In this document: positions 1 through 49,975 of the stretch, piece after piece
Layout of the letters: every line of letters begins with the position of its first letter
How positions within the stretch are numbered: position 1 is the stretch's first letter
Source: Labilithrix sp.
GTDB taxonomy: Bacteria; Myxococcota_A; Polyangia; Polyangiales; Polyangiaceae
Assembly: GCA_028287065.1 (NCBI GenBank)
Contig: JAQBQJ010000189.1
Span: forward strand, 1-49,975
Length of the DNA stretch: 49,975 bases
Direction: 5' to 3'
Program-made: the position numbers and the translations under genes
The notes under the pieces: model-generated
Told to the model about the DNA's origin: nothing
Seen by the model: the letters and a program-made list of their open reading frames with translations, nothing else
The model's database searches: none

Positions 1-2
1 CC

Positions 3-554
3 ATGCGCTGGCAGCACGTGATGGTGTTCGGAACCATCAAGGGCGCGCTCTCGATGGCAGCGGTCCTCGCGCTACCGGCCGGGCTTCCGTACCGGACGAG
101 GCTCGTTGCGATCGTCTTCGGCGTCACGTTCATCACGCTCCTCACGCAGGCGCTCCCGTTCCGCCGCGTGCTGATCGCGCTCGGCGTCGCATCGGGGGGA
201 CCGCGCGACGTCTTCGACCGCGCACGCGCACGCCTGATCGCTGCGCGACGCGCGCAGGTGGAGCTCGACGCGCTCCTTGCGACCGGTCTCGTCGCGCGTC
301 GTGAGCACGCCGAACGCCACGCCGCTTTCCAGCGCGTCGTCATCCAGGCTGAAGCCGCGCTCCGCACGCCGGAGGCGGACGCGGCGGACGACGTTCTCAT
401 CGAGGGTGCGGTGCTCGCCGCACAGAAGGTCGCCCTCGCGGACGCGGCGCGCCGCGGCCTCATCGCCGCCGGCACGGCCGACGAGGAGACAGCGGAGATC
501 GATCGCCGCCTGATGGGCCTGGACAACGCGCACTCCGAGGAGGAACGACGATGA
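3..554 (+). CDS. Cation:proton antiporter (CPA1-like), C-terminal part, 5' partial
   Basis: This is the 3' end of a sodium or potassium/proton antiporter that enters from the left edge. The first 50 or so visible residues read as the last membrane helices of a CPA1 exchanger: a WQHV segment, then the glycine-rich GTIKGALSMAAVLALP stretch typical of this family, then another hydrophobic helix. After about residue 60 the protein becomes a charged, Ala/Arg/Glu-rich helical cytoplasmic tail of about 120 residues, as regulatory tails of these exchangers often are. The ATG at position 3 is internal to the protein and is not a start. The stop overlaps the next gene by four bases (ATGA), so the two are co-translated. 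The transported ion cannot be decided from this fragment. Confidence 0.8.
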   Translation: MRWQHVMVFGTIKGALSMAAVLALPAGLPYRTRLVAIVFGVTFITLLTQALPFRRVLIALGVASGGPRDVFDRARARLIAARRAQVELDALLATGLVARREHAERHAAFQRVVIQAEAALRTPEADAADDVLIEGAVLAAQKVALADAARRGLIAAGTADEETAEIDRRLMGLDNAHSEEERR

Positions 555-1234
555 GGATCCTGATCACGGGGGCGGGGCGCGGTGGACTGAGCCTCGCCGT
601 CCACCTCCAGGAGGCCGGCCACCTCGTGTCCATCGTCGAGCGCGACCCGTCGATCACACGCAGGGCGTCCGAGCAGTACGGCCTCGTCTGCCTGGAAGGC
701 GACGCCACGGACGCAGAGGTGCTCCGCGTCGCGTCTCCGGAGCGCGTCGATGCGGTCCTGGCGATGCTGCATCGCGACGCCGACAACCTGGCCGTGGCCA
801 TGCTGGCGCGGGCGCTGGGCGCGCGCCGGGTGATGGTACGGATGAGAGATCCGCAATACCGGGCGCTGTACGAATCCGCGGGGGTGCAACAAATCCTCTC
901 CGAGACCGAGGTCCTGGTCGGGGCGCTTGCGACGGCGGTGGAGTTCGAAGCCGTGAGGCATTCGATGATCCTCGGCTCCGGCCAGGCGATCGCCGCTGAG
1001 ATCGCCGTGCCCCCGGACGCGTGGGTGGTGGGACGCACGGTCAGCGAGATCGCCGGCGCAGCGACGTTCCCGACGTCGTGTGTCGTGGCCGGCATGACGC
1101 TCGACGGACACGTGCAGGCGCCACGCGGCGCGACCGTCATCGATGCCGGCATGCAGCTGCTGGTGGTGTCATCGCGCCTGGAGCTGCCGGCGACGGTCGC
1201 GTTCTTCCTTCGCGCGCGCGATGGCAGGAGCTGA
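551..1234 (+). CDS. TrkA family NAD-binding potassium channel/transport regulator
   Basis: A 227-residue cytosolic regulator of cation transport. Residues 1-115 form a TrkA-N (RCK) Rossmann domain with the nucleotide-binding GAGRGG loop at residues 7-12 and an acidic residue after beta-2 (VERD). Residues about 140-215 match a TrkA-C ligand-binding domain. Such proteins gate K+ channels, Trk/Ktr transporters or K+/H+ antiporters in response to NAD(H) or cyclic dinucleotides. The four-base ATGA overlap with the antiporter gene makes that antiporter the probable partner. The partnership is inference; the fold is clear. Confidence 0.85.
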   Translation: MRILITGAGRGGLSLAVHLQEAGHLVSIVERDPSITRRASEQYGLVCLEGDATDAEVLRVASPERVDAVLAMLHRDADNLAVAMLARALGARRVMVRMRDPQYRALYESAGVQQILSETEVLVGALATAVEFEAVRHSMILGSGQAIAAEIAVPPDAWVVGRTVSEIAGAATFPTSCVVAGMTLDGHVQAPRGATVIDAGMQLLVVSSRLELPATVAFFLRARDGRS

Positions 1235-1353
1235 GCGTGGCCGCGCACGGGGACACGCTGCCCGATGGAAGTGCTTCTCCTGCTCGGCCGTGACCACGCG
1301 TTCGCCGCGCGCGCTCGCTCCGGCTCGGTCTCGAGCCATGTGCGGCACGGCGC

Positions 1354-4300
1354 GTGCTCCACCGTGACGCCGTGCGCCGCGCCTTCCGCATCCTTGCAGA
1401 GACCCTGGCGACGGCGCTCGTGTTCATCGTCGCGCTCGTCGCCGCGATCGTCCTTCATCTCGATGTGCCCGCGGCTCGTCGCGTCGTCGCGGATCAGACG
1501 AGTCGCGTCGTCAGTGCAGCGCTCGCCGGAGATCTCGACATCGACCGCATCGGACACCTCGGCCTGCGCGGTGTCTCCGGCGTGCGCGCCCGCGTCGTCG
1601 ATCCGGAGGGCGTCGAGGTCCTCTCGGTGGCGGGCGCTCGCGCTCGCTTCGACGCGCTCGACGTCGCGCGGGCCGTGCTCGCCGGCAAGCGCGACATCGT
1701 CGTCCGCGTGGACCACGTAACGATCGATCACGCCGACGTCTTGGTCGACGGCGACGGCGCAGGAGGCCTGCGGCTCGCGAATGCGTTCACGCCGAGCGCT
1801 GCCGCTCCCGGTCCCGAGAAAGGGCGGACGAACGAGCTGCCCGCACCCGGCGCGCCGCACGTCCGCGTGCTCATCGCGCCCTTTTCCGTCGCCGGCGCGT
1901 GGGTGCATGGCCGCCCGCCTAGTGCCCCTGCAGTCGACGCCGATCTCCGAGACCTCAGCGGCGACGCGCAGTTTGGTCCGGAGCGAACGCATGTGGCGGT
2001 CGAGCACGTCGCCGTCGCTACCCGCGGTCTTCCGCGCGGCCTCGACGCGCGCGGCGCGCTGCGTGGCGGCCTGACCGTACCGTCGCAGGCGACGGACAAG
2101 GGAATCGCAGCAGACGCCGCATTCGAAGGGACGATCGCTCGCATCCCGACGACCGCGAATGCGCGGCTCGACGGAGCGCGGCTCGACGCCTTCGTGAGCG
2201 CGCAGGATGCGTCCGGAGAGCGCGTGCGTGAGGCGTTCGACGAGCTCTCCGTCTCGGAGCCTCTCGCGCTCCACGCCGAAGCGCATGGCGAGCTCCCACG
2301 TCTCGACGCACAGGCGACGCTGTCGGTGGGCCGCCGCGGCTCGATCCAAATCGGTGCGAGCGCCGATCTTCGAGAGACGTCGCACGTGAACGCAACGCTC
2401 GCGGCGAGGCACGCCGATCTCAGCGGGCTCCTGGCCTCGGCGCCGAGAACGGACATCGCTCTCGACGCGCGCGGCGCGGTCGCGATCGGCCCTTCCGGCG
2501 GGCTCGCCGGCGACGTCGAGGTGGACACGCTGGCGAGCGAGGTGGCCGGCGAACGGCTTCCCCCGCTCCGCGTGAGCTCGACGTTCACGAGCGAGACGGC
2601 GCACGCGTTCGCTCGTGTCGTCGACTCGCGGGTGCGTGCGGAGCTCGAGGTCGACGTCCTCGCTGCGGGCGTGCGCGGCCGCAGCGCGATCCTCGAGGCA
2701 CGGCTGCACGCTGCAGCACCGGACCTCTCGTCCCTTCCCGTCGTCGGAGCACGAGGCGCACGCGTGAGCGGTCATGCAGCGGTGGCCGCGAAGGTGTTCG
2801 CGCGTCTCGACGACGACCACTATCCGATCCGTGCCCACGTGCACCTCCGAGGCGCAGCCATCGCACGTGCCGGCCACGACCGGCTCGACGACATCCGCGT
2901 GCTCGCGACCGCGGCGGGCGACGCGAGAGAGCCCGTCATCGATGTCGGCATCCACGCGACCGGCGTGCGCTCGGGGCAGCTCCACGCGGCGACCGTGGAT
3001 GTTCGTGGAGCGGTGGAACCGCGCAAGACGTTCGTCGTGCGCGACGCTCACGTCGACGTGGTCGAGCACGGCGAGCTGGTGTCGGCGAACGCCGAGCGCA
3101 TCGTGATCGGCCGGTTCGGTGCGACCGTCGAGCGCGCGCTCGTGCAAGGCCTCGGGGACCCGATTCGCGGCGACTTCTCGCTCCGGAAGGGCCGCGCGCA
3201 CGAGCTGCGTGCGTCCATCGACGCACCGGCGATCGATCTCGCACGTGTCGCCGCGCTCACGGGCCGAACAGGGGTCGTGCGCGCGGGCAGCGCTGCGATT
3301 CGCGGCGAGATCGCCATGGGTCGCGAAGGGGCGCAGGGTGCGGTCCACGCCGCGGTGCGGTCTCTCTCGGCGGCGGAGGTCAGCGGCGCGTCGGGCACTC
3401 TCGACGCCGTGTTCGCGGGCCGTGACGTCGGGATCGAAGCGCACGGCGACCTCGGCGAGGCCGGTCGCTTCGCTGTCGCCACCAAGAGGCTCGCGATCGA
3501 CGGCGATCCGACGAAGCCGAGGACGTGGACCAAGGCATGGGGAAACGCAGCATTCGACGCGCAGCTCGACATCGCGAAGGTCGCGTCCCTTTTCCCGCGG
3601 AGTGCGGGGCCGGTCGGGGAGCTCGCCGGCGAGCTACGCCTGGTCGGGTCCGTCCGTCGCGACAGCAGCGACGTTCCGCCGGAGATCAGCGTGCATGGAG
3701 AGACGCGCGGCCTCGTCGTCTCCGGGCCGGCGAGACCTCGCGAAGGGGGGACGATCGAGAACGCGGCAGTGATTCCCGTGCCGTCGTGGCGAAGCGCGGG
3801 CGTCGATGTCGCGTGCGAGCTGAGGATCGACGCGACGTCGGGGTTCGTTTCGGCGGCCGCGCGCGCCTACGATCGTGAAGGCATCCTCGTGGCCTCGGAC
3901 GCGAAGGCGTATGTGCCGTACGCATCGATGCTCGCGGCCCCTGCGCGCGCGTTCGAGGCGCTGAAGGCCTCGCGGTTCAGCGCAAAGGTCGTGGTTCCGC
4001 GCCGCGCTCTCGCCGAGCTCCCGCCGGTCGTCCGAACGCGGCGATTCGGAGGGACGATCGCCGCGGAGCTCGACGTCGCGGGCACCTTCGTCGATCCGCG
4101 CGCGACGCTCGTCGCGCGCGCGCGCAACGTGCATTCGCCGAGTGGGCCGGCGGCGATCGAATCGGACGCCGACCTCCGCCTCGAATACGACGGGAGCGTC
4201 GCCGGGCTGTCCGTCGACGTACGCGGCGACGCTCGCGCTCGTCTCACATTGCTCTCGCGCATCGAGATCGGCGCTCGTGAGCTGATCGCCCACGGCGCAG

Positions 4301-6009
4301 CGGCCGACTGGACCGCGAATGCACGCGTCGAGCTCGCCGGCTTTCCCGTCGACAGCATCGAACCGGTCGCACGAGAGCGAGTCCATGGTCGGGTCAGCGG
4401 CACCGCCGTCCTCGAGGACCTCCATCGCGACGCGCACGCGATGGCGCACCTCGATTTCGACGGCCTGCGAATCGGTGGTGTGGTGTACCCGAAGGGCCGG
4501 CTGGGCATGGATGCACGAGACGGAAGGCTCGTGACGAGCGCGCGCCTCGAGCAGTCGGACGGATACGCGGACGTGCGGGCCACCACCGATCTCCGATGGG
4601 GTAGAGCGTTGGTTCCGGCTGTCGCTCCGAGCGGCCCGTTCGACGCTCGCGTCGAGGCGAGATCGTTTCGACTCGCGGCCGTGCTCCCTTTCACGAAGGG
4701 CGCTTTCAGTCAGCTCGACGGCCGCGTCGACGCGAGCGTCGCATTGCGCAGCGACGGGACCGGAAAGATGGGTGCGGGTCGCATCGCGCTGTCCGGAGGC
4801 ACGGTGCAGCTCGCGAGCATGGGGCCGGAGCTCACGCGCGTCCGCGCCGTCGCGGAGATTCGTCCGGACGGACTGATACGCATCTCGGATATCTACGCGC
4901 GTGGCGTCACCGGCGAGGTCGACGGGGAAGCGACAGTCCAGATGGACGGACTGCAGCTCCGGTCGGCGACTGCGGCGTTCACGGTCCCGGACAGCCGCCC
5001 GATGGGGCTCTCGCTCTTCGGCCGTCCACTCGGGCAGTTCTCCGGGCGGATCAACGCCGAAGCGAAAGCATCGCCGCAGGCGATCGCGATGACCGTCGAC
5101 GTCCCGAAGCTCGACGTGTCCATACCGCAGGACGTGAACAAAGACGTCCAGGAGCTCTCGAAGGATCCGAACATCGTCGTCGGCGTGTACCGCGATGCGA
5201 ACACGTTCGTCCGGGTCCCGCTCGACCGCGAGGACCTGCACGCCGCGGAGCGGGAGTCCGAGGGTGGTGGTACCCGGCTCGACGTCGCGGTCCACCTCGC
5301 GAACGTCGAGGTGAGATACGGACGGATCGCGCGCGCGGTGCTGCAGGGAGACCCGCACGTCAGCGTCGTCGGCGACGACGTGAAGGCGACCGGACACGTC
5401 GAGGTGAAGTACGGGACGATCGAGGTTCAGGGAAAGGAGTTCACGATCGAGAGGGCGACGATCACGTTCCAGCCCGAACAACCCGGTAATCCGATCGTCG
5501 TCGCGACCGCATCGTGGACGGCGCAGGACGGGACGAAGGTCTTCGCGGACTTCGTCGGCCCCGTCGATACGGGCAAGGTGACGTTGCGATCCGAGCCGGC
5601 CCGTCCGAAGAACGAGATCGCGGCGCTGCTCCTCTTCGGCTCTGCGGAGGGAATGAATGGTCCGTCCACGGGCACCGGTCCGGGCGTAGCGACCAGCGCT
5701 GCGGTCGGCGTGGGCGGAGGCATCGCAACGCAGGGGCTCACCGAGGCGATCGACGACCTCACCGGGATCCGCGCGACCGCACGGATCGACACGTCACGCG
5801 CGAACAACCCCGCACCGGAGCTCGAGATCCAGATTGCGCGACGCATGTCCGTAGAGCTGATTCACGTCCTCGGCACACCTCCGTTGTCGCGTCCCGACAA
5901 GAACCTCATCACGCTCGACTGGCGGTTCAGCCTGCGGTGGTCCCTCGAGACCACGTTCGGCGATCGAGGCACCGTGCAGACCGATATCATCTGGCAGAAG
6001 CGGTACTAG
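1354..6009 (+). CDS. tamB: TamB/AsmA-family translocation and assembly module protein (DUF490)
   Basis: A 1551-residue envelope protein of the TamB group, which spans the periplasm as a long hydrophobic beta-taco groove and carries phospholipids, or assists outer-membrane protein assembly, between the inner and outer membranes. An N-terminal signal anchor (about residues 10-33) is followed by more than 1100 residues of repetitive beta-strand sequence. The last 350 residues match the conserved DUF490/TamB domain, including a KVTLRSEP segment and the LLLFG block, and the protein ends in the typical aromatic strand. GTG at 1354 is used here; a second GTG at 1372 in the same frame is equally possible. 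No TamA partner is visible nearby. The gene ends with a TAG codon, showing that TAG is a normal stop in this genome. Confidence 0.87.
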   Translation: MLHRDAVRRAFRILAETLATALVFIVALVAAIVLHLDVPAARRVVADQTSRVVSAALAGDLDIDRIGHLGLRGVSGVRARVVDPEGVEVLSVAGARARFDALDVARAVLAGKRDIVVRVDHVTIDHADVLVDGDGAGGLRLANAFTPSAAAPGPEKGRTNELPAPGAPHVRVLIAPFSVAGAWVHGRPPSAPAVDADLRDLSGDAQFGPERTHVAVEHVAVATRGLPRGLDARGALRGGLTVPSQATDKGIAADAAFEGTIARIPTTANARLDGARLDAFVSAQDASGERVREAFDELSVSEPLALHAEAHGELPRLDAQATLSVGRRGSIQIGASADLRETSHVNATLAARHADLSGLLASAPRTDIALDARGAVAIGPSGGLAGDVEVDTLASEVAGERLPPLRVSSTFTSETAHAFARVVDSRVRAELEVDVLAAGVRGRSAILEARLHAAAPDLSSLPVVGARGARVSGHAAVAAKVFARLDDDHYPIRAHVHLRGAAIARAGHDRLDDIRVLATAAGDAREPVIDVGIHATGVRSGQLHAATVDVRGAVEPRKTFVVRDAHVDVVEHGELVSANAERIVIGRFGATVERALVQGLGDPIRGDFSLRKGRAHELRASIDAPAIDLARVAALTGRTGVVRAGSAAIRGEIAMGREGAQGAVHAAVRSLSAAEVSGASGTLDAVFAGRDVGIEAHGDLGEAGRFAVATKRLAIDGDPTKPRTWTKAWGNAAFDAQLDIAKVASLFPRSAGPVGELAGELRLVGSVRRDSSDVPPEISVHGETRGLVVSGPARPREGGTIENAAVIPVPSWRSAGVDVACELRIDATSGFVSAAARAYDREGILVASDAKAYVPYASMLAAPARAFEALKASRFSAKVVVPRRALAELPPVVRTRRFGGTIAAELDVAGTFVDPRATLVARARNVHSPSGPAAIESDADLRLEYDGSVAGLSVDVRGDARARLTLLSRIEIGARELIAHGAAADWTANARVELAGFPVDSIEPVARERVHGRVSGTAVLEDLHRDAHAMAHLDFDGLRIGGVVYPKGRLGMDARDGRLVTSARLEQSDGYADVRATTDLRWGRALVPAVAPSGPFDARVEARSFRLAAVLPFTKGAFSQLDGRVDASVALRSDGTGKMGAGRIALSGGTVQLASMGPELTRVRAVAEIRPDGLIRISDIYARGVTGEVDGEATVQMDGLQLRSATAAFTVPDSRPMGLSLFGRPLGQFSGRINAEAKASPQAIAMTVDVPKLDVSIPQDVNKDVQELSKDPNIVVGVYRDANTFVRVPLDREDLHAAERESEGGGTRLDVAVHLANVEVRYGRIARAVLQGDPHVSVVGDDVKATGHVEVKYGTIEVQGKEFTIERATITFQPEQPGNPIVVATASWTAQDGTKVFADFVGPVDTGKVTLRSEPARPKNEIAALLLFGSAEGMNGPSTGTGPGVATSAAVGVGGGIATQGLTEAIDDLTGIRATARIDTSRANNPAPELEIQIARRMSVELIHVLGTPPLSRPDKNLITLDWRFSLRWSLETTFGDRGTVQTDIIWQKRY

Positions 6010-6022
6010 CGCGGCGCGCTTC

Positions 6023-6583
6023 GTGCACGCGTCGACGTCCATGTCGTGGGGTCCTCGATCTCTGCCGGTCGCGGTCGCGGTCGCCGTCGTCGTCGCCGCA
6101 TCGGGCGCCTGCGGGTCGCCCAACACGGACCTCCGCCAACCGGTCGGCGTCTCGACGGTCACCGCTGCCCCTGACGTGCCCGTCCCGTCGCCGCCGTCGC
6201 GCGCGGACGCGCCGAGGGCTCCCGCCGCACCCGCGCCGCCCGACTTCGTGCCGGCGACGTGTCCGACGCGGCTGCCCTCGTTCGTGTTTCCGAGCGACTC
6301 CGCCGTGATCACTCCTGCACAGGACTTCGAGCTCAATCATCTCGCGCAATGTCTTCTGTTCGGGCCGCTGCAGCGCGTGAACATCATCGCGGTGGGGCAT
6401 GCCGATCCCGTGGGCGATCCTGGGTACAACCTCGCGCTCGCCGAGGCACGCGCCGCCAAGATCAAGGCGTTCCTCGTGGCGCACGGCGTTCCGGGCGTGC
6501 GCGTTCTCGCGACCTCGGTCGGCGCGCGTCAGAGTGATGCGAGCATGCCGGGACGACGCGTCGATCTCGTCGTCGCGCCGTGA
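6023..6583 (+). CDS. OmpA-family (peptidoglycan-associated) lipoprotein
   Basis: A 186-residue outer-membrane lipoprotein. The N-terminus has a hydrophobic signal ending in AASGAC, giving a lipidated Cys at about residue 30. A Pro/Ala-rich linker follows (about 45-75), then an OmpA-like peptidoglycan-binding domain (about 80-186) with the typical NLALAEARAAKIKAFL helix and a DLVV C-terminal strand. It probably tethers the outer membrane to the cell wall. It lies 13 bases after tamB and may share its transcript. The reading frame stays open past the stop into a decayed gene fragment, described separately. Confidence 0.8.
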   Translation: MHASTSMSWGPRSLPVAVAVAVVVAASGACGSPNTDLRQPVGVSTVTAAPDVPVPSPPSRADAPRAPAAPAPPDFVPATCPTRLPSFVFPSDSAVITPAQDFELNHLAQCLLFGPLQRVNIIAVGHADPVGDPGYNLALAEARAAKIKAFLVAHGVPGVRVLATSVGARQSDASMPGRRVDLVVAP

Positions 6584-6745
6584 AGCTCCGGCGAGTACGG
6601 GTACGTGCTCGCCGATTCTCGACGGCTGATCGAGGCGGACTGTCTCGACGTCGTGCAGACCGGCATCCTCGCGGTCGCGGGGCTCTGCGAGGCGTTCGGG
6701 CTCCGCGACGATCCGCAGGTACGCGGATTGCTGGTTACGCCGTGA
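6584..6745 (+). pseudogene. Remnant of an enolase-superfamily (mandelate racemase-type) enzyme
   Basis: The 161 bases between the OmpA lipoprotein stop and the BON lipoprotein start stay open in the OmpA frame and encode about 53 residues: a GEYGY start, an RRLIEADCLDVVQ helix-strand block and GLCEAFGL. From memory this order resembles the seventh and eighth barrel strands of mandelate racemase/muconate-lactonizing enzymes (GEYGY, then RxxLEAGxVDVLQ, then a GGIT turn, then ALCEAF). Here the GGIT part is degenerate and everything on either side is missing. A GTG at 6605 could start a 46-residue peptide whose TGA overlaps the next ATG by one base, so expression is possible. A decayed fragment is the simpler reading. 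Confidence 0.5.
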
Positions 6746-7236
6746 TGCCCCGCGCCTTCGTCTTGCTGTGGTTCTGCATTGCCGCATCTGCGTGCAAGCC
6801 CGGACACTCGAACGACCTCGAGCACCGTGTCGAAGCTGCGCTGCGTGCCGAGCCTGCCCTCACGCGGATCTCGGTGACGGAACGGCGAGGCATCGTGACG
6901 CTCTCGGGAATCGTCGACAGCGAGGGCGATCGCGCGCATCTTCGCGACGTCGCGCGTGCCGTGCCCGGTGTCGTCGCCGTCGATGATCGCCTGATCGTCC
7001 GGCCGCCGCCCATGGTCACCGCGGCCACGCCGGACGCCATGCTCGCCGCTGCGCTCGTCTCGCGTCTCCACGCGGCCGACTTCGCCGGCCTCGACGTGCA
7101 GGTGAATGACAAGACCGTTCGCGTCGTGGGGACCGCGCCGCGTGACCGCCACGCCGACGCCATGCGGATCGTCGTGGACAATGCGCCGCGCGACTACCAC
7201 GTCGTCGACGCGGTCGCGGAGACGCCGGCCCCATGA
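6745..7236 (+). CDS. BON-domain lipoprotein
   Basis: A 163-residue secreted lipoprotein. A short signal peptide ends in AASAC, placing the lipidated Cys at residue 17. Residues about 25-85 form a clear BON domain (VEAALRAEP, then ISVTERRGIVTLSGIVDSE, then ARAVPGVVAVDDRL); residues about 95-160 appear to be a second, weaker copy. BON domains bind phospholipid or other hydrophobic ligands and occur in OsmY and DolP, which protect the envelope under stress. I chose ATG at 6745; the open frame reaches back to a GTG at 6580, but that would give an Arg-rich leader with no signal peptide. The last codons overlap the next ATG (ATGA). Confidence 0.72.
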   Translation: MPRAFVLLWFCIAASACKPGHSNDLEHRVEAALRAEPALTRISVTERRGIVTLSGIVDSEGDRAHLRDVARAVPGVVAVDDRLIVRPPPMVTAATPDAMLAAALVSRLHAADFAGLDVQVNDKTVRVVGTAPRDRHADAMRIVVDNAPRDYHVVDAVAETPAP

Positions 7237-7490
7237 CTCATGTCCTCGATGTCGAGCAGGTGGATCTCGCCGAGCTCTGCAGCGTCCTTCGCGGTCACGA
7301 GAGCGAGCTCCAGGGCGAGCTGGAGGGGCGCGCCGTGATGCGCGACATCGTCGCCGAGCGTCTGGGCTGCTCGATGCTCGAGGCCGAGAACCTCGTCGAC
7401 ACGCTCGTCTTGCGCGGCTACGCGCGCCTCGAGCACGATCCGGAGCGCGGCGAAGGATGGGTGCTGGCGATGCCGCAGCCGGATACGTGA
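7233..7490 (+). CDS. Small acidic protein of unknown function
   Basis: An 85-residue soluble protein that overlaps the BON lipoprotein gene by four bases. It is rich in Leu, Glu and Val with no membrane segment or signal. The middle (a run of helix-forming sequence, then VAERLGCSMLEAENLVDTLVLRGYARLEHD) has the rhythm of a small winged-helix fold: helix-turn-helix followed by a beta-wing. That is only a guess from sequence pattern. No basic recognition helix is evident, so DNA binding is not supported. I do not recognise a family. Confidence 0.55.
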   Translation: MTHVLDVEQVDLAELCSVLRGHESELQGELEGRAVMRDIVAERLGCSMLEAENLVDTLVLRGYARLEHDPERGEGWVLAMPQPDT

Positions 7491-7504
7491 GACGGACGGA
7501 ATGG

Positions 7505-7858
7505 TCATGACGAAGGCAGCAGCCTGCGGTTCGGAACCAGCGAAACCCCGAGCATCAGCGCACCGACGAAGATGTCGTTCCAGAGCGTTGCCGCGCTGAT
7601 CGTCCCCGTCACGAACGTCGAGAAGACGAGCCAGATCCCCAGCGCAGTGTTGGCGAACCGAGCTCGAGGGGCGACGAACGCAGCGATTGCTGCGAAGACG
7701 ATCGTGAGCACGCCGACCACCCACGCATTCGTGACCTGACGCGTGATGTGCGGCCAGAGGTAGACCGAGACGATGAGCCAGATACCGAGGATCGCATTCG
7801 ATGCACGGGCCCAGATCCCGTCCGTGGCCGACGGAGCCCCAACGGTGTTCGCGTTCAT
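7505..7858 (-). CDS. SPW-repeat family small membrane protein
   Basis: A 117-residue integral membrane protein with four hydrophobic segments (about residues 22-37, 45-63, 70-88 and 94-110). Two similar helix pairs are visible, each opening with a GIWL motif (GIWLIVSVYLW and GIWLVFSTFV) and each followed by an N-x-x-x-G block. This two-fold pattern is the SPW-repeat architecture found in many actinobacterial and proteobacterial small membrane proteins of unknown role. The ATG at 7858 is the only start that precedes the first helix sensibly. The gene converges with the 85-residue gene and diverges from the 46-residue membrane protein. Confidence 0.65.
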   Translation of the reverse strand: MNANTVGAPSATDGIWARASNAILGIWLIVSVYLWPHITRQVTNAWVVGVLTIVFAAIAAFVAPRARFANTALGIWLVFSTFVTGTISAATLWNDIFVGALMLGVSLVPNRRLLPSS

Positions 7859-8002
7859 GATGTGGATATCGTCGCAACGCGCGTACCCGGCCGCGCGGCG
7901 CCGGCGCGTCGCTGCGCTCCGGCCGCGCTCGCTATCGATGCGCTCGGGCCCCAAGGACGTGGGGCCGAAGATTGCAGGCGTTCGACACGAGGAGGAATCC
8001 CG
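7859..8002. promoter_or_regulatory. Divergent intergenic region with ribosome-binding site
   Basis: These 144 bases separate two outward-reading membrane protein genes, so each must have its own promoter here. I see no convincing -35/-10 pair. A GGGCCCC / GGGGCC inverted pair lies near 7949-7967. A strong ribosome-binding site (GAGGAGGA, about 7989-7996) sits just ahead of the TTG at 8003. Confidence 0.35.
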
Positions 8003-8143
8003 TTGCTGACGCACCTCGAACGCAATTCCGATATCTGGGGAGTGCTCCTGATCGTCGTCACCGCACTCCTGGGCGTGGCGCTGACGGTGCTCGGGACAGC
8101 CTGGCTGTTGAGGCAGCGGCGCGCGGCGCGGAGCGCGCACTGA
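8003..8143 (+). CDS. Single-pass small membrane protein
   Basis: A 46-residue protein with one strongly hydrophobic helix (about residues 12-35, VLLIVVTALLGVALTVLGTAWLL) and a basic C-terminus (RQRRAARSAH), so the tail should face the cytoplasm. The start is a TTG placed seven bases after a strong Shine-Dalgarno sequence; there is no ATG or GTG in frame after it. The stop lies one base ahead of the following lipoprotein gene, so both probably form an operon. Function is unknown. Confidence 0.5.
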   Translation: MLTHLERNSDIWGVLLIVVTALLGVALTVLGTAWLLRQRRAARSAH

Positions 8144-8144
8144 C

Positions 8145-9218
8145 ATGAGCATGGCCGGAGCGTACGCCGCCGTCCGCCGTTCGGTCGCGATCACGGGCGC
8201 GATCATGGGCGCGATCGTGTTCGCGATCGTGCTCACGAGCTGCGCGCGCAGAGCGCCGCCCGACATTGCGCCGAGCACGACGACGCTCACGTACGCCCGA
8301 GCCACCCGCGCCGACGTGCCGCCCAAGCCCGAGCTGGCCGTCACCGGGTGGCGCGTCGTTTCGCTCGCGGTCACTCGCGCTCTCGCGACGGACGAAGATC
8401 ACGTCTACTTCGGCGACGAGACCACGCGCGCGCTCTACGACGCGCCGAAGGTAGGCGGTCCACCGGTCGCGATCGGCGTTCCGGCGCCACGCGACATCGC
8501 GTTGGGCCCAGGATCGATCGTCTGGATCGGGGCGCCGGGGAACGTGGTCGTTCGCGCGGCACGCACCGGCGGTCCCGGCGAGGTGATCCGCGATCGAGGG
8601 GACTTCACGGCGATCGCCGCCGAAGGCGCGGACGTGTACGTCGCCGAGCTCACCGGGAAAGCGGGGACGCTGACACGCATCACGGGACCGACCGCGACAC
8701 AGGTGGCGGTCTTCGACTCGCCACCGCGGGCGATCGTCATGGACGCAACGGATGTCTTCGTCCAGACCTCGCGCACGATCGTCCGTGTCACGCGAGCAAC
8801 GGGGGACGTTGCCGTGGTCCTGGCGGGGGCCGCGCTGTCGCGGCTCGCACTCGATGCCGAGGCCGTCTACACGACCGACGTGAGGGGCCCGTCGCGGGCG
8901 CTGGTACGCGTTCCACGAGCCGGCGGGTATGGCGCCGTCATCGAACGCGCCGTCCGGGATGCGCCGATCGCGGTGCTCGGCGGCGAGGCCTTCTACTTGA
9001 AGGACGATCTGCCGATGCTCAGGCGCGTTTCGGCTCGTGGCGGTGCCTCGACCATCGTCGCGAGCGCGCCCGAGCTCGAAAGGGTCAGCGCGATGGTCAT
9101 CGACGAGAGCGGGATCTTCGTGGGGTCGGAGAGCGCGCCGCAGCCGGGACGAGGCGACGTCGTCGGCGGCGCCGTGATCGCGATGCCCGTCGTTCCTTTG
9201 CCGCGAGCGCCGCCGTGA
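8145..9218 (+). CDS. Lipoprotein with predicted beta-propeller repeats
   Basis: A 357-residue exported lipoprotein. The hydrophobic signal ends in VLTSC, giving the lipidated Cys at about residue 30. The rest consists of repeating strand blocks of about 40-45 residues (for example VYFGDETTRALYDAPKVGG, then IVWIGAPGNVVVRAARTGG, then DVYVAEL, then DVFVQTSRTIVRVTRATG). This is the pattern of the DUF5050/NHL-like propellers common in myxobacterial surface lipoproteins. Such propellers usually bind ligands or other proteins and no catalytic motif is visible. A second ATG six bases downstream could also serve as start. Confidence 0.65.
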   Translation: MSMAGAYAAVRRSVAITGAIMGAIVFAIVLTSCARRAPPDIAPSTTTLTYARATRADVPPKPELAVTGWRVVSLAVTRALATDEDHVYFGDETTRALYDAPKVGGPPVAIGVPAPRDIALGPGSIVWIGAPGNVVVRAARTGGPGEVIRDRGDFTAIAAEGADVYVAELTGKAGTLTRITGPTATQVAVFDSPPRAIVMDATDVFVQTSRTIVRVTRATGDVAVVLAGAALSRLALDAEAVYTTDVRGPSRALVRVPRAGGYGAVIERAVRDAPIAVLGGEAFYLKDDLPMLRRVSARGGASTIVASAPELERVSAMVIDESGIFVGSESAPQPGRGDVVGGAVIAMPVVPLPRAPP

Positions 9219-9288
9219 ATTCGATCGACCAAGCTCGACGCTGAGGCACACGGCGCCTCGGTGGCCCGTCGTCTGCATCGCGACGGTC

Positions 9289-9837
9289 ATGGCCTGCGTG
9301 CTCGATCGCTTCCGTCGGCGGCTCGAGATCGTGGTCCGTCATTGCGAGGCGAGCGACCTTCCTGCGCTCGAGTGGTTCGGATCGTTCTCGCCGCATCGCG
9401 GGTTCATGGAAGAGCAGTTCGTGCGGCATGGCCGTGGCGAGAACGTCATGTTGGTCGCCGATCATGCAGGATTCCCGGTGGGCCAGGTCTGGATCGATCT
9501 CGTCACGCAAGCCGGCGAAGGCATCGCGACGATCTGGGCGCTGCGGGTCATCGCGTCGCTGCAGCGACTCGGCATCGGCATGCGACTGCTCGCGGCGGGC
9601 GAAGGCGTGGCGAGGGCCGCAGGGTTCGATGCCGCGGAGATCGGCGTCGAGCACGACAACCCTGGCGTGCGCAACTGGTACGAGCGCATCGGCTATCGCT
9701 TCGTCCGCGATGAGGTGATCGAGCAGACGTACCGCTCCGCCGACGGCGACGTATCGCAACGCATCTTCGATCAAGCGATCCTGCGAAAGTCGCTCCGCGC
9801 GGCCGTGCCGTCCGGCCTCACGCCGACGCGTTCGTAG
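9289..9837 (+). CDS. GNAT family N-acetyltransferase
   Basis: A 182-residue GCN5-related acetyltransferase that would move an acetyl group from acetyl-CoA to an amine. The order of elements fits the fold: an N-terminal strand (IVVRHCEASDLPALEWF), a central strand pair (VMLVADHAGFPVGQVWIDL), the acetyl-CoA pyrophosphate loop (LRVIASLQRLGIGMRLL, motif Q/RxxGxG), and the NPGVRNWYERIGYRFV block typical of helix 4 and the final strands. The substrate is unknown. Its last 67 bases overlap the 3' end of the minus-strand gene that follows, so the two genes converge with shared coding DNA. Confidence 0.78.
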   Translation: MACVLDRFRRRLEIVVRHCEASDLPALEWFGSFSPHRGFMEEQFVRHGRGENVMLVADHAGFPVGQVWIDLVTQAGEGIATIWALRVIASLQRLGIGMRLLAAGEGVARAAGFDAAEIGVEHDNPGVRNWYERIGYRFVRDEVIEQTYRSADGDVSQRIFDQAILRKSLRAAVPSGLTPTRS

Positions 9838-10616
9838 AGGTCGCGGCGATGGCGGTCCCAGTGGTCTCGCACGTGGAACGACGCGGGACGACCGTCGAGC
9901 TCCCAGCCGAGGTCGCGCGCATTCAGTCCGCAGAAATGCGCGCCGCATCGTCCGAGGTCGGGGAGGTGAGGTGGGAACGGTGAGCAGATCGTCACGTCCG
10001 CGAGCGTCACCACCTCCGCCGGCTCGGCACGCGTGACCGCAGCGACCTGCATGCCCTGCTCGTCGAGCTCCGACGTGAGCATGCTGCCCTGCGCGCTGAG
10101 CACGGCGACGAGCGCGTTCTCGAGATCGAAGCCGGGCGGCAGGCCGCGGATGCCTGCGTTCCTCGGGGCGTCTCCGCACATCGCGGCGAACTTGCCGAAG
10201 CACGCTCGAACGTCCTCCGCGAGGACGCAGCACCGTGCGCGCGTGTCGATCCAGCGACGGATCGGATCGGGGATCGCCCAGAGGATGCAGTCGTTGTCGA
10301 GCGACAGCTCGTAGCGATCGTCGAAGAGCCGTAGCGGTGCGAGCTTCCACGCCGCGCCCTGCGCCATGCCTTTGTCGAGCAGACGCTGCAGCGACGCAGG
10401 TAGCTCGCTCGTGACCTCGTGCCAGGTGCACGCGGACGGCAGCTCGCCGGTGCGAGCCTTCGCGGCCGAGAGCGGCACGGTATTGAGGCAGATCGCGTAG
10501 GCCGCGGCATCGCCGAACGCGCGGTAGGCACCCCACACGGAGAGGCGTAGCGCTTCGAATCCCTCGTCGCTGACGTCGCCGATCGTCCAGCGGATGCCGA
10601 TCGCGTTCTCGACCAT
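9771..10616 (-). CDS. Hypothetical protein, possible GT-A-type glycosyltransferase
   Basis: A 281-residue soluble protein with no signal peptide. It starts at an ATG preceded by AGGGGTG. Near the middle it has YELSLDNDCILW, an acidic DND triplet flanked by hydrophobic strands that looks like the metal and nucleotide-sugar-binding DXD motif of GT-A glycosyltransferases. Seven cysteines are present. It starts 15 bases after the GT4-acetyltransferase gene on the same strand, which supports a role in sugar transfer, but I do not recognise the family and the role is inference. Confidence 0.55.
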   Translation of the reverse strand: MVENAIGIRWTIGDVSDEGFEALRLSVWGAYRAFGDAAAYAICLNTVPLSAAKARTGELPSACTWHEVTSELPASLQRLLDKGMAQGAAWKLAPLRLFDDRYELSLDNDCILWAIPDPIRRWIDTRARCCVLAEDVRACFGKFAAMCGDAPRNAGIRGLPPGFDLENALVAVLSAQGSMLTSELDEQGMQVAAVTRAEPAEVVTLADVTICSPFPPHLPDLGRCGAHFCGLNARDLGWELDGRPASFHVRDHWDRHRRDLYERVGVRPDGTAARSDFRRIA

Positions 10617-10631
10617 GTTCGCACCCCTGAT

Positions 10632-12719
10632 CTACGCGAGCTGCAATTCGTGGTCCTCGCGCGGGCGGAGCGCTCGCGCACGGGTCCAGCGATCGCGTGC
10701 ACCGAAGCGGTACTTGTACGGCTCCGCGCCGCGCAGGAAGTCGAACTCTGCGAGGCCTTCGTCGCGCGCGCGGTCGATGGCATGCGCGATCAGGATCGTG
10801 CCGGGGCTGATCGCCTCGACCTGCGGATCGAAGCCTGCGATGTAGTGGTATGCGGCCCACTCGTCACGGAGTACCAGCATCGCTGCGACGCGGCGCTCGC
10901 CGATGCGGAGCCCATACAGGCGCGCGAGCCCTGCGGCCGACATCGCCGTGACCGCGGCTCGCTGGAACACCTGCACATCGGAGCTCGCGAGCACTCCCGT
11001 CTCCCCGCGCGCGCTCCAGCGTGCGCCGTGCAGCTCGAACAGGACGTCCAGCCACTCCTCGGAGGTGTCCGGCGTCGACTCGCACACCTCGACCGGGCCC
11101 ACGCGCTCGGCGCGGCGCCGGTAGTAGCGAACCTTCTCGCGCATGGCGCGCGGGAGAGGATCGACGCCGGACACGAGGCGAACCGTCGGGCATGCTCCCC
11201 GCGGGAGCGTCTCGTCGCCACCTGCATCGGCGTTCGCGCAGCCGAGCAAGGGCGAGGCCTCGCGGAGCTGATCCAAAAAGACGCTGTCGCGAGGTCCGCA
11301 CCTGGCGCGGAGAGCCTCGAGGATCGTCCTCGTGATCTCCGCTGCGCCTGCCGGATGAACGAGCACGTCGAGGTAGTCGCTCACGCCGTCGCCGAGGAGC
11401 GTCGTCGCGGTGCCGTCCGGGCGCGGACGGGTGCAGAGCGGCGCGAGCCCGACCAGCGCGCCGGCTCTTCGCACCGCGATCGCCCACGGCTCGGCGCCGG
11501 AAGGTGGACCGCAAAACGCATCGGCATAGGCAAGCAACCACTCGGCGCGCTGAAACGGCGAGGCGCTCGCGGAGGTCCGCCACAGCGCCGACCATTCGGG
11601 CGCCGTCGCAGCGAGCGCAGGCGCGCCGCGGATCTCGTCGACGACCAGGGGCGGAGGCGCATGCACGTGCGCGGAAGCGGCCGGCGCTCCGGCGAGCCGT
11701 TCGTAGGCGCCGAGATAGCTTGCCGCCATGCGGTCAGCGCTGAAGCGAGTCACGGCGGCGCGACGGCATGCCTCCGGCGAGATGTCCGAGGCCTTCGCGA
11801 TCGCGGCTGCCATCGCGTGCACGTCGGCGACGACGTACCCCGTCGTCCCTTCTTCGACGATCTCCGGCAGCGCTCCGGCCGCGAAGGCGATGACGGGCGT
11901 CCCGCTCGCGAATGCCTCCATGGCCACGAGTGAGCTCGTCTCCGGCGCGAGACTCGGCACGAGGAGCGCGCGCGCAGCCGCGAGCAGCTCGCGCTTCCGC
12001 TCGAAGCCGACGGGGCCGATCCAGCGGTGGGGCGGCTTCAGATGTCGTGCGACGAGCTCCGCGAAGTACTCGCGATGCGTCGGCCACGCGGAGACCTCTC
12101 CCGCGATCACGAGCGGAACGCCGGCTTCGTCGGCGGCCTCGAGCGCCTCGCGGATGCCTTTCTCCTGGCAGATCCGCGCCAGGACCAGGCAATAGTCGGC
12201 CTTCTGCGACTGCGCATCGAAGGCCGCGGCGTTCACGCCGTTCTCGATGATGTCCGCGTCGAGCACCCACGCGGGAAGCGCCGTGTGCTGGGATCGCGAC
12301 ACGCAGCAGAGGTGCGTGCCCGGCCGTGCCTGCGCGAGAGCCTCGCGGGCGTACCACCGCGGCGGCAGGTGCAACGTGACCAGCACGGGCGGGCCCGGCT
12401 TCGGCATGTAGCGATCGAAGTCGATCCCGTGCATGTGGACGACGTCGACGGGCTCGGACTCGATCACGCGCGCCGTCGCCTCGATGACGGCAGCATGCGC
12501 GCGAACCACGGCGCCGACGTCGATCACGTCGTCGCCGCCACGGATGGGAACGAGCCGTCCGGCGACGCGCGAATCGTCGCGAGCGACGACGATCGAACGA
12601 TGGCCGGCGCGCACGATCGCGGCGTCCACGGCGCAGAGGATCTGCTCCGCACCGCCGACGCTGTCGGGGCTCACGGATGAAAATGGATAGGCGATGGAAA
12701 GGATCGTCAGCGGCCGCAT
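10632..12719 (-). CDS. GT4 glycosyltransferase fused to a FemAB/CelD-like GNAT acetyltransferase
   Basis: A 695-residue two-domain enzyme. Residues about 1-345 are a GT-B glycosyltransferase of family 4: an N-terminal glycine-rich acceptor half (SVGGAEQ), and a donor half with the family EX7E region (PETSSLVAMEAFASGTPVIA, then GALPEIVEEGTTGYVV). Residues about 360-690 match the Acetyltransf_6 (CelD/BcsL-like) group, with the helix MREKVRYYRRRAERVG and the C-terminal block GTILIAHAIDRARDEGLAEFDFLRGAEPYKYRFG. Together they suggest transfer of a sugar and then acyl or aminoacyl decoration of the same glycan. The ATG at 12719 starts exactly before the first strand; the longer open frame upstream is not protein-like. 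Confidence 0.75.
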   Translation of the reverse strand: MRPLTILSIAYPFSSVSPDSVGGAEQILCAVDAAIVRAGHRSIVVARDDSRVAGRLVPIRGGDDVIDVGAVVRAHAAVIEATARVIESEPVDVVHMHGIDFDRYMPKPGPPVLVTLHLPPRWYAREALAQARPGTHLCCVSRSQHTALPAWVLDADIIENGVNAAAFDAQSQKADYCLVLARICQEKGIREALEAADEAGVPLVIAGEVSAWPTHREYFAELVARHLKPPHRWIGPVGFERKRELLAAARALLVPSLAPETSSLVAMEAFASGTPVIAFAAGALPEIVEEGTTGYVVADVHAMAAAIAKASDISPEACRRAAVTRFSADRMAASYLGAYERLAGAPAASAHVHAPPPLVVDEIRGAPALAATAPEWSALWRTSASASPFQRAEWLLAYADAFCGPPSGAEPWAIAVRRAGALVGLAPLCTRPRPDGTATTLLGDGVSDYLDVLVHPAGAAEITRTILEALRARCGPRDSVFLDQLREASPLLGCANADAGGDETLPRGACPTVRLVSGVDPLPRAMREKVRYYRRRAERVGPVEVCESTPDTSEEWLDVLFELHGARWSARGETGVLASSDVQVFQRAAVTAMSAAGLARLYGLRIGERRVAAMLVLRDEWAAYHYIAGFDPQVEAISPGTILIAHAIDRARDEGLAEFDFLRGAEPYKYRFGARDRWTRARALRPREDHELQLA

Positions 12720-12854
12720 CGTCGGGGCCGCGATGCAATTCGGCGACCAGCGCACGCGACGAAGCGTATGGGGACGAGCACGGGTTGCTTGTAGAATGCA
12801 GCAATCCGTTCGACCTGGACCGAAGCTTGGCATGCTTCGCGCTACCGGGCGGGC
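12720..12854. promoter_or_regulatory. Divergent intergenic region
   Basis: These 135 bases separate the outward-reading glycosyltransferase and ferritin-like genes. A possible -10 element TAGAAT lies near 12792, but the hexamer at the proper -35 distance is poor, so no promoter is called with confidence. The composition is less GC-rich than the flanking genes, as expected for a regulatory gap. Confidence 0.3.
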
Positions 12855-13505
12855 ATGGCAGCTCCGAAATACGTCCGCGACAACCTGGTCAGTATCCTTG
12901 CCGAGCGGGCGACGTTCGAGCGCTCCGCCGTGATGCTGTACGACGCTCTGCTCGGTGTCGTCGAGGACGTCGAGCATCCGCTCCTCGTGTCGTCGATGGG
13001 CGACATGCGGCGCCACCGCGACGAGGAAGAGCAGCACGCGATCTGGACCGAGGGCCTCCTCGAGAAGCTCGGCGGCCGTCCCGATCGCGGCTTGAGCGAC
13101 GCTGCGACGCGTGAGGCCCGTGCGGAGCTGCAGATCATCGAGCGAGCGAGCCGGTCCGGCGCGCTCATGCCGACGTTCCACGCGATGCTCGCGTCCGAGC
13201 TGATGGACGTGGACGGTTGGGTGCTGCTGTTGCGCATTGCAAACGAGGTGGACGACCGCCCCGCGATCAAAGAGCTCGAGGAGGTGATCGCGCGCGAGAA
13301 CGAGCACCTCGCGCTCGTGCGAGAGCTGATCTTCGTGCTCAGCCGCGAGAGCGTCTCGTTCGAGGCGGCGACCGGCAACGGCGCGCGGCGCGGGCGGACG
13401 GAGCAGCGCCGCCGGGAGATCGTCGCTGCCGCACGCGCCGCACGCGCGCAACGTGGGCGTGGACGTGGAGGGTACGGCTCGGAAGCGCGCGGCCGCCACG
13501 CCTGA
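12855..13505 (+). CDS. Ferritin-like diiron protein with basic Arg/Gly tail
   Basis: A 216-residue all-helical protein. The four-helix bundle carries a full diiron ligand set: Glu22, Glu58-x-x-His61, Glu115 and Glu148-x-x-His151, the E, EXXH, E, EXXH order of ferritin-like carboxylate proteins. It may store iron or detoxify peroxide. Residues about 172-216 form an Arg/Gly/Ala-rich basic tail ending in repeated RG steps, unusual for this fold and suggestive of binding nucleic acid, as the Dps tail does. The gene stands alone, diverging from the glycosyltransferase and converging with the 88-residue gene. Confidence 0.7.
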   Translation: MAAPKYVRDNLVSILAERATFERSAVMLYDALLGVVEDVEHPLLVSSMGDMRRHRDEEEQHAIWTEGLLEKLGGRPDRGLSDAATREARAELQIIERASRSGALMPTFHAMLASELMDVDGWVLLLRIANEVDDRPAIKELEEVIARENEHLALVRELIFVLSRESVSFEAATGNGARRGRTEQRRREIVAAARAARAQRGRGRGGYGSEARGRHA

Positions 13506-13545
13506 CGGTGACGACCGCGCCCCGAAGCCTCGACGACCCGCTCGT

Positions 13546-13812
13546 TCAGCGTGCGAGGGTCCGCACGATCTTCGCCCACGTCGCGTCGGACACGGCGCTG
13601 CGCGGAAGCACGTCGTGCGGGTTGATGCGCGTAGCGGCCTGTACCTTCTGGATGCCTGCGCCTGGGTTCTCGAGATCGACGTACTCTTCGCCCTCGCGGA
13701 GGCGACCTTCGTCCTCGGCGCGGCTGACCTTCGCGACCTCGTCGTCCGTGAGCAGGTTGATGATCGCTTCGCGCGTGATGATTCGTGACCGCTTCTCCGG
13801 AGTAGGATGCAT
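13546..13812 (-). CDS. Small conserved-looking soluble protein of unknown function
   Basis: An 88-residue protein without signal or membrane segment. The N-terminal half is charged and helical (RSRIITREAIINLLTDDEVAKVSRAED). The centre carries an EEYVDLENPGAGIQKV block and the C-terminus another short helix. The ATG at 13812 is the natural start, since the longer open frame upstream runs antisense through mlaE. Its composition and balanced reading support a real gene; I do not know its family. Confidence 0.55.
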   Translation of the reverse strand: MHPTPEKRSRIITREAIINLLTDDEVAKVSRAEDEGRLREGEEYVDLENPGAGIQKVQAATRINPHDVLPRSAVSDATWAKIVRTLAR

Positions 13813-13902
13813 GAGAGACCTCCGCCGACGAACCTTCGGTCGCCGGATGCTCCTCGCAATCGGCATCGCGCCGCGGCGAGCACGTGACCGCGCCGATGGC
13901 CC

Positions 13903-15084
13903 GTGCCGTGCTTGGGGGGCGTGGCTCCGAGCGCCGGACACTTCGACGACGCCGCGACGACGACGCGCGCGCCGTCGCGCAGCGCGTTTCGCATCGAGCG
14001 CGAGCGGGACGTAATTCGCCTCACGGGCGATCTGCGCCTCGCGCACGCCGCCCCGCTGTGGCGTCAGCTCTGCGCGGCGACACGCGACGTGAGCGGTGCG
14101 ATCGCGTTCGATCTTTCGCAAGCCGATGCGATCGACGGGTCGACGATCTCGCTGCTGATGGACCTCCGCGCCGAGCTCGTCGCACGAGGCGTGCACGCGG
14201 AGATCACCGCGGCTCCCGAGGCGTTCCGGCCCCTCCTCCGCATCTACACCGCGCATCCGCCGCCGCCGCGCGACGGGCGCAGCGCGCGCAGGCATCCGAT
14301 CGAGCACCTCCGCGATCTGGCGAGAGGCGCGCGCGCGGAGATCACGAATGCCCTCGATTTCCTGGGCAACATGGGGGTGGCGCTCGCCGCGATCGTGCGT
14401 GACCCGCGGCTCGGATACTGGAAGAGCGTCCCGTCGCACGCGGAGCACGCGGGCGCCGATGCGCTGCCGATCGTGCTCCTCATCAACGCGCTCGTGGGCT
14501 TCGCGATGGCCTTCCAGTCCGCGAAGCAGCTCCAGCTCTACGGCGCCAACCTGTACGTCGCCGATCTCGTGGGCATCTCGATGACCCGCGAGCTCGCTCC
14601 GCTGATGACCGCGATCGTCATCTGCGGCCGCTCCGGCGCGGGCTACGCGGCCGAGATCGGGACGATGAAGATCAACGAGGAGATCGACGCGCTGCAAACG
14701 CTCGGTCTGCGGCCGTACAACTGGCTCGTCGTTCCGCGCGGCGTCGCGATGCTGTTCGTCTTGCCGGTGCTCACGGTCATGGCGGACTTCGTGGGCGTGT
14801 TCGGCGGGATGATCGTCGCGGTCACCGACCTCGACATCACGCCGGTCGGCTACCTCATCGAGACTCAGCTCTCCGTGCGCCCGTGGGATGTCGCGACCGG
14901 GCTGATCAAGAGCGTCGTCTTCTCCGTCGCGATCGTCGGGATCGCTTGCCAGCAAGGCTTTGCGACGTCGGGCGGAGCGGAGAGCGTGGGCCGCCGCACC
15001 ACGTCGACGGTCGTCACCTCGCTGTTCGTCCTCGTGTTCCTCGACTCCGTCCTCACCGTCATCTTCCGGATCTTCCACGTGTGA
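13903..15084 (+). CDS. mlaE: MlaE-type lipid ABC transporter permease with N-terminal STAS domain
   Basis: A 393-residue inner-membrane permease of the Mla phospholipid transporter. Residues about 25-125 form a STAS domain ([20 protein letters not shown], then [22 protein letters not shown]). In Mla systems of enteric bacteria this is a separate subunit, MlaB, so here the two are fused, as in many Deltaproteobacteria. The remainder is the MlaE permease with five or six helices, including the conserved [15 protein letters not shown] cytoplasmic loop that meets the ATPase. It opens a three-gene unit with the ATPase and the MCE protein. GTG at 13903 is the likely start; the N-terminus is not certain. 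Confidence 0.88.
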
Positions 15085-15086
15085 TC

Positions 15087-15833
15087 ATGCAGTCGAACGG
15101 CCGCCCCATCGTCGTCGTGAAGGACCTCACCATCGGCTGGGACGGCGTCGTCTTGCAGGAGCACGTGTCCTTCGAGGTCCGTCGCGGCGAGATCTTCGGG
15201 ATCCTCGGCGGCAGCGGCAGCGGGAAGACGACGCTCCTGCGATACCTGGTCGGCCTCGCACAGCCGGAGGCCGGGACGATCGACATCGACGGGCGCGGCG
15301 CCCCCGACCTCGTCTCGGGGCTGCCGCCGTTCGGCGTCATGTTCCAGGGCGGCGCGCTGTTCGGATCGATGACGGCGCGCGAGAACGTCGCGCTCCCTCT
15401 CGAGGAGTGGACGGAGCTCCCGGCGCGCGCCATCTCGGCCATCGCCGGCACGAAGCTTCGTCTCGTCGGCCTCGAGGGCGCCGAGGAGAAGCTGCCGTCC
15501 GAGCTCTCCGGCGGAATGAAGAAGCGCGCGGCGATCGCGCGAGCGCTCGCTCTCGAGCCCGAGCTCGTGTTCCTCGACGAGCCCTCGGCCGGGCTCGACC
15601 CGGAGCTCGGCGTCGAGATCGACGCGCTGATCAAGACACTCAACGAGACCCTCGGCCTCACCGTCGTCCTCGTCACTCACGAGCTCGCGAGCGTGTACCG
15701 CATCGCGGATCGCGTGATCATGCTCGGTCGCGACGAGAAGCGCATCATCGCTGCCGGCGATCCCCGCGAGCTGCGTGACAGCCAGGATCCTCGCGTGAGC
15801 AGCTTCTTCCACCCCAAGCTCGAGGAGCCGTGA
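15087..15833 (+). CDS. mlaF: MlaF-type lipid ABC transporter ATP-binding protein
   Basis: A 248-residue ABC ATPase that powers lipid movement by MlaE. All motifs are present: Walker [10 protein letters not shown] (41-49), Q-loop Gln87, signature [15 protein letters not shown] (from 140), Walker B LVFLDE (160-165), D-loop SAGLDP and switch His198. The LSGGMKKR form is characteristic of the MlaF/Ttg2A group. ATG at 15087 lies two bases after the mlaE stop, and the mlaF stop overlaps the mlaD start, so the three subunits are made in step. Confidence 0.9.
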
Positions 15834-16765
15834 TGGTCGCAAAGACGCACTACGCGAAGCTCGGCATTTTCGTCGTACTGGGTGCGATCGCCGTCGTCGG
15901 CATCGTGCTCGTCTTCGGAGCCATCAGCTTCGAGAAGACGGCGAAGTACCACACGTTCTTCGACGAATCCGTGCAGGGGCTGGAGCTCGGGGCACCGGTG
16001 AAGCTGCGCGGCGTGACGATCGGACACGTCTCGCAGATCGCGGTCGCCCAGGACCACGAGCACATCGACGTCGTCAGCGAGGTCGGCATGGCGGGCGACC
16101 GTCAGCTCCGCTCGCCGGTCGCGCCGAAGCTGCGCGCGCAGCTCTCGACGCAGGGAATCACGGGCGTGAAGTTCCTCTCGGTCGACGTCTTCGATCCGGC
16201 GACGCACCCGCCGCCGCCGCTGCCCTTCCCGCCGCCGGAGAACTACATTCCTGCCACGCCGAGCACGCTGAAGAACCTCGAGGACATCGCCGCGACCACG
16301 CTGGCGCGCCTGCCGGACGTGATGAACGCGGTGATGCAGATCACGGCGCGCGTGGATCGGCTGCTCGCGACGCTCGAGCGCGACGACGTCGGCTCCGAGG
16401 CGGTGATCACGCTGAGGCACGCCAACGACGTCTTGCGCGCGATGCAGACCACGTTCGTGCGGCTCGACCGCGTCGACCTCGGCGAGAAGGCCGCGGGGAC
16501 GCTCGACGAGCTGCACGGCGCGGCGACGAAGCTGAACGGCGTGCTCGACCAGCTCGACGGCGACACCGGACTGCTCGCGTCCGCGACGCGCGCGACCGAA
16601 GCGTTCGGCGCCATCGGACGGAGCGGGCAGCGGACGCAGCGGGACCTCGATGGAGCGCTGCGCGACGTGAGCGACGCCGCCGATGCGATTCGCTCGCTCG
16701 CGAGGGCCATCGAGCGCGATCCGGACATGCTCCTGAAGGGCAAGTCAGGGCCGAAGACGAGGTGA
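15833..16765 (+). CDS. mlaD: MCE/MlaD-family substrate-binding protein of the lipid transporter
   Basis: A 310-residue inner-membrane-anchored periplasmic protein that forms the hexameric lipid channel of Mla systems. It has one N-terminal helix (about residues 10-32), then an MCE domain (about 40-120) with the diagnostic VQGLELGAPVKLRGVTIGHV block. A proline-rich loop (PPPPLPFPPPENYIP, about 125-140) and a long helical tail follow. Helical tails of this kind form the needle or coiled-coil barrel in PqiB- and LetB-like members. The ATG at 15833 shares one base with the mlaF stop (TGATG); a GTG three bases upstream is the alternative. Confidence 0.87.
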   Translation: MVAKTHYAKLGIFVVLGAIAVVGIVLVFGAISFEKTAKYHTFFDESVQGLELGAPVKLRGVTIGHVSQIAVAQDHEHIDVVSEVGMAGDRQLRSPVAPKLRAQLSTQGITGVKFLSVDVFDPATHPPPPLPFPPPENYIPATPSTLKNLEDIAATTLARLPDVMNAVMQITARVDRLLATLERDDVGSEAVITLRHANDVLRAMQTTFVRLDRVDLGEKAAGTLDELHGAATKLNGVLDQLDGDTGLLASATRATEAFGAIGRSGQRTQRDLDGALRDVSDAADAIRSLARAIERDPDMLLKGKSGPKTR

Positions 16766-16892
16766 AGCGCGCGCCGCCCCGCGACGCGACGACGCGCGAT
16801 CGTGGGTCGTGACGTACGCGCGTGCCTCGCGGAGATCTGCCGCTTCGACAGGCGAGCGTCGCGGCCTTAAGGTCTCGCGACACCCGCAGTCC

Positions 16893-19223
16893 ATGCACAG
16901 TGCACACAATACGCCCGAGCGCGCTCGCTGCGCCGTCCGCGTCCGCGGCACCGTGCAGGGCGTCGGGTTCCGCCCGATGGTGCATCGCATCGCGCAACGC
17001 GACGGCCTTGCCGGGTTCGTTCGCAACGACTCCGAGGGCGTCTTCATCGAGGTCGAGGGCGACGACGCGCAGGTGCTCGAGCGCTTCGTCGCGGCGCTCC
17101 GGAGCGAGGCGCCGCCGCTCTCGCGGATCGACGCCATCGAGGTGTCGACGCTGGCGCCGAAGGGAGAACGCGAGTTCCGGGTCGTCGCGAGCACGCCCGC
17201 GCCGATGACGCGCGCCGCCGTGCCGGCCGACGCCGCGACGTGCGATGCGTGCTTGCGCGAGCTCTTCGACGAACGCAATCGCCGGCATCGTTACCCGTTC
17301 CTCAACTGTACGGACTGCGGGCCCCGCTACACGATCATCCGCAGCGTGCCGTACGACCGGGCGGCGACGACGATGGACGTCTTCGCCATGTGCGCCGCCT
17401 GCCGTGCCGAATACGAGGACCCTCGGGACCGTCGCTTCCATGCGGAGGCGAACGCGTGCCCCGCATGCGGCCCGCACGTCGTGCTGCTCGAAGGGGATCC
17501 TCACGTGCAGGTCGCCGCGAAGGACGCCGCGATCGCGCGTGCCGTCGAGCTGCTCGCGCGCGGGCGGATCGTTGCGCTGAAGGGCCTCGGCGGTTACCAG
17601 CTCGCCGTCGACGCGCGCAACGAGCGCGCCGTCTCGAGGTTGCGGCGAAGGAAGATGCGACCGGACAAGGCGCTCGCGCTGATGGCGCGAGATCTCGACG
17701 AGGTCGCGAGCGTCGCGCAGCTCACCCCCGAGAGCATCGCAGCGCTCGTGTCTCCGGCGCGGCCGATCGTGCTGCTCGCGCGCGCCGAGCAGCCAGCGTC
17801 CGATCGCGAGCCGCTGGCTCCGGGCGTGGCTCCGTGGATGCGCGAGCTCGGGGTGATGCTCCCATCGACGCCGCTCCATCACCTGCTCTTCGCGGAGGGG
17901 CCGACGCTACTGGTCATGACGAGCGGCAACATCGCCGGCGAGCCGATCGTGAAGGACGACGACGACGCGGTAACGAAGCTGGGCAACGTCGCCGACGCGT
18001 TGCTCGTCCATGATCGCCTCGTCCACACGCGCTGCGACGACTCGGTGGTCCGCGTCATGGACGGCGCTGCTCGACCGCTCCGGCGGGCGCGCGGTCTCGC
18101 TCCCGCGCCGGTGCAGCTCGCGTTCGATGCGCCGCCCGTCCTCGCCGTCGGGGCCGAGCTGAAGAACGCGATCTGCTTCACGCGGGGAAGCGAGGCCTTC
18201 CTCTCGCAGCACATCGGCGATCTCGCTTCGATCGACGGACGCGCGTTCTTCGAGGAGCTCATAGGCGAGCTCGGGCGCCTGCTCGGCGTGGTTCCCGAGG
18301 TCGTCGCGCACGATCTCCACCCCGACTACGCCTCGACGCGATGGGCGCTCGCGAGCGGGCTGCGCACCGTCGCGGTGCAGCATCATCACGCCCACATCGC
18401 CTCGTGCCTCGCGGAGCACCGCCACGCCGGACCCGCGATTGGAATCGCGTTCGACGGGACGGGATGCGGCCCCGCCGGCGATCTCTGGGGCGGCGAGGTG
18501 CTCCTCGCGAGCCTCGCGTCGTTCGAGCGGCTCGGTCACCTCCGTCCGATTGCGCTCGCAGGCGGCGAGGCCGCGATCCGCGAGCCCTGGAGGCTCGCCG
18601 TTGCGGCGCTCCTCGACGCCGAGGAGGCGATCGATCTCGTGGGCGAGCTCCGCGCGCACACCATCGCGCGGCTCGTGTCCCGAGGAGTCGCCGCGCCGCG
18701 CGCGACGGGCGCGGGACGCTGGTTCGACGCGTTCGCGGCTCTGCTCGGGGTGCGCGATCGCGTCAGCTACGAGGCCCAAGCGGTGATGGAGCTCGAGGCC
18801 CTCGCCTGCGATGCAGACGTCGCGCCGTATCCATTCGCCATCGAGGAGCGCGCCGGCGCGCCGTTCGTGGTCGATCTGCGACCCACCGTGCGCGCCGTGG
18901 CCTCGGGCGTGCGCCACGGCGAGCCGCGCGACGAGGCCGCCATGCGCGTGTACGTCACGATGGCGGAGGTCGTGCGCGATGCATGTCGCATCGTCCGGCG
19001 AGACCGGCACGTCGACGTGGTCGCGCTCTCGGGCGGATGCTTCCAGAGCGCGCGGCTCACCGAACGCGCGAAGGCGCTGCTCGATGCCGACGGCTTCGAG
19101 GTCCTCATCCACCGCGAGGTGCCGGCGAACGACGGCGGCATCGCGCTCGGGCAGGCGGCGATCGCGGCTCACACGCCGCGCACGAAGGGAGACGTCGATC
19201 ATGTGCCTCGGCATACCCGGTGA
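16893..19223 (+). CDS. hypF: HypF carbamoyltransferase for [NiFe]-hydrogenase cyanide ligands
   Basis: A 776-residue maturase that uses carbamoyl phosphate and ATP to load a carbamoyl group onto the C-terminal Cys of HypE, the source of the active-site cyanides. Domains in order: acylphosphatase (about 10-95, motif VRGTVQGVGFRP), a double zinc finger (about 114-190; CDAC, CTDC, CAAC, CPAC), a YrdC-like domain (about 200-390) and a Kae1-like carbamoyltransferase domain with VQHHHAHIASCL and GIAFDGTGCGPAGDLWGGE. The end, NDGGIALGQA, is the usual HypF terminus. ATG at 16893 is chosen because the acylphosphatase domain follows within ten residues; an upstream in-frame start at 16809 is possible. 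It opens hypFCDE and overlaps hypC by 23 bases. Confidence 0.93.
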   Translation: MHSAHNTPERARCAVRVRGTVQGVGFRPMVHRIAQRDGLAGFVRNDSEGVFIEVEGDDAQVLERFVAALRSEAPPLSRIDAIEVSTLAPKGEREFRVVASTPAPMTRAAVPADAATCDACLRELFDERNRRHRYPFLNCTDCGPRYTIIRSVPYDRAATTMDVFAMCAACRAEYEDPRDRRFHAEANACPACGPHVVLLEGDPHVQVAAKDAAIARAVELLARGRIVALKGLGGYQLAVDARNERAVSRLRRRKMRPDKALALMARDLDEVASVAQLTPESIAALVSPARPIVLLARAEQPASDREPLAPGVAPWMRELGVMLPSTPLHHLLFAEGPTLLVMTSGNIAGEPIVKDDDDAVTKLGNVADALLVHDRLVHTRCDDSVVRVMDGAARPLRRARGLAPAPVQLAFDAPPVLAVGAELKNAICFTRGSEAFLSQHIGDLASIDGRAFFEELIGELGRLLGVVPEVVAHDLHPDYASTRWALASGLRTVAVQHHHAHIASCLAEHRHAGPAIGIAFDGTGCGPAGDLWGGEVLLASLASFERLGHLRPIALAGGEAAIREPWRLAVAALLDAEEAIDLVGELRAHTIARLVSRGVAAPRATGAGRWFDAFAALLGVRDRVSYEAQAVMELEALACDADVAPYPFAIEERAGAPFVVDLRPTVRAVASGVRHGEPRDEAAMRVYVTMAEVVRDACRIVRRDRHVDVVALSGGCFQSARLTERAKALLDADGFEVLIHREVPANDGGIALGQAAIAAHTPRTKGDVDHVPRHTR

Positions 19224-19443
19224 GGTGATGGAGGTCCGCGAGGAGGACGGCGTCCGATTCGGCAAGGTGCGCTTCGGCGGCGTCGCGCGAGACGTGTGTC
19301 TCGAGTGCGTGCCCGACGTCGCGGTCGGGGAATTCGTGCTCGTTCACGTCGGCTTTGCGCTCTCGCGCATCGACGCGGCCGAGGCGGCACGGACCTATGC
19401 TGTGCTCCTCGAGCTCGCGGGCGCGGACGAGGGGCTGTCGTGA
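19201..19443 (+). CDS. hypC: HypC/HybG hydrogenase assembly chaperone
   Basis: An 80-residue chaperone that carries the Fe(CN)2CO unit to the hydrogenase large subunit with HypD. It begins MCLGIPG, so the essential Cys2 that binds iron is exposed once the initiator Met is removed. The rest has the small beta-barrel pattern of HypC ([36 protein letters not shown]). The start lies inside hypF and is preceded by AAGGGAG. Its stop overlaps the hypD GTG start (GTGA). Confidence 0.93.
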
Positions 19444-20582
19444 AGTACCTCGACGAGTACCGGAGCGGTGACGTCGCGAGGCGCATCGCGGCCGCGATCG
19501 CGCGCACGGTGAAGCGCCGGTGGGTCCTCATGGAGGTCTGCGGGGGACAGACGCACTCGATCGTTCGCTACGGCATCGATCGAATGCTTCCGGAGGCCGT
19601 CGAGCTCGTGCACGGGCCCGGATGTCCCGTGTGCGTGACCCCGCTCGAGATGATCGATCGCGCGCACGCCATCGCCTCACGGAGTGACGTCGTCTTCACG
19701 TCGTTCGGGGACATGCTGCGCGTCCCTGGCTCGAACGGCGATCTGCTCGCGCTCCGGAGCGGCGGCGCCGACATCCGCGTCGTGTACTCGCCGCTCGACG
19801 CGCTCGAGATCGCGCGCAGGAACCCGGGCAAGAAGGTCGTGTTCTTCGGCATCGGCTTCGAGACGACGGCGCCGGCGAACGCGATGGCGGTCCACCTCGC
19901 GAAGCGCGAGGGCGTCGCGAACTTCTCGATGCTCGTGTCGCACGTGCTCGTTCCGCCGGCGATCGCCTCGATCCTGGATGCCAAGGGCAATCGCGTGCAG
20001 GCGTTCCTCGGGCCCGGTCACGTGTGCACCGTGATGGGGCTCAGCGAGTACGAGGCGCTGGTGAGCCGGTATCGCGTGCCGATCGTCGTGACCGGCTTCG
20101 AGCCGGTCGATCTCCTCGAGGGCGTGCTGCTCACCGTGCGCCAGCTCGAAGAGGGCCGCGCCAGCGTCGAGAACCAGTACGCGCGAACCGTGTCGCGCGC
20201 GGGAAATCCAGCGGCACGCGAGCTCGTGGCGAGGGTCTTCGAGGTCGTCGATCGCAAGTGGCGCGGCCTCGGCACGATACCGAGGTCCGGGTATCGGCTC
20301 GGCGCCGAGTATCGCGACCACGATGCCGAGCGGGTCTTCGAGGTCGATGCGCTCACCACCGACGAGTCGCCCCTGTGCATCAGCGGGCTCGTGTTGCGAG
20401 GTCTGAAGAAGCCCTCGGACTGCCCGGCGTTCGGAAAAGCGTGTACTCCGCAATCGCCGCTCGGCGCCACGATGGTGTCGGGCGAGGGCGCGTGCGCTGC
20501 GTACTTCCACTACGGTCGACATCCCGACGCGGTGCTCGACCCGGGGCCGAAGCCGACGCGGGGAGAGAGCGATGTCCTCTGA
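19440..20582 (+). CDS. hypD: HypD Fe(CN)2CO assembly scaffold
   Basis: A 380-residue iron-sulfur protein that, with HypC, is the platform on which the Fe(CN)2CO group of the hydrogenase is built. Conserved cysteines are visible at CGGQTHS (Cys34) and GPGCPVC (Cys62, Cys65). The C-terminal [4Fe-4S] region contains [19 protein letters not shown] and [13 protein letters not shown], the family signature. The GTG at 19440 overlaps the hypC stop and gives the standard N-terminus (KYLDEYR). It overlaps hypE by 11 bases. Confidence 0.93.
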
Positions 20583-21627
20583 GACGATGCCGTCGTTGCA
20601 GTGCGCGGTGCCGTTCGCCGAAAGCGGCAGCATCCTGCTCGGTCACGGAAGCGGCGGGAAGCTGACCGCGCGGCTCATCGAGGACACGATCGTCCCGGCG
20701 CTCTCGAACCCGCTCCTCGCGACGCTCGACGACCAGGTCTTCGTGCCGATCGGCTCCGAGCGCGTCGCGTTCACGACCGACTCGTTCGTGGTCACCCCGA
20801 TCTTCTTTCCCGGCGGAGACATCGGTGAGCTCGCGGTGAACGGTACAGTCAACGATCTGGCGATGGGCGGGGCCGTGCCGCGCTTCCTCTCGCTCGCGTT
20901 CATCCTCGAAGAGGGGCTGCCGATCGCCGAGCTCGAGCGCGTGCTCGCCTCCGTACGACGCGCCGCCGATCGCGCGGGAGTCGTCGTCGTCACCGGGGAT
21001 ACGAAGGTGGTGGGCCGAGGCAGCGGCGACAAGATCTTCGTGAACACCGCGGGCCTCGGGACTCCTCGCGCCGGCGTGTCCATGTCGGCGCGTCGCATTC
21101 GACCGGGCGATTCGATCCTGGTGTCCGGCACGCTGGGCGATCACGGCATGGCGATCCTCGCGTTGCGCGAGGGACTCGAGCTCGAGGGCGATCTCGTGAG
21201 CGATACCGCTCCGCTCCACGGGATCGTCGCGGCGATCCTCGATGCCTTCCCCGACGTGCATGCCATGCGTGACCCCACGCGCGGCGGCATCGCCGCGACG
21301 CTCGTGGAGATCGCGTCGCGACAGCGCGTGGGGATCGAGATCGAGGAACGGGCCATCCCCGTGAAGCATGCCGTGCGCGGCGCCTGCGAGATCTTCGGGC
21401 TCGACCCGATGTTCGTCGCCAACGAGGGGAAGCTCGTTGCGTTCGTCCCGCCCGAGGGCGAGGCCGCCGTGCTCCGCGCGATGCGCGCGCACCCGCTCGG
21501 ACGTGACGCGGCGTGCATCGGCCGCGTCACGTCGAGCCATGGCGGGACCACGCTCGTGCGGACGGCGATCGGCGGGCAGCGTGCCCTCGATCTGCCCTTC
21601 GCAGAGGCGCTTCCGAGGATCTGCTGA
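20572..21627 (+). CDS. hypE: HypE hydrogenase maturation protein (cyanide synthesis)
   Basis: A 351-residue ATP-dependent dehydratase of the PurM/AIR synthetase fold. HypF carbamoylates its C-terminal cysteine and HypE dehydrates the thiocarboxamide to a thiocyanate, donating CN to iron on HypCD. The N-terminal HGSGGK loop, the [10 protein letters not shown] nucleotide-binding segment, the MRDPTRGG motif and the terminal PRIC are all present, so the reactive Cys is in place as the last residue. A GGGAGAG ribosome-binding site precedes ATG at 20572. The gene converges with the DUF6893-like gene with one base between stops. Confidence 0.94.
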
Positions 21628-21628
21628 T

Positions 21629-21739
21629 CTACATCCGCTCGATGCGCATGTAGCGCCGCAGGTTCGGGAGCTCGCGCAGGAAGAGGAGCACCGCGACCGC
21701 TCCCACCACACCGAGGATTCCGACGAGCGCACGCGACAT
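21629..21739 (-). CDS. DUF6893-like small membrane protein at the end of the hydrogenase operon
   Basis: A 36-residue protein with one hydrophobic helix (ALVGILGVVGAVAVLLFL) and a basic tail, LPNLRRYMRIERM, resembling the DUF6893 group of tiny proteins found near actinobacterial hydrogenase genes. I chose ATG at 21739 because a very strong ribosome-binding site (AGGAAGGAG) lies eight bases upstream. An in-frame ATG at 21808, overlapping the protease stop (TGATG), would add 23 Arg-rich residues and cannot be excluded. It could be a membrane anchor or assembly factor for the hydrogenase; that is inference. Confidence 0.6.
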   Translation of the reverse strand: MSRALVGILGVVGAVAVLLFLRELPNLRRYMRIERM

Positions 21740-21807
21740 GCCCCGCTCCTTCCTGCGTCGCACGAGCACCCGACGGATCACGCCAGCACCGTTCCAACGT
21801 CTTCGCA

Positions 21808-22278
21808 TCACTGTCCTACCTCGCTTTCGATGAGCCGGCGGATCATCGCGATCGCCGGCCCGACGGCCTCACGTACCGGAGCGCTGAGCTCCATCCCTTC
21901 GGTCATATCCTCGGGCTCGCACCCCACGATGCGCGTCCGCGGGAGCACGCCGCCCATCTGCTCCACGGCGCGCAGGACGGTGCGAGGATCCATCGCGTGC
22001 GCGTCGGGACCGCCGGCGGGCTCGTCGCCGACATCGCTCTCGGGATCGATCAGGTAGAGCGTCCCGGGCACGCCTCGTCGCGATACCGTGTCGACGAGCA
22101 CGAGCAGATCGGGCGGCGACATCAGCTCGAACGCGAGGTGGACGCCGCGGATCCCGTAGTCGACGACGCCGGTGTCGGCGGGCAGCGGCTCGCGTGCCAT
22201 GCGCTGCGCGACGGCGACACCGAAGCCGTCGTCGCCGAGGAACACGTTGCCGATGCCGGCGACCAGGACGCGCGGCAT
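21808..22278 (-). CDS. Hydrogenase maturation endopeptidase (HyaD/HybD/HupD family)
   Basis: A 156-residue nickel-dependent protease that trims the C-terminal peptide of the hydrogenase large subunit after the metal centre is complete. The family markers are present: the N-terminal strand RVLVAGIGNVFLGDDGFGV with the metal-binding Asp/Glu region, the second acidic site (VDYGIRG) and the LLVLVDTVSRRG strand. The likely substrate is HhyL, 5 kb away on the other strand, which still carries a C-terminal extension. The start at 22278 shares one base with the stop region of the upstream 433-residue gene. Confidence 0.9.
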   Translation of the reverse strand: MPRVLVAGIGNVFLGDDGFGVAVAQRMAREPLPADTGVVDYGIRGVHLAFELMSPPDLLVLVDTVSRRGVPGTLYLIDPESDVGDEPAGGPDAHAMDPRTVLRAVEQMGGVLPRTRIVGCEPEDMTEGMELSAPVREAVGPAIAMIRRLIESEVGQ

Positions 22279-23579
22279 CAGCGATCCTCCACATCGAGCA
22301 GCTCGACCTCTTCGGGGTAGTAGTAGTGGAAGCGGCCCTTCCAGCGATGCATCTCGGCGGCGGGGTCGTCGTCGATCGTCACGAGCACGTACTCGCGCCC
22401 GTCGACGTCGTGCCGAACCGACGCGATCGTGGCGACCCGCCCGGCATAGAGGAGGTCTTGCGCGTCCGTGCGGCGCGTCGTGCCGTCGAGACGGAGCCGC
22501 ACGCGCCGGCCGGGGGCGAGCTTCGAGACCGAGGGCGTCAGAGGCGGTGAAGCCACGGCACGTCGATCGCGCATGACCCCGTGCAGCCGTGCGAGCGCAT
22601 CGTTGTCGAGCGCATCGACACGATCCAGGATCGCGGCGCTGCGCGGATCGGTCGCGCGCGCGAGGACCTTCTCGTCGGGGGTGAGCGTGCGCGTACGCAG
22701 CGCGAGCATCGCGTCGATCTCCGTCGAGTCGAAGAAGTCCCCCGCGCTCTCGGGCGCGATCTGGGGATGGTCGTAGAGGATGATCGGCGAGCAGAGCATC
22801 ATGTCGGAGCGGCCGTCGTCGCCGACCAGCACGGGGTACGCGCCGACGCTCGTGCACGCACGCGCGGCGCGCTCGGCGTGCGCAGGAGGATCGAGGAGCG
22901 AGACGAAGCGCGCGGCCTCGCCAGAGGCCTGCAGACGATCGTCGAGCGCGAGCATGAGGTGCGCGGAGATGCACGAGACGTGCATGATCTCCGCGCGCTC
23001 GGCGCCGGCGCGGCTCGGCGTGACGTTCTCGACACGGATGACCACGCGATGGAGGCGCGCGTCCTCGTCGCGATCGGTCCGCACGCGGATCGTGCCTTCG
23101 ACGGCGGCGCGCGTGCGGACGATCCGGCCGAGCACTCCTCCGTGGCGATCGAGGAGCACCTCGTACCGCTCGTCGGCCGGCGCCTCGAACGGAACGACGC
23201 GCGCGCCGCGCGCCGGATCCACGTCGACCTCGAAGTCGATCTCCCGAAGGTCGCCCTCTTCCCACGGGACGAGGACGCGTCCGCCGGCGTCGAGCCGCTC
23301 GGTCGCGCGATAGCCGTCGTTGGTCGGGACGTCGATGCGCCTCACGATGACGTGCAGGAAGCGAAGCCGCCCTCGGAGCCTCGGCGCCTCTCCTTCGACG
23401 AGCACCTGCGCCTCGAGCCACCACGGCTCGCAGCCTCCCGCCGCGCTCCAGTCGCGCGGCGCGAGGACCCCGAAGGTCCATCGGTAGCGGTTCTTCGCGG
23501 AGCACGAGCGATAGGGGTAGAGGACGTACCCTTCGAGCAGCACCGCATCCGCGATCGAGCCTGCAGTTTCGAAGCTCAC
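22278..23579 (-). CDS. Conserved hydrogenase-cluster protein of unknown function (433 aa)
   Basis: A soluble 433-residue protein with no signal peptide. The N-terminal region reads DAVLLEGYVLYPYRSCSAKNRYRWTF, a block I recall from uncharacterised proteins next to group 1h hydrogenases in Actinobacteria. The middle is beta-rich with a His/Cys patch (IMHVSCISAHLML) and a CSPIILYDHPQIAPES loop. The last 80 residues look like an SH3-type barrel (RVRLRL, then YAGRVATIASVRHDVDGREYVLVTIDDDP, then GRFHYYYPEEVELL). GTG at 23579 overlaps the upstream stop (GTGA), tying it to the DUF5947, NifU-like and hypBA genes. A role in assembly or electron output is inference. Confidence 0.7.
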   Translation of the reverse strand: MSFETAGSIADAVLLEGYVLYPYRSCSAKNRYRWTFGVLAPRDWSAAGGCEPWWLEAQVLVEGEAPRLRGRLRFLHVIVRRIDVPTNDGYRATERLDAGGRVLVPWEEGDLREIDFEVDVDPARGARVVPFEAPADERYEVLLDRHGGVLGRIVRTRAAVEGTIRVRTDRDEDARLHRVVIRVENVTPSRAGAERAEIMHVSCISAHLMLALDDRLQASGEAARFVSLLDPPAHAERAARACTSVGAYPVLVGDDGRSDMMLCSPIILYDHPQIAPESAGDFFDSTEIDAMLALRTRTLTPDEKVLARATDPRSAAILDRVDALDNDALARLHGVMRDRRAVASPPLTPSVSKLAPGRRVRLRLDGTTRRTDAQDLLYAGRVATIASVRHDVDGREYVLVTIDDDPAAEMHRWKGRFHYYYPEEVELLDVEDR

Positions 23580-24190
23580 GGTGCTACCTCCGCGCGTTCG
23601 GCGAGGCGCGCGACGAACGCCTCGAGGGCTTCCCGGGCTTCGTTGCCGCCGTCGATCCCTCGCCAGCCCGTGCGGAGCAGCGCGGTGAGCTCGTAGCAGA
23701 CGTCGACGGGGACGACGAAGCACGCGCACCGGCCGTCGCGCGTGCGGCGCACCAGGAGCGCCTCGACGTCCTCCTCGATGCCGTGCACGAGCGCGGCGTC
23801 CCCCGCGAACGCGTCCCACGCGCCGTCGTCGAGCTCGGCCTCGGTCGGGCCCGCGGGGCTCGGGAACACGGCCATCCATCGACCGGTGCTCGACTGACGG
23901 ACGAAGAAGGCGAGGCCGACGGGAACGCCGAGCGCATGGAGCCGGGCATCGTCGAGCGTCCACGACGGATCGACGCGCACCCGATCGGGGACGGTACGGA
24001 AGCGGCCCTGCTTCTTCCCCGAGAACGCGAGCGTGCATGCGACGCACACGCAGAGCAGCTTCTGGAGCGTGCAGTCGACCACGTGACGGTGCTGTTCGGC
24101 GATGGCGAGAGCGCATAGCTCGCAGCGCGCGCCTGCGCGTGCGCGGCGCGCGCCTCTCGCATAGCGCTCGAGGGCGCGGAGGGATGTCAC
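23576..24190 (-). CDS. DUF5947 family protein, putative zinc-binding hydrogenase accessory
   Basis: A 204-residue cytosolic protein that matches my recollection of DUF5947, a family confined to group 1h hydrogenase loci. Near the N-terminus it has CELC followed about 22 residues later by CVCVAC, a likely zinc ribbon; the HVVD between them is typical. The rest is alpha/beta, with VGLAFFVRQSSTGRWMAVFPSPAGPTE and the DVEALLVRRT, then CYEL, then WRGIDGG blocks. GTG at 24190 overlaps the NifU-like stop (GTGA). Function is unknown; the position between the NifU-like gene and the maturation genes implies hydrogenase assembly. Confidence 0.72.
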   Translation of the reverse strand: MTSLRALERYARGARRARAGARCELCALAIAEQHRHVVDCTLQKLLCVCVACTLAFSGKKQGRFRTVPDRVRVDPSWTLDDARLHALGVPVGLAFFVRQSSTGRWMAVFPSPAGPTEAELDDGAWDAFAGDAALVHGIEEDVEALLVRRTRDGRCACFVVPVDVCYELTALLRTGWRGIDGGNEAREALEAFVARLAERAEVAP

Positions 24191-24702
24191 GGGCGCGCTC
24201 CGCGCGTGAGACGCTCGACCGGCACGATGGCATCGGCCGGAGCTTCCTCCTCGATCCGGATGCCGAGGACCTCCGGTGCGTCGCGCTCGATCTCGCGGGC
24301 GACGATCGTCGTCGGAGGCGGCCTCGCCGCCTTTGCCGTGCCGGGGGCGACCACGAGCTTCACGACGCCTGCCTCGAATCCCACGACGACGAGCGCAGCG
24401 GAGCCGGGCAGCTCCTCGCGCACCCGCTGGAGCGCCGCGTCGATGCGCCGCTCGAGCGGGAGCGGATGGAGGTCGTGGAGCAGCATCAGGCTCGACACGA
24501 GCTCGTCGCGCGCGAGCCGCTCGTCGAGGCTCCCACCCTCGCGCGCGCAGTCGCGTGCGCAGGCCAGCGTTCGCTCGAGCCCCTCGCCGTAGAGCGCGAC
24601 GAGCGCGGCGACGAGCGCCTCGACGCGCGGCCACGCGACGGGCCCCGTCACCGCCTGCGCCTCTTCGAGCAGGCGTTCGACGTCGTCGCCCGTGGTGGTC
24701 AT
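24187..24702 (-). CDS. NifU-like protein lacking the C-terminal cluster-binding cysteines
   Basis: A 171-residue protein placed between hypB and DUF5947. Residues about 1-85 are helical (VEALVAALVALYGEGLERTL, then ARDELVSSLMLLHDLHPLPLERRIDAALQRV). This is the leader region of NifU-family proteins from hydrogenase clusters, where a NifU C-terminal domain normally follows with a GXCXXC motif. Here the corresponding part (SAALVVVGFEAGVVKLVVAPGT) keeps the strand pattern but has no CXXC, so it cannot hold an Fe-S cluster in the usual way. The remaining tail is acidic. ATG at 24702 overlaps the hypB stop (ATGA). Confidence 0.65.
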   Translation of the reverse strand: MTTTGDDVERLLEEAQAVTGPVAWPRVEALVAALVALYGEGLERTLACARDCAREGGSLDERLARDELVSSLMLLHDLHPLPLERRIDAALQRVREELPGSAALVVVGFEAGVVKLVVAPGTAKAARPPPTTIVAREIERDAPEVLGIRIEEEAPADAIVPVERLTRGARP

Positions 24703-25478
24703 GGCGACGCGATTCCGGCGGCGCGCCGCGAAGGCCACACGCGTGCGGCCTCGGCGCGCAGCCATCCGCAGACCTCGTCGACGCCCTCTCCGCGGAGCGC
24801 GGTGAGCCGGATCACCTCGATTTCGGGGTTCACCTCGCGCGCGAACGCGACGCAGCGATCGGCATCGAAGGGCACGTGAGGCAGGAGGTCGGTCTTGGTC
24901 AGCACCATCAGGCGCGACGCGCGGAACACGTGCGGATACTTGATCGGCTTGTCCTCGCCCTCGGTCACGGACATCACGACGATCTTCGCGAGCTCGCCGA
25001 GATCGAAGAGCGCAGGACAGACCAGGTTCCCGACGTTCTCGACGAACACGATGCTCGAGCGCGGCGGGGCGAGCGCGCGCACGCCGGCCTCGATCATCGC
25101 CGCGTCGAGGTGGCATCCCGCACCCGTGTTGATCTGGCGGACGCGGCAGCCGGCGCCCTCGATGCGCTGCGCGTCGCGGTCGGTCGCCTGGTCGCCTTCG
25201 AGGACCGCGAGCGGCACGTGCGTGCGGACGCGGCGGATGATCGACTCGAGGAGGGCGGTTTTTCCGGCTCCGGGCGAGCCGATCAGGTTGAAGACCGCGA
25301 TCCCCCGCGCGGCGAAGGAGTGCCGATTGACGGCCGCGAGTCGCTCGTTCTTCGCGAGGAGATCGCGCTCGATCCTCAGCGTCCGCACCGCGGGGACTTG
25401 ATCGTGGTGGTGATCGTCATGGTCACGGTGGTGGTGGTCATGGACGTCGTCGGTCTCGCAGCCGCATGTGGTGCACAT
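24699..25478 (-). CDS. hypB: HypB nickel-inserting GTPase
   Basis: A 259-residue GTPase that delivers nickel to the hydrogenase large subunit with HypA. The N-terminus starts MCTTCGCE, the high-affinity nickel motif CXXCGC, followed by a His/Asp-rich stretch (about residues 13-26) that can store nickel. The P-loop is GSPGAGKT (67-74). The metal-site block INTGAGCHLD, the ENVGNLVCP switch and the TKTD guanine-specificity motif are all present. The ATG directly follows the hypA stop (TGAATG), and the gene ends in an ATGA overlap with the NifU-like gene. Confidence 0.94.
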   Translation of the reverse strand: MCTTCGCETDDVHDHHHRDHDDHHHDQVPAVRTLRIERDLLAKNERLAAVNRHSFAARGIAVFNLIGSPGAGKTALLESIIRRVRTHVPLAVLEGDQATDRDAQRIEGAGCRVRQINTGAGCHLDAAMIEAGVRALAPPRSSIVFVENVGNLVCPALFDLGELAKIVVMSVTEGEDKPIKYPHVFRASRLMVLTKTDLLPHVPFDADRCVAFAREVNPEIEVIRLTALRGEGVDEVCGWLRAEAARVWPSRRAAGIASP

Positions 25479-25712
25479 TCACGTCACCTCGACTTCCTTG
25501 AGTCGCAGCTCCGCGCCGCGCGTCTCGACGATGTCGAGCGTCGCGCCTTCCAGAGCCGTGCCATGGACGCAGACCTCGAAGCTGAATCGGAGCGCGTCGG
25601 GAGACGCGCATGCCTGCCGCCCGACCTCGAGCCGCACGACGTGCACGCGCGCCTCGCCGACCTCGCCGGCGACGGTCGAGACGAGGTCCTCCATCAACGC
25701 GAGCTCGTGCAC
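25479..25712 (-). CDS. hypA: HypA-type nickel metallochaperone lacking the zinc-binding domain
   Basis: A 77-residue short HypA. The N-terminus (V/M)HELALMEDLV carries the nickel-binding His2-Glu3 pair, and the strand EVGRQACASPDALRFSFEVCVHGTALEGATLDI matches the nickel-binding domain. Normal HypA proteins of about 110-115 residues then have a zinc finger with two CXXC pairs before a final strand. Here TLDIVET runs straight into GAELRLKEVEV, which corresponds to that final strand, so about 30-35 residues including all four zinc cysteines are absent with the frame kept. GTG at 25712 is supported by a GGAGGTG ribosome-binding site and the MHE start. It is the first gene of the minus-strand operon. 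Confidence 0.8.
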   Translation of the reverse strand: MHELALMEDLVSTVAGEVGEARVHVVRLEVGRQACASPDALRFSFEVCVHGTALEGATLDIVETRGAELRLKEVEVT

Positions 25713-25928
25713 GGCGCACCTCCGCGCTGCACGCCTCTCAAGAACCACGCCGGCAAAGGTCGCGCGGCGCTCCTCGACCTACGTGACGCTTTGTCGTCCC
25801 GGAACGCCACGCCGCGAGACGAGGTGCATCCCCAACCGCGCGCAGCTCGATGTCAGCGCAGTGGCGCTCGAACGCGTGGCGAGGCGGTTCGCGAGCCGGG
25901 GCATGTTCGGCGCATGCCGGCAGGCACG
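25713..25928. promoter_or_regulatory. Divergent control region between hypA and hhyS
   Basis: These 216 bases must contain promoters for both the maturation operon (leftward) and the structural hydrogenase operon (rightward). A clear GGAGGTG ribosome-binding site for hypA lies at about 25717-25723 on the minus strand. I looked for sigma-70 and sigma-54 elements and found none convincing; TGGCGAGGCGGTTCG near 25880 resembles a -24/-12 promoter but its GC is one base out of place. Confidence 0.4.
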
Positions 25929-26960
25929 ATGGCGACCACCACACGCATCGAGGAGATCCACGTCCTCTGGATCTCCGAGGGGATGAGCTGCGACGGCGAC
26001 ACCGTGTCCATGACCGCCGCGACGCAGCCGAGCATCGAGGACATCGTCCTGGGGCTCATTCCCGGCATCCCGAAGGTCCATCTGCACAACAAGGTGCTCG
26101 CGTACGAGAACGGAGAGGAGTTCGTCGCCGCATTCCGTCAGGCCGCACGCGGCGAGCTGGGGCCGTTCATCCTCGTCGTCGAGGGCTCGATCCCGAACGA
26201 GAACATCAACGGCGACGGCTACTGGACGTCGTTCGGCAACGACGAGAACGGCGAGCCGATCACGCTCAACACGTGGCTCGACGCGCTCGCGCCGCAGGCC
26301 TGGGCGGTCGTCGCCGCGGGCACGTGCGCGACGTACGGCGGCATCCATGCGATGGCCGGAAATCCCACCGGCTGCATGGGGCTCGCAGACTACCTGGGCT
26401 GGAATTTCCGCTCGCAGGCGGGCCTGCCGATCGTCAACGTGCCGGGCTGTCCGATCCAGCCCGACAACTTCATGGAGACGCTCCTGTGGGTGCTGCGCGA
26501 GGCGGCCGGCAACGCTCCGATGATCCCGCTCGACGAGCAGCTCCGGCCTACGTGGCTGTTCGGCAAGACCGTGCACGAGGGCTGCGATCGCGGCGGGTAC
26601 TACGAGCAGGCGGACTTCGGGCGCGATTACAACTCGCCCAAGTGCCAGGTGAAGATCGGCTGCTGGGGGCCGGTCGTGAACTGCAACGTGCCGAAGCGCG
26701 GCTGGATGAAGGGCATCGGGGGATGCCCGAACGTGGGCGGTATCTGCATCGCGTGCACGATGCCCGGCTTCCCCGACAAGTTCATGCCGTTCATGGACCA
26801 ACCTCCCGGCTCGACGCTCTCGGCGACGCTGCTCTCGCCGTACGGACGGATGATCCGCAGGCTTCGCAGCATCACGAATCACACCGCGAACAAGGAACCG
26901 AAGTGGCATCACAACGGGCCCGAGCTCACGAGCGGCTACGACCTCGGTTGGCGTGGTTGA
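25929..26960 (+). CDS. hhyS: Group 1h [NiFe]-hydrogenase small subunit
   Basis: The 343-residue electron-transfer subunit, carrying three Fe-S clusters that lead electrons away from the active site. Near the N-terminus, GMSCDGDT has Cys21 and an Asp at residue 24, where standard hydrogenases have a second Cys. The oxygen-insensitive actinobacterial-type enzyme of Ralstonia eutropha is known to bind its proximal cluster with three Cys and one Asp. GTCATYGG (Cys133), NVPGCPIQP, and the C-terminal CDRGGYY, CWGPVVNCN and GGCPNVGGICIACTMPGFPDKFMPF blocks supply the other ligands. There is no Tat signal peptide, so the enzyme should stay in the cytoplasm. ATG at 25914 is an alternative start. Confidence 0.92.
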   Translation: MATTTRIEEIHVLWISEGMSCDGDTVSMTAATQPSIEDIVLGLIPGIPKVHLHNKVLAYENGEEFVAAFRQAARGELGPFILVVEGSIPNENINGDGYWTSFGNDENGEPITLNTWLDALAPQAWAVVAAGTCATYGGIHAMAGNPTGCMGLADYLGWNFRSQAGLPIVNVPGCPIQPDNFMETLLWVLREAAGNAPMIPLDEQLRPTWLFGKTVHEGCDRGGYYEQADFGRDYNSPKCQVKIGCWGPVVNCNVPKRGWMKGIGGCPNVGGICIACTMPGFPDKFMPFMDQPPGSTLSATLLSPYGRMIRRLRSITNHTANKEPKWHHNGPELTSGYDLGWRG

Positions 26961-26991
26961 CGAGGACACTCGGAACAGAGGAGCACGCACG

Positions 26992-28782
26992 ATGACCGTC
27001 ACGTCGGTACCCACGCCTCAGCGCCGGCTCGTGGAGATGTCGTGGGATCCGATCACCCGGATCATCGGCAATCTCGGTATCTATACGAAGATCGACTTCG
27101 ACAATCGCGAGGTCGTGGAGTGCAAGAGCACCTCGTCGATCTTCCGTGGTTACAGCGTATTCATGCGCGGGAAGGATCCGCGCGACTCGCATTTCATCAC
27201 GAGCCGTATCTGCGGGATCTGCGGCGACAATCACGCCACCTGCTCGATCTACGCGCAGAACATGGCCTACGGAATCAAGACGCCGCCGGTCGGAGAGTGG
27301 ATATTCAATCTCGGCGAAGCCGCCGAATACATGTTCGACCACTCCATCTTCCAGGACACGATGGTGTTCGTCGATTACTGCGAGCAGATGGTGAAGGAGA
27401 CGAATCCGAAGCTCCTCGAGCTCGCGGAGCGCACGCCGGCGCCGAGCTCGAATATCCACGGATATCGAACGATCGCGGACATCATGCGTTCCTTCAATCC
27501 ATTTACCGGAGAGACCTATCGCACGGCGCTCGAGATGAGCCGCCTCACGCGAGAGATGTTCTGTCTCATGGAAGGGCGGCACGTCCACCCGTCGACGCTG
27601 TATCCCGGCGGCACCGGCACCGTCGCGAGCCCTCAGGTGTTCAGCGATTACCAGGTCCGCCTCATCCGGTTCATCGACTTCGCGAAGAAGCTCGTGCCGC
27701 TCAACGACGACGTCTTCGATTTCTTCTACGAGGCGATGCCCGGCTACGAGCACGTCGGCGAGCGCCGCGTGCTGCTCGGGTGCTGGGGAGCGTTCCAGAA
27801 TCCCGACGTCTGCGACTATCGCTACGAGACGATGGCCGACTGGGGGAGGGCGATGTTCGTCACGCCGGGCATCGTCGTCGACGGCGCGCTCATCACGACC
27901 GATCTCGTCGAGATCAACCTCGGGATACGGATCCTGCTCGGCAACTCGTTCTACGAGGACTGGGTGGACGGCGCGTCGTTCGTACCGAAGGATCCGCTGG
28001 GAAATGCGGTCGATCCTCGCCATCCCTGGAACCAGACGACCATCCCGAAGCCGCGCAAGCGCGATCTCGAGAAGGGCCCGTACAGCTGGGTCATGAGCCC
28101 GCGCTGGTACCACGCGAAGACGAAGGAGCACCTCGCGCTCGATACCGGCGGAGGTCCGCTCGCGCGCCTGTGGGTCACCGCGCTCGCGAACCTGGTGAAG
28201 ACGCCGTACGTGCAGGCGACCGGCTCGAGCGTGCGCATCCAGCTGCCCAAGTCCGCCTCGTCGGGTGAGGTCGCGCTCGAGTGGAAGGTGCCGCGGTGGT
28301 CGAACACGCTCGAGCGCGGCCGCGCGCGCGCGTACTTCATTGCCTATGCGGCGGCGATGGCCATGTTCTTCCTCGAGAAGGCCATGGAGCGCGTCCACAA
28401 GGGAGACGTCCGCACCTTCCAGGAGTTCGAGGTCCCGGACGACGCGATCGGCTGCGGTTTCCACGAGGCGGTGCGCGGCGTGCTCTCGCATCACCTCGTG
28501 ATCCGTAATGGCAAGATCGCCAATTATCATCCGTATCCGCCGACCCCCTGGAATGCGAGCCCGCGCGACGTCTACGGCACGCCTGGGCCGTACGAGGACG
28601 CGGTGCAGGGCTTACGGATCTTCGAGGAGAACGGGCCGGACAAGTTCAAGGGCATCGACATCATGCGCACGGTGCGCAGCTTCGATCCGTGCTTGCCGTG
28701 TGGCGTGCACATGTATCTCGGCAACGGGCGCGTGCTCGAGGAGCGTCATGCGCCGATGTTCGGAACGCCGCGCTCGGCGTGA
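26992..28782 (+). CDS. hhyL: Group 1h [NiFe]-hydrogenase large (catalytic) subunit
   Basis: The 596-residue catalytic subunit that splits H2 at a NiFe(CN)2CO site. The nickel ligands are in the L1 motif RICGICGDNH (Cys74, Cys77) and the L2 motif DPCLPCGVH (Cys567, Cys570, His573). The surrounding sequence (WDPITRIIGNLGIYTKIDF, then STSSIFRGYSVFMRGKDPRD) is characteristic of group 1h, whose members scavenge H2 at atmospheric concentration in air. A 23-residue tail after His573 should be removed by the maturation protease at 21808. ATG at 26992 is preceded by GAGGAG; the open frame extends 39 bases further, overlapping hhyS. Confidence 0.94.
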   Translation: MTVTSVPTPQRRLVEMSWDPITRIIGNLGIYTKIDFDNREVVECKSTSSIFRGYSVFMRGKDPRDSHFITSRICGICGDNHATCSIYAQNMAYGIKTPPVGEWIFNLGEAAEYMFDHSIFQDTMVFVDYCEQMVKETNPKLLELAERTPAPSSNIHGYRTIADIMRSFNPFTGETYRTALEMSRLTREMFCLMEGRHVHPSTLYPGGTGTVASPQVFSDYQVRLIRFIDFAKKLVPLNDDVFDFFYEAMPGYEHVGERRVLLGCWGAFQNPDVCDYRYETMADWGRAMFVTPGIVVDGALITTDLVEINLGIRILLGNSFYEDWVDGASFVPKDPLGNAVDPRHPWNQTTIPKPRKRDLEKGPYSWVMSPRWYHAKTKEHLALDTGGGPLARLWVTALANLVKTPYVQATGSSVRIQLPKSASSGEVALEWKVPRWSNTLERGRARAYFIAYAAAMAMFFLEKAMERVHKGDVRTFQEFEVPDDAIGCGFHEAVRGVLSHHLVIRNGKIANYHPYPPTPWNASPRDVYGTPGPYEDAVQGLRIFEENGPDKFKGIDIMRTVRSFDPCLPCGVHMYLGNGRVLEERHAPMFGTPRSA

Positions 28783-28792
28783 GGGGCTCGTC

Positions 28793-29017
28793 ATGAAGCA
28801 GGTCCAGAGCAACATCGTCGTGGGAAAGAAGGACGTCGACCTCACCGCGCCGTCCCACGTGAGGGGCGTACACGAGGGCAACTGGCCGACCCACCTCGGC
28901 CGGAGGAATCGCCGGAGCTTCGAGCCCGAGAACATCCCGATCTCGCGCTCGACCGGGATCAACCCCGACGCGCGCGCGCCGATCGACCCCGCGATGCCGC
29001 ATCTGTCTCCGCCGTGA
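28793..29017 (+). CDS. Small conserved-type protein following the hydrogenase large subunit
   Basis: A 74-residue hydrophilic protein ten bases after hhyL, with a GAGGGG ribosome-binding site. It has no signal, membrane helix or cysteine. The composition is Pro/Arg/His-rich and mostly unfolded in appearance (VKKD-type start, then GNWPTHLGRRNRRSFEPENIPISRSTGINPDARAPID), which suggests a peptide that wraps around a partner. Similar small genes follow hhyL in Actinobacteria as I remember it. It may be a third subunit or link to the membrane; the family is uncharacterised. Confidence 0.6.
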   Translation: MKQVQSNIVVGKKDVDLTAPSHVRGVHEGNWPTHLGRRNRRSFEPENIPISRSTGINPDARAPIDPAMPHLSPP

Positions 29018-29071
29018 AGAGCCGCGGACGCGCACGGTGATTGCTTCGACGAGACGCGAGGTCGTCGAAGG

Positions 29072-29908
29072 ATGAAGCCGTTCGTGCCGTCACCGGAAGA
29101 GCGCGGGCCGGACCGATCCGTCGTGCCCGAGCCTACCCTCGGCGCGGACATCCTGCGGTCGTCGGAGGCCTCGCCCTCGTCGAGCGTGGCGGACCGCGCG
29201 AAGGTCATCGGCGTCCTGCGCAAGGCCGAGGAGTTCATGAGCACGGCGAACCCGCCTCCGGATTCGGACGCGCTCGTTCGGCGCGCTCTCGAGCTCGCCT
29301 GCGGCCGGCTGGGCGTCATGTGGAGGGAGTATCGGTCGATCGTGGCCGCCGACCCCGAGCTCCGGGAGCTCGAGCGCCGCGTCATCGCCGACGCGCGCGA
29401 ACGATGGGGGAGGCCTCCCTCCGTGATCATCGTGACGCCTCCCGGCGCGGAGCAAGCGCAGGACGAGCGGAGCCCGGCGGAGAGGCTGTTCGACCGGATC
29501 TTCGTTCCGATCGACTACACGACCGACTCCCATTCGGCGGCGCTGGCCGCGCTCGACCTGCGCCGCTCGCATGGGTCTGCGATGTGTCTCTTCCACGCAG
29601 CGGAGAGCACCGGCTCGGACGACTGGTTGGCGGGGATCGGCAGCCCCGCGGTCGGCGGCGACTGGATCGCCGAGACGAACGATCGCCTGCGGCGCTTTCT
29701 CGCTCACATTGCTCCCGATGCCGCGGGCGGAGTCGAGGTCCGCGCGTGCGTCGGATCGCCCGTCGCAGAGCTCTCCAAGGAAGCGCGCCGATGGGGCGCG
29801 ACACTGGTCGTCGCCGCGGCAAGCGTGCAAGCGAGGCTCCTGCGCTCGCCCGGCGAGAGGATCCTTCGTGAGCTCCAGCTCCCGGTCCTGATCATTCCGA
29901 TCGCGTGA
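29072..29908 (+). CDS. Universal stress protein (UspA) with N-terminal extension
   Basis: A 278-residue protein. Residues about 145-278 form a Usp domain: first strand FDRIFVPIDYTTDSHSAALAALDL, middle AMCLFHAAE, and the end GSPVAELSKEARRWGATLVVAAA, then LRELQLPVLIIP. The usual ATP loop G-2X-G-9X-G(S/T) is not clearly kept (SPGERILREL is close), so ATP binding is uncertain. The first 140 residues are charged and helical with no domain I recognise. Its place between the hydrogenase and the respiratory operon suggests a starvation or energy-stress role. Confidence 0.72.
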   Translation: MKPFVPSPEERGPDRSVVPEPTLGADILRSSEASPSSSVADRAKVIGVLRKAEEFMSTANPPPDSDALVRRALELACGRLGVMWREYRSIVAADPELRELERRVIADARERWGRPPSVIIVTPPGAEQAQDERSPAERLFDRIFVPIDYTTDSHSAALAALDLRRSHGSAMCLFHAAESTGSDDWLAGIGSPAVGGDWIAETNDRLRRFLAHIAPDAAGGVEVRACVGSPVAELSKEARRWGATLVVAAASVQARLLRSPGERILRELQLPVLIIPIA

Positions 29909-30063
29909 CCCGATGCGAATGCGTCCAGCGACAGGTCATGCATTCTGCATGGCGCGCGCGGGCGTTCTGGAGCACATGGGCTCGCTTCGACGCCGCGCCG
30001 TAGAGCACCAGGTGGTGGCGCGCGCCCTGCAACCGCGCGGCCGCGCTCTGGGGAGGGCGTCCT
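29909..30063. promoter_or_regulatory. Upstream region of the alternative complex III operon
   Basis: These 155 bases lead into a 13-gene-length respiratory operon and should contain its promoter. A palindrome, CATGCA-TTC-TGCATG, lies at 29937-29951 and could be an operator. A GGGAGGG ribosome-binding site (about 30050-30057) precedes the actA GTG. No convincing -35/-10 pair is visible. Confidence 0.35.
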
Positions 30064-30714
30064 GTGAAGCCGCTCTTTTCGCGTTCCGCCAACTCCATCT
30101 ACTGGCTTGCGATCGGCGCCGTCGCGACTGCGATCGTCGGTCTGCCGGTGATGCTGATCGCGTGGGCGCGCACGCCGTACGCGACGGGGGAGCAGCAGAT
30201 CGTCGAGCAGCCCATCAAGTTCGACCACCGGCATCACGTCCGGGACGACGGCGTCGACTGCCTTTATTGCCACGGCGGAGCGACGCGCGCGCCGTACGCG
30301 GGGGTGCCGGCGACGTCGACGTGCATGAGCTGCCACAACCAGGTGTGGACCGACAGCCCCGAGCTCGCGGCGGTTCGTAAGAGCTACTTCGAGGGAAAGC
30401 CGATTCACTGGCGTCGCGTCCACAGGCTTCCGGACTTCGTCTTCTTCGACCACTCGATTCACCTCGCGAAGGGCGTCGGGTGCGTGACCTGCCACGGACG
30501 TGTCGATCGCATGGCGCAGGTCTTCGCCGTCGCGCCGCTCACGATGCGCTGGTGTCTCGACTGCCATCGCGCGCCCGAGAGGCACCTGCGGCCGCTCGAC
30601 CAGATCACCGCGATGGAGTGGACACCGGATGTCCCACAGGAGCGGCTCGGGCGTGAGCTGGCCACGCAGCTCGGCGTGCGGTCGATCGACGATTGCACGG
30701 CGTGCCACCGATGA
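30064..30714 (+). CDS. actA: ActA, pentaheme cytochrome c subunit of alternative complex III
   Basis: A 216-residue periplasmic multiheme cytochrome anchored by one N-terminal helix (about residues 12-34). It has exactly five CXXCH haem sites: CLYCH (66-70), CMSCH, CVTCH, CLDCH and CTACH at the C-terminus, the number found in characterised ActA subunits. Several extra histidines (KFDHRHHV, FFDHSIHLAKG) are the distal ligands. It moves electrons from the quinol-oxidising part toward the terminal oxidase. GTG at 30064 follows a GGGAGGG ribosome-binding site, and the stop overlaps actB (ATGA). Confidence 0.92.
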   Translation: MKPLFSRSANSIYWLAIGAVATAIVGLPVMLIAWARTPYATGEQQIVEQPIKFDHRHHVRDDGVDCLYCHGGATRAPYAGVPATSTCMSCHNQVWTDSPELAAVRKSYFEGKPIHWRRVHRLPDFVFFDHSIHLAKGVGCVTCHGRVDRMAQVFAVAPLTMRWCLDCHRAPERHLRPLDQITAMEWTPDVPQERLGRELATQLGVRSIDDCTACHR

Positions 30715-33353
30715 CGCGTCCCCGTCGCGACGAGTACGCGATCGCGCTCGACGAGGCGCAGGCGAGCGAGCCGATCGCGCGCCGTGAGCTGCTCAAGCTG
30801 ATGGGTGCGGCGCTCGGGCTCGCGGGTCTCGCCGCCTGCACGCGCGCGCCCGACCAGGCGATCGTGCCGTACGTCGTCCAGCCTCCGGAGGTCACGCCGG
30901 GGCGACCGCGCTTCTACGCGACCGCGACGACGCTCGACGGGTACGCGACGGGCGTCTTGGTCGAGAGTCACGAGGGCCGGCCGACGAAGGTCGAGGGCAA
31001 CCCCGAGCACCCGGTCAGCCGCGGCGCTTCGAGCGTCTTCGATCAGGCGTCCGTCCTCGGTCTCTACGACCCGAGTCGTGCGCGATCGAACAAGGCGCGC
31101 GGCTCGGTCGCGTCGTGGATCGAGGTCCGCAGTGCGCTGACGGCGGGACCGTGGACGGGCCGGAGGGGCCGAGGTCTCCACGTCCTGCTGGCCCCGACGT
31201 CGTCGCCGACCACCCGCGAGCAGCTCCGCGAGCTGCGCGCGCGCTGGCCGGAAGCGCAGATCCATTTCCACTCGGCCACGCCGCGCACGAACGTCTGGGA
31301 AGGCAGCAGGCTCGTGTTCGGTCGCGTGCTCGAGCCGCTGCTCGATCTGACACGCGCAGACGTGATCGTCGCGCTCGACTCCGACTTCCTCGCCGCGGGG
31401 CCGGGCCATCTCCGGCTCGCCCGCGAGCACGCCGGGATGCGGACGCCGCGCGGGGCGAAGAGCGAGATGAACCGGCTCTACGCCTTCGAGCCGGGATACA
31501 CCGCGACCGGCGCATCCGCCGATCATCGCCTCGCCGTTCGAGCGCACGACGTCCAGGCGATCGCTGCCGCGTTGCTCGAGGCCGTCGGAGCGCCGGCATC
31601 GCTCGGGCCGGCGCTGTCGCGCCTGCGCGAGCGCGCGAGCGCGTACGATCGCTTCGTCCAGGCGGTCGCGCGAGATCTGACGTCGCATCGCGGACGCAGC
31701 GTGGTGATCGCGGGCGACGCTCAGCCGCCGGTCGTTCATGCGCTCGCGCACGCGCTCAACGCGGCGCTCGGGAACCTGGGCGCGACGGTGTCTCTGGTTG
31801 CGTCGCCGATCCTCGACGCCGGCGGTGCAAGCCATGACCTCGGCGTGCTCACACGGGCGCTCGAGGGCGGCACCGTCGATACGCTCGTGGTGCTCGGGAC
31901 GAATGCGGTCTACACCGCGCCGGCCGACGTGCCTCTCCGCGCGCTGATCGGTCGCGCGCGACAGAGCGCGTATCTCGGCCTCTACGAGGACGAGACGAGC
32001 GAGGCCTGCACGTTCACGATCGCCGCCGCGCACGAGCTCGAATCGTGGGGGGACGCGCTGGCGGAGGACGGCACCGAGACGATCGTGCAGCCGCTGATCG
32101 CGCCGCTGTTCGACGGCCGTACTCCCATCGACGTGCTCGCCTTGCTCGCCGACCGTCCGGCCGGGACGAGCTACGACCTCGTTCGCGCCCGGTTCGCGAA
32201 GGAGCGCGCCGCCGGGCGCGACGCTGCGTCCTTCGAGGCTCTCTGGAACCGCGCGCTCATGCGCGGAGTCGTCGACGGCACCGCGTTCGCCGCGGAGGCC
32301 GCGCCGCCCTCGTGGACGAGGCTCTCGGACGCGCTCGCGACCACGCGGATCCCGCCTGCCGACGCGCTCGAGATCGTGTTCCCGATCGACCCGCGCGTGC
32401 ACGACGGGCGCTTCTCGAACAATGCGTGGCTCCTCGAGCTGCCCTCGCCGATCACGAAGCTGACGTGGACCAACGCCGCGACGCTCGCGCCGGAGACGGC
32501 CGCGGAGCACGGGCTCGTGACCGGAGACGAGATCGAGCTCCGCTTCCTCGGGCGCGCCGTGCGTGCCCCCGTCATGGTCGTCCCCGGCCATGCGCCGCGG
32601 AGCGTCGCGCTCTCGCTCGGCTGGGGCCGGCGAGGAAGCGAAGAGCTCGCACGTGGTCTCGGCACGAGCGCGTATGCGCTGCGGGCGCGGTCGTCGCTCG
32701 TGATGGGCACGGGCCTCGAGATCGCGAAGACAGGCGCTCGGCACGACCTGCCGATCACGCAGCAGCACCATGACCTGCACGGTCGCGACGACGACATCCT
32801 GCGCCATGCGACGCGTGCCGATCTCGGCGCCTCGAAGGAGCGATGGCGAAAGCGCGCACCGCACGCGAAGCGCTCGCTGACGCTCTACCACGTCGAGCCA
32901 GGCCCGGCGCCCCACCAGTGGGGCATGGGGATCGATCTCTCGATCTGCACGGGCTGCGCGTCGTGCGTCGTCGCGTGCCAGGCGGAGAACAACGTCCCCA
33001 CCGTCGGCGCCGACGGCGTGCGGATGGGACGGCACATGCACTGGCTCCGCATCGACAGCTACTTCGTCGGCGATGCAAACGCGCCGGACGTCGCGCTGCA
33101 GCCGATGCTCTGCCAGCACTGCGAGATGGCGCCGTGCGAGTACGTGTGCCCGACGAACGCGACCGTCCACAGCACCGACGGTCTCAACCAGATGGTCTAC
33201 AACCGCTGCGTCGGGACCCGGTTCTGCTCGAACAACTGCCCGTACAAGGTCCGGCGCTTCAACTGGTTCGACTACCACGGCGACGAATCGAAGACCGAGC
33301 AGCTCGTCCACAACCCGGACGTCACGGTGCGCGCGCTCGGCGTGATGGAGTAG
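30711..33353 (+). CDS. actB: ActB, Fe-S/molybdopterin-oxidoreductase-like subunit, interrupted by in-frame TAG
   Basis: The quinol-oxidase Fe-S subunit of alternative complex III. It starts with a Tat/lipobox-like leader ([20 protein letters not shown]). A catalytically silent molybdopterin-oxidoreductase-like domain (about 40-710) follows, then a ferredoxin-like domain with [33 protein letters not shown] and [20 protein letters not shown]. Translation meets TAG at 33351-33353 after GVME. Homologues read GVMEKC-x-FC, so the stop replaces a conserved Lys codon (AAG to TAG is one base), and the same frame continues for 87 codons with the last Fe-S cysteines. A sequencing error, a recent nonsense mutation or read-through are all possible. 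Confidence 0.85.
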
Positions 33354-33614
33354 TGCAAGTTCTGCGTGCAGCGCATTCGCGAGCACGAGATCCGTACCGC
33401 GGTCGATCGCAAGAAGCCGGCTCCGCTCCAGACCGCATGCCAGCAGGCGTGCCCCACCGGCGCGATCGTCTTCGGAGACCTGCTCGACGCGACCTCGGAC
33501 GTGTCCCGGATGCACCACGACGAGCGCAGCTACTCAGCGCTCGGGGACCTGAACACGATGCCGCGCGTGCGTTACCTCGCGAAGGTCTGGAACAGGAACC
33601 CGGAGCTCGCATGA
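33354..33614 (+). pseudogene. actB: C-terminal part of ActB beyond the in-frame TAG
   Basis: This 86-residue tail is in the same frame as actB and begins at the codon right after the TAG. It carries [14 protein letters not shown] and the [17 protein letters not shown] block, the remaining cysteines of a ferredoxin-type cluster pair, and ends normally with an ATGA overlap into actC. GTG at 33366 is a possible internal start but has no ribosome-binding site. The preserved motif, codon usage and operon junction show that the tail was under selection until very recently, or still is. Confidence 0.8.
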
Positions 33615-34975
33615 CCGCCGCTGCGCTGCCCGACATGCGCGTCCTCGCGGACGGGAGCACGTACGCCGAGCTCACCGACGAGCTCCTCGGCAAGGTGCTC
33701 CAGCCGCCACGGTGGATGAAGCCGGCGCTCCTCGTCACGTTCGCAGGCACGCTCGTGCTCTTCGCGGCCATCACATACACGGTGGTGACGGGGATCGGCG
33801 TCTGGGGAAACAACATCCCGGTCGCGTGGGCGTTCGCGATCACCAACTTCGTCTGGTGGATCGGGATCGGCCACGCGGGGACGTTCATCTCGGCCTTCCT
33901 CCTCTTGCTCGAGCAGAGATGGCGCACTTCGATCAACCGCTTCGCCGAGGGAATGACGCTCTTCGCGGTCATGCAGGCGGGGTTGTTCCCGCTCCTGCAC
34001 ATGGGACGACCGTGGTTCTTCTACTGGCTCGCGCCTTACCCGAGCACGATGAAGGTGTGGCCGCAGTTCCGCAGCGCGCTGACGTGGGACGTCGTCGCGG
34101 TCTCGACCTACTTCATCGTGTCGTTCCTCTTCTGGTACCTCGGCCTCGTCCCTGACCTCGCCGCGATGCGCGATCGCGCGAAGGAGCGCTGGCGACGTCG
34201 CGTCTACGGCGTCTTCGCGCTCGGCTGGTACGGCTCGACGCGGAGCTGGGGGCGCTGGCGCATCGCGTACGGGTTGCTCGGAGGCATCGCGACGCCGCTC
34301 GTCGTGTCGGTCCACAGCATCGTGAGCAGCGACTTCGCGACGAGCCTCCTCCCCGGATGGCACTCGGCGATCTTCCCGCCGTACTTCGTCGCGGGCGCGA
34401 TCTTCTCCGGCTTCGCGATGGTCGTCACGCTGATCGTGCCGGCGCGGCGGCTCTATCGGCTCGAGCGCGTCATCACGGCGCGGCACCTCGACAACATGGC
34501 GAAGATGCTCCTCGTGACGGGCTGGATCGTCACGTACAGCTACATCGTCGAGACGTGGGCCGCGTGGCAGTCCGGCGACGAGTACGAGCGCTACACGCAG
34601 CTGTGGATGCGGCCGTTCGGGCCGTATGCGTGGTTGTGCTGGCTCGTCATCGTCTGCAACTGCGTGGCGCCGCAGCTCCTCTGGTTCCAGAGGGTCCGCA
34701 CGAGCCCGGTCGCGCTGTGGGTGGTGTCGATCGCGGTCCAGATCGGGATGTGGAGCGAGCGCTTCGTCCTGATCGTCACCTCCGAGAGCCGCGATTTCCT
34801 CCCGTCGTCGTGGCGGATGTACCGGCCCACGGTCGTCGATGCCGCGCTGTTGTTCGGGACCTGCTCGTTCTTCTTGTTCCTGTTCCTGCTCTTCCTGCGG
34901 TTCGTCCCGTTCATCCCGATTTCGGAGCTCAAGGAGCTGAAGCACGACCTCGCGAAGGAGGAGAACCATGGCTGA
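33611..34975 (+). CDS. actC: ActC, NrfD-like quinol-binding membrane subunit of alternative complex III
   Basis: A 454-residue integral membrane protein with about ten helices. NrfD/PsrC-type features are clear: [23 protein letters not shown] in an early helix, [14 protein letters not shown] in the loop after, and [36 protein letters not shown], the conserved quinol site region of ActC. It oxidises menaquinol or ubiquinol and passes electrons to ActB. ATG at 33611 overlaps the actB stop. Confidence 0.92.
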
Positions 34976-35528
34976 TCCGGTCGTCATCGAGTTCGACTCG
35001 CCCGAACGCATCACCCTCGCGGCCGCCCATCTCCGCTCGATGGGCTACTCCGAGCTCGAGGCGTACACGCCGTTCCCGATGCCGGATCTCGCGGAGGCGA
35101 TCGGCACGCGGAGGACCAAGCTGCCCTGGCTCGTGCTCCTCGGCGGCGCCACTGGGCTGTCACTCGCGTACCTCGTGATCTGGTGGACGAATGCCTTCGA
35201 CTACCGGCTCGACGTCGGAGGCCGCCCGTACGACTCGCTGCCGGCCGACATCCCGATCATGTTCGAGTCCACGGTGCTGCTCGCCGCGTCGACCGCGTTC
35301 CTCAGCGCGCTCGTTCTCTCCGGCCTTCCGCGGCTGCACCATCCCGTCTTCGAGCTCGACGGGTTCGAACGAACGACCATCGACCGCTTCTGGATCACGC
35401 TCGGTGCGCCGACGGAGACCGGAGAGCTGCTCGAGGGCGAGATCCGGTTTTTGCGTGAAGAGCTGGCGCCGTTCCGTCCCATCGCGGTGCGTGATGCGCG
35501 TCGCGAGCGAACGAGCGTGCTCCGATGA
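34968..35528 (+). CDS. actD: ActD, DUF3341 membrane subunit of alternative complex III
   Basis: A 186-residue protein with a cytosolic N-terminal domain that starts like other ActD/DUF3341 proteins ([36 protein letters not shown]). Two membrane helices follow (about residues 53-72 and 100-120) around the Y[25 protein letters not shown] loop typical of the family, and HPVFE after the second helix. It is a structural subunit that contacts ActB and ActC. It overlaps actC by 8 bases and actE by 4. Confidence 0.9.
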
Positions 35529-36094
35529 ACGCGCTCACCGCATCGCTCGGGACGGCGACGCTGGCGCTGCTCGCGCTCGCGGCATGTGACGACCGCCAGG
35601 TGTGGCATGCGCCCGATTTCACGCTCGCCCGCATGCTCGAACAGCCCAAGGCGGACCCCTACGAAGCGACGAGCGCCTTCGCCGACGGCAAGACGATGCG
35701 CGACCCGCCGCCCGGGACCGTGCCGCACGACGGTCTCGACGACCGACCGGCTCCGGTGGTCACGCGCGCGTCGCTCAGCGCCGGCCGAACGAGGTACGAG
35801 CGGACCTGCGCGGTGTGCCACGGCATCCTGGGCGACGGAGTCAGCGTCGTCGCGACGAAGATGCGCGGCCGCCCGCCGCCGACGCTGCTGAACCCGCGCT
35901 CGCGCGAGCACATGTACGCGACCGTGACGAAGGGCTACGGCTTGATGCCGTCGTATGCCGGCATGCTGACCGCCGACGAGCGCTGGGCGGTCGCTGCGTA
36001 CGTCCAGGCTCTCACGCTGAGTCAGCGTGTGAGCGTCGCGTCTCTCCCGCCCGACGTTCGCGATGCGTTCGCACGCGAGGCAGGCGCACGATGA
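35525..36094 (+). CDS. actE: ActE, monohaem cytochrome c lipoprotein subunit of alternative complex III
   Basis: A 189-residue periplasmic lipoprotein cytochrome. The signal peptide ends LALAAC (lipidated Cys at about residue 21). Residues DDRQVWHAPDFTLARML and the MRDPPPGTVP loop are typical of ActE, and the haem domain has one CAVCH motif followed by GDGVSVVATKMRGRPPPTL. The distal Met is probably in YGLMPSYAGML. It likely hands electrons to the CuA/haem c subunit of the oxidase downstream. Both ends overlap their neighbours by four bases. Confidence 0.92.
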   Translation: MNALTASLGTATLALLALAACDDRQVWHAPDFTLARMLEQPKADPYEATSAFADGKTMRDPPPGTVPHDGLDDRPAPVVTRASLSAGRTRYERTCAVCHGILGDGVSVVATKMRGRPPPTLLNPRSREHMYATVTKGYGLMPSYAGMLTADERWAVAAYVQALTLSQRVSVASLPPDVRDAFAREAGAR

Positions 36095-37212
36095 GGAGGA
36101 TCGCCGGCAAATCACTGGCCGTTGCGGCGCTCGGCGGCGCGGGGGTGCTCGCCTCCGCGCTGGCCGATCCCGCGCACGCGATGCGCGCGTGGATCGCCGC
36201 GTACGGCTTCGGGGTCAGCACGGCGCTCGGCGCGCTCCTCCTCGTCATGATCTTCCACGTGACCCACGCCGCGTGGCCGATCGTGCTCCGCCCGCAGCTC
36301 ATGAGGATCGTCGCGACGCTGCCGCTCTTCGCGGTCCTCTTCGTGCCGATCGCGTTCGGTTTGCGCCTCGTGTACCCGTGGGCGCACGCGAGTCACGGGT
36401 GGAACAGTCCCGGATTCTTCTTCGGACGTTCCCTCGTGTACCTCGGCGCGTGGAGCGTGCTCGCGATCGCGCTCGCAAGGGCGGAGAGCCTGTACGCGCG
36501 CGATCCGACCCCCGAGGCTCTGCTCCGGTCGAGACGCATCAGCGCCGGCGGAATCCTCGTCGTCGCGTTCACGCTCACGTTCGCGTCGTTCGACTGGTTC
36601 ATGTCGCTCGAGGCCGGGTGGATATCGAACATGTACGGGCTGTACGTGTTCGCGGGCGGGCTGTCGTCGGCGATCGCGCTCCTCACGTTCCTCACGTGGC
36701 GAGCGCGACGCCGGGGCGATCTGCCGGAATCGGTGGGCGCTCCGCACTTCCTCGCGCTCGGCCGCTTGATGCTCATGGCCGTCATCCTGTGGGCCTATCT
36801 CGCGTTCTTCCAGCTCATGCTGATGTGGATCGCCGACCTCCCGCACGAGGTCTCGTTCTATGTCGCGCGCTCGCGGGGCAGCGCGGGCGTCATGAGCGCG
36901 CTCCTTTTCTATGGGCACTTCGCGCTGCCGTTCGTCGCGCTGCTCTCACGCCCGCTGAAGGAGAGAAAGACCGCGCTGGCGATGATCGCCGCGTGGATGA
37001 TCGTCATGAACGCCGTCGATTTCGCATGGCTCGTGCTGCCCACCGGCGGGGATCACGTACGGCTCCTCGACGTCTCGCCGTTCCTGGTCGTCAGCGGTCT
37101 CGCGGTTGCCTTCGGCGCGCAGCGCTCGAGCGCGCCGACGTCCGAGGCCGTGCTCGATCGCGCCAGCGTCGACCCCGCGCTCGCGGAGTCGCTGAGGTAC
37201 CGCACGCCATGA
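36091..37212 (+). CDS. actF: ActF, NrfD-like second membrane subunit of alternative complex III
   Basis: A 373-residue integral membrane protein with about ten helices, related to ActC but shorter. Family landmarks include GALLLVMIFHVTHAAWPIVLRP, WNSPGFFFGRSLVYL and SFDWFMSLEAGWISNMYGLYVFAGG. The last segment, FYGHFALPFVALLSRPLKE, is also typical of ActF. It has no established cofactor and is thought to take part in proton movement or structure. ATG at 36091 overlaps the actE stop, and its own stop overlaps the next ATG. Confidence 0.92.
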   Translation: MRRIAGKSLAVAALGGAGVLASALADPAHAMRAWIAAYGFGVSTALGALLLVMIFHVTHAAWPIVLRPQLMRIVATLPLFAVLFVPIAFGLRLVYPWAHASHGWNSPGFFFGRSLVYLGAWSVLAIALARAESLYARDPTPEALLRSRRISAGGILVVAFTLTFASFDWFMSLEAGWISNMYGLYVFAGGLSSAIALLTFLTWRARRRGDLPESVGAPHFLALGRLMLMAVILWAYLAFFQLMLMWIADLPHEVSFYVARSRGSAGVMSALLFYGHFALPFVALLSRPLKERKTALAMIAAWMIVMNAVDFAWLVLPTGGDHVRLLDVSPFLVVSGLAVAFGAQRSSAPTSEAVLDRASVDPALAESLRYRTP

Positions 37213-37586
37213 CGCCGCCCCGAGAGCCGTTCGTCGTGCGGCAGGAGCCCGATCGACTCGCGCGCCGCAAGCTCGCGCTCGTCTCGGCGACGAGCATCGC
37301 GATCGCTGCCATGGCGACGGCGAGCGCGTGGCTGCTCCTCGAGGCGGATTCACGCGGGCCCGAAGCGGCGCGCGCACCGGCGCCGCCAGCCGCGGGCGTC
37401 GGCACGGCGGAGCGGACGCTCATCGAAACGACCGAGCGCGGGCTGACGCTGCGCGCCGCGCAACGCGAAGCGCTCGAGCACTACGGCTGGGTCGATCGCG
37501 ACGCCGGCATCGCGCGCATCCCCGTCGAGCGTGCGATGGACATGGTCGCCGACGATCCCGGGCCGCCGAACGAGGCGCTCCCATGA
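37209..37586 (+). CDS. Small membrane protein between actF and coxB
   Basis: A 125-residue protein with one helix (about residues 23-46, LALVSATSIAIAAMATASAWLLL) and a soluble, probably periplasmic, C-terminal part. That part ends with LEHYGWVDRDAGIARIPVERAMDMVAD. The YGWVDR-x-xGxxRIPVxxAM pattern recurs in small proteins encoded beside cytochrome oxidase genes in many bacteria. It may be an assembly factor or accessory subunit; no metal-binding motif is seen. ATGA overlaps on both sides tie it to the operon. Confidence 0.75.
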   Translation: MTPPREPFVVRQEPDRLARRKLALVSATSIAIAAMATASAWLLLEADSRGPEAARAPAPPAAGVGTAERTLIETTERGLTLRAAQREALEHYGWVDRDAGIARIPVERAMDMVADDPGPPNEALP

Positions 37587-38644
37587 TCGAGCTGTTCCGC
37601 AGGCTCATCTTCCTTCCGGTCGGCGCCTCGACGGTGGCGGACGGCGTCGATGCGCTCCACGCGTTCGTCATCACGGCGACGATGCTGGTCTCGACCTACG
37701 TCTTCGGCGCGGCGGCATGGTTCACCGTTCGGTACCGGCGCAAGAGCGATCGACAGCTCACGCGCCGGCTCTCGGCGACCGTCCGGCACGAGGCCTCCAT
37801 CATCACCCTCGTGCTCGGGACGTTCCTCCTCTGGTGGGTGCTGGGCTTCCGCCAGTACGTCGAGATGGTGCAGCCGCCGCGCGACTCCGATGTCGTCTAC
37901 GTCGAGGCCAAGCAATGGATGTGGAAGTTCACCTACCCGGACGGGCGCGACACGAACGACGTCCTCACCGTTCCGGTCGGCCGGCCGATCAGACTGGCGA
38001 TGACGTCGCGGGACGTGATCCACAGCTTCTACGTCCCGTCGTTTCGGATCAAACAAGACGTCTTGCCGGGGCGCTACACGGCGGTGTGGTTCGAGGCCAC
38101 GCAGACCGGGACGTTTCCGATCTGGTGCGCCGAGTACTGCGGCGTGAGCCACTCGCGGATGCGGGGCGAGGTCGTCGTGCTCTCGCAGGCGGACTACGCC
38201 CTGTGGCTGCGGTCGGGGAAGGGACAGACGGCGGAGATCGACTGCGGACGCGGCCCCGGCTCCTGCGGAGGAGGCGATCTCGTCGCCATCGGAAGGCAGG
38301 TCGCGTTGCGACGCGCATGCGTCGCGTGCCATACGCTCGACGGGCAGCGGCATGTCGGCCCGACGTGGAGCGGGCTGTACGGCTCGCAGCGAACGCTCGC
38401 GGACGGCCGCAAGGTCGTCGCCGACGACGCCTACCTCACGCGCTCGATGATGGAGCCCGCCGCGGATGTGGTCGCGGGCTACGCGCAGGTGATGCCGACG
38501 TACCAGGGGTCGTTGACTGCCGCCGAGACCGGGGCGCTCGTCGAGCTCATTCGATCGCTGCGCGACGGGCCGGTCGCGCCGGCGGGCGTCGCCCTGCCTG
38601 CGCTCGAGATCACGACGGCGGCGGACGGCGGGAGGGGCCCATGA
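37583..38644 (+). CDS. coxB: Cytochrome c oxidase subunit II with fused cytochrome c (caa3 type)
   Basis: A 353-residue subunit with two N-terminal helices (about 25-45 and 70-90) and a periplasmic cupredoxin domain. The binuclear CuA site is complete: CAEYCGVSHSRM gives Cys182, Cys186, His190 and Met193, with the first His in VIHSFYVPSF. After residue 230 a class I cytochrome c follows with CVACH (246-250) and a distal Met in QVMPTYQG. The fusion defines a caa3 oxidase and lets it accept electrons directly from ActE or ActA without a soluble carrier. Confidence 0.94.
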   Translation: MIELFRRLIFLPVGASTVADGVDALHAFVITATMLVSTYVFGAAAWFTVRYRRKSDRQLTRRLSATVRHEASIITLVLGTFLLWWVLGFRQYVEMVQPPRDSDVVYVEAKQWMWKFTYPDGRDTNDVLTVPVGRPIRLAMTSRDVIHSFYVPSFRIKQDVLPGRYTAVWFEATQTGTFPIWCAEYCGVSHSRMRGEVVVLSQADYALWLRSGKGQTAEIDCGRGPGSCGGGDLVAIGRQVALRRACVACHTLDGQRHVGPTWSGLYGSQRTLADGRKVVADDAYLTRSMMEPAADVVAGYAQVMPTYQGSLTAAETGALVELIRSLRDGPVAPAGVALPALEITTAADGGRGP

Positions 38645-40266
38645 CGGAGGCGACGTACCTGAATGCGCGGACGACGATCCGATCGTGGGTGCTGACGACG
38701 GATCACAAGCGCATCGGCATCCTCTACCTCGTGACCCTGATCTTCGCGCTGGTGCTCGGAGGGTTCTTCGCGATGGCGCTCCGCATCGAGCACCTCACGC
38801 CCGGCCACACCGTGATGACGGCGATGACCTACAACCGCTCGTTCACGCTGCACGGCGTGATCATGGTGTGGATCTTCATGATCCCGTCGATCCCCGCCTC
38901 GTTCGGGAATTTCCTGCTTCCGATCATGGTGGGCGCGAAGGACGTGGCGTTTCCGCGGCTGAATCTCCTCAGCTACTACCTGTTCATCACCGGCACCGTC
39001 ATGGTGCTCGTCTCGATGTTCGTAGGCGGCATCGACACGGGCTGGACGTTCTACCCGCCGTACAGCTCCTCGACGCCGACCGCGATCCCGACGGCGCTGC
39101 TCGGCGTGTTCGTGATCGGCTTCTCGACCATCCTCACGGGCCTCAACTTCGTCGTGACCACCCACACGATGAGGCACGAGGGGCTCGGTTGGATGAAGCT
39201 GCCGCTCTTCGTCTGGGCGATCTACGCGACGAGCATCATCCAGGTCCTCGCGACGCCCGTCCTCGGGATGGTCCTCTTGCTCGTCGTGCTCGACAACTCG
39301 CTCCACTGGGGCTTCTTCGACCCGGCTCGCGGCGGAGACCCGGTGCTCTACCAGCACCTGTTCTGGTTCTACTCGCACCCGGCCGTCTACATCATGATCC
39401 TGCCGGGGATGGGCGTGGTCTCGGAGGTCGTCGCCACGTTCGCGCGGAAGAACCTCTACTCGTACCGGGCGATCGCGTACTCGTCGTTCGGCCTCGCGTT
39501 CGTCGGCTTCCTCACGTGGGGCCATCACATGTTCGTCGCCGGCATGAGCACGTTCGACGCAGGCGCGTTCGGCGTGTTGTCGATGCTCGTCGCGATCTTC
39601 TCGGCCATCAAGGTCTTCAACTGGACGTGGACGCTCAAGGGCGGCGCGGTCGCGCTGAAGACTCCGCTGCTCTACGTGTTCGCGTTCCTGTTCCTGTTCG
39701 TCTTCGGCGGCATGACGGGGGTGGCGGTCGCGGCGATGAGCCTCGACGTGCACTGGCACGACACGTACTTCGTGGTCGCGCATTTCCACTTCATCATGGT
39801 GGGCGGAACGCTGACCGCGTTCCTCGCGGCCATCCACTACTGGTTCCCGAAGATCACGGGACGGATGTACTCCGAGCGCCTCGGCCTGCTCTCCGCCGCG
39901 CTCGTGTTCGCCGGCTTCTTCGTCACGTTCTTCCCGCAGTTCTTGCTCGGGAACGCCGGCATGCCGCGGCGCTATTACGACTATCCTCCGCAATTCCAGC
40001 CGCTCCACATCGTGTCGACGGCGGGCTCGTGGGTGCTCGCGACCGGCCTCCTCATCACCGCCATCTACCTCGGGCACGCGCTCTTCCGAGGTCACCGTGC
40101 CGGTGACAACCCGTGGGGCTCGCGGTCGTTCGAGTGGCGCACGACGTCGCCGCCGCCGACTCACAACTTCCACGCGACGCCGCCGTTCGACATCGACCCG
40201 TACGACTACACGCAGCCGCTCCCCGGCACGGACGACGACCCGGCGGCAGAGAAGGAGGCCGCGTGA
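38641..40266 (+). CDS. coxA: Cytochrome c oxidase subunit I, A2-type haem-copper oxidase
   Basis: The 541-residue catalytic subunit with about twelve helices that reduces O2 at the haem a3-CuB site and pumps protons. Ligands are recognisable: FTLHGVIMV (haem a), FYSHPAVY (CuB His and the cross-linked Tyr), WGHHMF (CuB) and HFHFIMVGG (both haems). The D-channel Glu of HPEVY is replaced by Ala, and Tyr-Ser stands just before HP; this YSHP form marks the A2 subfamily, in which Tyr and Ser replace the Glu. It is coupled to coxB and coxC by overlapping start and stop codons. Confidence 0.95.
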   Translation: MTEATYLNARTTIRSWVLTTDHKRIGILYLVTLIFALVLGGFFAMALRIEHLTPGHTVMTAMTYNRSFTLHGVIMVWIFMIPSIPASFGNFLLPIMVGAKDVAFPRLNLLSYYLFITGTVMVLVSMFVGGIDTGWTFYPPYSSSTPTAIPTALLGVFVIGFSTILTGLNFVVTTHTMRHEGLGWMKLPLFVWAIYATSIIQVLATPVLGMVLLLVVLDNSLHWGFFDPARGGDPVLYQHLFWFYSHPAVYIMILPGMGVVSEVVATFARKNLYSYRAIAYSSFGLAFVGFLTWGHHMFVAGMSTFDAGAFGVLSMLVAIFSAIKVFNWTWTLKGGAVALKTPLLYVFAFLFLFVFGGMTGVAVAAMSLDVHWHDTYFVVAHFHFIMVGGTLTAFLAAIHYWFPKITGRMYSERLGLLSAALVFAGFFVTFFPQFLLGNAGMPRRYYDYPPQFQPLHIVSTAGSWVLATGLLITAIYLGHALFRGHRAGDNPWGSRSFEWRTTSPPPTHNFHATPPFDIDPYDYTQPLPGTDDDPAAEKEAA

Positions 40267-40904
40267 GCGACACCACCGTGCTGGCTCCGCAGGAGCACTT
40301 CGCGACGATCGAGCAGCAGGCCCATGCCGCGCGCCTCGGGATGTGGGTATTCCTGGCGAGCGAGGTGCTCCTCTTCGGCGCGATCATCGCGCTGTTCACC
40401 TCGTACCAGGTGCACTATCCGGACGCGTTCCGGCAGGGCGTCGACCACAACACGAAGCTCCTCGGGTCGATCAACACCGGCGTGCTGCTCACGAGCAGTA
40501 CGGCGGTCGCATGCAGTGTGCATGCGTTGCGCGCAGGCAAAAGAAGGCTCGCCGGCCTCCTGGTCGCGGCGACGATCGCGCTCGGCGCCGTCTTCCTCGT
40601 GATCAAGCTGACCGAGTACGCGAAGCACTTCCACGAAGGCATCTACCCGGGCGGCGCCGGGAGCTTCTTCCAGGTGCACCACGCGCGCGGGCTTCCCGAG
40701 TTCTGGACGCTCTACTTCGGCATGACCGGGCTGCACGCGCTGCACGTCACCATCGGGCTCACCGTGCTCGGGGTGCTGCTCTCGAGGATCATGCGCGCCG
40801 AGCTCGGCGCGGCAAGCGCGCACCGCCTGGAGCTCGGAGCCATCTACTGGCACCTGGTCGACGTGATCTGGATCTTCCTCTGGCCTCTGCTCTACCTCGC
40901 ATGA
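40263..40904 (+). CDS. coxC: Cytochrome c oxidase subunit III
   Basis: A 213-residue membrane protein with five helices. Conserved parts include RLGMWVFLASEVLLFGAI at the first helix, the Glu of LTEYAKHFHEGIYPGG, YFGMTGLHALHVTIGL, and the final helix YWHLVDVIWIFLWPLLYL. It stabilises subunit I and helps proton uptake. The GTG at 40263 overlaps the coxA stop (GTGA), and its own stop overlaps the next ATG. An unusual perfect 8-3-8 palindrome lies within it at 40508-40526. Confidence 0.92.
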   Translation: MSDTTVLAPQEHFATIEQQAHAARLGMWVFLASEVLLFGAIIALFTSYQVHYPDAFRQGVDHNTKLLGSINTGVLLTSSTAVACSVHALRAGKRRLAGLLVAATIALGAVFLVIKLTEYAKHFHEGIYPGGAGSFFQVHHARGLPEFWTLYFGMTGLHALHVTIGLTVLGVLLSRIMRAELGAASAHRLELGAIYWHLVDVIWIFLWPLLYLA

Positions 40905-41182
40905 ACGCCGCGCCGATCTCCGTGAAGCCGATCCTCGCCACCGGCGGTGCGCTGCTCGCGCTCTGGGTGTCGAGCTTCGCGCTCTCGTATGCGTCCCTCG
41001 GGACGTGGGCGCTCCCCGTCGCGCTCGCGATCGCGGTCGTGAAGGCCGTCCTCGTCGCGCTGGTGTTCATGGAGCTCGCGCATGCGACCCTGTCGATGAA
41101 GCTGACGGTGCTCGCAGCGCTCGCCCTCCTGCTCACGCTGATGGCGCTCATGGTCGCGGACGTCGCGACGCGCGGGACCTAG
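40901..41182 (+). CDS. Cytochrome c oxidase subunit IV (prokaryotic COX4/CyoD-like)
   Basis: A 93-residue membrane protein with three helices (about 11-32, 37-57 and 65-86). The second, VVKAVLVALVFMELAHA, carries the KAxLVxxxFMxL pattern typical of bacterial subunit IV. It closes the respiratory operon. Its TAG stop overlaps the TAG stop of the converging SulP gene inside a CCTAGG palindrome. Confidence 0.85.
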   Translation: MNAAPISVKPILATGGALLALWVSSFALSYASLGTWALPVALAIAVVKAVLVALVFMELAHATLSMKLTVLAALALLLTLMALMVADVATRGT

Positions 41183-43005
41183 GCTGCGCTGCGCGTGCTC
41201 GGCGTCGGAGGGGGGCTCATCGACGTGGTGCGCGACGGCGGGGAGGCGTCGACGAGGCTTGCCGCGATCACGAGCGCGGCATCGAGGCTCTCCGCCATGC
41301 GGAGCTCGGGATGCGTCGTCTCGAGCCTTGCCTTGTCGAAGATCGTCCGCGGTCGCGGCAGCGGCCCTGCGAGCACGACGTGCTTCTTCTGCCGGATGAC
41401 GCTGTCGATCGCGTTCTCGAGCGCCACGAACCCGGTCGCGTCGATGACGGGCACGCGCCCGAGGTGCAGGATGAGGACGCGGAACGAATCGCCGCGCACC
41501 GCGCCAAGCGTGGACATCGCGTTCTGCGACGCGCCGAAGAACAGCGGGCCGTTGATCTCGTAGACCAGCACGCCCTTCGGCGCCTTGATGGGCGCGTCCT
41601 CGGACGCGTCGAGCGTGAGGCGCGTCTCGGTGAGATCGGACATGCGCTTCATGAAGAGGACGGCCGCCATCATGAAGCCGACCGAGACCGCCACGACCAT
41701 GTCGAAGAACACGGTGAGCAGGAAGCAGCTCACCAGCACGAGGACGTCGCTGCGCGGCGCGACGCGGACGAGGTGCGCGAAGTGGCGCACCTCGGACATG
41801 TTCCAGGCCACGAGCAACAGCAGCGCGGCGAGCGACGCCATCGGAACGTAGGACACGAGCGGCGCGAGGAGCAGGATCGACAGCAGCACGAGCACGGCGT
41901 GCGTCACCGAGGCGAGCGGCGAGCGCGCGCCTGCGCGGACGTTCGTCGCGGTGCGTGCGAGCGCGCCGGTCGCCGCGATGCCGCCGAAGAACGGCGCGAC
42001 CACGTTTCCGATCCCGAGCGCGACGAGCTCGGCATTCGGATCGTGCTTCGTGTTCGTCATGCCGTCGGCGATGACGGCGGAGAGGAGCGACTCGATCGCG
42101 GCGAGCATCGCGATGGCGAACGCCGGTCCCATGAGCTCCGTGAGGAGATGGAACGAGGGAAGCCCGCTGCCCCACGGCAACGCGGGCGTGGGAACGCCGC
42201 CGGGGATGCCGGCCACGTCGACGCCGCCGACGGTCGTGTGGAACCTCGTCCCGATGGTCGCGATCTCGAACCCGGGCGCGAACCGATGCACGACCGCACA
42301 CAAGGCGGCGACGAAGGAGATGGCGATCAGCGGCGCGGGGACCTTCTTGATGACGCGAGGCGTGTACACGAGGAGCGCCAGCGTGGTCGCGGCGACGCCG
42401 AGCTCCGCGACGCTCGCCGTCGTGCGCGCCTCCCACAGCGCCGACAGCTTCTCCATGTAGTGGTCGGGGAGGGGGCCGGTCGCGAGGCCGAAGATGTCCT
42501 TGATCTGCAAGGTGGCGATGACCGTCGCGATCCCGGCCGTGAAGCCGGTGGTCACGGGATACGGAATGAATCGGATGAGGCTGCCGGCGCGAACCGCGCC
42601 GAGCGCGATCAGGATGAGACCGGCCATCACGCCGGCGGTCATCAGGCCGGTGAGGCCGTGGCGGTTCACGATCGGCGCGAGGATCACGATGGACGCGGCC
42701 GTGGGACCCGTGACCTGGAACTTGCAGCCGCCGAGGAGCGCGACGACGATGCCCGCGACGATGGCCGTGTACAGACCGTGCTGCGGAGGCGCACCCACGG
42801 CGATCGCGAGCGCCATCGAGAGCGGCAGCGCGACGACCGCGACGACCGCGCCGGCCATCGCGTCGGCGCGGAGATCGCCGAGCCCGTAGCCCTTCGCGAA
42901 CGCCCGCCGGATCGCGGTCGCGATCGGAAAAGGCTGCGGGCCCTTGGGGACGACGTCCTCACCGGGCGTCGATTCGTACGACTGTCGTTTCGGATCCACG
43001 CTCAC
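41179..43005 (-). CDS. SulP family anion transporter with STAS domain
   Basis: A 608-residue SLC26/SulP transporter. The membrane domain (about residues 45-430) starts with DAMAGAVVAVVALPLSMALAIAVGAPPQHGLYTAI, then GGCKFQVTGPTAASIVIL, the substrate-binding repeat unit. The AAIESLLSAVIADGMT stretch and the GGIAATGALARTATNVRAGARSPLASV block follow. A cytosolic STAS domain (about 470-580) ends with VPVIDATGFVALENAID. It could carry sulfate, bicarbonate or a dicarboxylate; sequence alone does not say. GTG at 43005 is supported by GGAGGG six bases upstream. A sigma-54 promoter lies 74 bases ahead. Confidence 0.9.
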   Translation of the reverse strand: MSVDPKRQSYESTPGEDVVPKGPQPFPIATAIRRAFAKGYGLGDLRADAMAGAVVAVVALPLSMALAIAVGAPPQHGLYTAIVAGIVVALLGGCKFQVTGPTAASIVILAPIVNRHGLTGLMTAGVMAGLILIALGAVRAGSLIRFIPYPVTTGFTAGIATVIATLQIKDIFGLATGPLPDHYMEKLSALWEARTTASVAELGVAATTLALLVYTPRVIKKVPAPLIAISFVAALCAVVHRFAPGFEIATIGTRFHTTVGGVDVAGIPGGVPTPALPWGSGLPSFHLLTELMGPAFAIAMLAAIESLLSAVIADGMTNTKHDPNAELVALGIGNVVAPFFGGIAATGALARTATNVRAGARSPLASVTHAVLVLLSILLLAPLVSYVPMASLAALLLLVAWNMSEVRHFAHLVRVAPRSDVLVLVSCFLLTVFFDMVVAVSVGFMMAAVLFMKRMSDLTETRLTLDASEDAPIKAPKGVLVYEINGPLFFGASQNAMSTLGAVRGDSFRVLILHLGRVPVIDATGFVALENAIDSVIRQKKHVVLAGPLPRPRTIFDKARLETTHPELRMAESLDAALVIAASLVDASPPSRTTSMSPPPTPSTRSAA

Positions 43006-43078
43006 GTCATGCCCTCCACGTCGACGTCGAAGTGCTTCGGCTGCGCGGTCACGACGACCGGCAGCGCGCGTCTTCGAC

Positions 43079-43094
43079 AGCAACCGCGATGCCA
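43079..43094 (-). promoter_or_regulatory. Sigma-54 (-24/-12) promoter of the SulP gene
   Basis: Read on the minus strand the sequence is TGGCATCGCGGTTGCT, which fits the consensus TGGCACG-N4-TTGCW with the GG and GC pairs at the required ten-base spacing. Transcription would begin near 43068, about 60 bases before the SulP GTG. The neighbouring gene encodes a sigma-54 activator, which strengthens the call. Confidence 0.65.
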
Positions 43095-43153
43095 CGCGCG
43101 AAATGCGCCGGATGCCGGCGCCTGCAGCGGGCAGAGCGGGCCGATCGGGAGGC

Positions 43154-43170
43154 TACGCCAAATTGGCATA
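43154..43170. promoter_or_regulatory. Probable activator-binding palindrome upstream of the SulP promoter
   Basis: TACGCCAAATTGGCATA is an 8-1-8 inverted repeat with one mismatch. It is centred about 95 bases upstream of the predicted SulP transcription start, the usual distance for enhancer sites bound by sigma-54 activators. A 14-of-17 match to it lies at 44234-44250, upstream of the activator gene. Confidence 0.5.
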
Positions 43171-43235
43171 ACGACGACCGCCATCCTGTCGTGGTCGCGC
43201 CACCCGGGCGTGGCCGTGCGGGAGTCGATGCGCAT

Positions 43236-44213
<978 letters not shown>

Positions 44214-44233
44214 GACGATGAAGCGTACGCGTC

Positions 44234-44250
44234 TGCGTCAGATTGGCATA
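44234..44250. promoter_or_regulatory. Second, degenerate copy of the SulP-upstream palindrome
   Basis: TGCGTCAGATTGGCATA matches the 43154-43170 site at 14 of 17 positions, and the right half (ATTGGCATA) is identical. It sits 21 bases upstream of the activator gene start and 115 bases upstream of the diverging small membrane protein gene. It could serve for autoregulation. Confidence 0.35.
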
Positions 44251-44364
44251 GGCCTCGGCCGGCTCGGCTTGGCGCGCAAACGCTGCACGAGGACGCACGA
44301 GGTTCGTCGCATGCGGCGCATGCGGCCTGAGACGCGTGCGTGATCGCGATGAAGAGGAGGCGGC

Positions 44365-44616
44365 GTGGCACGTGCACGAGGCCTCGTCATGACTACCCGC
44401 ACCACGTCGAATCTCACGCTCGCCGTGCAGCCGGCGGCCCTGACCGGCTTCGCGCTCGCGCTCGCCGCTGCCTTCGCCGTGTTCTTCTCGCCGGCGGACG
44501 TCCTGCTCTACGCAGCCTTTCTGCCCGTGCCCCTCATCCTGCTCTGGGTAGCTCGCGACGTGCAGGCGCCGATCGACCGCATCGAGGCGGTCGACGCGAA
44601 GCGCCACGCCGGTTGA
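44365..44616 (+). CDS. Small two-helix membrane protein
   Basis: An 83-residue protein with two adjacent hydrophobic segments (about residues 26-43, LTGFALALAAAFAVFFS, and 46-63, VLLYAAFLPVPLILLWV) and a charged C-terminus. GTG at 44365 is preferred because GAGGAGG lies five bases upstream; an ATG at 44389 lacks such a site. It diverges from the sigma-54 activator. Function is unknown. Confidence 0.55.
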   Translation: MARARGLVMTTRTTSNLTLAVQPAALTGFALALAAAFAVFFSPADVLLYAAFLPVPLILLWVARDVQAPIDRIEAVDAKRHAG

Positions 44617-44643
44617 TCTCCACCGGAGCCCTATGGCAGCGGA

Positions 44644-44668
44644 CCCGGCGGCGTAGCTTCCCGCCGGG
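44644..44668 (+). terminator. Terminator-like GC-rich hairpin
   Basis: CCCGGCGG at 44644-44651 pairs perfectly with CCGCCGGG at 44661-44668 around a nine-base loop. It lies 27 bases after the small membrane protein stop. The following GGTTGCCTT is only weakly T-rich, so intrinsic termination is likely but not certain. Confidence 0.5.
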
Positions 44669-44746
44669 GTTGCCTTAGTCGTTACGTCTCGCCCGCATCT
44701 CACTGCCTGATGCGCGATCCCAGCCGGTACGGAGGGACGTATCGCC

Positions 44747-46087
44747 ATGGGCTGTCGCACACCAGCGGCCGGCGGCGTCGTCTCCACGACCGTTGCTGCC
44801 GCGACCATCACGCTCGCGCTCTGCTCGGCAGGCTGCGCTCACGGTGCTCGTGCGTCCGGGCTGCACGTCGCGTCGGCGACGGAGCTGCGCTCGGCCGATC
44901 CGCAAGCCACCGCGCCGGTCGGGACCGGCGAGGGCGTCGCGCCGCGTGCCGCGCAGCCCGAGCGCGCGCGCAGCGGACTCGAGGACACGAGCAAGAAGAG
45001 CGCGTCGCTCGAGACCGCGGCCTACACCGACAGCGATCGCGTAACGGTCTTCACACCTGCCATCTCCGGGACCATCGAGAACGTCGTCGACGGGGCCTCG
45101 CTCCACGGCAGCTATCTCGTCGACGTCGTCTCCGCGGCATCCGTCGACATCATCGCGACGGCATCCCGCCGCTGGCACGAGGTCCGGCACGCCGGCGCTC
45201 TCTCCGGCGAATACAAGCCGCACGACCTCGGCATCGGGTTCTCGGCCTCGGTCTCGAGCGAGCCGGATTACTTCTCGTACGGCGCGTCCGGTCACCTCAG
45301 CTACGACTTCGACGAGAAGAACACGTCCATCTTCTTCGGCTACGGCTATGGCCACGACACGATCGGCCGCTCCGGGACCTCGTTCACGACGTTCGCGAGG
45401 TCGCTCCAGCGGGGGAGCCTCTTGCTGGGCGTCGATCAGGTCGTCGGGCCGGCCACGCTCGCGTCGCTCTCGCTCGGCGTGATCATCGAGAACGGCGATC
45501 AGTCGAAGCCCTATCGATACATCCCGATGTTCTCGCCGGCCGAGGCGCAGGCCACGCCCGCGGGCGCGTCGGTCGACTACGTGAACGCGCATCGACTGTT
45601 CGAGCGGCCGCTCGAGCAGCTTCCGCTGGCACGCCGGCGCTTCGCCTTGTCGTCGACGCTCGCGCAGCGCTTCGACTCGAGCACGCTGCGCGCGAGCGAG
45701 CGTGTCTACATCGACAACTGGGGCCTGAAGGCGTCGACCACGGACGCTCGCTGGTTCTTCGATGCCGCGGAGCGCATCCGGCTCTGGCCGCACGTTCGCT
45801 TCCACGCGCAGACGCCCGTCGGGTTCTGGCAGCGCGCGTACGTCTCGAGCGGACAACCAGGCTTCGCGCTCCCCGAGCTCCGCACCGGCGATCGCGAGCT
45901 CGGACCGTTGTGGGCGGCGACGGGCGGCGGCGGCGCGAAGCTCTTCCTCGGAAGCGCGGCGCACCCGCACTTCTTCGCGATCGCGATCGAAGCGGACGCC
46001 GTCTACACGTCGTATCTCGACGACCTCTTCATCTCCGGTCGCACCGGCGTGCTCGGGTCGTTGACCCTCGAGGTGGAGGAGCCATGA
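44747..46087 (+). CDS. Outer-membrane beta-barrel protein, DUF3570-like
   Basis: A 446-residue exported protein. The signal region (about 15-32) ends near CSAGC, which could be a lipobox. From residue 95 on the sequence alternates in barrel-type strands: VTVFTPAISGTIENVVDG, LHGSYLVDVVSAASVDIIATAS, WHEVRHAGALSGEYK and YGASGHLSYDFDEKNTSIFFGYGYGHD. The AASVDIIATAS block resembles DUF3570 proteins, whose genes usually sit near DUF4266 lipoproteins, as here. It ends with paired strands (AIEADAVYTSYLDDL, then GVLGSLTLEVEEP). A GGAGGGA site precedes ATG at 44747. It overlaps the next gene by four bases. Confidence 0.7.
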   Translation: MGCRTPAAGGVVSTTVAAATITLALCSAGCAHGARASGLHVASATELRSADPQATAPVGTGEGVAPRAAQPERARSGLEDTSKKSASLETAAYTDSDRVTVFTPAISGTIENVVDGASLHGSYLVDVVSAASVDIIATASRRWHEVRHAGALSGEYKPHDLGIGFSASVSSEPDYFSYGASGHLSYDFDEKNTSIFFGYGYGHDTIGRSGTSFTTFARSLQRGSLLLGVDQVVGPATLASLSLGVIIENGDQSKPYRYIPMFSPAEAQATPAGASVDYVNAHRLFERPLEQLPLARRRFALSSTLAQRFDSSTLRASERVYIDNWGLKASTTDARWFFDAAERIRLWPHVRFHAQTPVGFWQRAYVSSGQPGFALPELRTGDRELGPLWAATGGGGAKLFLGSAAHPHFFAIAIEADAVYTSYLDDLFISGRTGVLGSLTLEVEEP

Positions 46088-46641
46088 TGCGCGCGCCGTA
46101 CTCGTGCGTCGCGGTCGCGGCGATCGCGTCCGCGCTCGCCTTCGCTTGGTCGTGCAGCGATCCCGTGCATGATGCACAGGTCGACGCGCTGGGTCCGGAG
46201 GCCCCCGGCGTACCCCGGGGACCGAACCACCGTCCGGGGAGGCCGTGCCTCACCTGTCATGGCGGCCAAGGTCCGTCGGACGTCGAGCTCAGCGTGGCCG
46301 GCACGATCTACCAGACCGCCGCGCCCGACTCGCCTCCGCTCGAGGGCGCGACGGTGACGATCTTCGACGCGACGCAGGACGCCGACGGCGGAGCGCCGCG
46401 GACGTTCCGGACGAACGCGGCCGGCAACTTCTATGCGCGGCGAGCGGAGTGGTCGCCGGTGTACCCGCTCCACGACATCTCGATATCGGCGCCCGGCGTC
46501 GACACGCCGACGCTCATGCACACGACGGTCGGTCGCGACGGCTCGTGCGCGACCTGCCATTTCGATCCGCGCGGCCAGGGCTCGCACGGCCACGTGTACC
46601 TGGTCCTCGAGCCGGCCGATCTCCCGGGGGCGCACCCATGA
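46084..46641 (+). CDS. Lipoprotein with two CXXCH motifs
   Basis: A 185-residue lipoprotein: signal peptide ending ALAFAWSC, then CLTCHGGQGPSD (about residue 58) and CATCHFDPRGQG (about residue 157). Both are c-type haem motifs, so two haems are possible. Between them lies a carboxypeptidase-regulatory-like or Ig-like beta domain (VAGTIYQTAAPDSPPLEGATVTIFD, then FRTNAAGNFYA). It would sit on the outer membrane next to the barrel whose gene it overlaps. Confidence 0.65.
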   Translation: MMRAPYSCVAVAAIASALAFAWSCSDPVHDAQVDALGPEAPGVPRGPNHRPGRPCLTCHGGQGPSDVELSVAGTIYQTAAPDSPPLEGATVTIFDATQDADGGAPRTFRTNAAGNFYARRAEWSPVYPLHDISISAPGVDTPTLMHTTVGRDGSCATCHFDPRGQGSHGHVYLVLEPADLPGAHP

Positions 46642-47198
46642 CGGCCCGAAGCGTACGCATCGCACGGCCGCTCGCCCTCGTGCTCGCGGCGCTCGCATCG
46701 CTCGCGCTGCTCGCGACGTGGTCGGGCGCGTGCGCGCCGCCGCCCGAGGACGCGACGATCGGCATCGTCACGCCCGATCCCGCGCAGTTCCCGCCGGTCA
46801 GCATGCTGCTCGATCGTCGCTGCGGGTCGCTCGATTGCCACGGCGCACGCACGCGGAACCTCCAGATCTACGGGTGCGAGGGCCTCCGGCTCGGCGACGC
46901 GTCGCCGGGATGTCGAAACGCGAGCGGCACCGACACGACCGCCGAGGAGCACGACGCGACGTTCCGTTCTCTCGTCGCGCTCGAGCCGGCCGTGATGACG
47001 GCGGTCGTGCTGGGCAAGGGCGGCAGCCCCGAGCTCCTCACGTTCGTACGCAAGGCGCGCGGCACCGAGGCTCACAAGGGGGGAACGCTCGTCACCCCCG
47101 GCGACGATCAGGACGTGTGCATCACGTCGTGGCTCGCGGGCACGACTGACGCCGACGCATGCGCGCGCGGCCTCGCAGCGCCGGTGATCGCGCGATGA
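46638..47198 (+). CDS. Lipoprotein with a CX4CH motif
   Basis: A 186-residue lipoprotein with a long signal (LALVLAALASLALLATWSGAC). Near residue 60 it has RCGSLDCHG, a CX4CH haem-type site as found in cytochromes c3, followed by RNLQIYGCEGLRLG. Myxobacterial proteins with this RCxxxxCHG start are common and mostly uncharacterised. It is coupled to both neighbours by ATGA-type overlaps. Confidence 0.6.
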   Translation: MTARSVRIARPLALVLAALASLALLATWSGACAPPPEDATIGIVTPDPAQFPPVSMLLDRRCGSLDCHGARTRNLQIYGCEGLRLGDASPGCRNASGTDTTAEEHDATFRSLVALEPAVMTAVVLGKGGSPELLTFVRKARGTEAHKGGTLVTPGDDQDVCITSWLAGTTDADACARGLAAPVIAR

Positions 47199-48775
47199 CG
47201 ACGCACGCTCCGCTTCGTCGCGCGGCGGTGACCGCGACGCTCCTCCTCGGCGTGTTTGCGCTCGAGGCCGACGCGTTCGCCGACCGCCGCACGGAGGCCG
47301 CGGCGAAGGACGCCATCGCGCGCGCCGACGACGACTATCTCCAGAGCAACTTCGACAAGGCGCTGAAGCGACTGCGCGTCGCCGAGCGGATGTGCGGCGA
47401 GGCGAGCTGCACGGCGCCGACCCATGCGGCGCTGCTTCGCGACATCGGAACGATGGAGCTGCGTCTCGGCACGGCCGATGCGGCCGCGAGCTCGTTCCGG
47501 CGGGCGCGGAAGCTCGATCCGACGATCCGTCTGAACCCGAGCTACGACACGAAGGACCTGCGCGAGGCGTGGGAGGCGGCCGTCGCGCCGGTCCAGCTCG
47601 AGAGCGGCGACTTCACGCATCGACCCGCCGCGGAGCAGGCGGCTTCGACGCCGCTCCCCGTGTACGTCGTGAGCGCGACGACGGAGACGCTCGCGAGCGT
47701 GGTCGTGAAGTACCGAAACGACGCGATGCGTACGTTCCGTCGTGCAGTCCTCGCGCGTGCCGGCGAAGGATGGGGCGGTTACATCCCGTGCGCGGACGTG
47801 GTCGCGGGCTCGGTGCACTACTACGTGCAGGGCTTCGACAAGGACGGCGCGCTCGCGGCGAGCTCCGGCGATCCCAACCACACGTTCTCGGTCCCGATCC
47901 GCGAGAGCATCCGCGGCGACGCTCCTTCGCTACCGGGACAGACCGCGCCGGCGAAGTGCGGCGAGGACGACGTGCAGGCCCTGCACCTCGACGAGGGCTC
48001 GCGCTGCCAGGAAGACCGGCAATGCAAGAGCGGGACGTGCTCGTCCGGTCGATGCAAGGCCGTGCAGACGTTCGAACAAGAGGAGGCGACGAGCGGACCG
48101 CGTCCCTATGCGCGCGTGTGGATCGGCGTCGCCGGCTCGATGGACCTCACGGTGCCGGCGGCGAGCAACGAGGTCTGCGCGCAGGCGGCGGGCGTATCGA
48201 CGTCCGGATACTGGTGCACGACGGCCGACGGGAAGGACTACCCGCCGCCCGCGCGGCAGACGGCGCTCGTTCCGGGACGAGGCGGCGCACCGGCGTCGGA
48301 GATCACGCCGGGCAGCGTGCACATCACCGCGACGATCGACTATGCGGCGAGCGCGAATCTCCTGCTCGGCGTTCGGTTCGGATACGTCGCGAATGCGTAC
48401 CCAGGAGACGCGGCGTCGGCGGCGGGGAAGACGATCGGCCCGCCGATCCACGCCGAGGTCCGCGGCACGTGGGTCTTCGGCGACGAGCCGCTCGCGCGCT
48501 CCGGCCTCGCGCCCTACGTGTTCCTGGCTGCAGGGCTCGCGCGGTTCGACACGCCGGCGACGGTGATGGTCGCGGAGAAGGGGGTCGCCGGCGAGCGTGC
48601 GGTCCGCGCGTGGTACGTCGCGGGCCCCGGCTTCGGCGGGATCGGCGCGGGCGCGCGCTACGCATTCTCGCCGCGCGTCGCGTTCTCCACGGCGCTCGGT
48701 GTCGACGCGGCGATCGCGCCGGGAGCCTTCGCCGTGACGGTGTCGCCGGAAATGCATCTCCAATACGGATTCTGA
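47195..48775 (+). CDS. Exported TPR-plus-beta-barrel protein
   Basis: A 526-residue protein with a signal peptide (about 1-31, cleaved after AFA). Residues about 35-115 hold two TPR-like helices (DDDYLQSNFDKALKRLRVAERMC, then GTADAAASSFRRARKLDP). A beta domain (VYVVSATTETLASVVVKYRND) follows. A Cys-rich loop with the CKSGTCSSGRCK motif is seen near 290, and the last 200 residues form strands of an outer-membrane barrel (YARVWIGVAGSMDLTV, then ANLLLGVRFGYVANAY, then MHLQYGF). A terminal Phe fits recognition by the BAM machinery. This architecture is common in myxobacteria; the role is unknown. Confidence 0.62.
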   Translation: MTTHAPLRRAAVTATLLLGVFALEADAFADRRTEAAAKDAIARADDDYLQSNFDKALKRLRVAERMCGEASCTAPTHAALLRDIGTMELRLGTADAAASSFRRARKLDPTIRLNPSYDTKDLREAWEAAVAPVQLESGDFTHRPAAEQAASTPLPVYVVSATTETLASVVVKYRNDAMRTFRRAVLARAGEGWGGYIPCADVVAGSVHYYVQGFDKDGALAASSGDPNHTFSVPIRESIRGDAPSLPGQTAPAKCGEDDVQALHLDEGSRCQEDRQCKSGTCSSGRCKAVQTFEQEEATSGPRPYARVWIGVAGSMDLTVPAASNEVCAQAAGVSTSGYWCTTADGKDYPPPARQTALVPGRGGAPASEITPGSVHITATIDYAASANLLLGVRFGYVANAYPGDAASAAGKTIGPPIHAEVRGTWVFGDEPLARSGLAPYVFLAAGLARFDTPATVMVAEKGVAGERAVRAWYVAGPGFGGIGAGARYAFSPRVAFSTALGVDAAIAPGAFAVTVSPEMHLQYGF

Positions 48776-48884
48776 CCAGGGGAGACGAAGCCATGGCGCA
48801 CTGCCTCCCACCAATCGAGCCCCCCACGTTTGAGTCATTCACTGCCGGTGCTAGAGCATCGCGCGCGTTACGAGGAGACGATCC

Positions 48885-49541
48885 ATGCGAGCTTCCCTGA
48901 CGTTGATCCTTTCGAGCGCCATCGCCCTCTCTGCGATCGCCGGCTGCGCGAGCGCCGCCGATCCGCCGCTCGGCGGACCGTACGGAGGCACCGGTGCGGT
49001 CACCGGACCGACGGCCGGGGCGTCGGCGGATCCGACGGAGCCGGGCGATCCCGCGAGCGAGCCTCCCGCCACGTCCAGCTCCGGATCGGCCGGAAAAACA
49101 GGCACGTCAGGAGCTTCGGGGACGAGCGGCACCAGCGGCACGAGCGGGACGAGCGGCACGAGCGGGTCGGCCAGCAGCAGCGGGTCGTCCGGCACGTCGT
49201 CGTCCGGCACGAGCGGCTCGAGCGGCGCGAGCTCCAGCGGCTCTTCGGGCACCACGCCTGCAGCGACGTGGACGAAGATCTACACGACGTATCTCGCCAC
49301 CGGCACGATCGGCAACTGCGCCAAGGGCGGTTGCCATAGCCAGATGTCCACCTCGGCGAAGGCGTACTCGTGGCTCACCGGGAAGGGGTACATCCGCACG
49401 ACGAAGGCGCCCCTCGCCGATCCTGCGCAGTCGTGTCTGAGCTGGCTCGGCGGCAACATGCCTCCGAACGGAACGGGCTCGAACGCGGCGGCCACCGCCG
49501 ATCTCGCGGCGTGGGCCGCCGGCGGCGCGCCGAACAACTGA
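48885..49541 (+). CDS. Lipoprotein with Ser/Gly/Thr linker and CX4CH motif
   Basis: A 218-residue lipoprotein: signal ending ALSAIAGC, then about 100 residues of Ser/Gly/Thr-rich low-complexity linker, then a compact domain with NCAKGGCHSQM, a CX4CH haem-type motif, and a distal Met candidate in GGNMPPNGTG. The C-terminal AATADLAAWAAGGAPNN is typical of cytochrome-c-like domains in myxobacterial surface proteins. GAGGAG precedes ATG at 48885. The long linker would let the haem-like domain extend away from the membrane. Confidence 0.65.
   Translation: MRASLTLILSSAIALSAIAGCASAADPPLGGPYGGTGAVTGPTAGASADPTEPGDPASEPPATSSSGSAGKTGTSGASGTSGTSGTSGTSGTSGSASSSGSSGTSSSGTSGSSGASSSGSSGTTPAATWTKIYTTYLATGTIGNCAKGGCHSQMSTSAKAYSWLTGKGYIRTTKAPLADPAQSCLSWLGGNMPPNGTGSNAAATADLAAWAAGGAPNN
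49120..49257 (+). repeat. Degenerate 9-bp tandem repeat encoding the Ser/Gly/Thr linker
   Basis: The DNA repeats around a GGCACGAGC unit (Gly-Thr-Ser), with variants GGGACGAGC, GGCTCGAGC and GGCGCGAGC, over about 138 bases inside the lipoprotein gene. Such arrays can change length by slippage, so linker length may differ between strains. Confidence 0.6.
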
Positions 49542-49549
49542 GGCCCGCG

Positions 49550-49753
49550 ATGCACAGGCACCTCGCGCCCGTCGTTGTTCTCGCGCTCGTGCTCGCGGGC
49601 TGCACGCACGTCGCTCCGTACGATCGCGGTCGTCTCGCGCACCCGACCATGACGCAGCCCTTGGGAAGCGCCGCGGCCGATCACCTCCATGCCGTCCAGG
49701 AAGGCGCGGCAGGCGGAGGAACGGTCGCGGAGAGCGGCTGCGGCTGCAACTAG
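49550..49753 (+). CDS. DUF4266 domain lipoprotein
   Basis: A 67-residue lipoprotein with the DUF4266 layout: a signal ending LVLAGC (Cys at residue 18), THVAPYDRGRLAHPTM, a short helix with the His of DHLHAVQEGA, and the glycine/cysteine terminus SGCGCN. These tiny proteins are usually encoded beside DUF3570 barrels, one of which begins this gene group. The gene follows the CX4CH lipoprotein by eight bases and ends with TAG. Confidence 0.78.
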   Translation: MHRHLAPVVVLALVLAGCTHVAPYDRGRLAHPTMTQPLGSAAADHLHAVQEGAAGGGTVAESGCGCN

Positions 49754-49795
49754 CGAGCGACAAGAGGAGCACTCGACGCGCGTGGTCTCTGGCCC

Positions 49796-49945
49796 GCGCG
49801 AGGCTCGGTTTGGTCGGTCATGCGAGAGCGCGCACGAGTCGCGCCGGCGCCCGTTGACGCGGGCGAGAGATGACGACGTTGGAGATGCGGCGCCGTCACG
49901 CCTCCTGCGCGACGGGGGCATGACCGACCAAACCAAGCCTCGCGC
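49796..49945. repeat. 150-bp element bounded by 28-bp inverted repeats
   Basis: The arms at 49796-49823 and 49918-49945 are inverted copies that match at 27 of 28 bases (mismatch at 49806/49935). They share the core GGTTTGGTCGGTCATGC. The 94-base interior has no open frame of note. No target-site duplication is evident on either side. This could be a MITE-like element, a bidirectional terminator or a large regulatory hairpin. Confidence 0.75.
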
Positions 49946-49975
49946 TCCGTTGCTTCCCCACCACAAGCTCGTCGC

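Follow-up and report, generated by a model that had tools for sequence, protein, structure and literature searches.

A HypA nickel chaperone without its zinc domain in a Labilithrix hydrogenase cluster and in hydrogenase-free sister species

Canonical HypA/HybF proteins (PF01155, TIGR00100; PDB 3a43, 5aun, 5yxy and 6g81) share with the protein described here an MHE motif, the nickel-domain fold and a gene position adjoining hypB; they also have a zinc domain, ~34 residues that are absent from this protein. In two reviews HypA is presented as having two domains, with regulation or sensing and interaction ascribed to the zinc site (PMC7055735, PMC12134894). According to the first, all four zinc cysteines matter for the hydrogenase and urease of H. 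pylori; cysteine mutants lost activity partly or mostly, and several retained 36-60% of the hydrogenase activity. A high-affinity, nanomolar nickel site in the T. kodakarensis HypAB complex is completed by His98 of HypA (PMC7055735). HypA and HypB without a [NiFe]-hydrogenase have a precedent in the isr (isoprene reductase) operon of Acetobacterium wieringae (PMC10134865). We found no description of a natural zinc-less HypA in the open-licence PMC literature, subscription papers being outside the scope of that search.

The DNA analysed, referred to here as the window, is a stretch of 49,975 nucleotides from Labilithrix sp. (contig JAQBQJ010000189.1). It contains a [NiFe]-hydrogenase, which from its gene content we take to be of group 1h, together with all the Hyp genes (Table 1). 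The TGA stop of hypA abuts the ATG of hypB, which adjoins it. Locus L162, in genome G049, has the same gene set as the window, but HypA there is 109 aa long and keeps its cysteines.

Table 1. Coordinates of the hydrogenase and hyp genes in the window.
Feature	Coordinates	Strand	Remarks
HypF	16893..19223	+	named from sequence
HypC	19201..19443	+	named from sequence
HypD	19440..20582	+	match to HypD family PF01924
HypE	20572..21627	+	
Hydrogenase maturation protease (HycI family)	21808..22278	-	
Conserved cluster protein, 421 aa	22278..23543	-	L160 and L162 have relatives at this position; no Pfam match
DUF5947 protein	23576..24190	-	
Conserved cluster protein, encoded between the hypB and DUF5947 genes	24187..24705	-	presumably NifU-like; no Pfam match
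HypB GTPase, 259 aa	24699..25478	-	TIGR00073, 257 bits, above cut-off; N-terminal CTTCGC and His-rich stretch
Zinc-less HypA, 77 aa	25479..25712	-	GTG start; MHE motif, nickel-binding domain only
[NiFe]-hydrogenase small subunit	25929..26960	+	divergent from hypA; start read from sequence
[NiFe]-hydrogenase large subunit, 596 aa	26992..28782	+	match to PF00374

Translation of hypA begins at a GTG (position 25712) with GGAGG upstream, and the product reads M(V)HELALMEDLVSTVAGEVGEARVHVVRLEVGRQACASPDALRFSFEVCVHGTALEGATLDIVETRGAELRLKEVEVT. The N-terminus of the protein is (fM)HELALMEDLV. LDIVE is joined straight to the C-terminal end, TRGAELRLKEVEVT, the CXXC...CXXC zinc domain being cleanly missing; residues 35 and 48 are the only cysteines and the CXXC count is 0. 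In an alignment that included 19 HypAs of named genomes, a gap of ~34 columns, spanning both cysteine pairs, fell between LDIVE and TRGAEL, after which the conserved terminal G-x-E-L strand picks up in frame. The translation and the alignment bear out the first-pass annotation, which had described a HypA running from the nickel domain to the final strand with both CXXC pairs missing and the frame kept, and the observation that this gene encodes a HypA without the zinc domain is confirmed. The protein scored above the gathering score of PF01155 (53.3 bits against 28.9; residues 1-65 on profile positions 1-68 of 112) and below the cut-off of the NCBIfam equivalog TIGR00100 (49.3 bits against 88.1). 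Searching for a zinc domain nearby by tblastn, with five zinc domains against positions 24001-27500, yielded nothing beyond short matches attributable to chance (best E 0.03), and no C..C...C motif was found in any of the six frames of 25001-26200, which disposes of the possibility, raised at first, that the zinc cysteines lie here in another frame. Because the zinc site, the textbook defining feature, was tested and found absent, we class the protein as a HypA-derived, zinc-less variant, set apart from full HypA.

AlphaFold modelled the window HypA with a pLDDT of 94.2 from the window protein and 19 homologues, a model that is not independent of the family because its input alignment includes full-length HypAs. 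The modelled secondary structure comprises helix 2-18, strand 23-31, helix 38-49, strand 58-64 and strand 69-76. A Foldseek search against the PDB returned 11 chains at E ≤ 0.001, all of them HypA; the best was 5yxy_F, from HypA complexed with the large subunit HyhL (TM 0.86, query-normalised), and this match covers 119 columns, with the deleted zinc domain inside the span. In the model, the window HypA is a complete nickel-binding domain as in solved HypA structures; the nickel domain would be left whole because the zinc domain is an insertion between the last two strands.

A 77-residue homologue broken at the same point is present in two other species of the genus (genomes G003 and G004). 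The G003 and G004 proteins are 62-66% identical to the window HypA and 79% identical to each other, with no indels or stops, and in all three species hypA has a GTG-His-Glu start and is directly followed by hypB. We reject a deletion introduced by assembly or sequencing, which the 577-contig draft state of the window's genome (G000) might have suggested: the assemblies of G003 and G004 show the identical boundary, there on different contigs and in different genomic surroundings. Its presence in two further species rules out an artefact of assembly, and we give this explanation practically no weight.

A second alternative is that the window hypA is decaying or non-functional and that hydrogenase maturation relies on another HypA or on high nickel. 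The search for a second full-length hypA proposed in the first-pass annotation found none in the window's genome, with a single PF01155 match; this result holds for a genome that is 72% complete, and the missing 28% could hold a second HypA. High nickel can bypass HypAB (PMC12134894), and the hypB of G004 has lost its N-terminal cysteine motif. Against decay, the gene has kept an equal length in three species at 62-79% identity without indels or stops, and the near-complete genomes G003 (98% complete, ~50 contigs) and G004 (96% complete) contain no other HypA. We regard decay as very improbable.

To place the variant, we aligned the three zinc-less proteins and used them as the query against 183 genomes of the order. 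Full-length matches (1-77) were confined to the window, G003 and G004, and 36 further genomes gave matches ending at 59-71 of the 77 positions; among the HypAs translated, which came from part of these 36 genomes, all keep the zinc cysteines except that of G067, a short zinc-less protein of another type. Likewise, among 39 relatives matched by the window protein, the translated HypA frames keep the zinc cysteines except in L038 and L040, which encode the same protein with a degenerate first cysteine pair (CRTYG). In many HypAs of this cluster type (L015, L010, L012, L033, L213-L216), C..C...CxC replaces the two CXXC pairs. From these sequences, zinc sites seem relaxed in this branch.

G003 and G004 differ from the window in having no hydrogenase, a setting that the first-pass annotation had missed, as it had the separate zinc-less lineages in many other operons. 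Neither genome matched the large-subunit (PF00374) or HypD (PF01924) family, and both lack HypE because their AIRS_C matches are assigned to PurL (two) and taken as PurM (one). HypB is present in both. The zinc-less hypA-hypB pair sits between the divergent purL and purQ genes (L071 7461-8474 and L072 6842-7833), and contamination is unlikely since the flanks are syntenic purine genes. The purL-purQ spacers of G000 and G010 contain no hypAB; therefore, the pair probably moved into this spacer. As in the A. wieringae isr operon, HypA and HypB here occur without a [NiFe]-hydrogenase; unlike G003 and G004, both HypAs of that operon keep two CXXC motifs (PMC10134865).

The relocated pair carries a signature of purifying selection. 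Substitutions between G003 and G004 numbered 9/8/24 by codon position in hypA (p=0.0028) and 49/41/94 in hypB (p=1.7e-6), in a chi-square test that ignores base composition. NG86 dN/dS values for the same comparison were 0.25 for hypA and 0.33 for hypB, with 0.18 for purQ and 0.13 for purL. Between G000 and G004 the codon-position signal of hypA was weak (p = 0.17; NG86 omega 0.54). Should loss of the hydrogenase predate the split of G003 and G004, the constraint would have operated in its absence. It is conceivable, and we put it forward tentatively, that the zinc-less HypA and HypB form a nickel delivery module in their own right, independent of hydrogenase, that moved into the purL-purQ spacer and stays under selection; urease would be the obvious candidate client in these genomes, which have no UreE.

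A further alternative would have the zinc-less HypA-HypB pair leave hydrogenase maturation altogether, serving another nickel client or buffering nickel, and being a mere neighbour of the hydrogenase in the window. It draws on the retention of the relocated pair in G003 and G004 in the absence of the large subunit, HypD and HypE, on the third-position-biased substitutions and NG86 omega values given above, and on the isoprene reductase precedent (PMC10134865). It also draws on urease: G003 and G004 both have ureD, a fused ureAB, C, F and G in one cluster (named from sequence), and UreE is found nowhere. On the other side, the window has its hydrogenase and all the Hyp genes in place. Because G007, G009 and G011 have urease and lack both HypA and HypB, urease does not need the pair, and its role as an obligate client of the G003/G004 pair was not supported. 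Nor was loss of UreE as the reason for keeping HypAB, UreE_C having no match in any of the 12 genomes of the genus. LarA-like genes and Ni-SOD were rejected as clients; since the former occur in all 12 genomes and the latter in one (G005), no client tracks the pair. We judge this alternative unlikely.

In a HypB tree of 71 rows, from which the zinc-less HypA types without HypB are absent, the window, G003 and G004 formed one clade (SH-aLRT 99) among HypBs of hydrogenase clusters with zinc-bearing HypA. The zinc-less label required 5 parsimony changes on this tree, 2 of them forced by well-supported branches. Loss of the zinc domain is therefore a repeated event, and one such loss probably preceded the divergence of at least the three species of the genus represented by the window, G003 and G004. 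The first-pass annotation had given the zinc site a part in docking on HypB or the large subunit, which is not supported as stated. In PMC7055735, it is the N-terminal tail of the large subunit that contacts the nickel site of HypA, and the role of the domain-swapped HypA dimer is called unknown; PMC3287977 traces HypA binding by HypB to two hydrophobic residues of the latter, Leu78 and Val80 in E. coli HypB, which are needed to bind HypA. In an alignment with E. coli HypB, the corresponding positions are hydrophobic in the HypBs of the window, G003 and G004 (TLRI, TVHI and TVRL). These docking residues and the G-domain metal ligands of the window HypB look conserved. The G004 HypB (L071 7695-8474) starts MCTTRGP, having lost the N-terminal CXXCGC motif and kept the G-domain metal residues. 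In G016, the HypB region (L163 ~14156-14977) was called in pieces, yet a stop-free match exists, and the fragmentation is probably a gene-calling flaw.

Across the phylum, PF01155 matched 120 of 377 genomes, and in 30 of the 120 the match ended at profile position 64-70, marking a zinc-less HypA (the window's genome, G067 and 28 others). All 28 others encode a short HypA with no CXXC after residue 55 (80-93 aa in 27 cases, 123 aa in the other), and G046 and G068 are two more genomes with a short zinc-less HypA beyond the 30. A group-3b-like large subunit was matched in 24 of the 28 stretches, 21 of them at 45% identity or more; the best NCBIfam matches of the large-subunit queries were sulfhydrogenase alpha subunits, below cut-off. 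Of the 28 stretches, 15 showed a HypB, and the others include contig ends. The HypAs of these group-3b-like operons (L177-L204) are single nickel domains without CXXC, as in the window, but they belong to other lineages and lie beside another hydrogenase type, and several of the loci have no HypB. The operons of G046, G067 and G068 (L074, L167 and L075) are also group-3b-like, with a short HypA and HypCDE, and with HypF in L167 and L075; HypB had no match at E ≤ 1e-10 in these three genomes. G308, assembled as one contig, has a single HypA, which is zinc-less.

The plasmid collection held two 80-aa zinc-less HypAs of alphaproteobacterial hosts, both named HypA in RefSeq. On the Sphingopyxis alaskensis F plasmid (WP_011536540.1), hypA is directly followed by hypB, as in the window, whereas on pAB510b of Azospirillum sp. 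B510 (WP_012976956.1) it stands alone beside fdhF/hyf genes. Four further plasmid matches (H4, H5, H6 and H8) span the query to residue 76-77, as judged by alignment extent. Five short HypAs scanned against TIGR00100 scored 17-49 bits against the cut-off of 88, and the NCBI equivalog cut-off for HypA thus misses the zinc-less type. Zinc-less HypA is not rare, and in the phylum sample it is found mostly in group-3b-like operons. The reverse case was also observed: in L207-L211 (G416, G301, G270, G344 and G234), HypA-like proteins keep C..C...C..C and have no MHE start in the frames read, their start positions being provisional, and there is no hyp or hydrogenase match within ~8 kb.

Taking these observations together, we consider it probable that the window gene encodes a working single-domain HypA, and that the zinc domain is optional and has been lost several times across HypA lineages. 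Counted in favour are the gene set shared with L162, the zinc-less HypAs beside intact hydrogenase operons and the only HypA of G308; counted against are the importance of the zinc cysteines in H. pylori, the part of His98 in the T. kodakarensis nickel site, the 72% completeness of the genome, in which a second HypA may be missing, the weak G000-G004 signal and the loss of CXXCGC in G004. In such a protein, nickel would be bound by the N-terminal amine, His2 and Glu3, as the MHE motif suggests, would be taken from the adjacent HypB and would be passed to the large subunit encoded next door. The alpha-beta-alpha-beta-beta nickel domain is complete in the model and the alignment, the deleted segment corresponding to exactly the zinc domain between the last two strands. 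The zinc domain would then be a dispensable accessory that may serve pH or metal sensing, dimer swapping or a higher nickel affinity. His98 of T. kodakarensis HypA lies, we presume, in the zinc-domain region; because the window HypA has no counterpart of it, a zinc-less HypA is predicted to have to complete the site otherwise or to bind nickel more weakly.

Since natural zinc-less HypAs exist, some of them the only HypA found in their genome, the zinc domain appears dispensable for nickel delivery. The original proposal, of a minimal HypA that handles nickel only, whose hydrogenase/hyp cluster is otherwise intact and in which the loss is tolerated, is supported, and we hold this reading to be likely. 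Similar versions occur in sister species and in many other bacteria, which makes the loss look real and tolerated, not an error, and extends the phenomenon beyond one operon. At 77-80 residues, the zinc-less HypAs offer a minimal chaperone for structural work.
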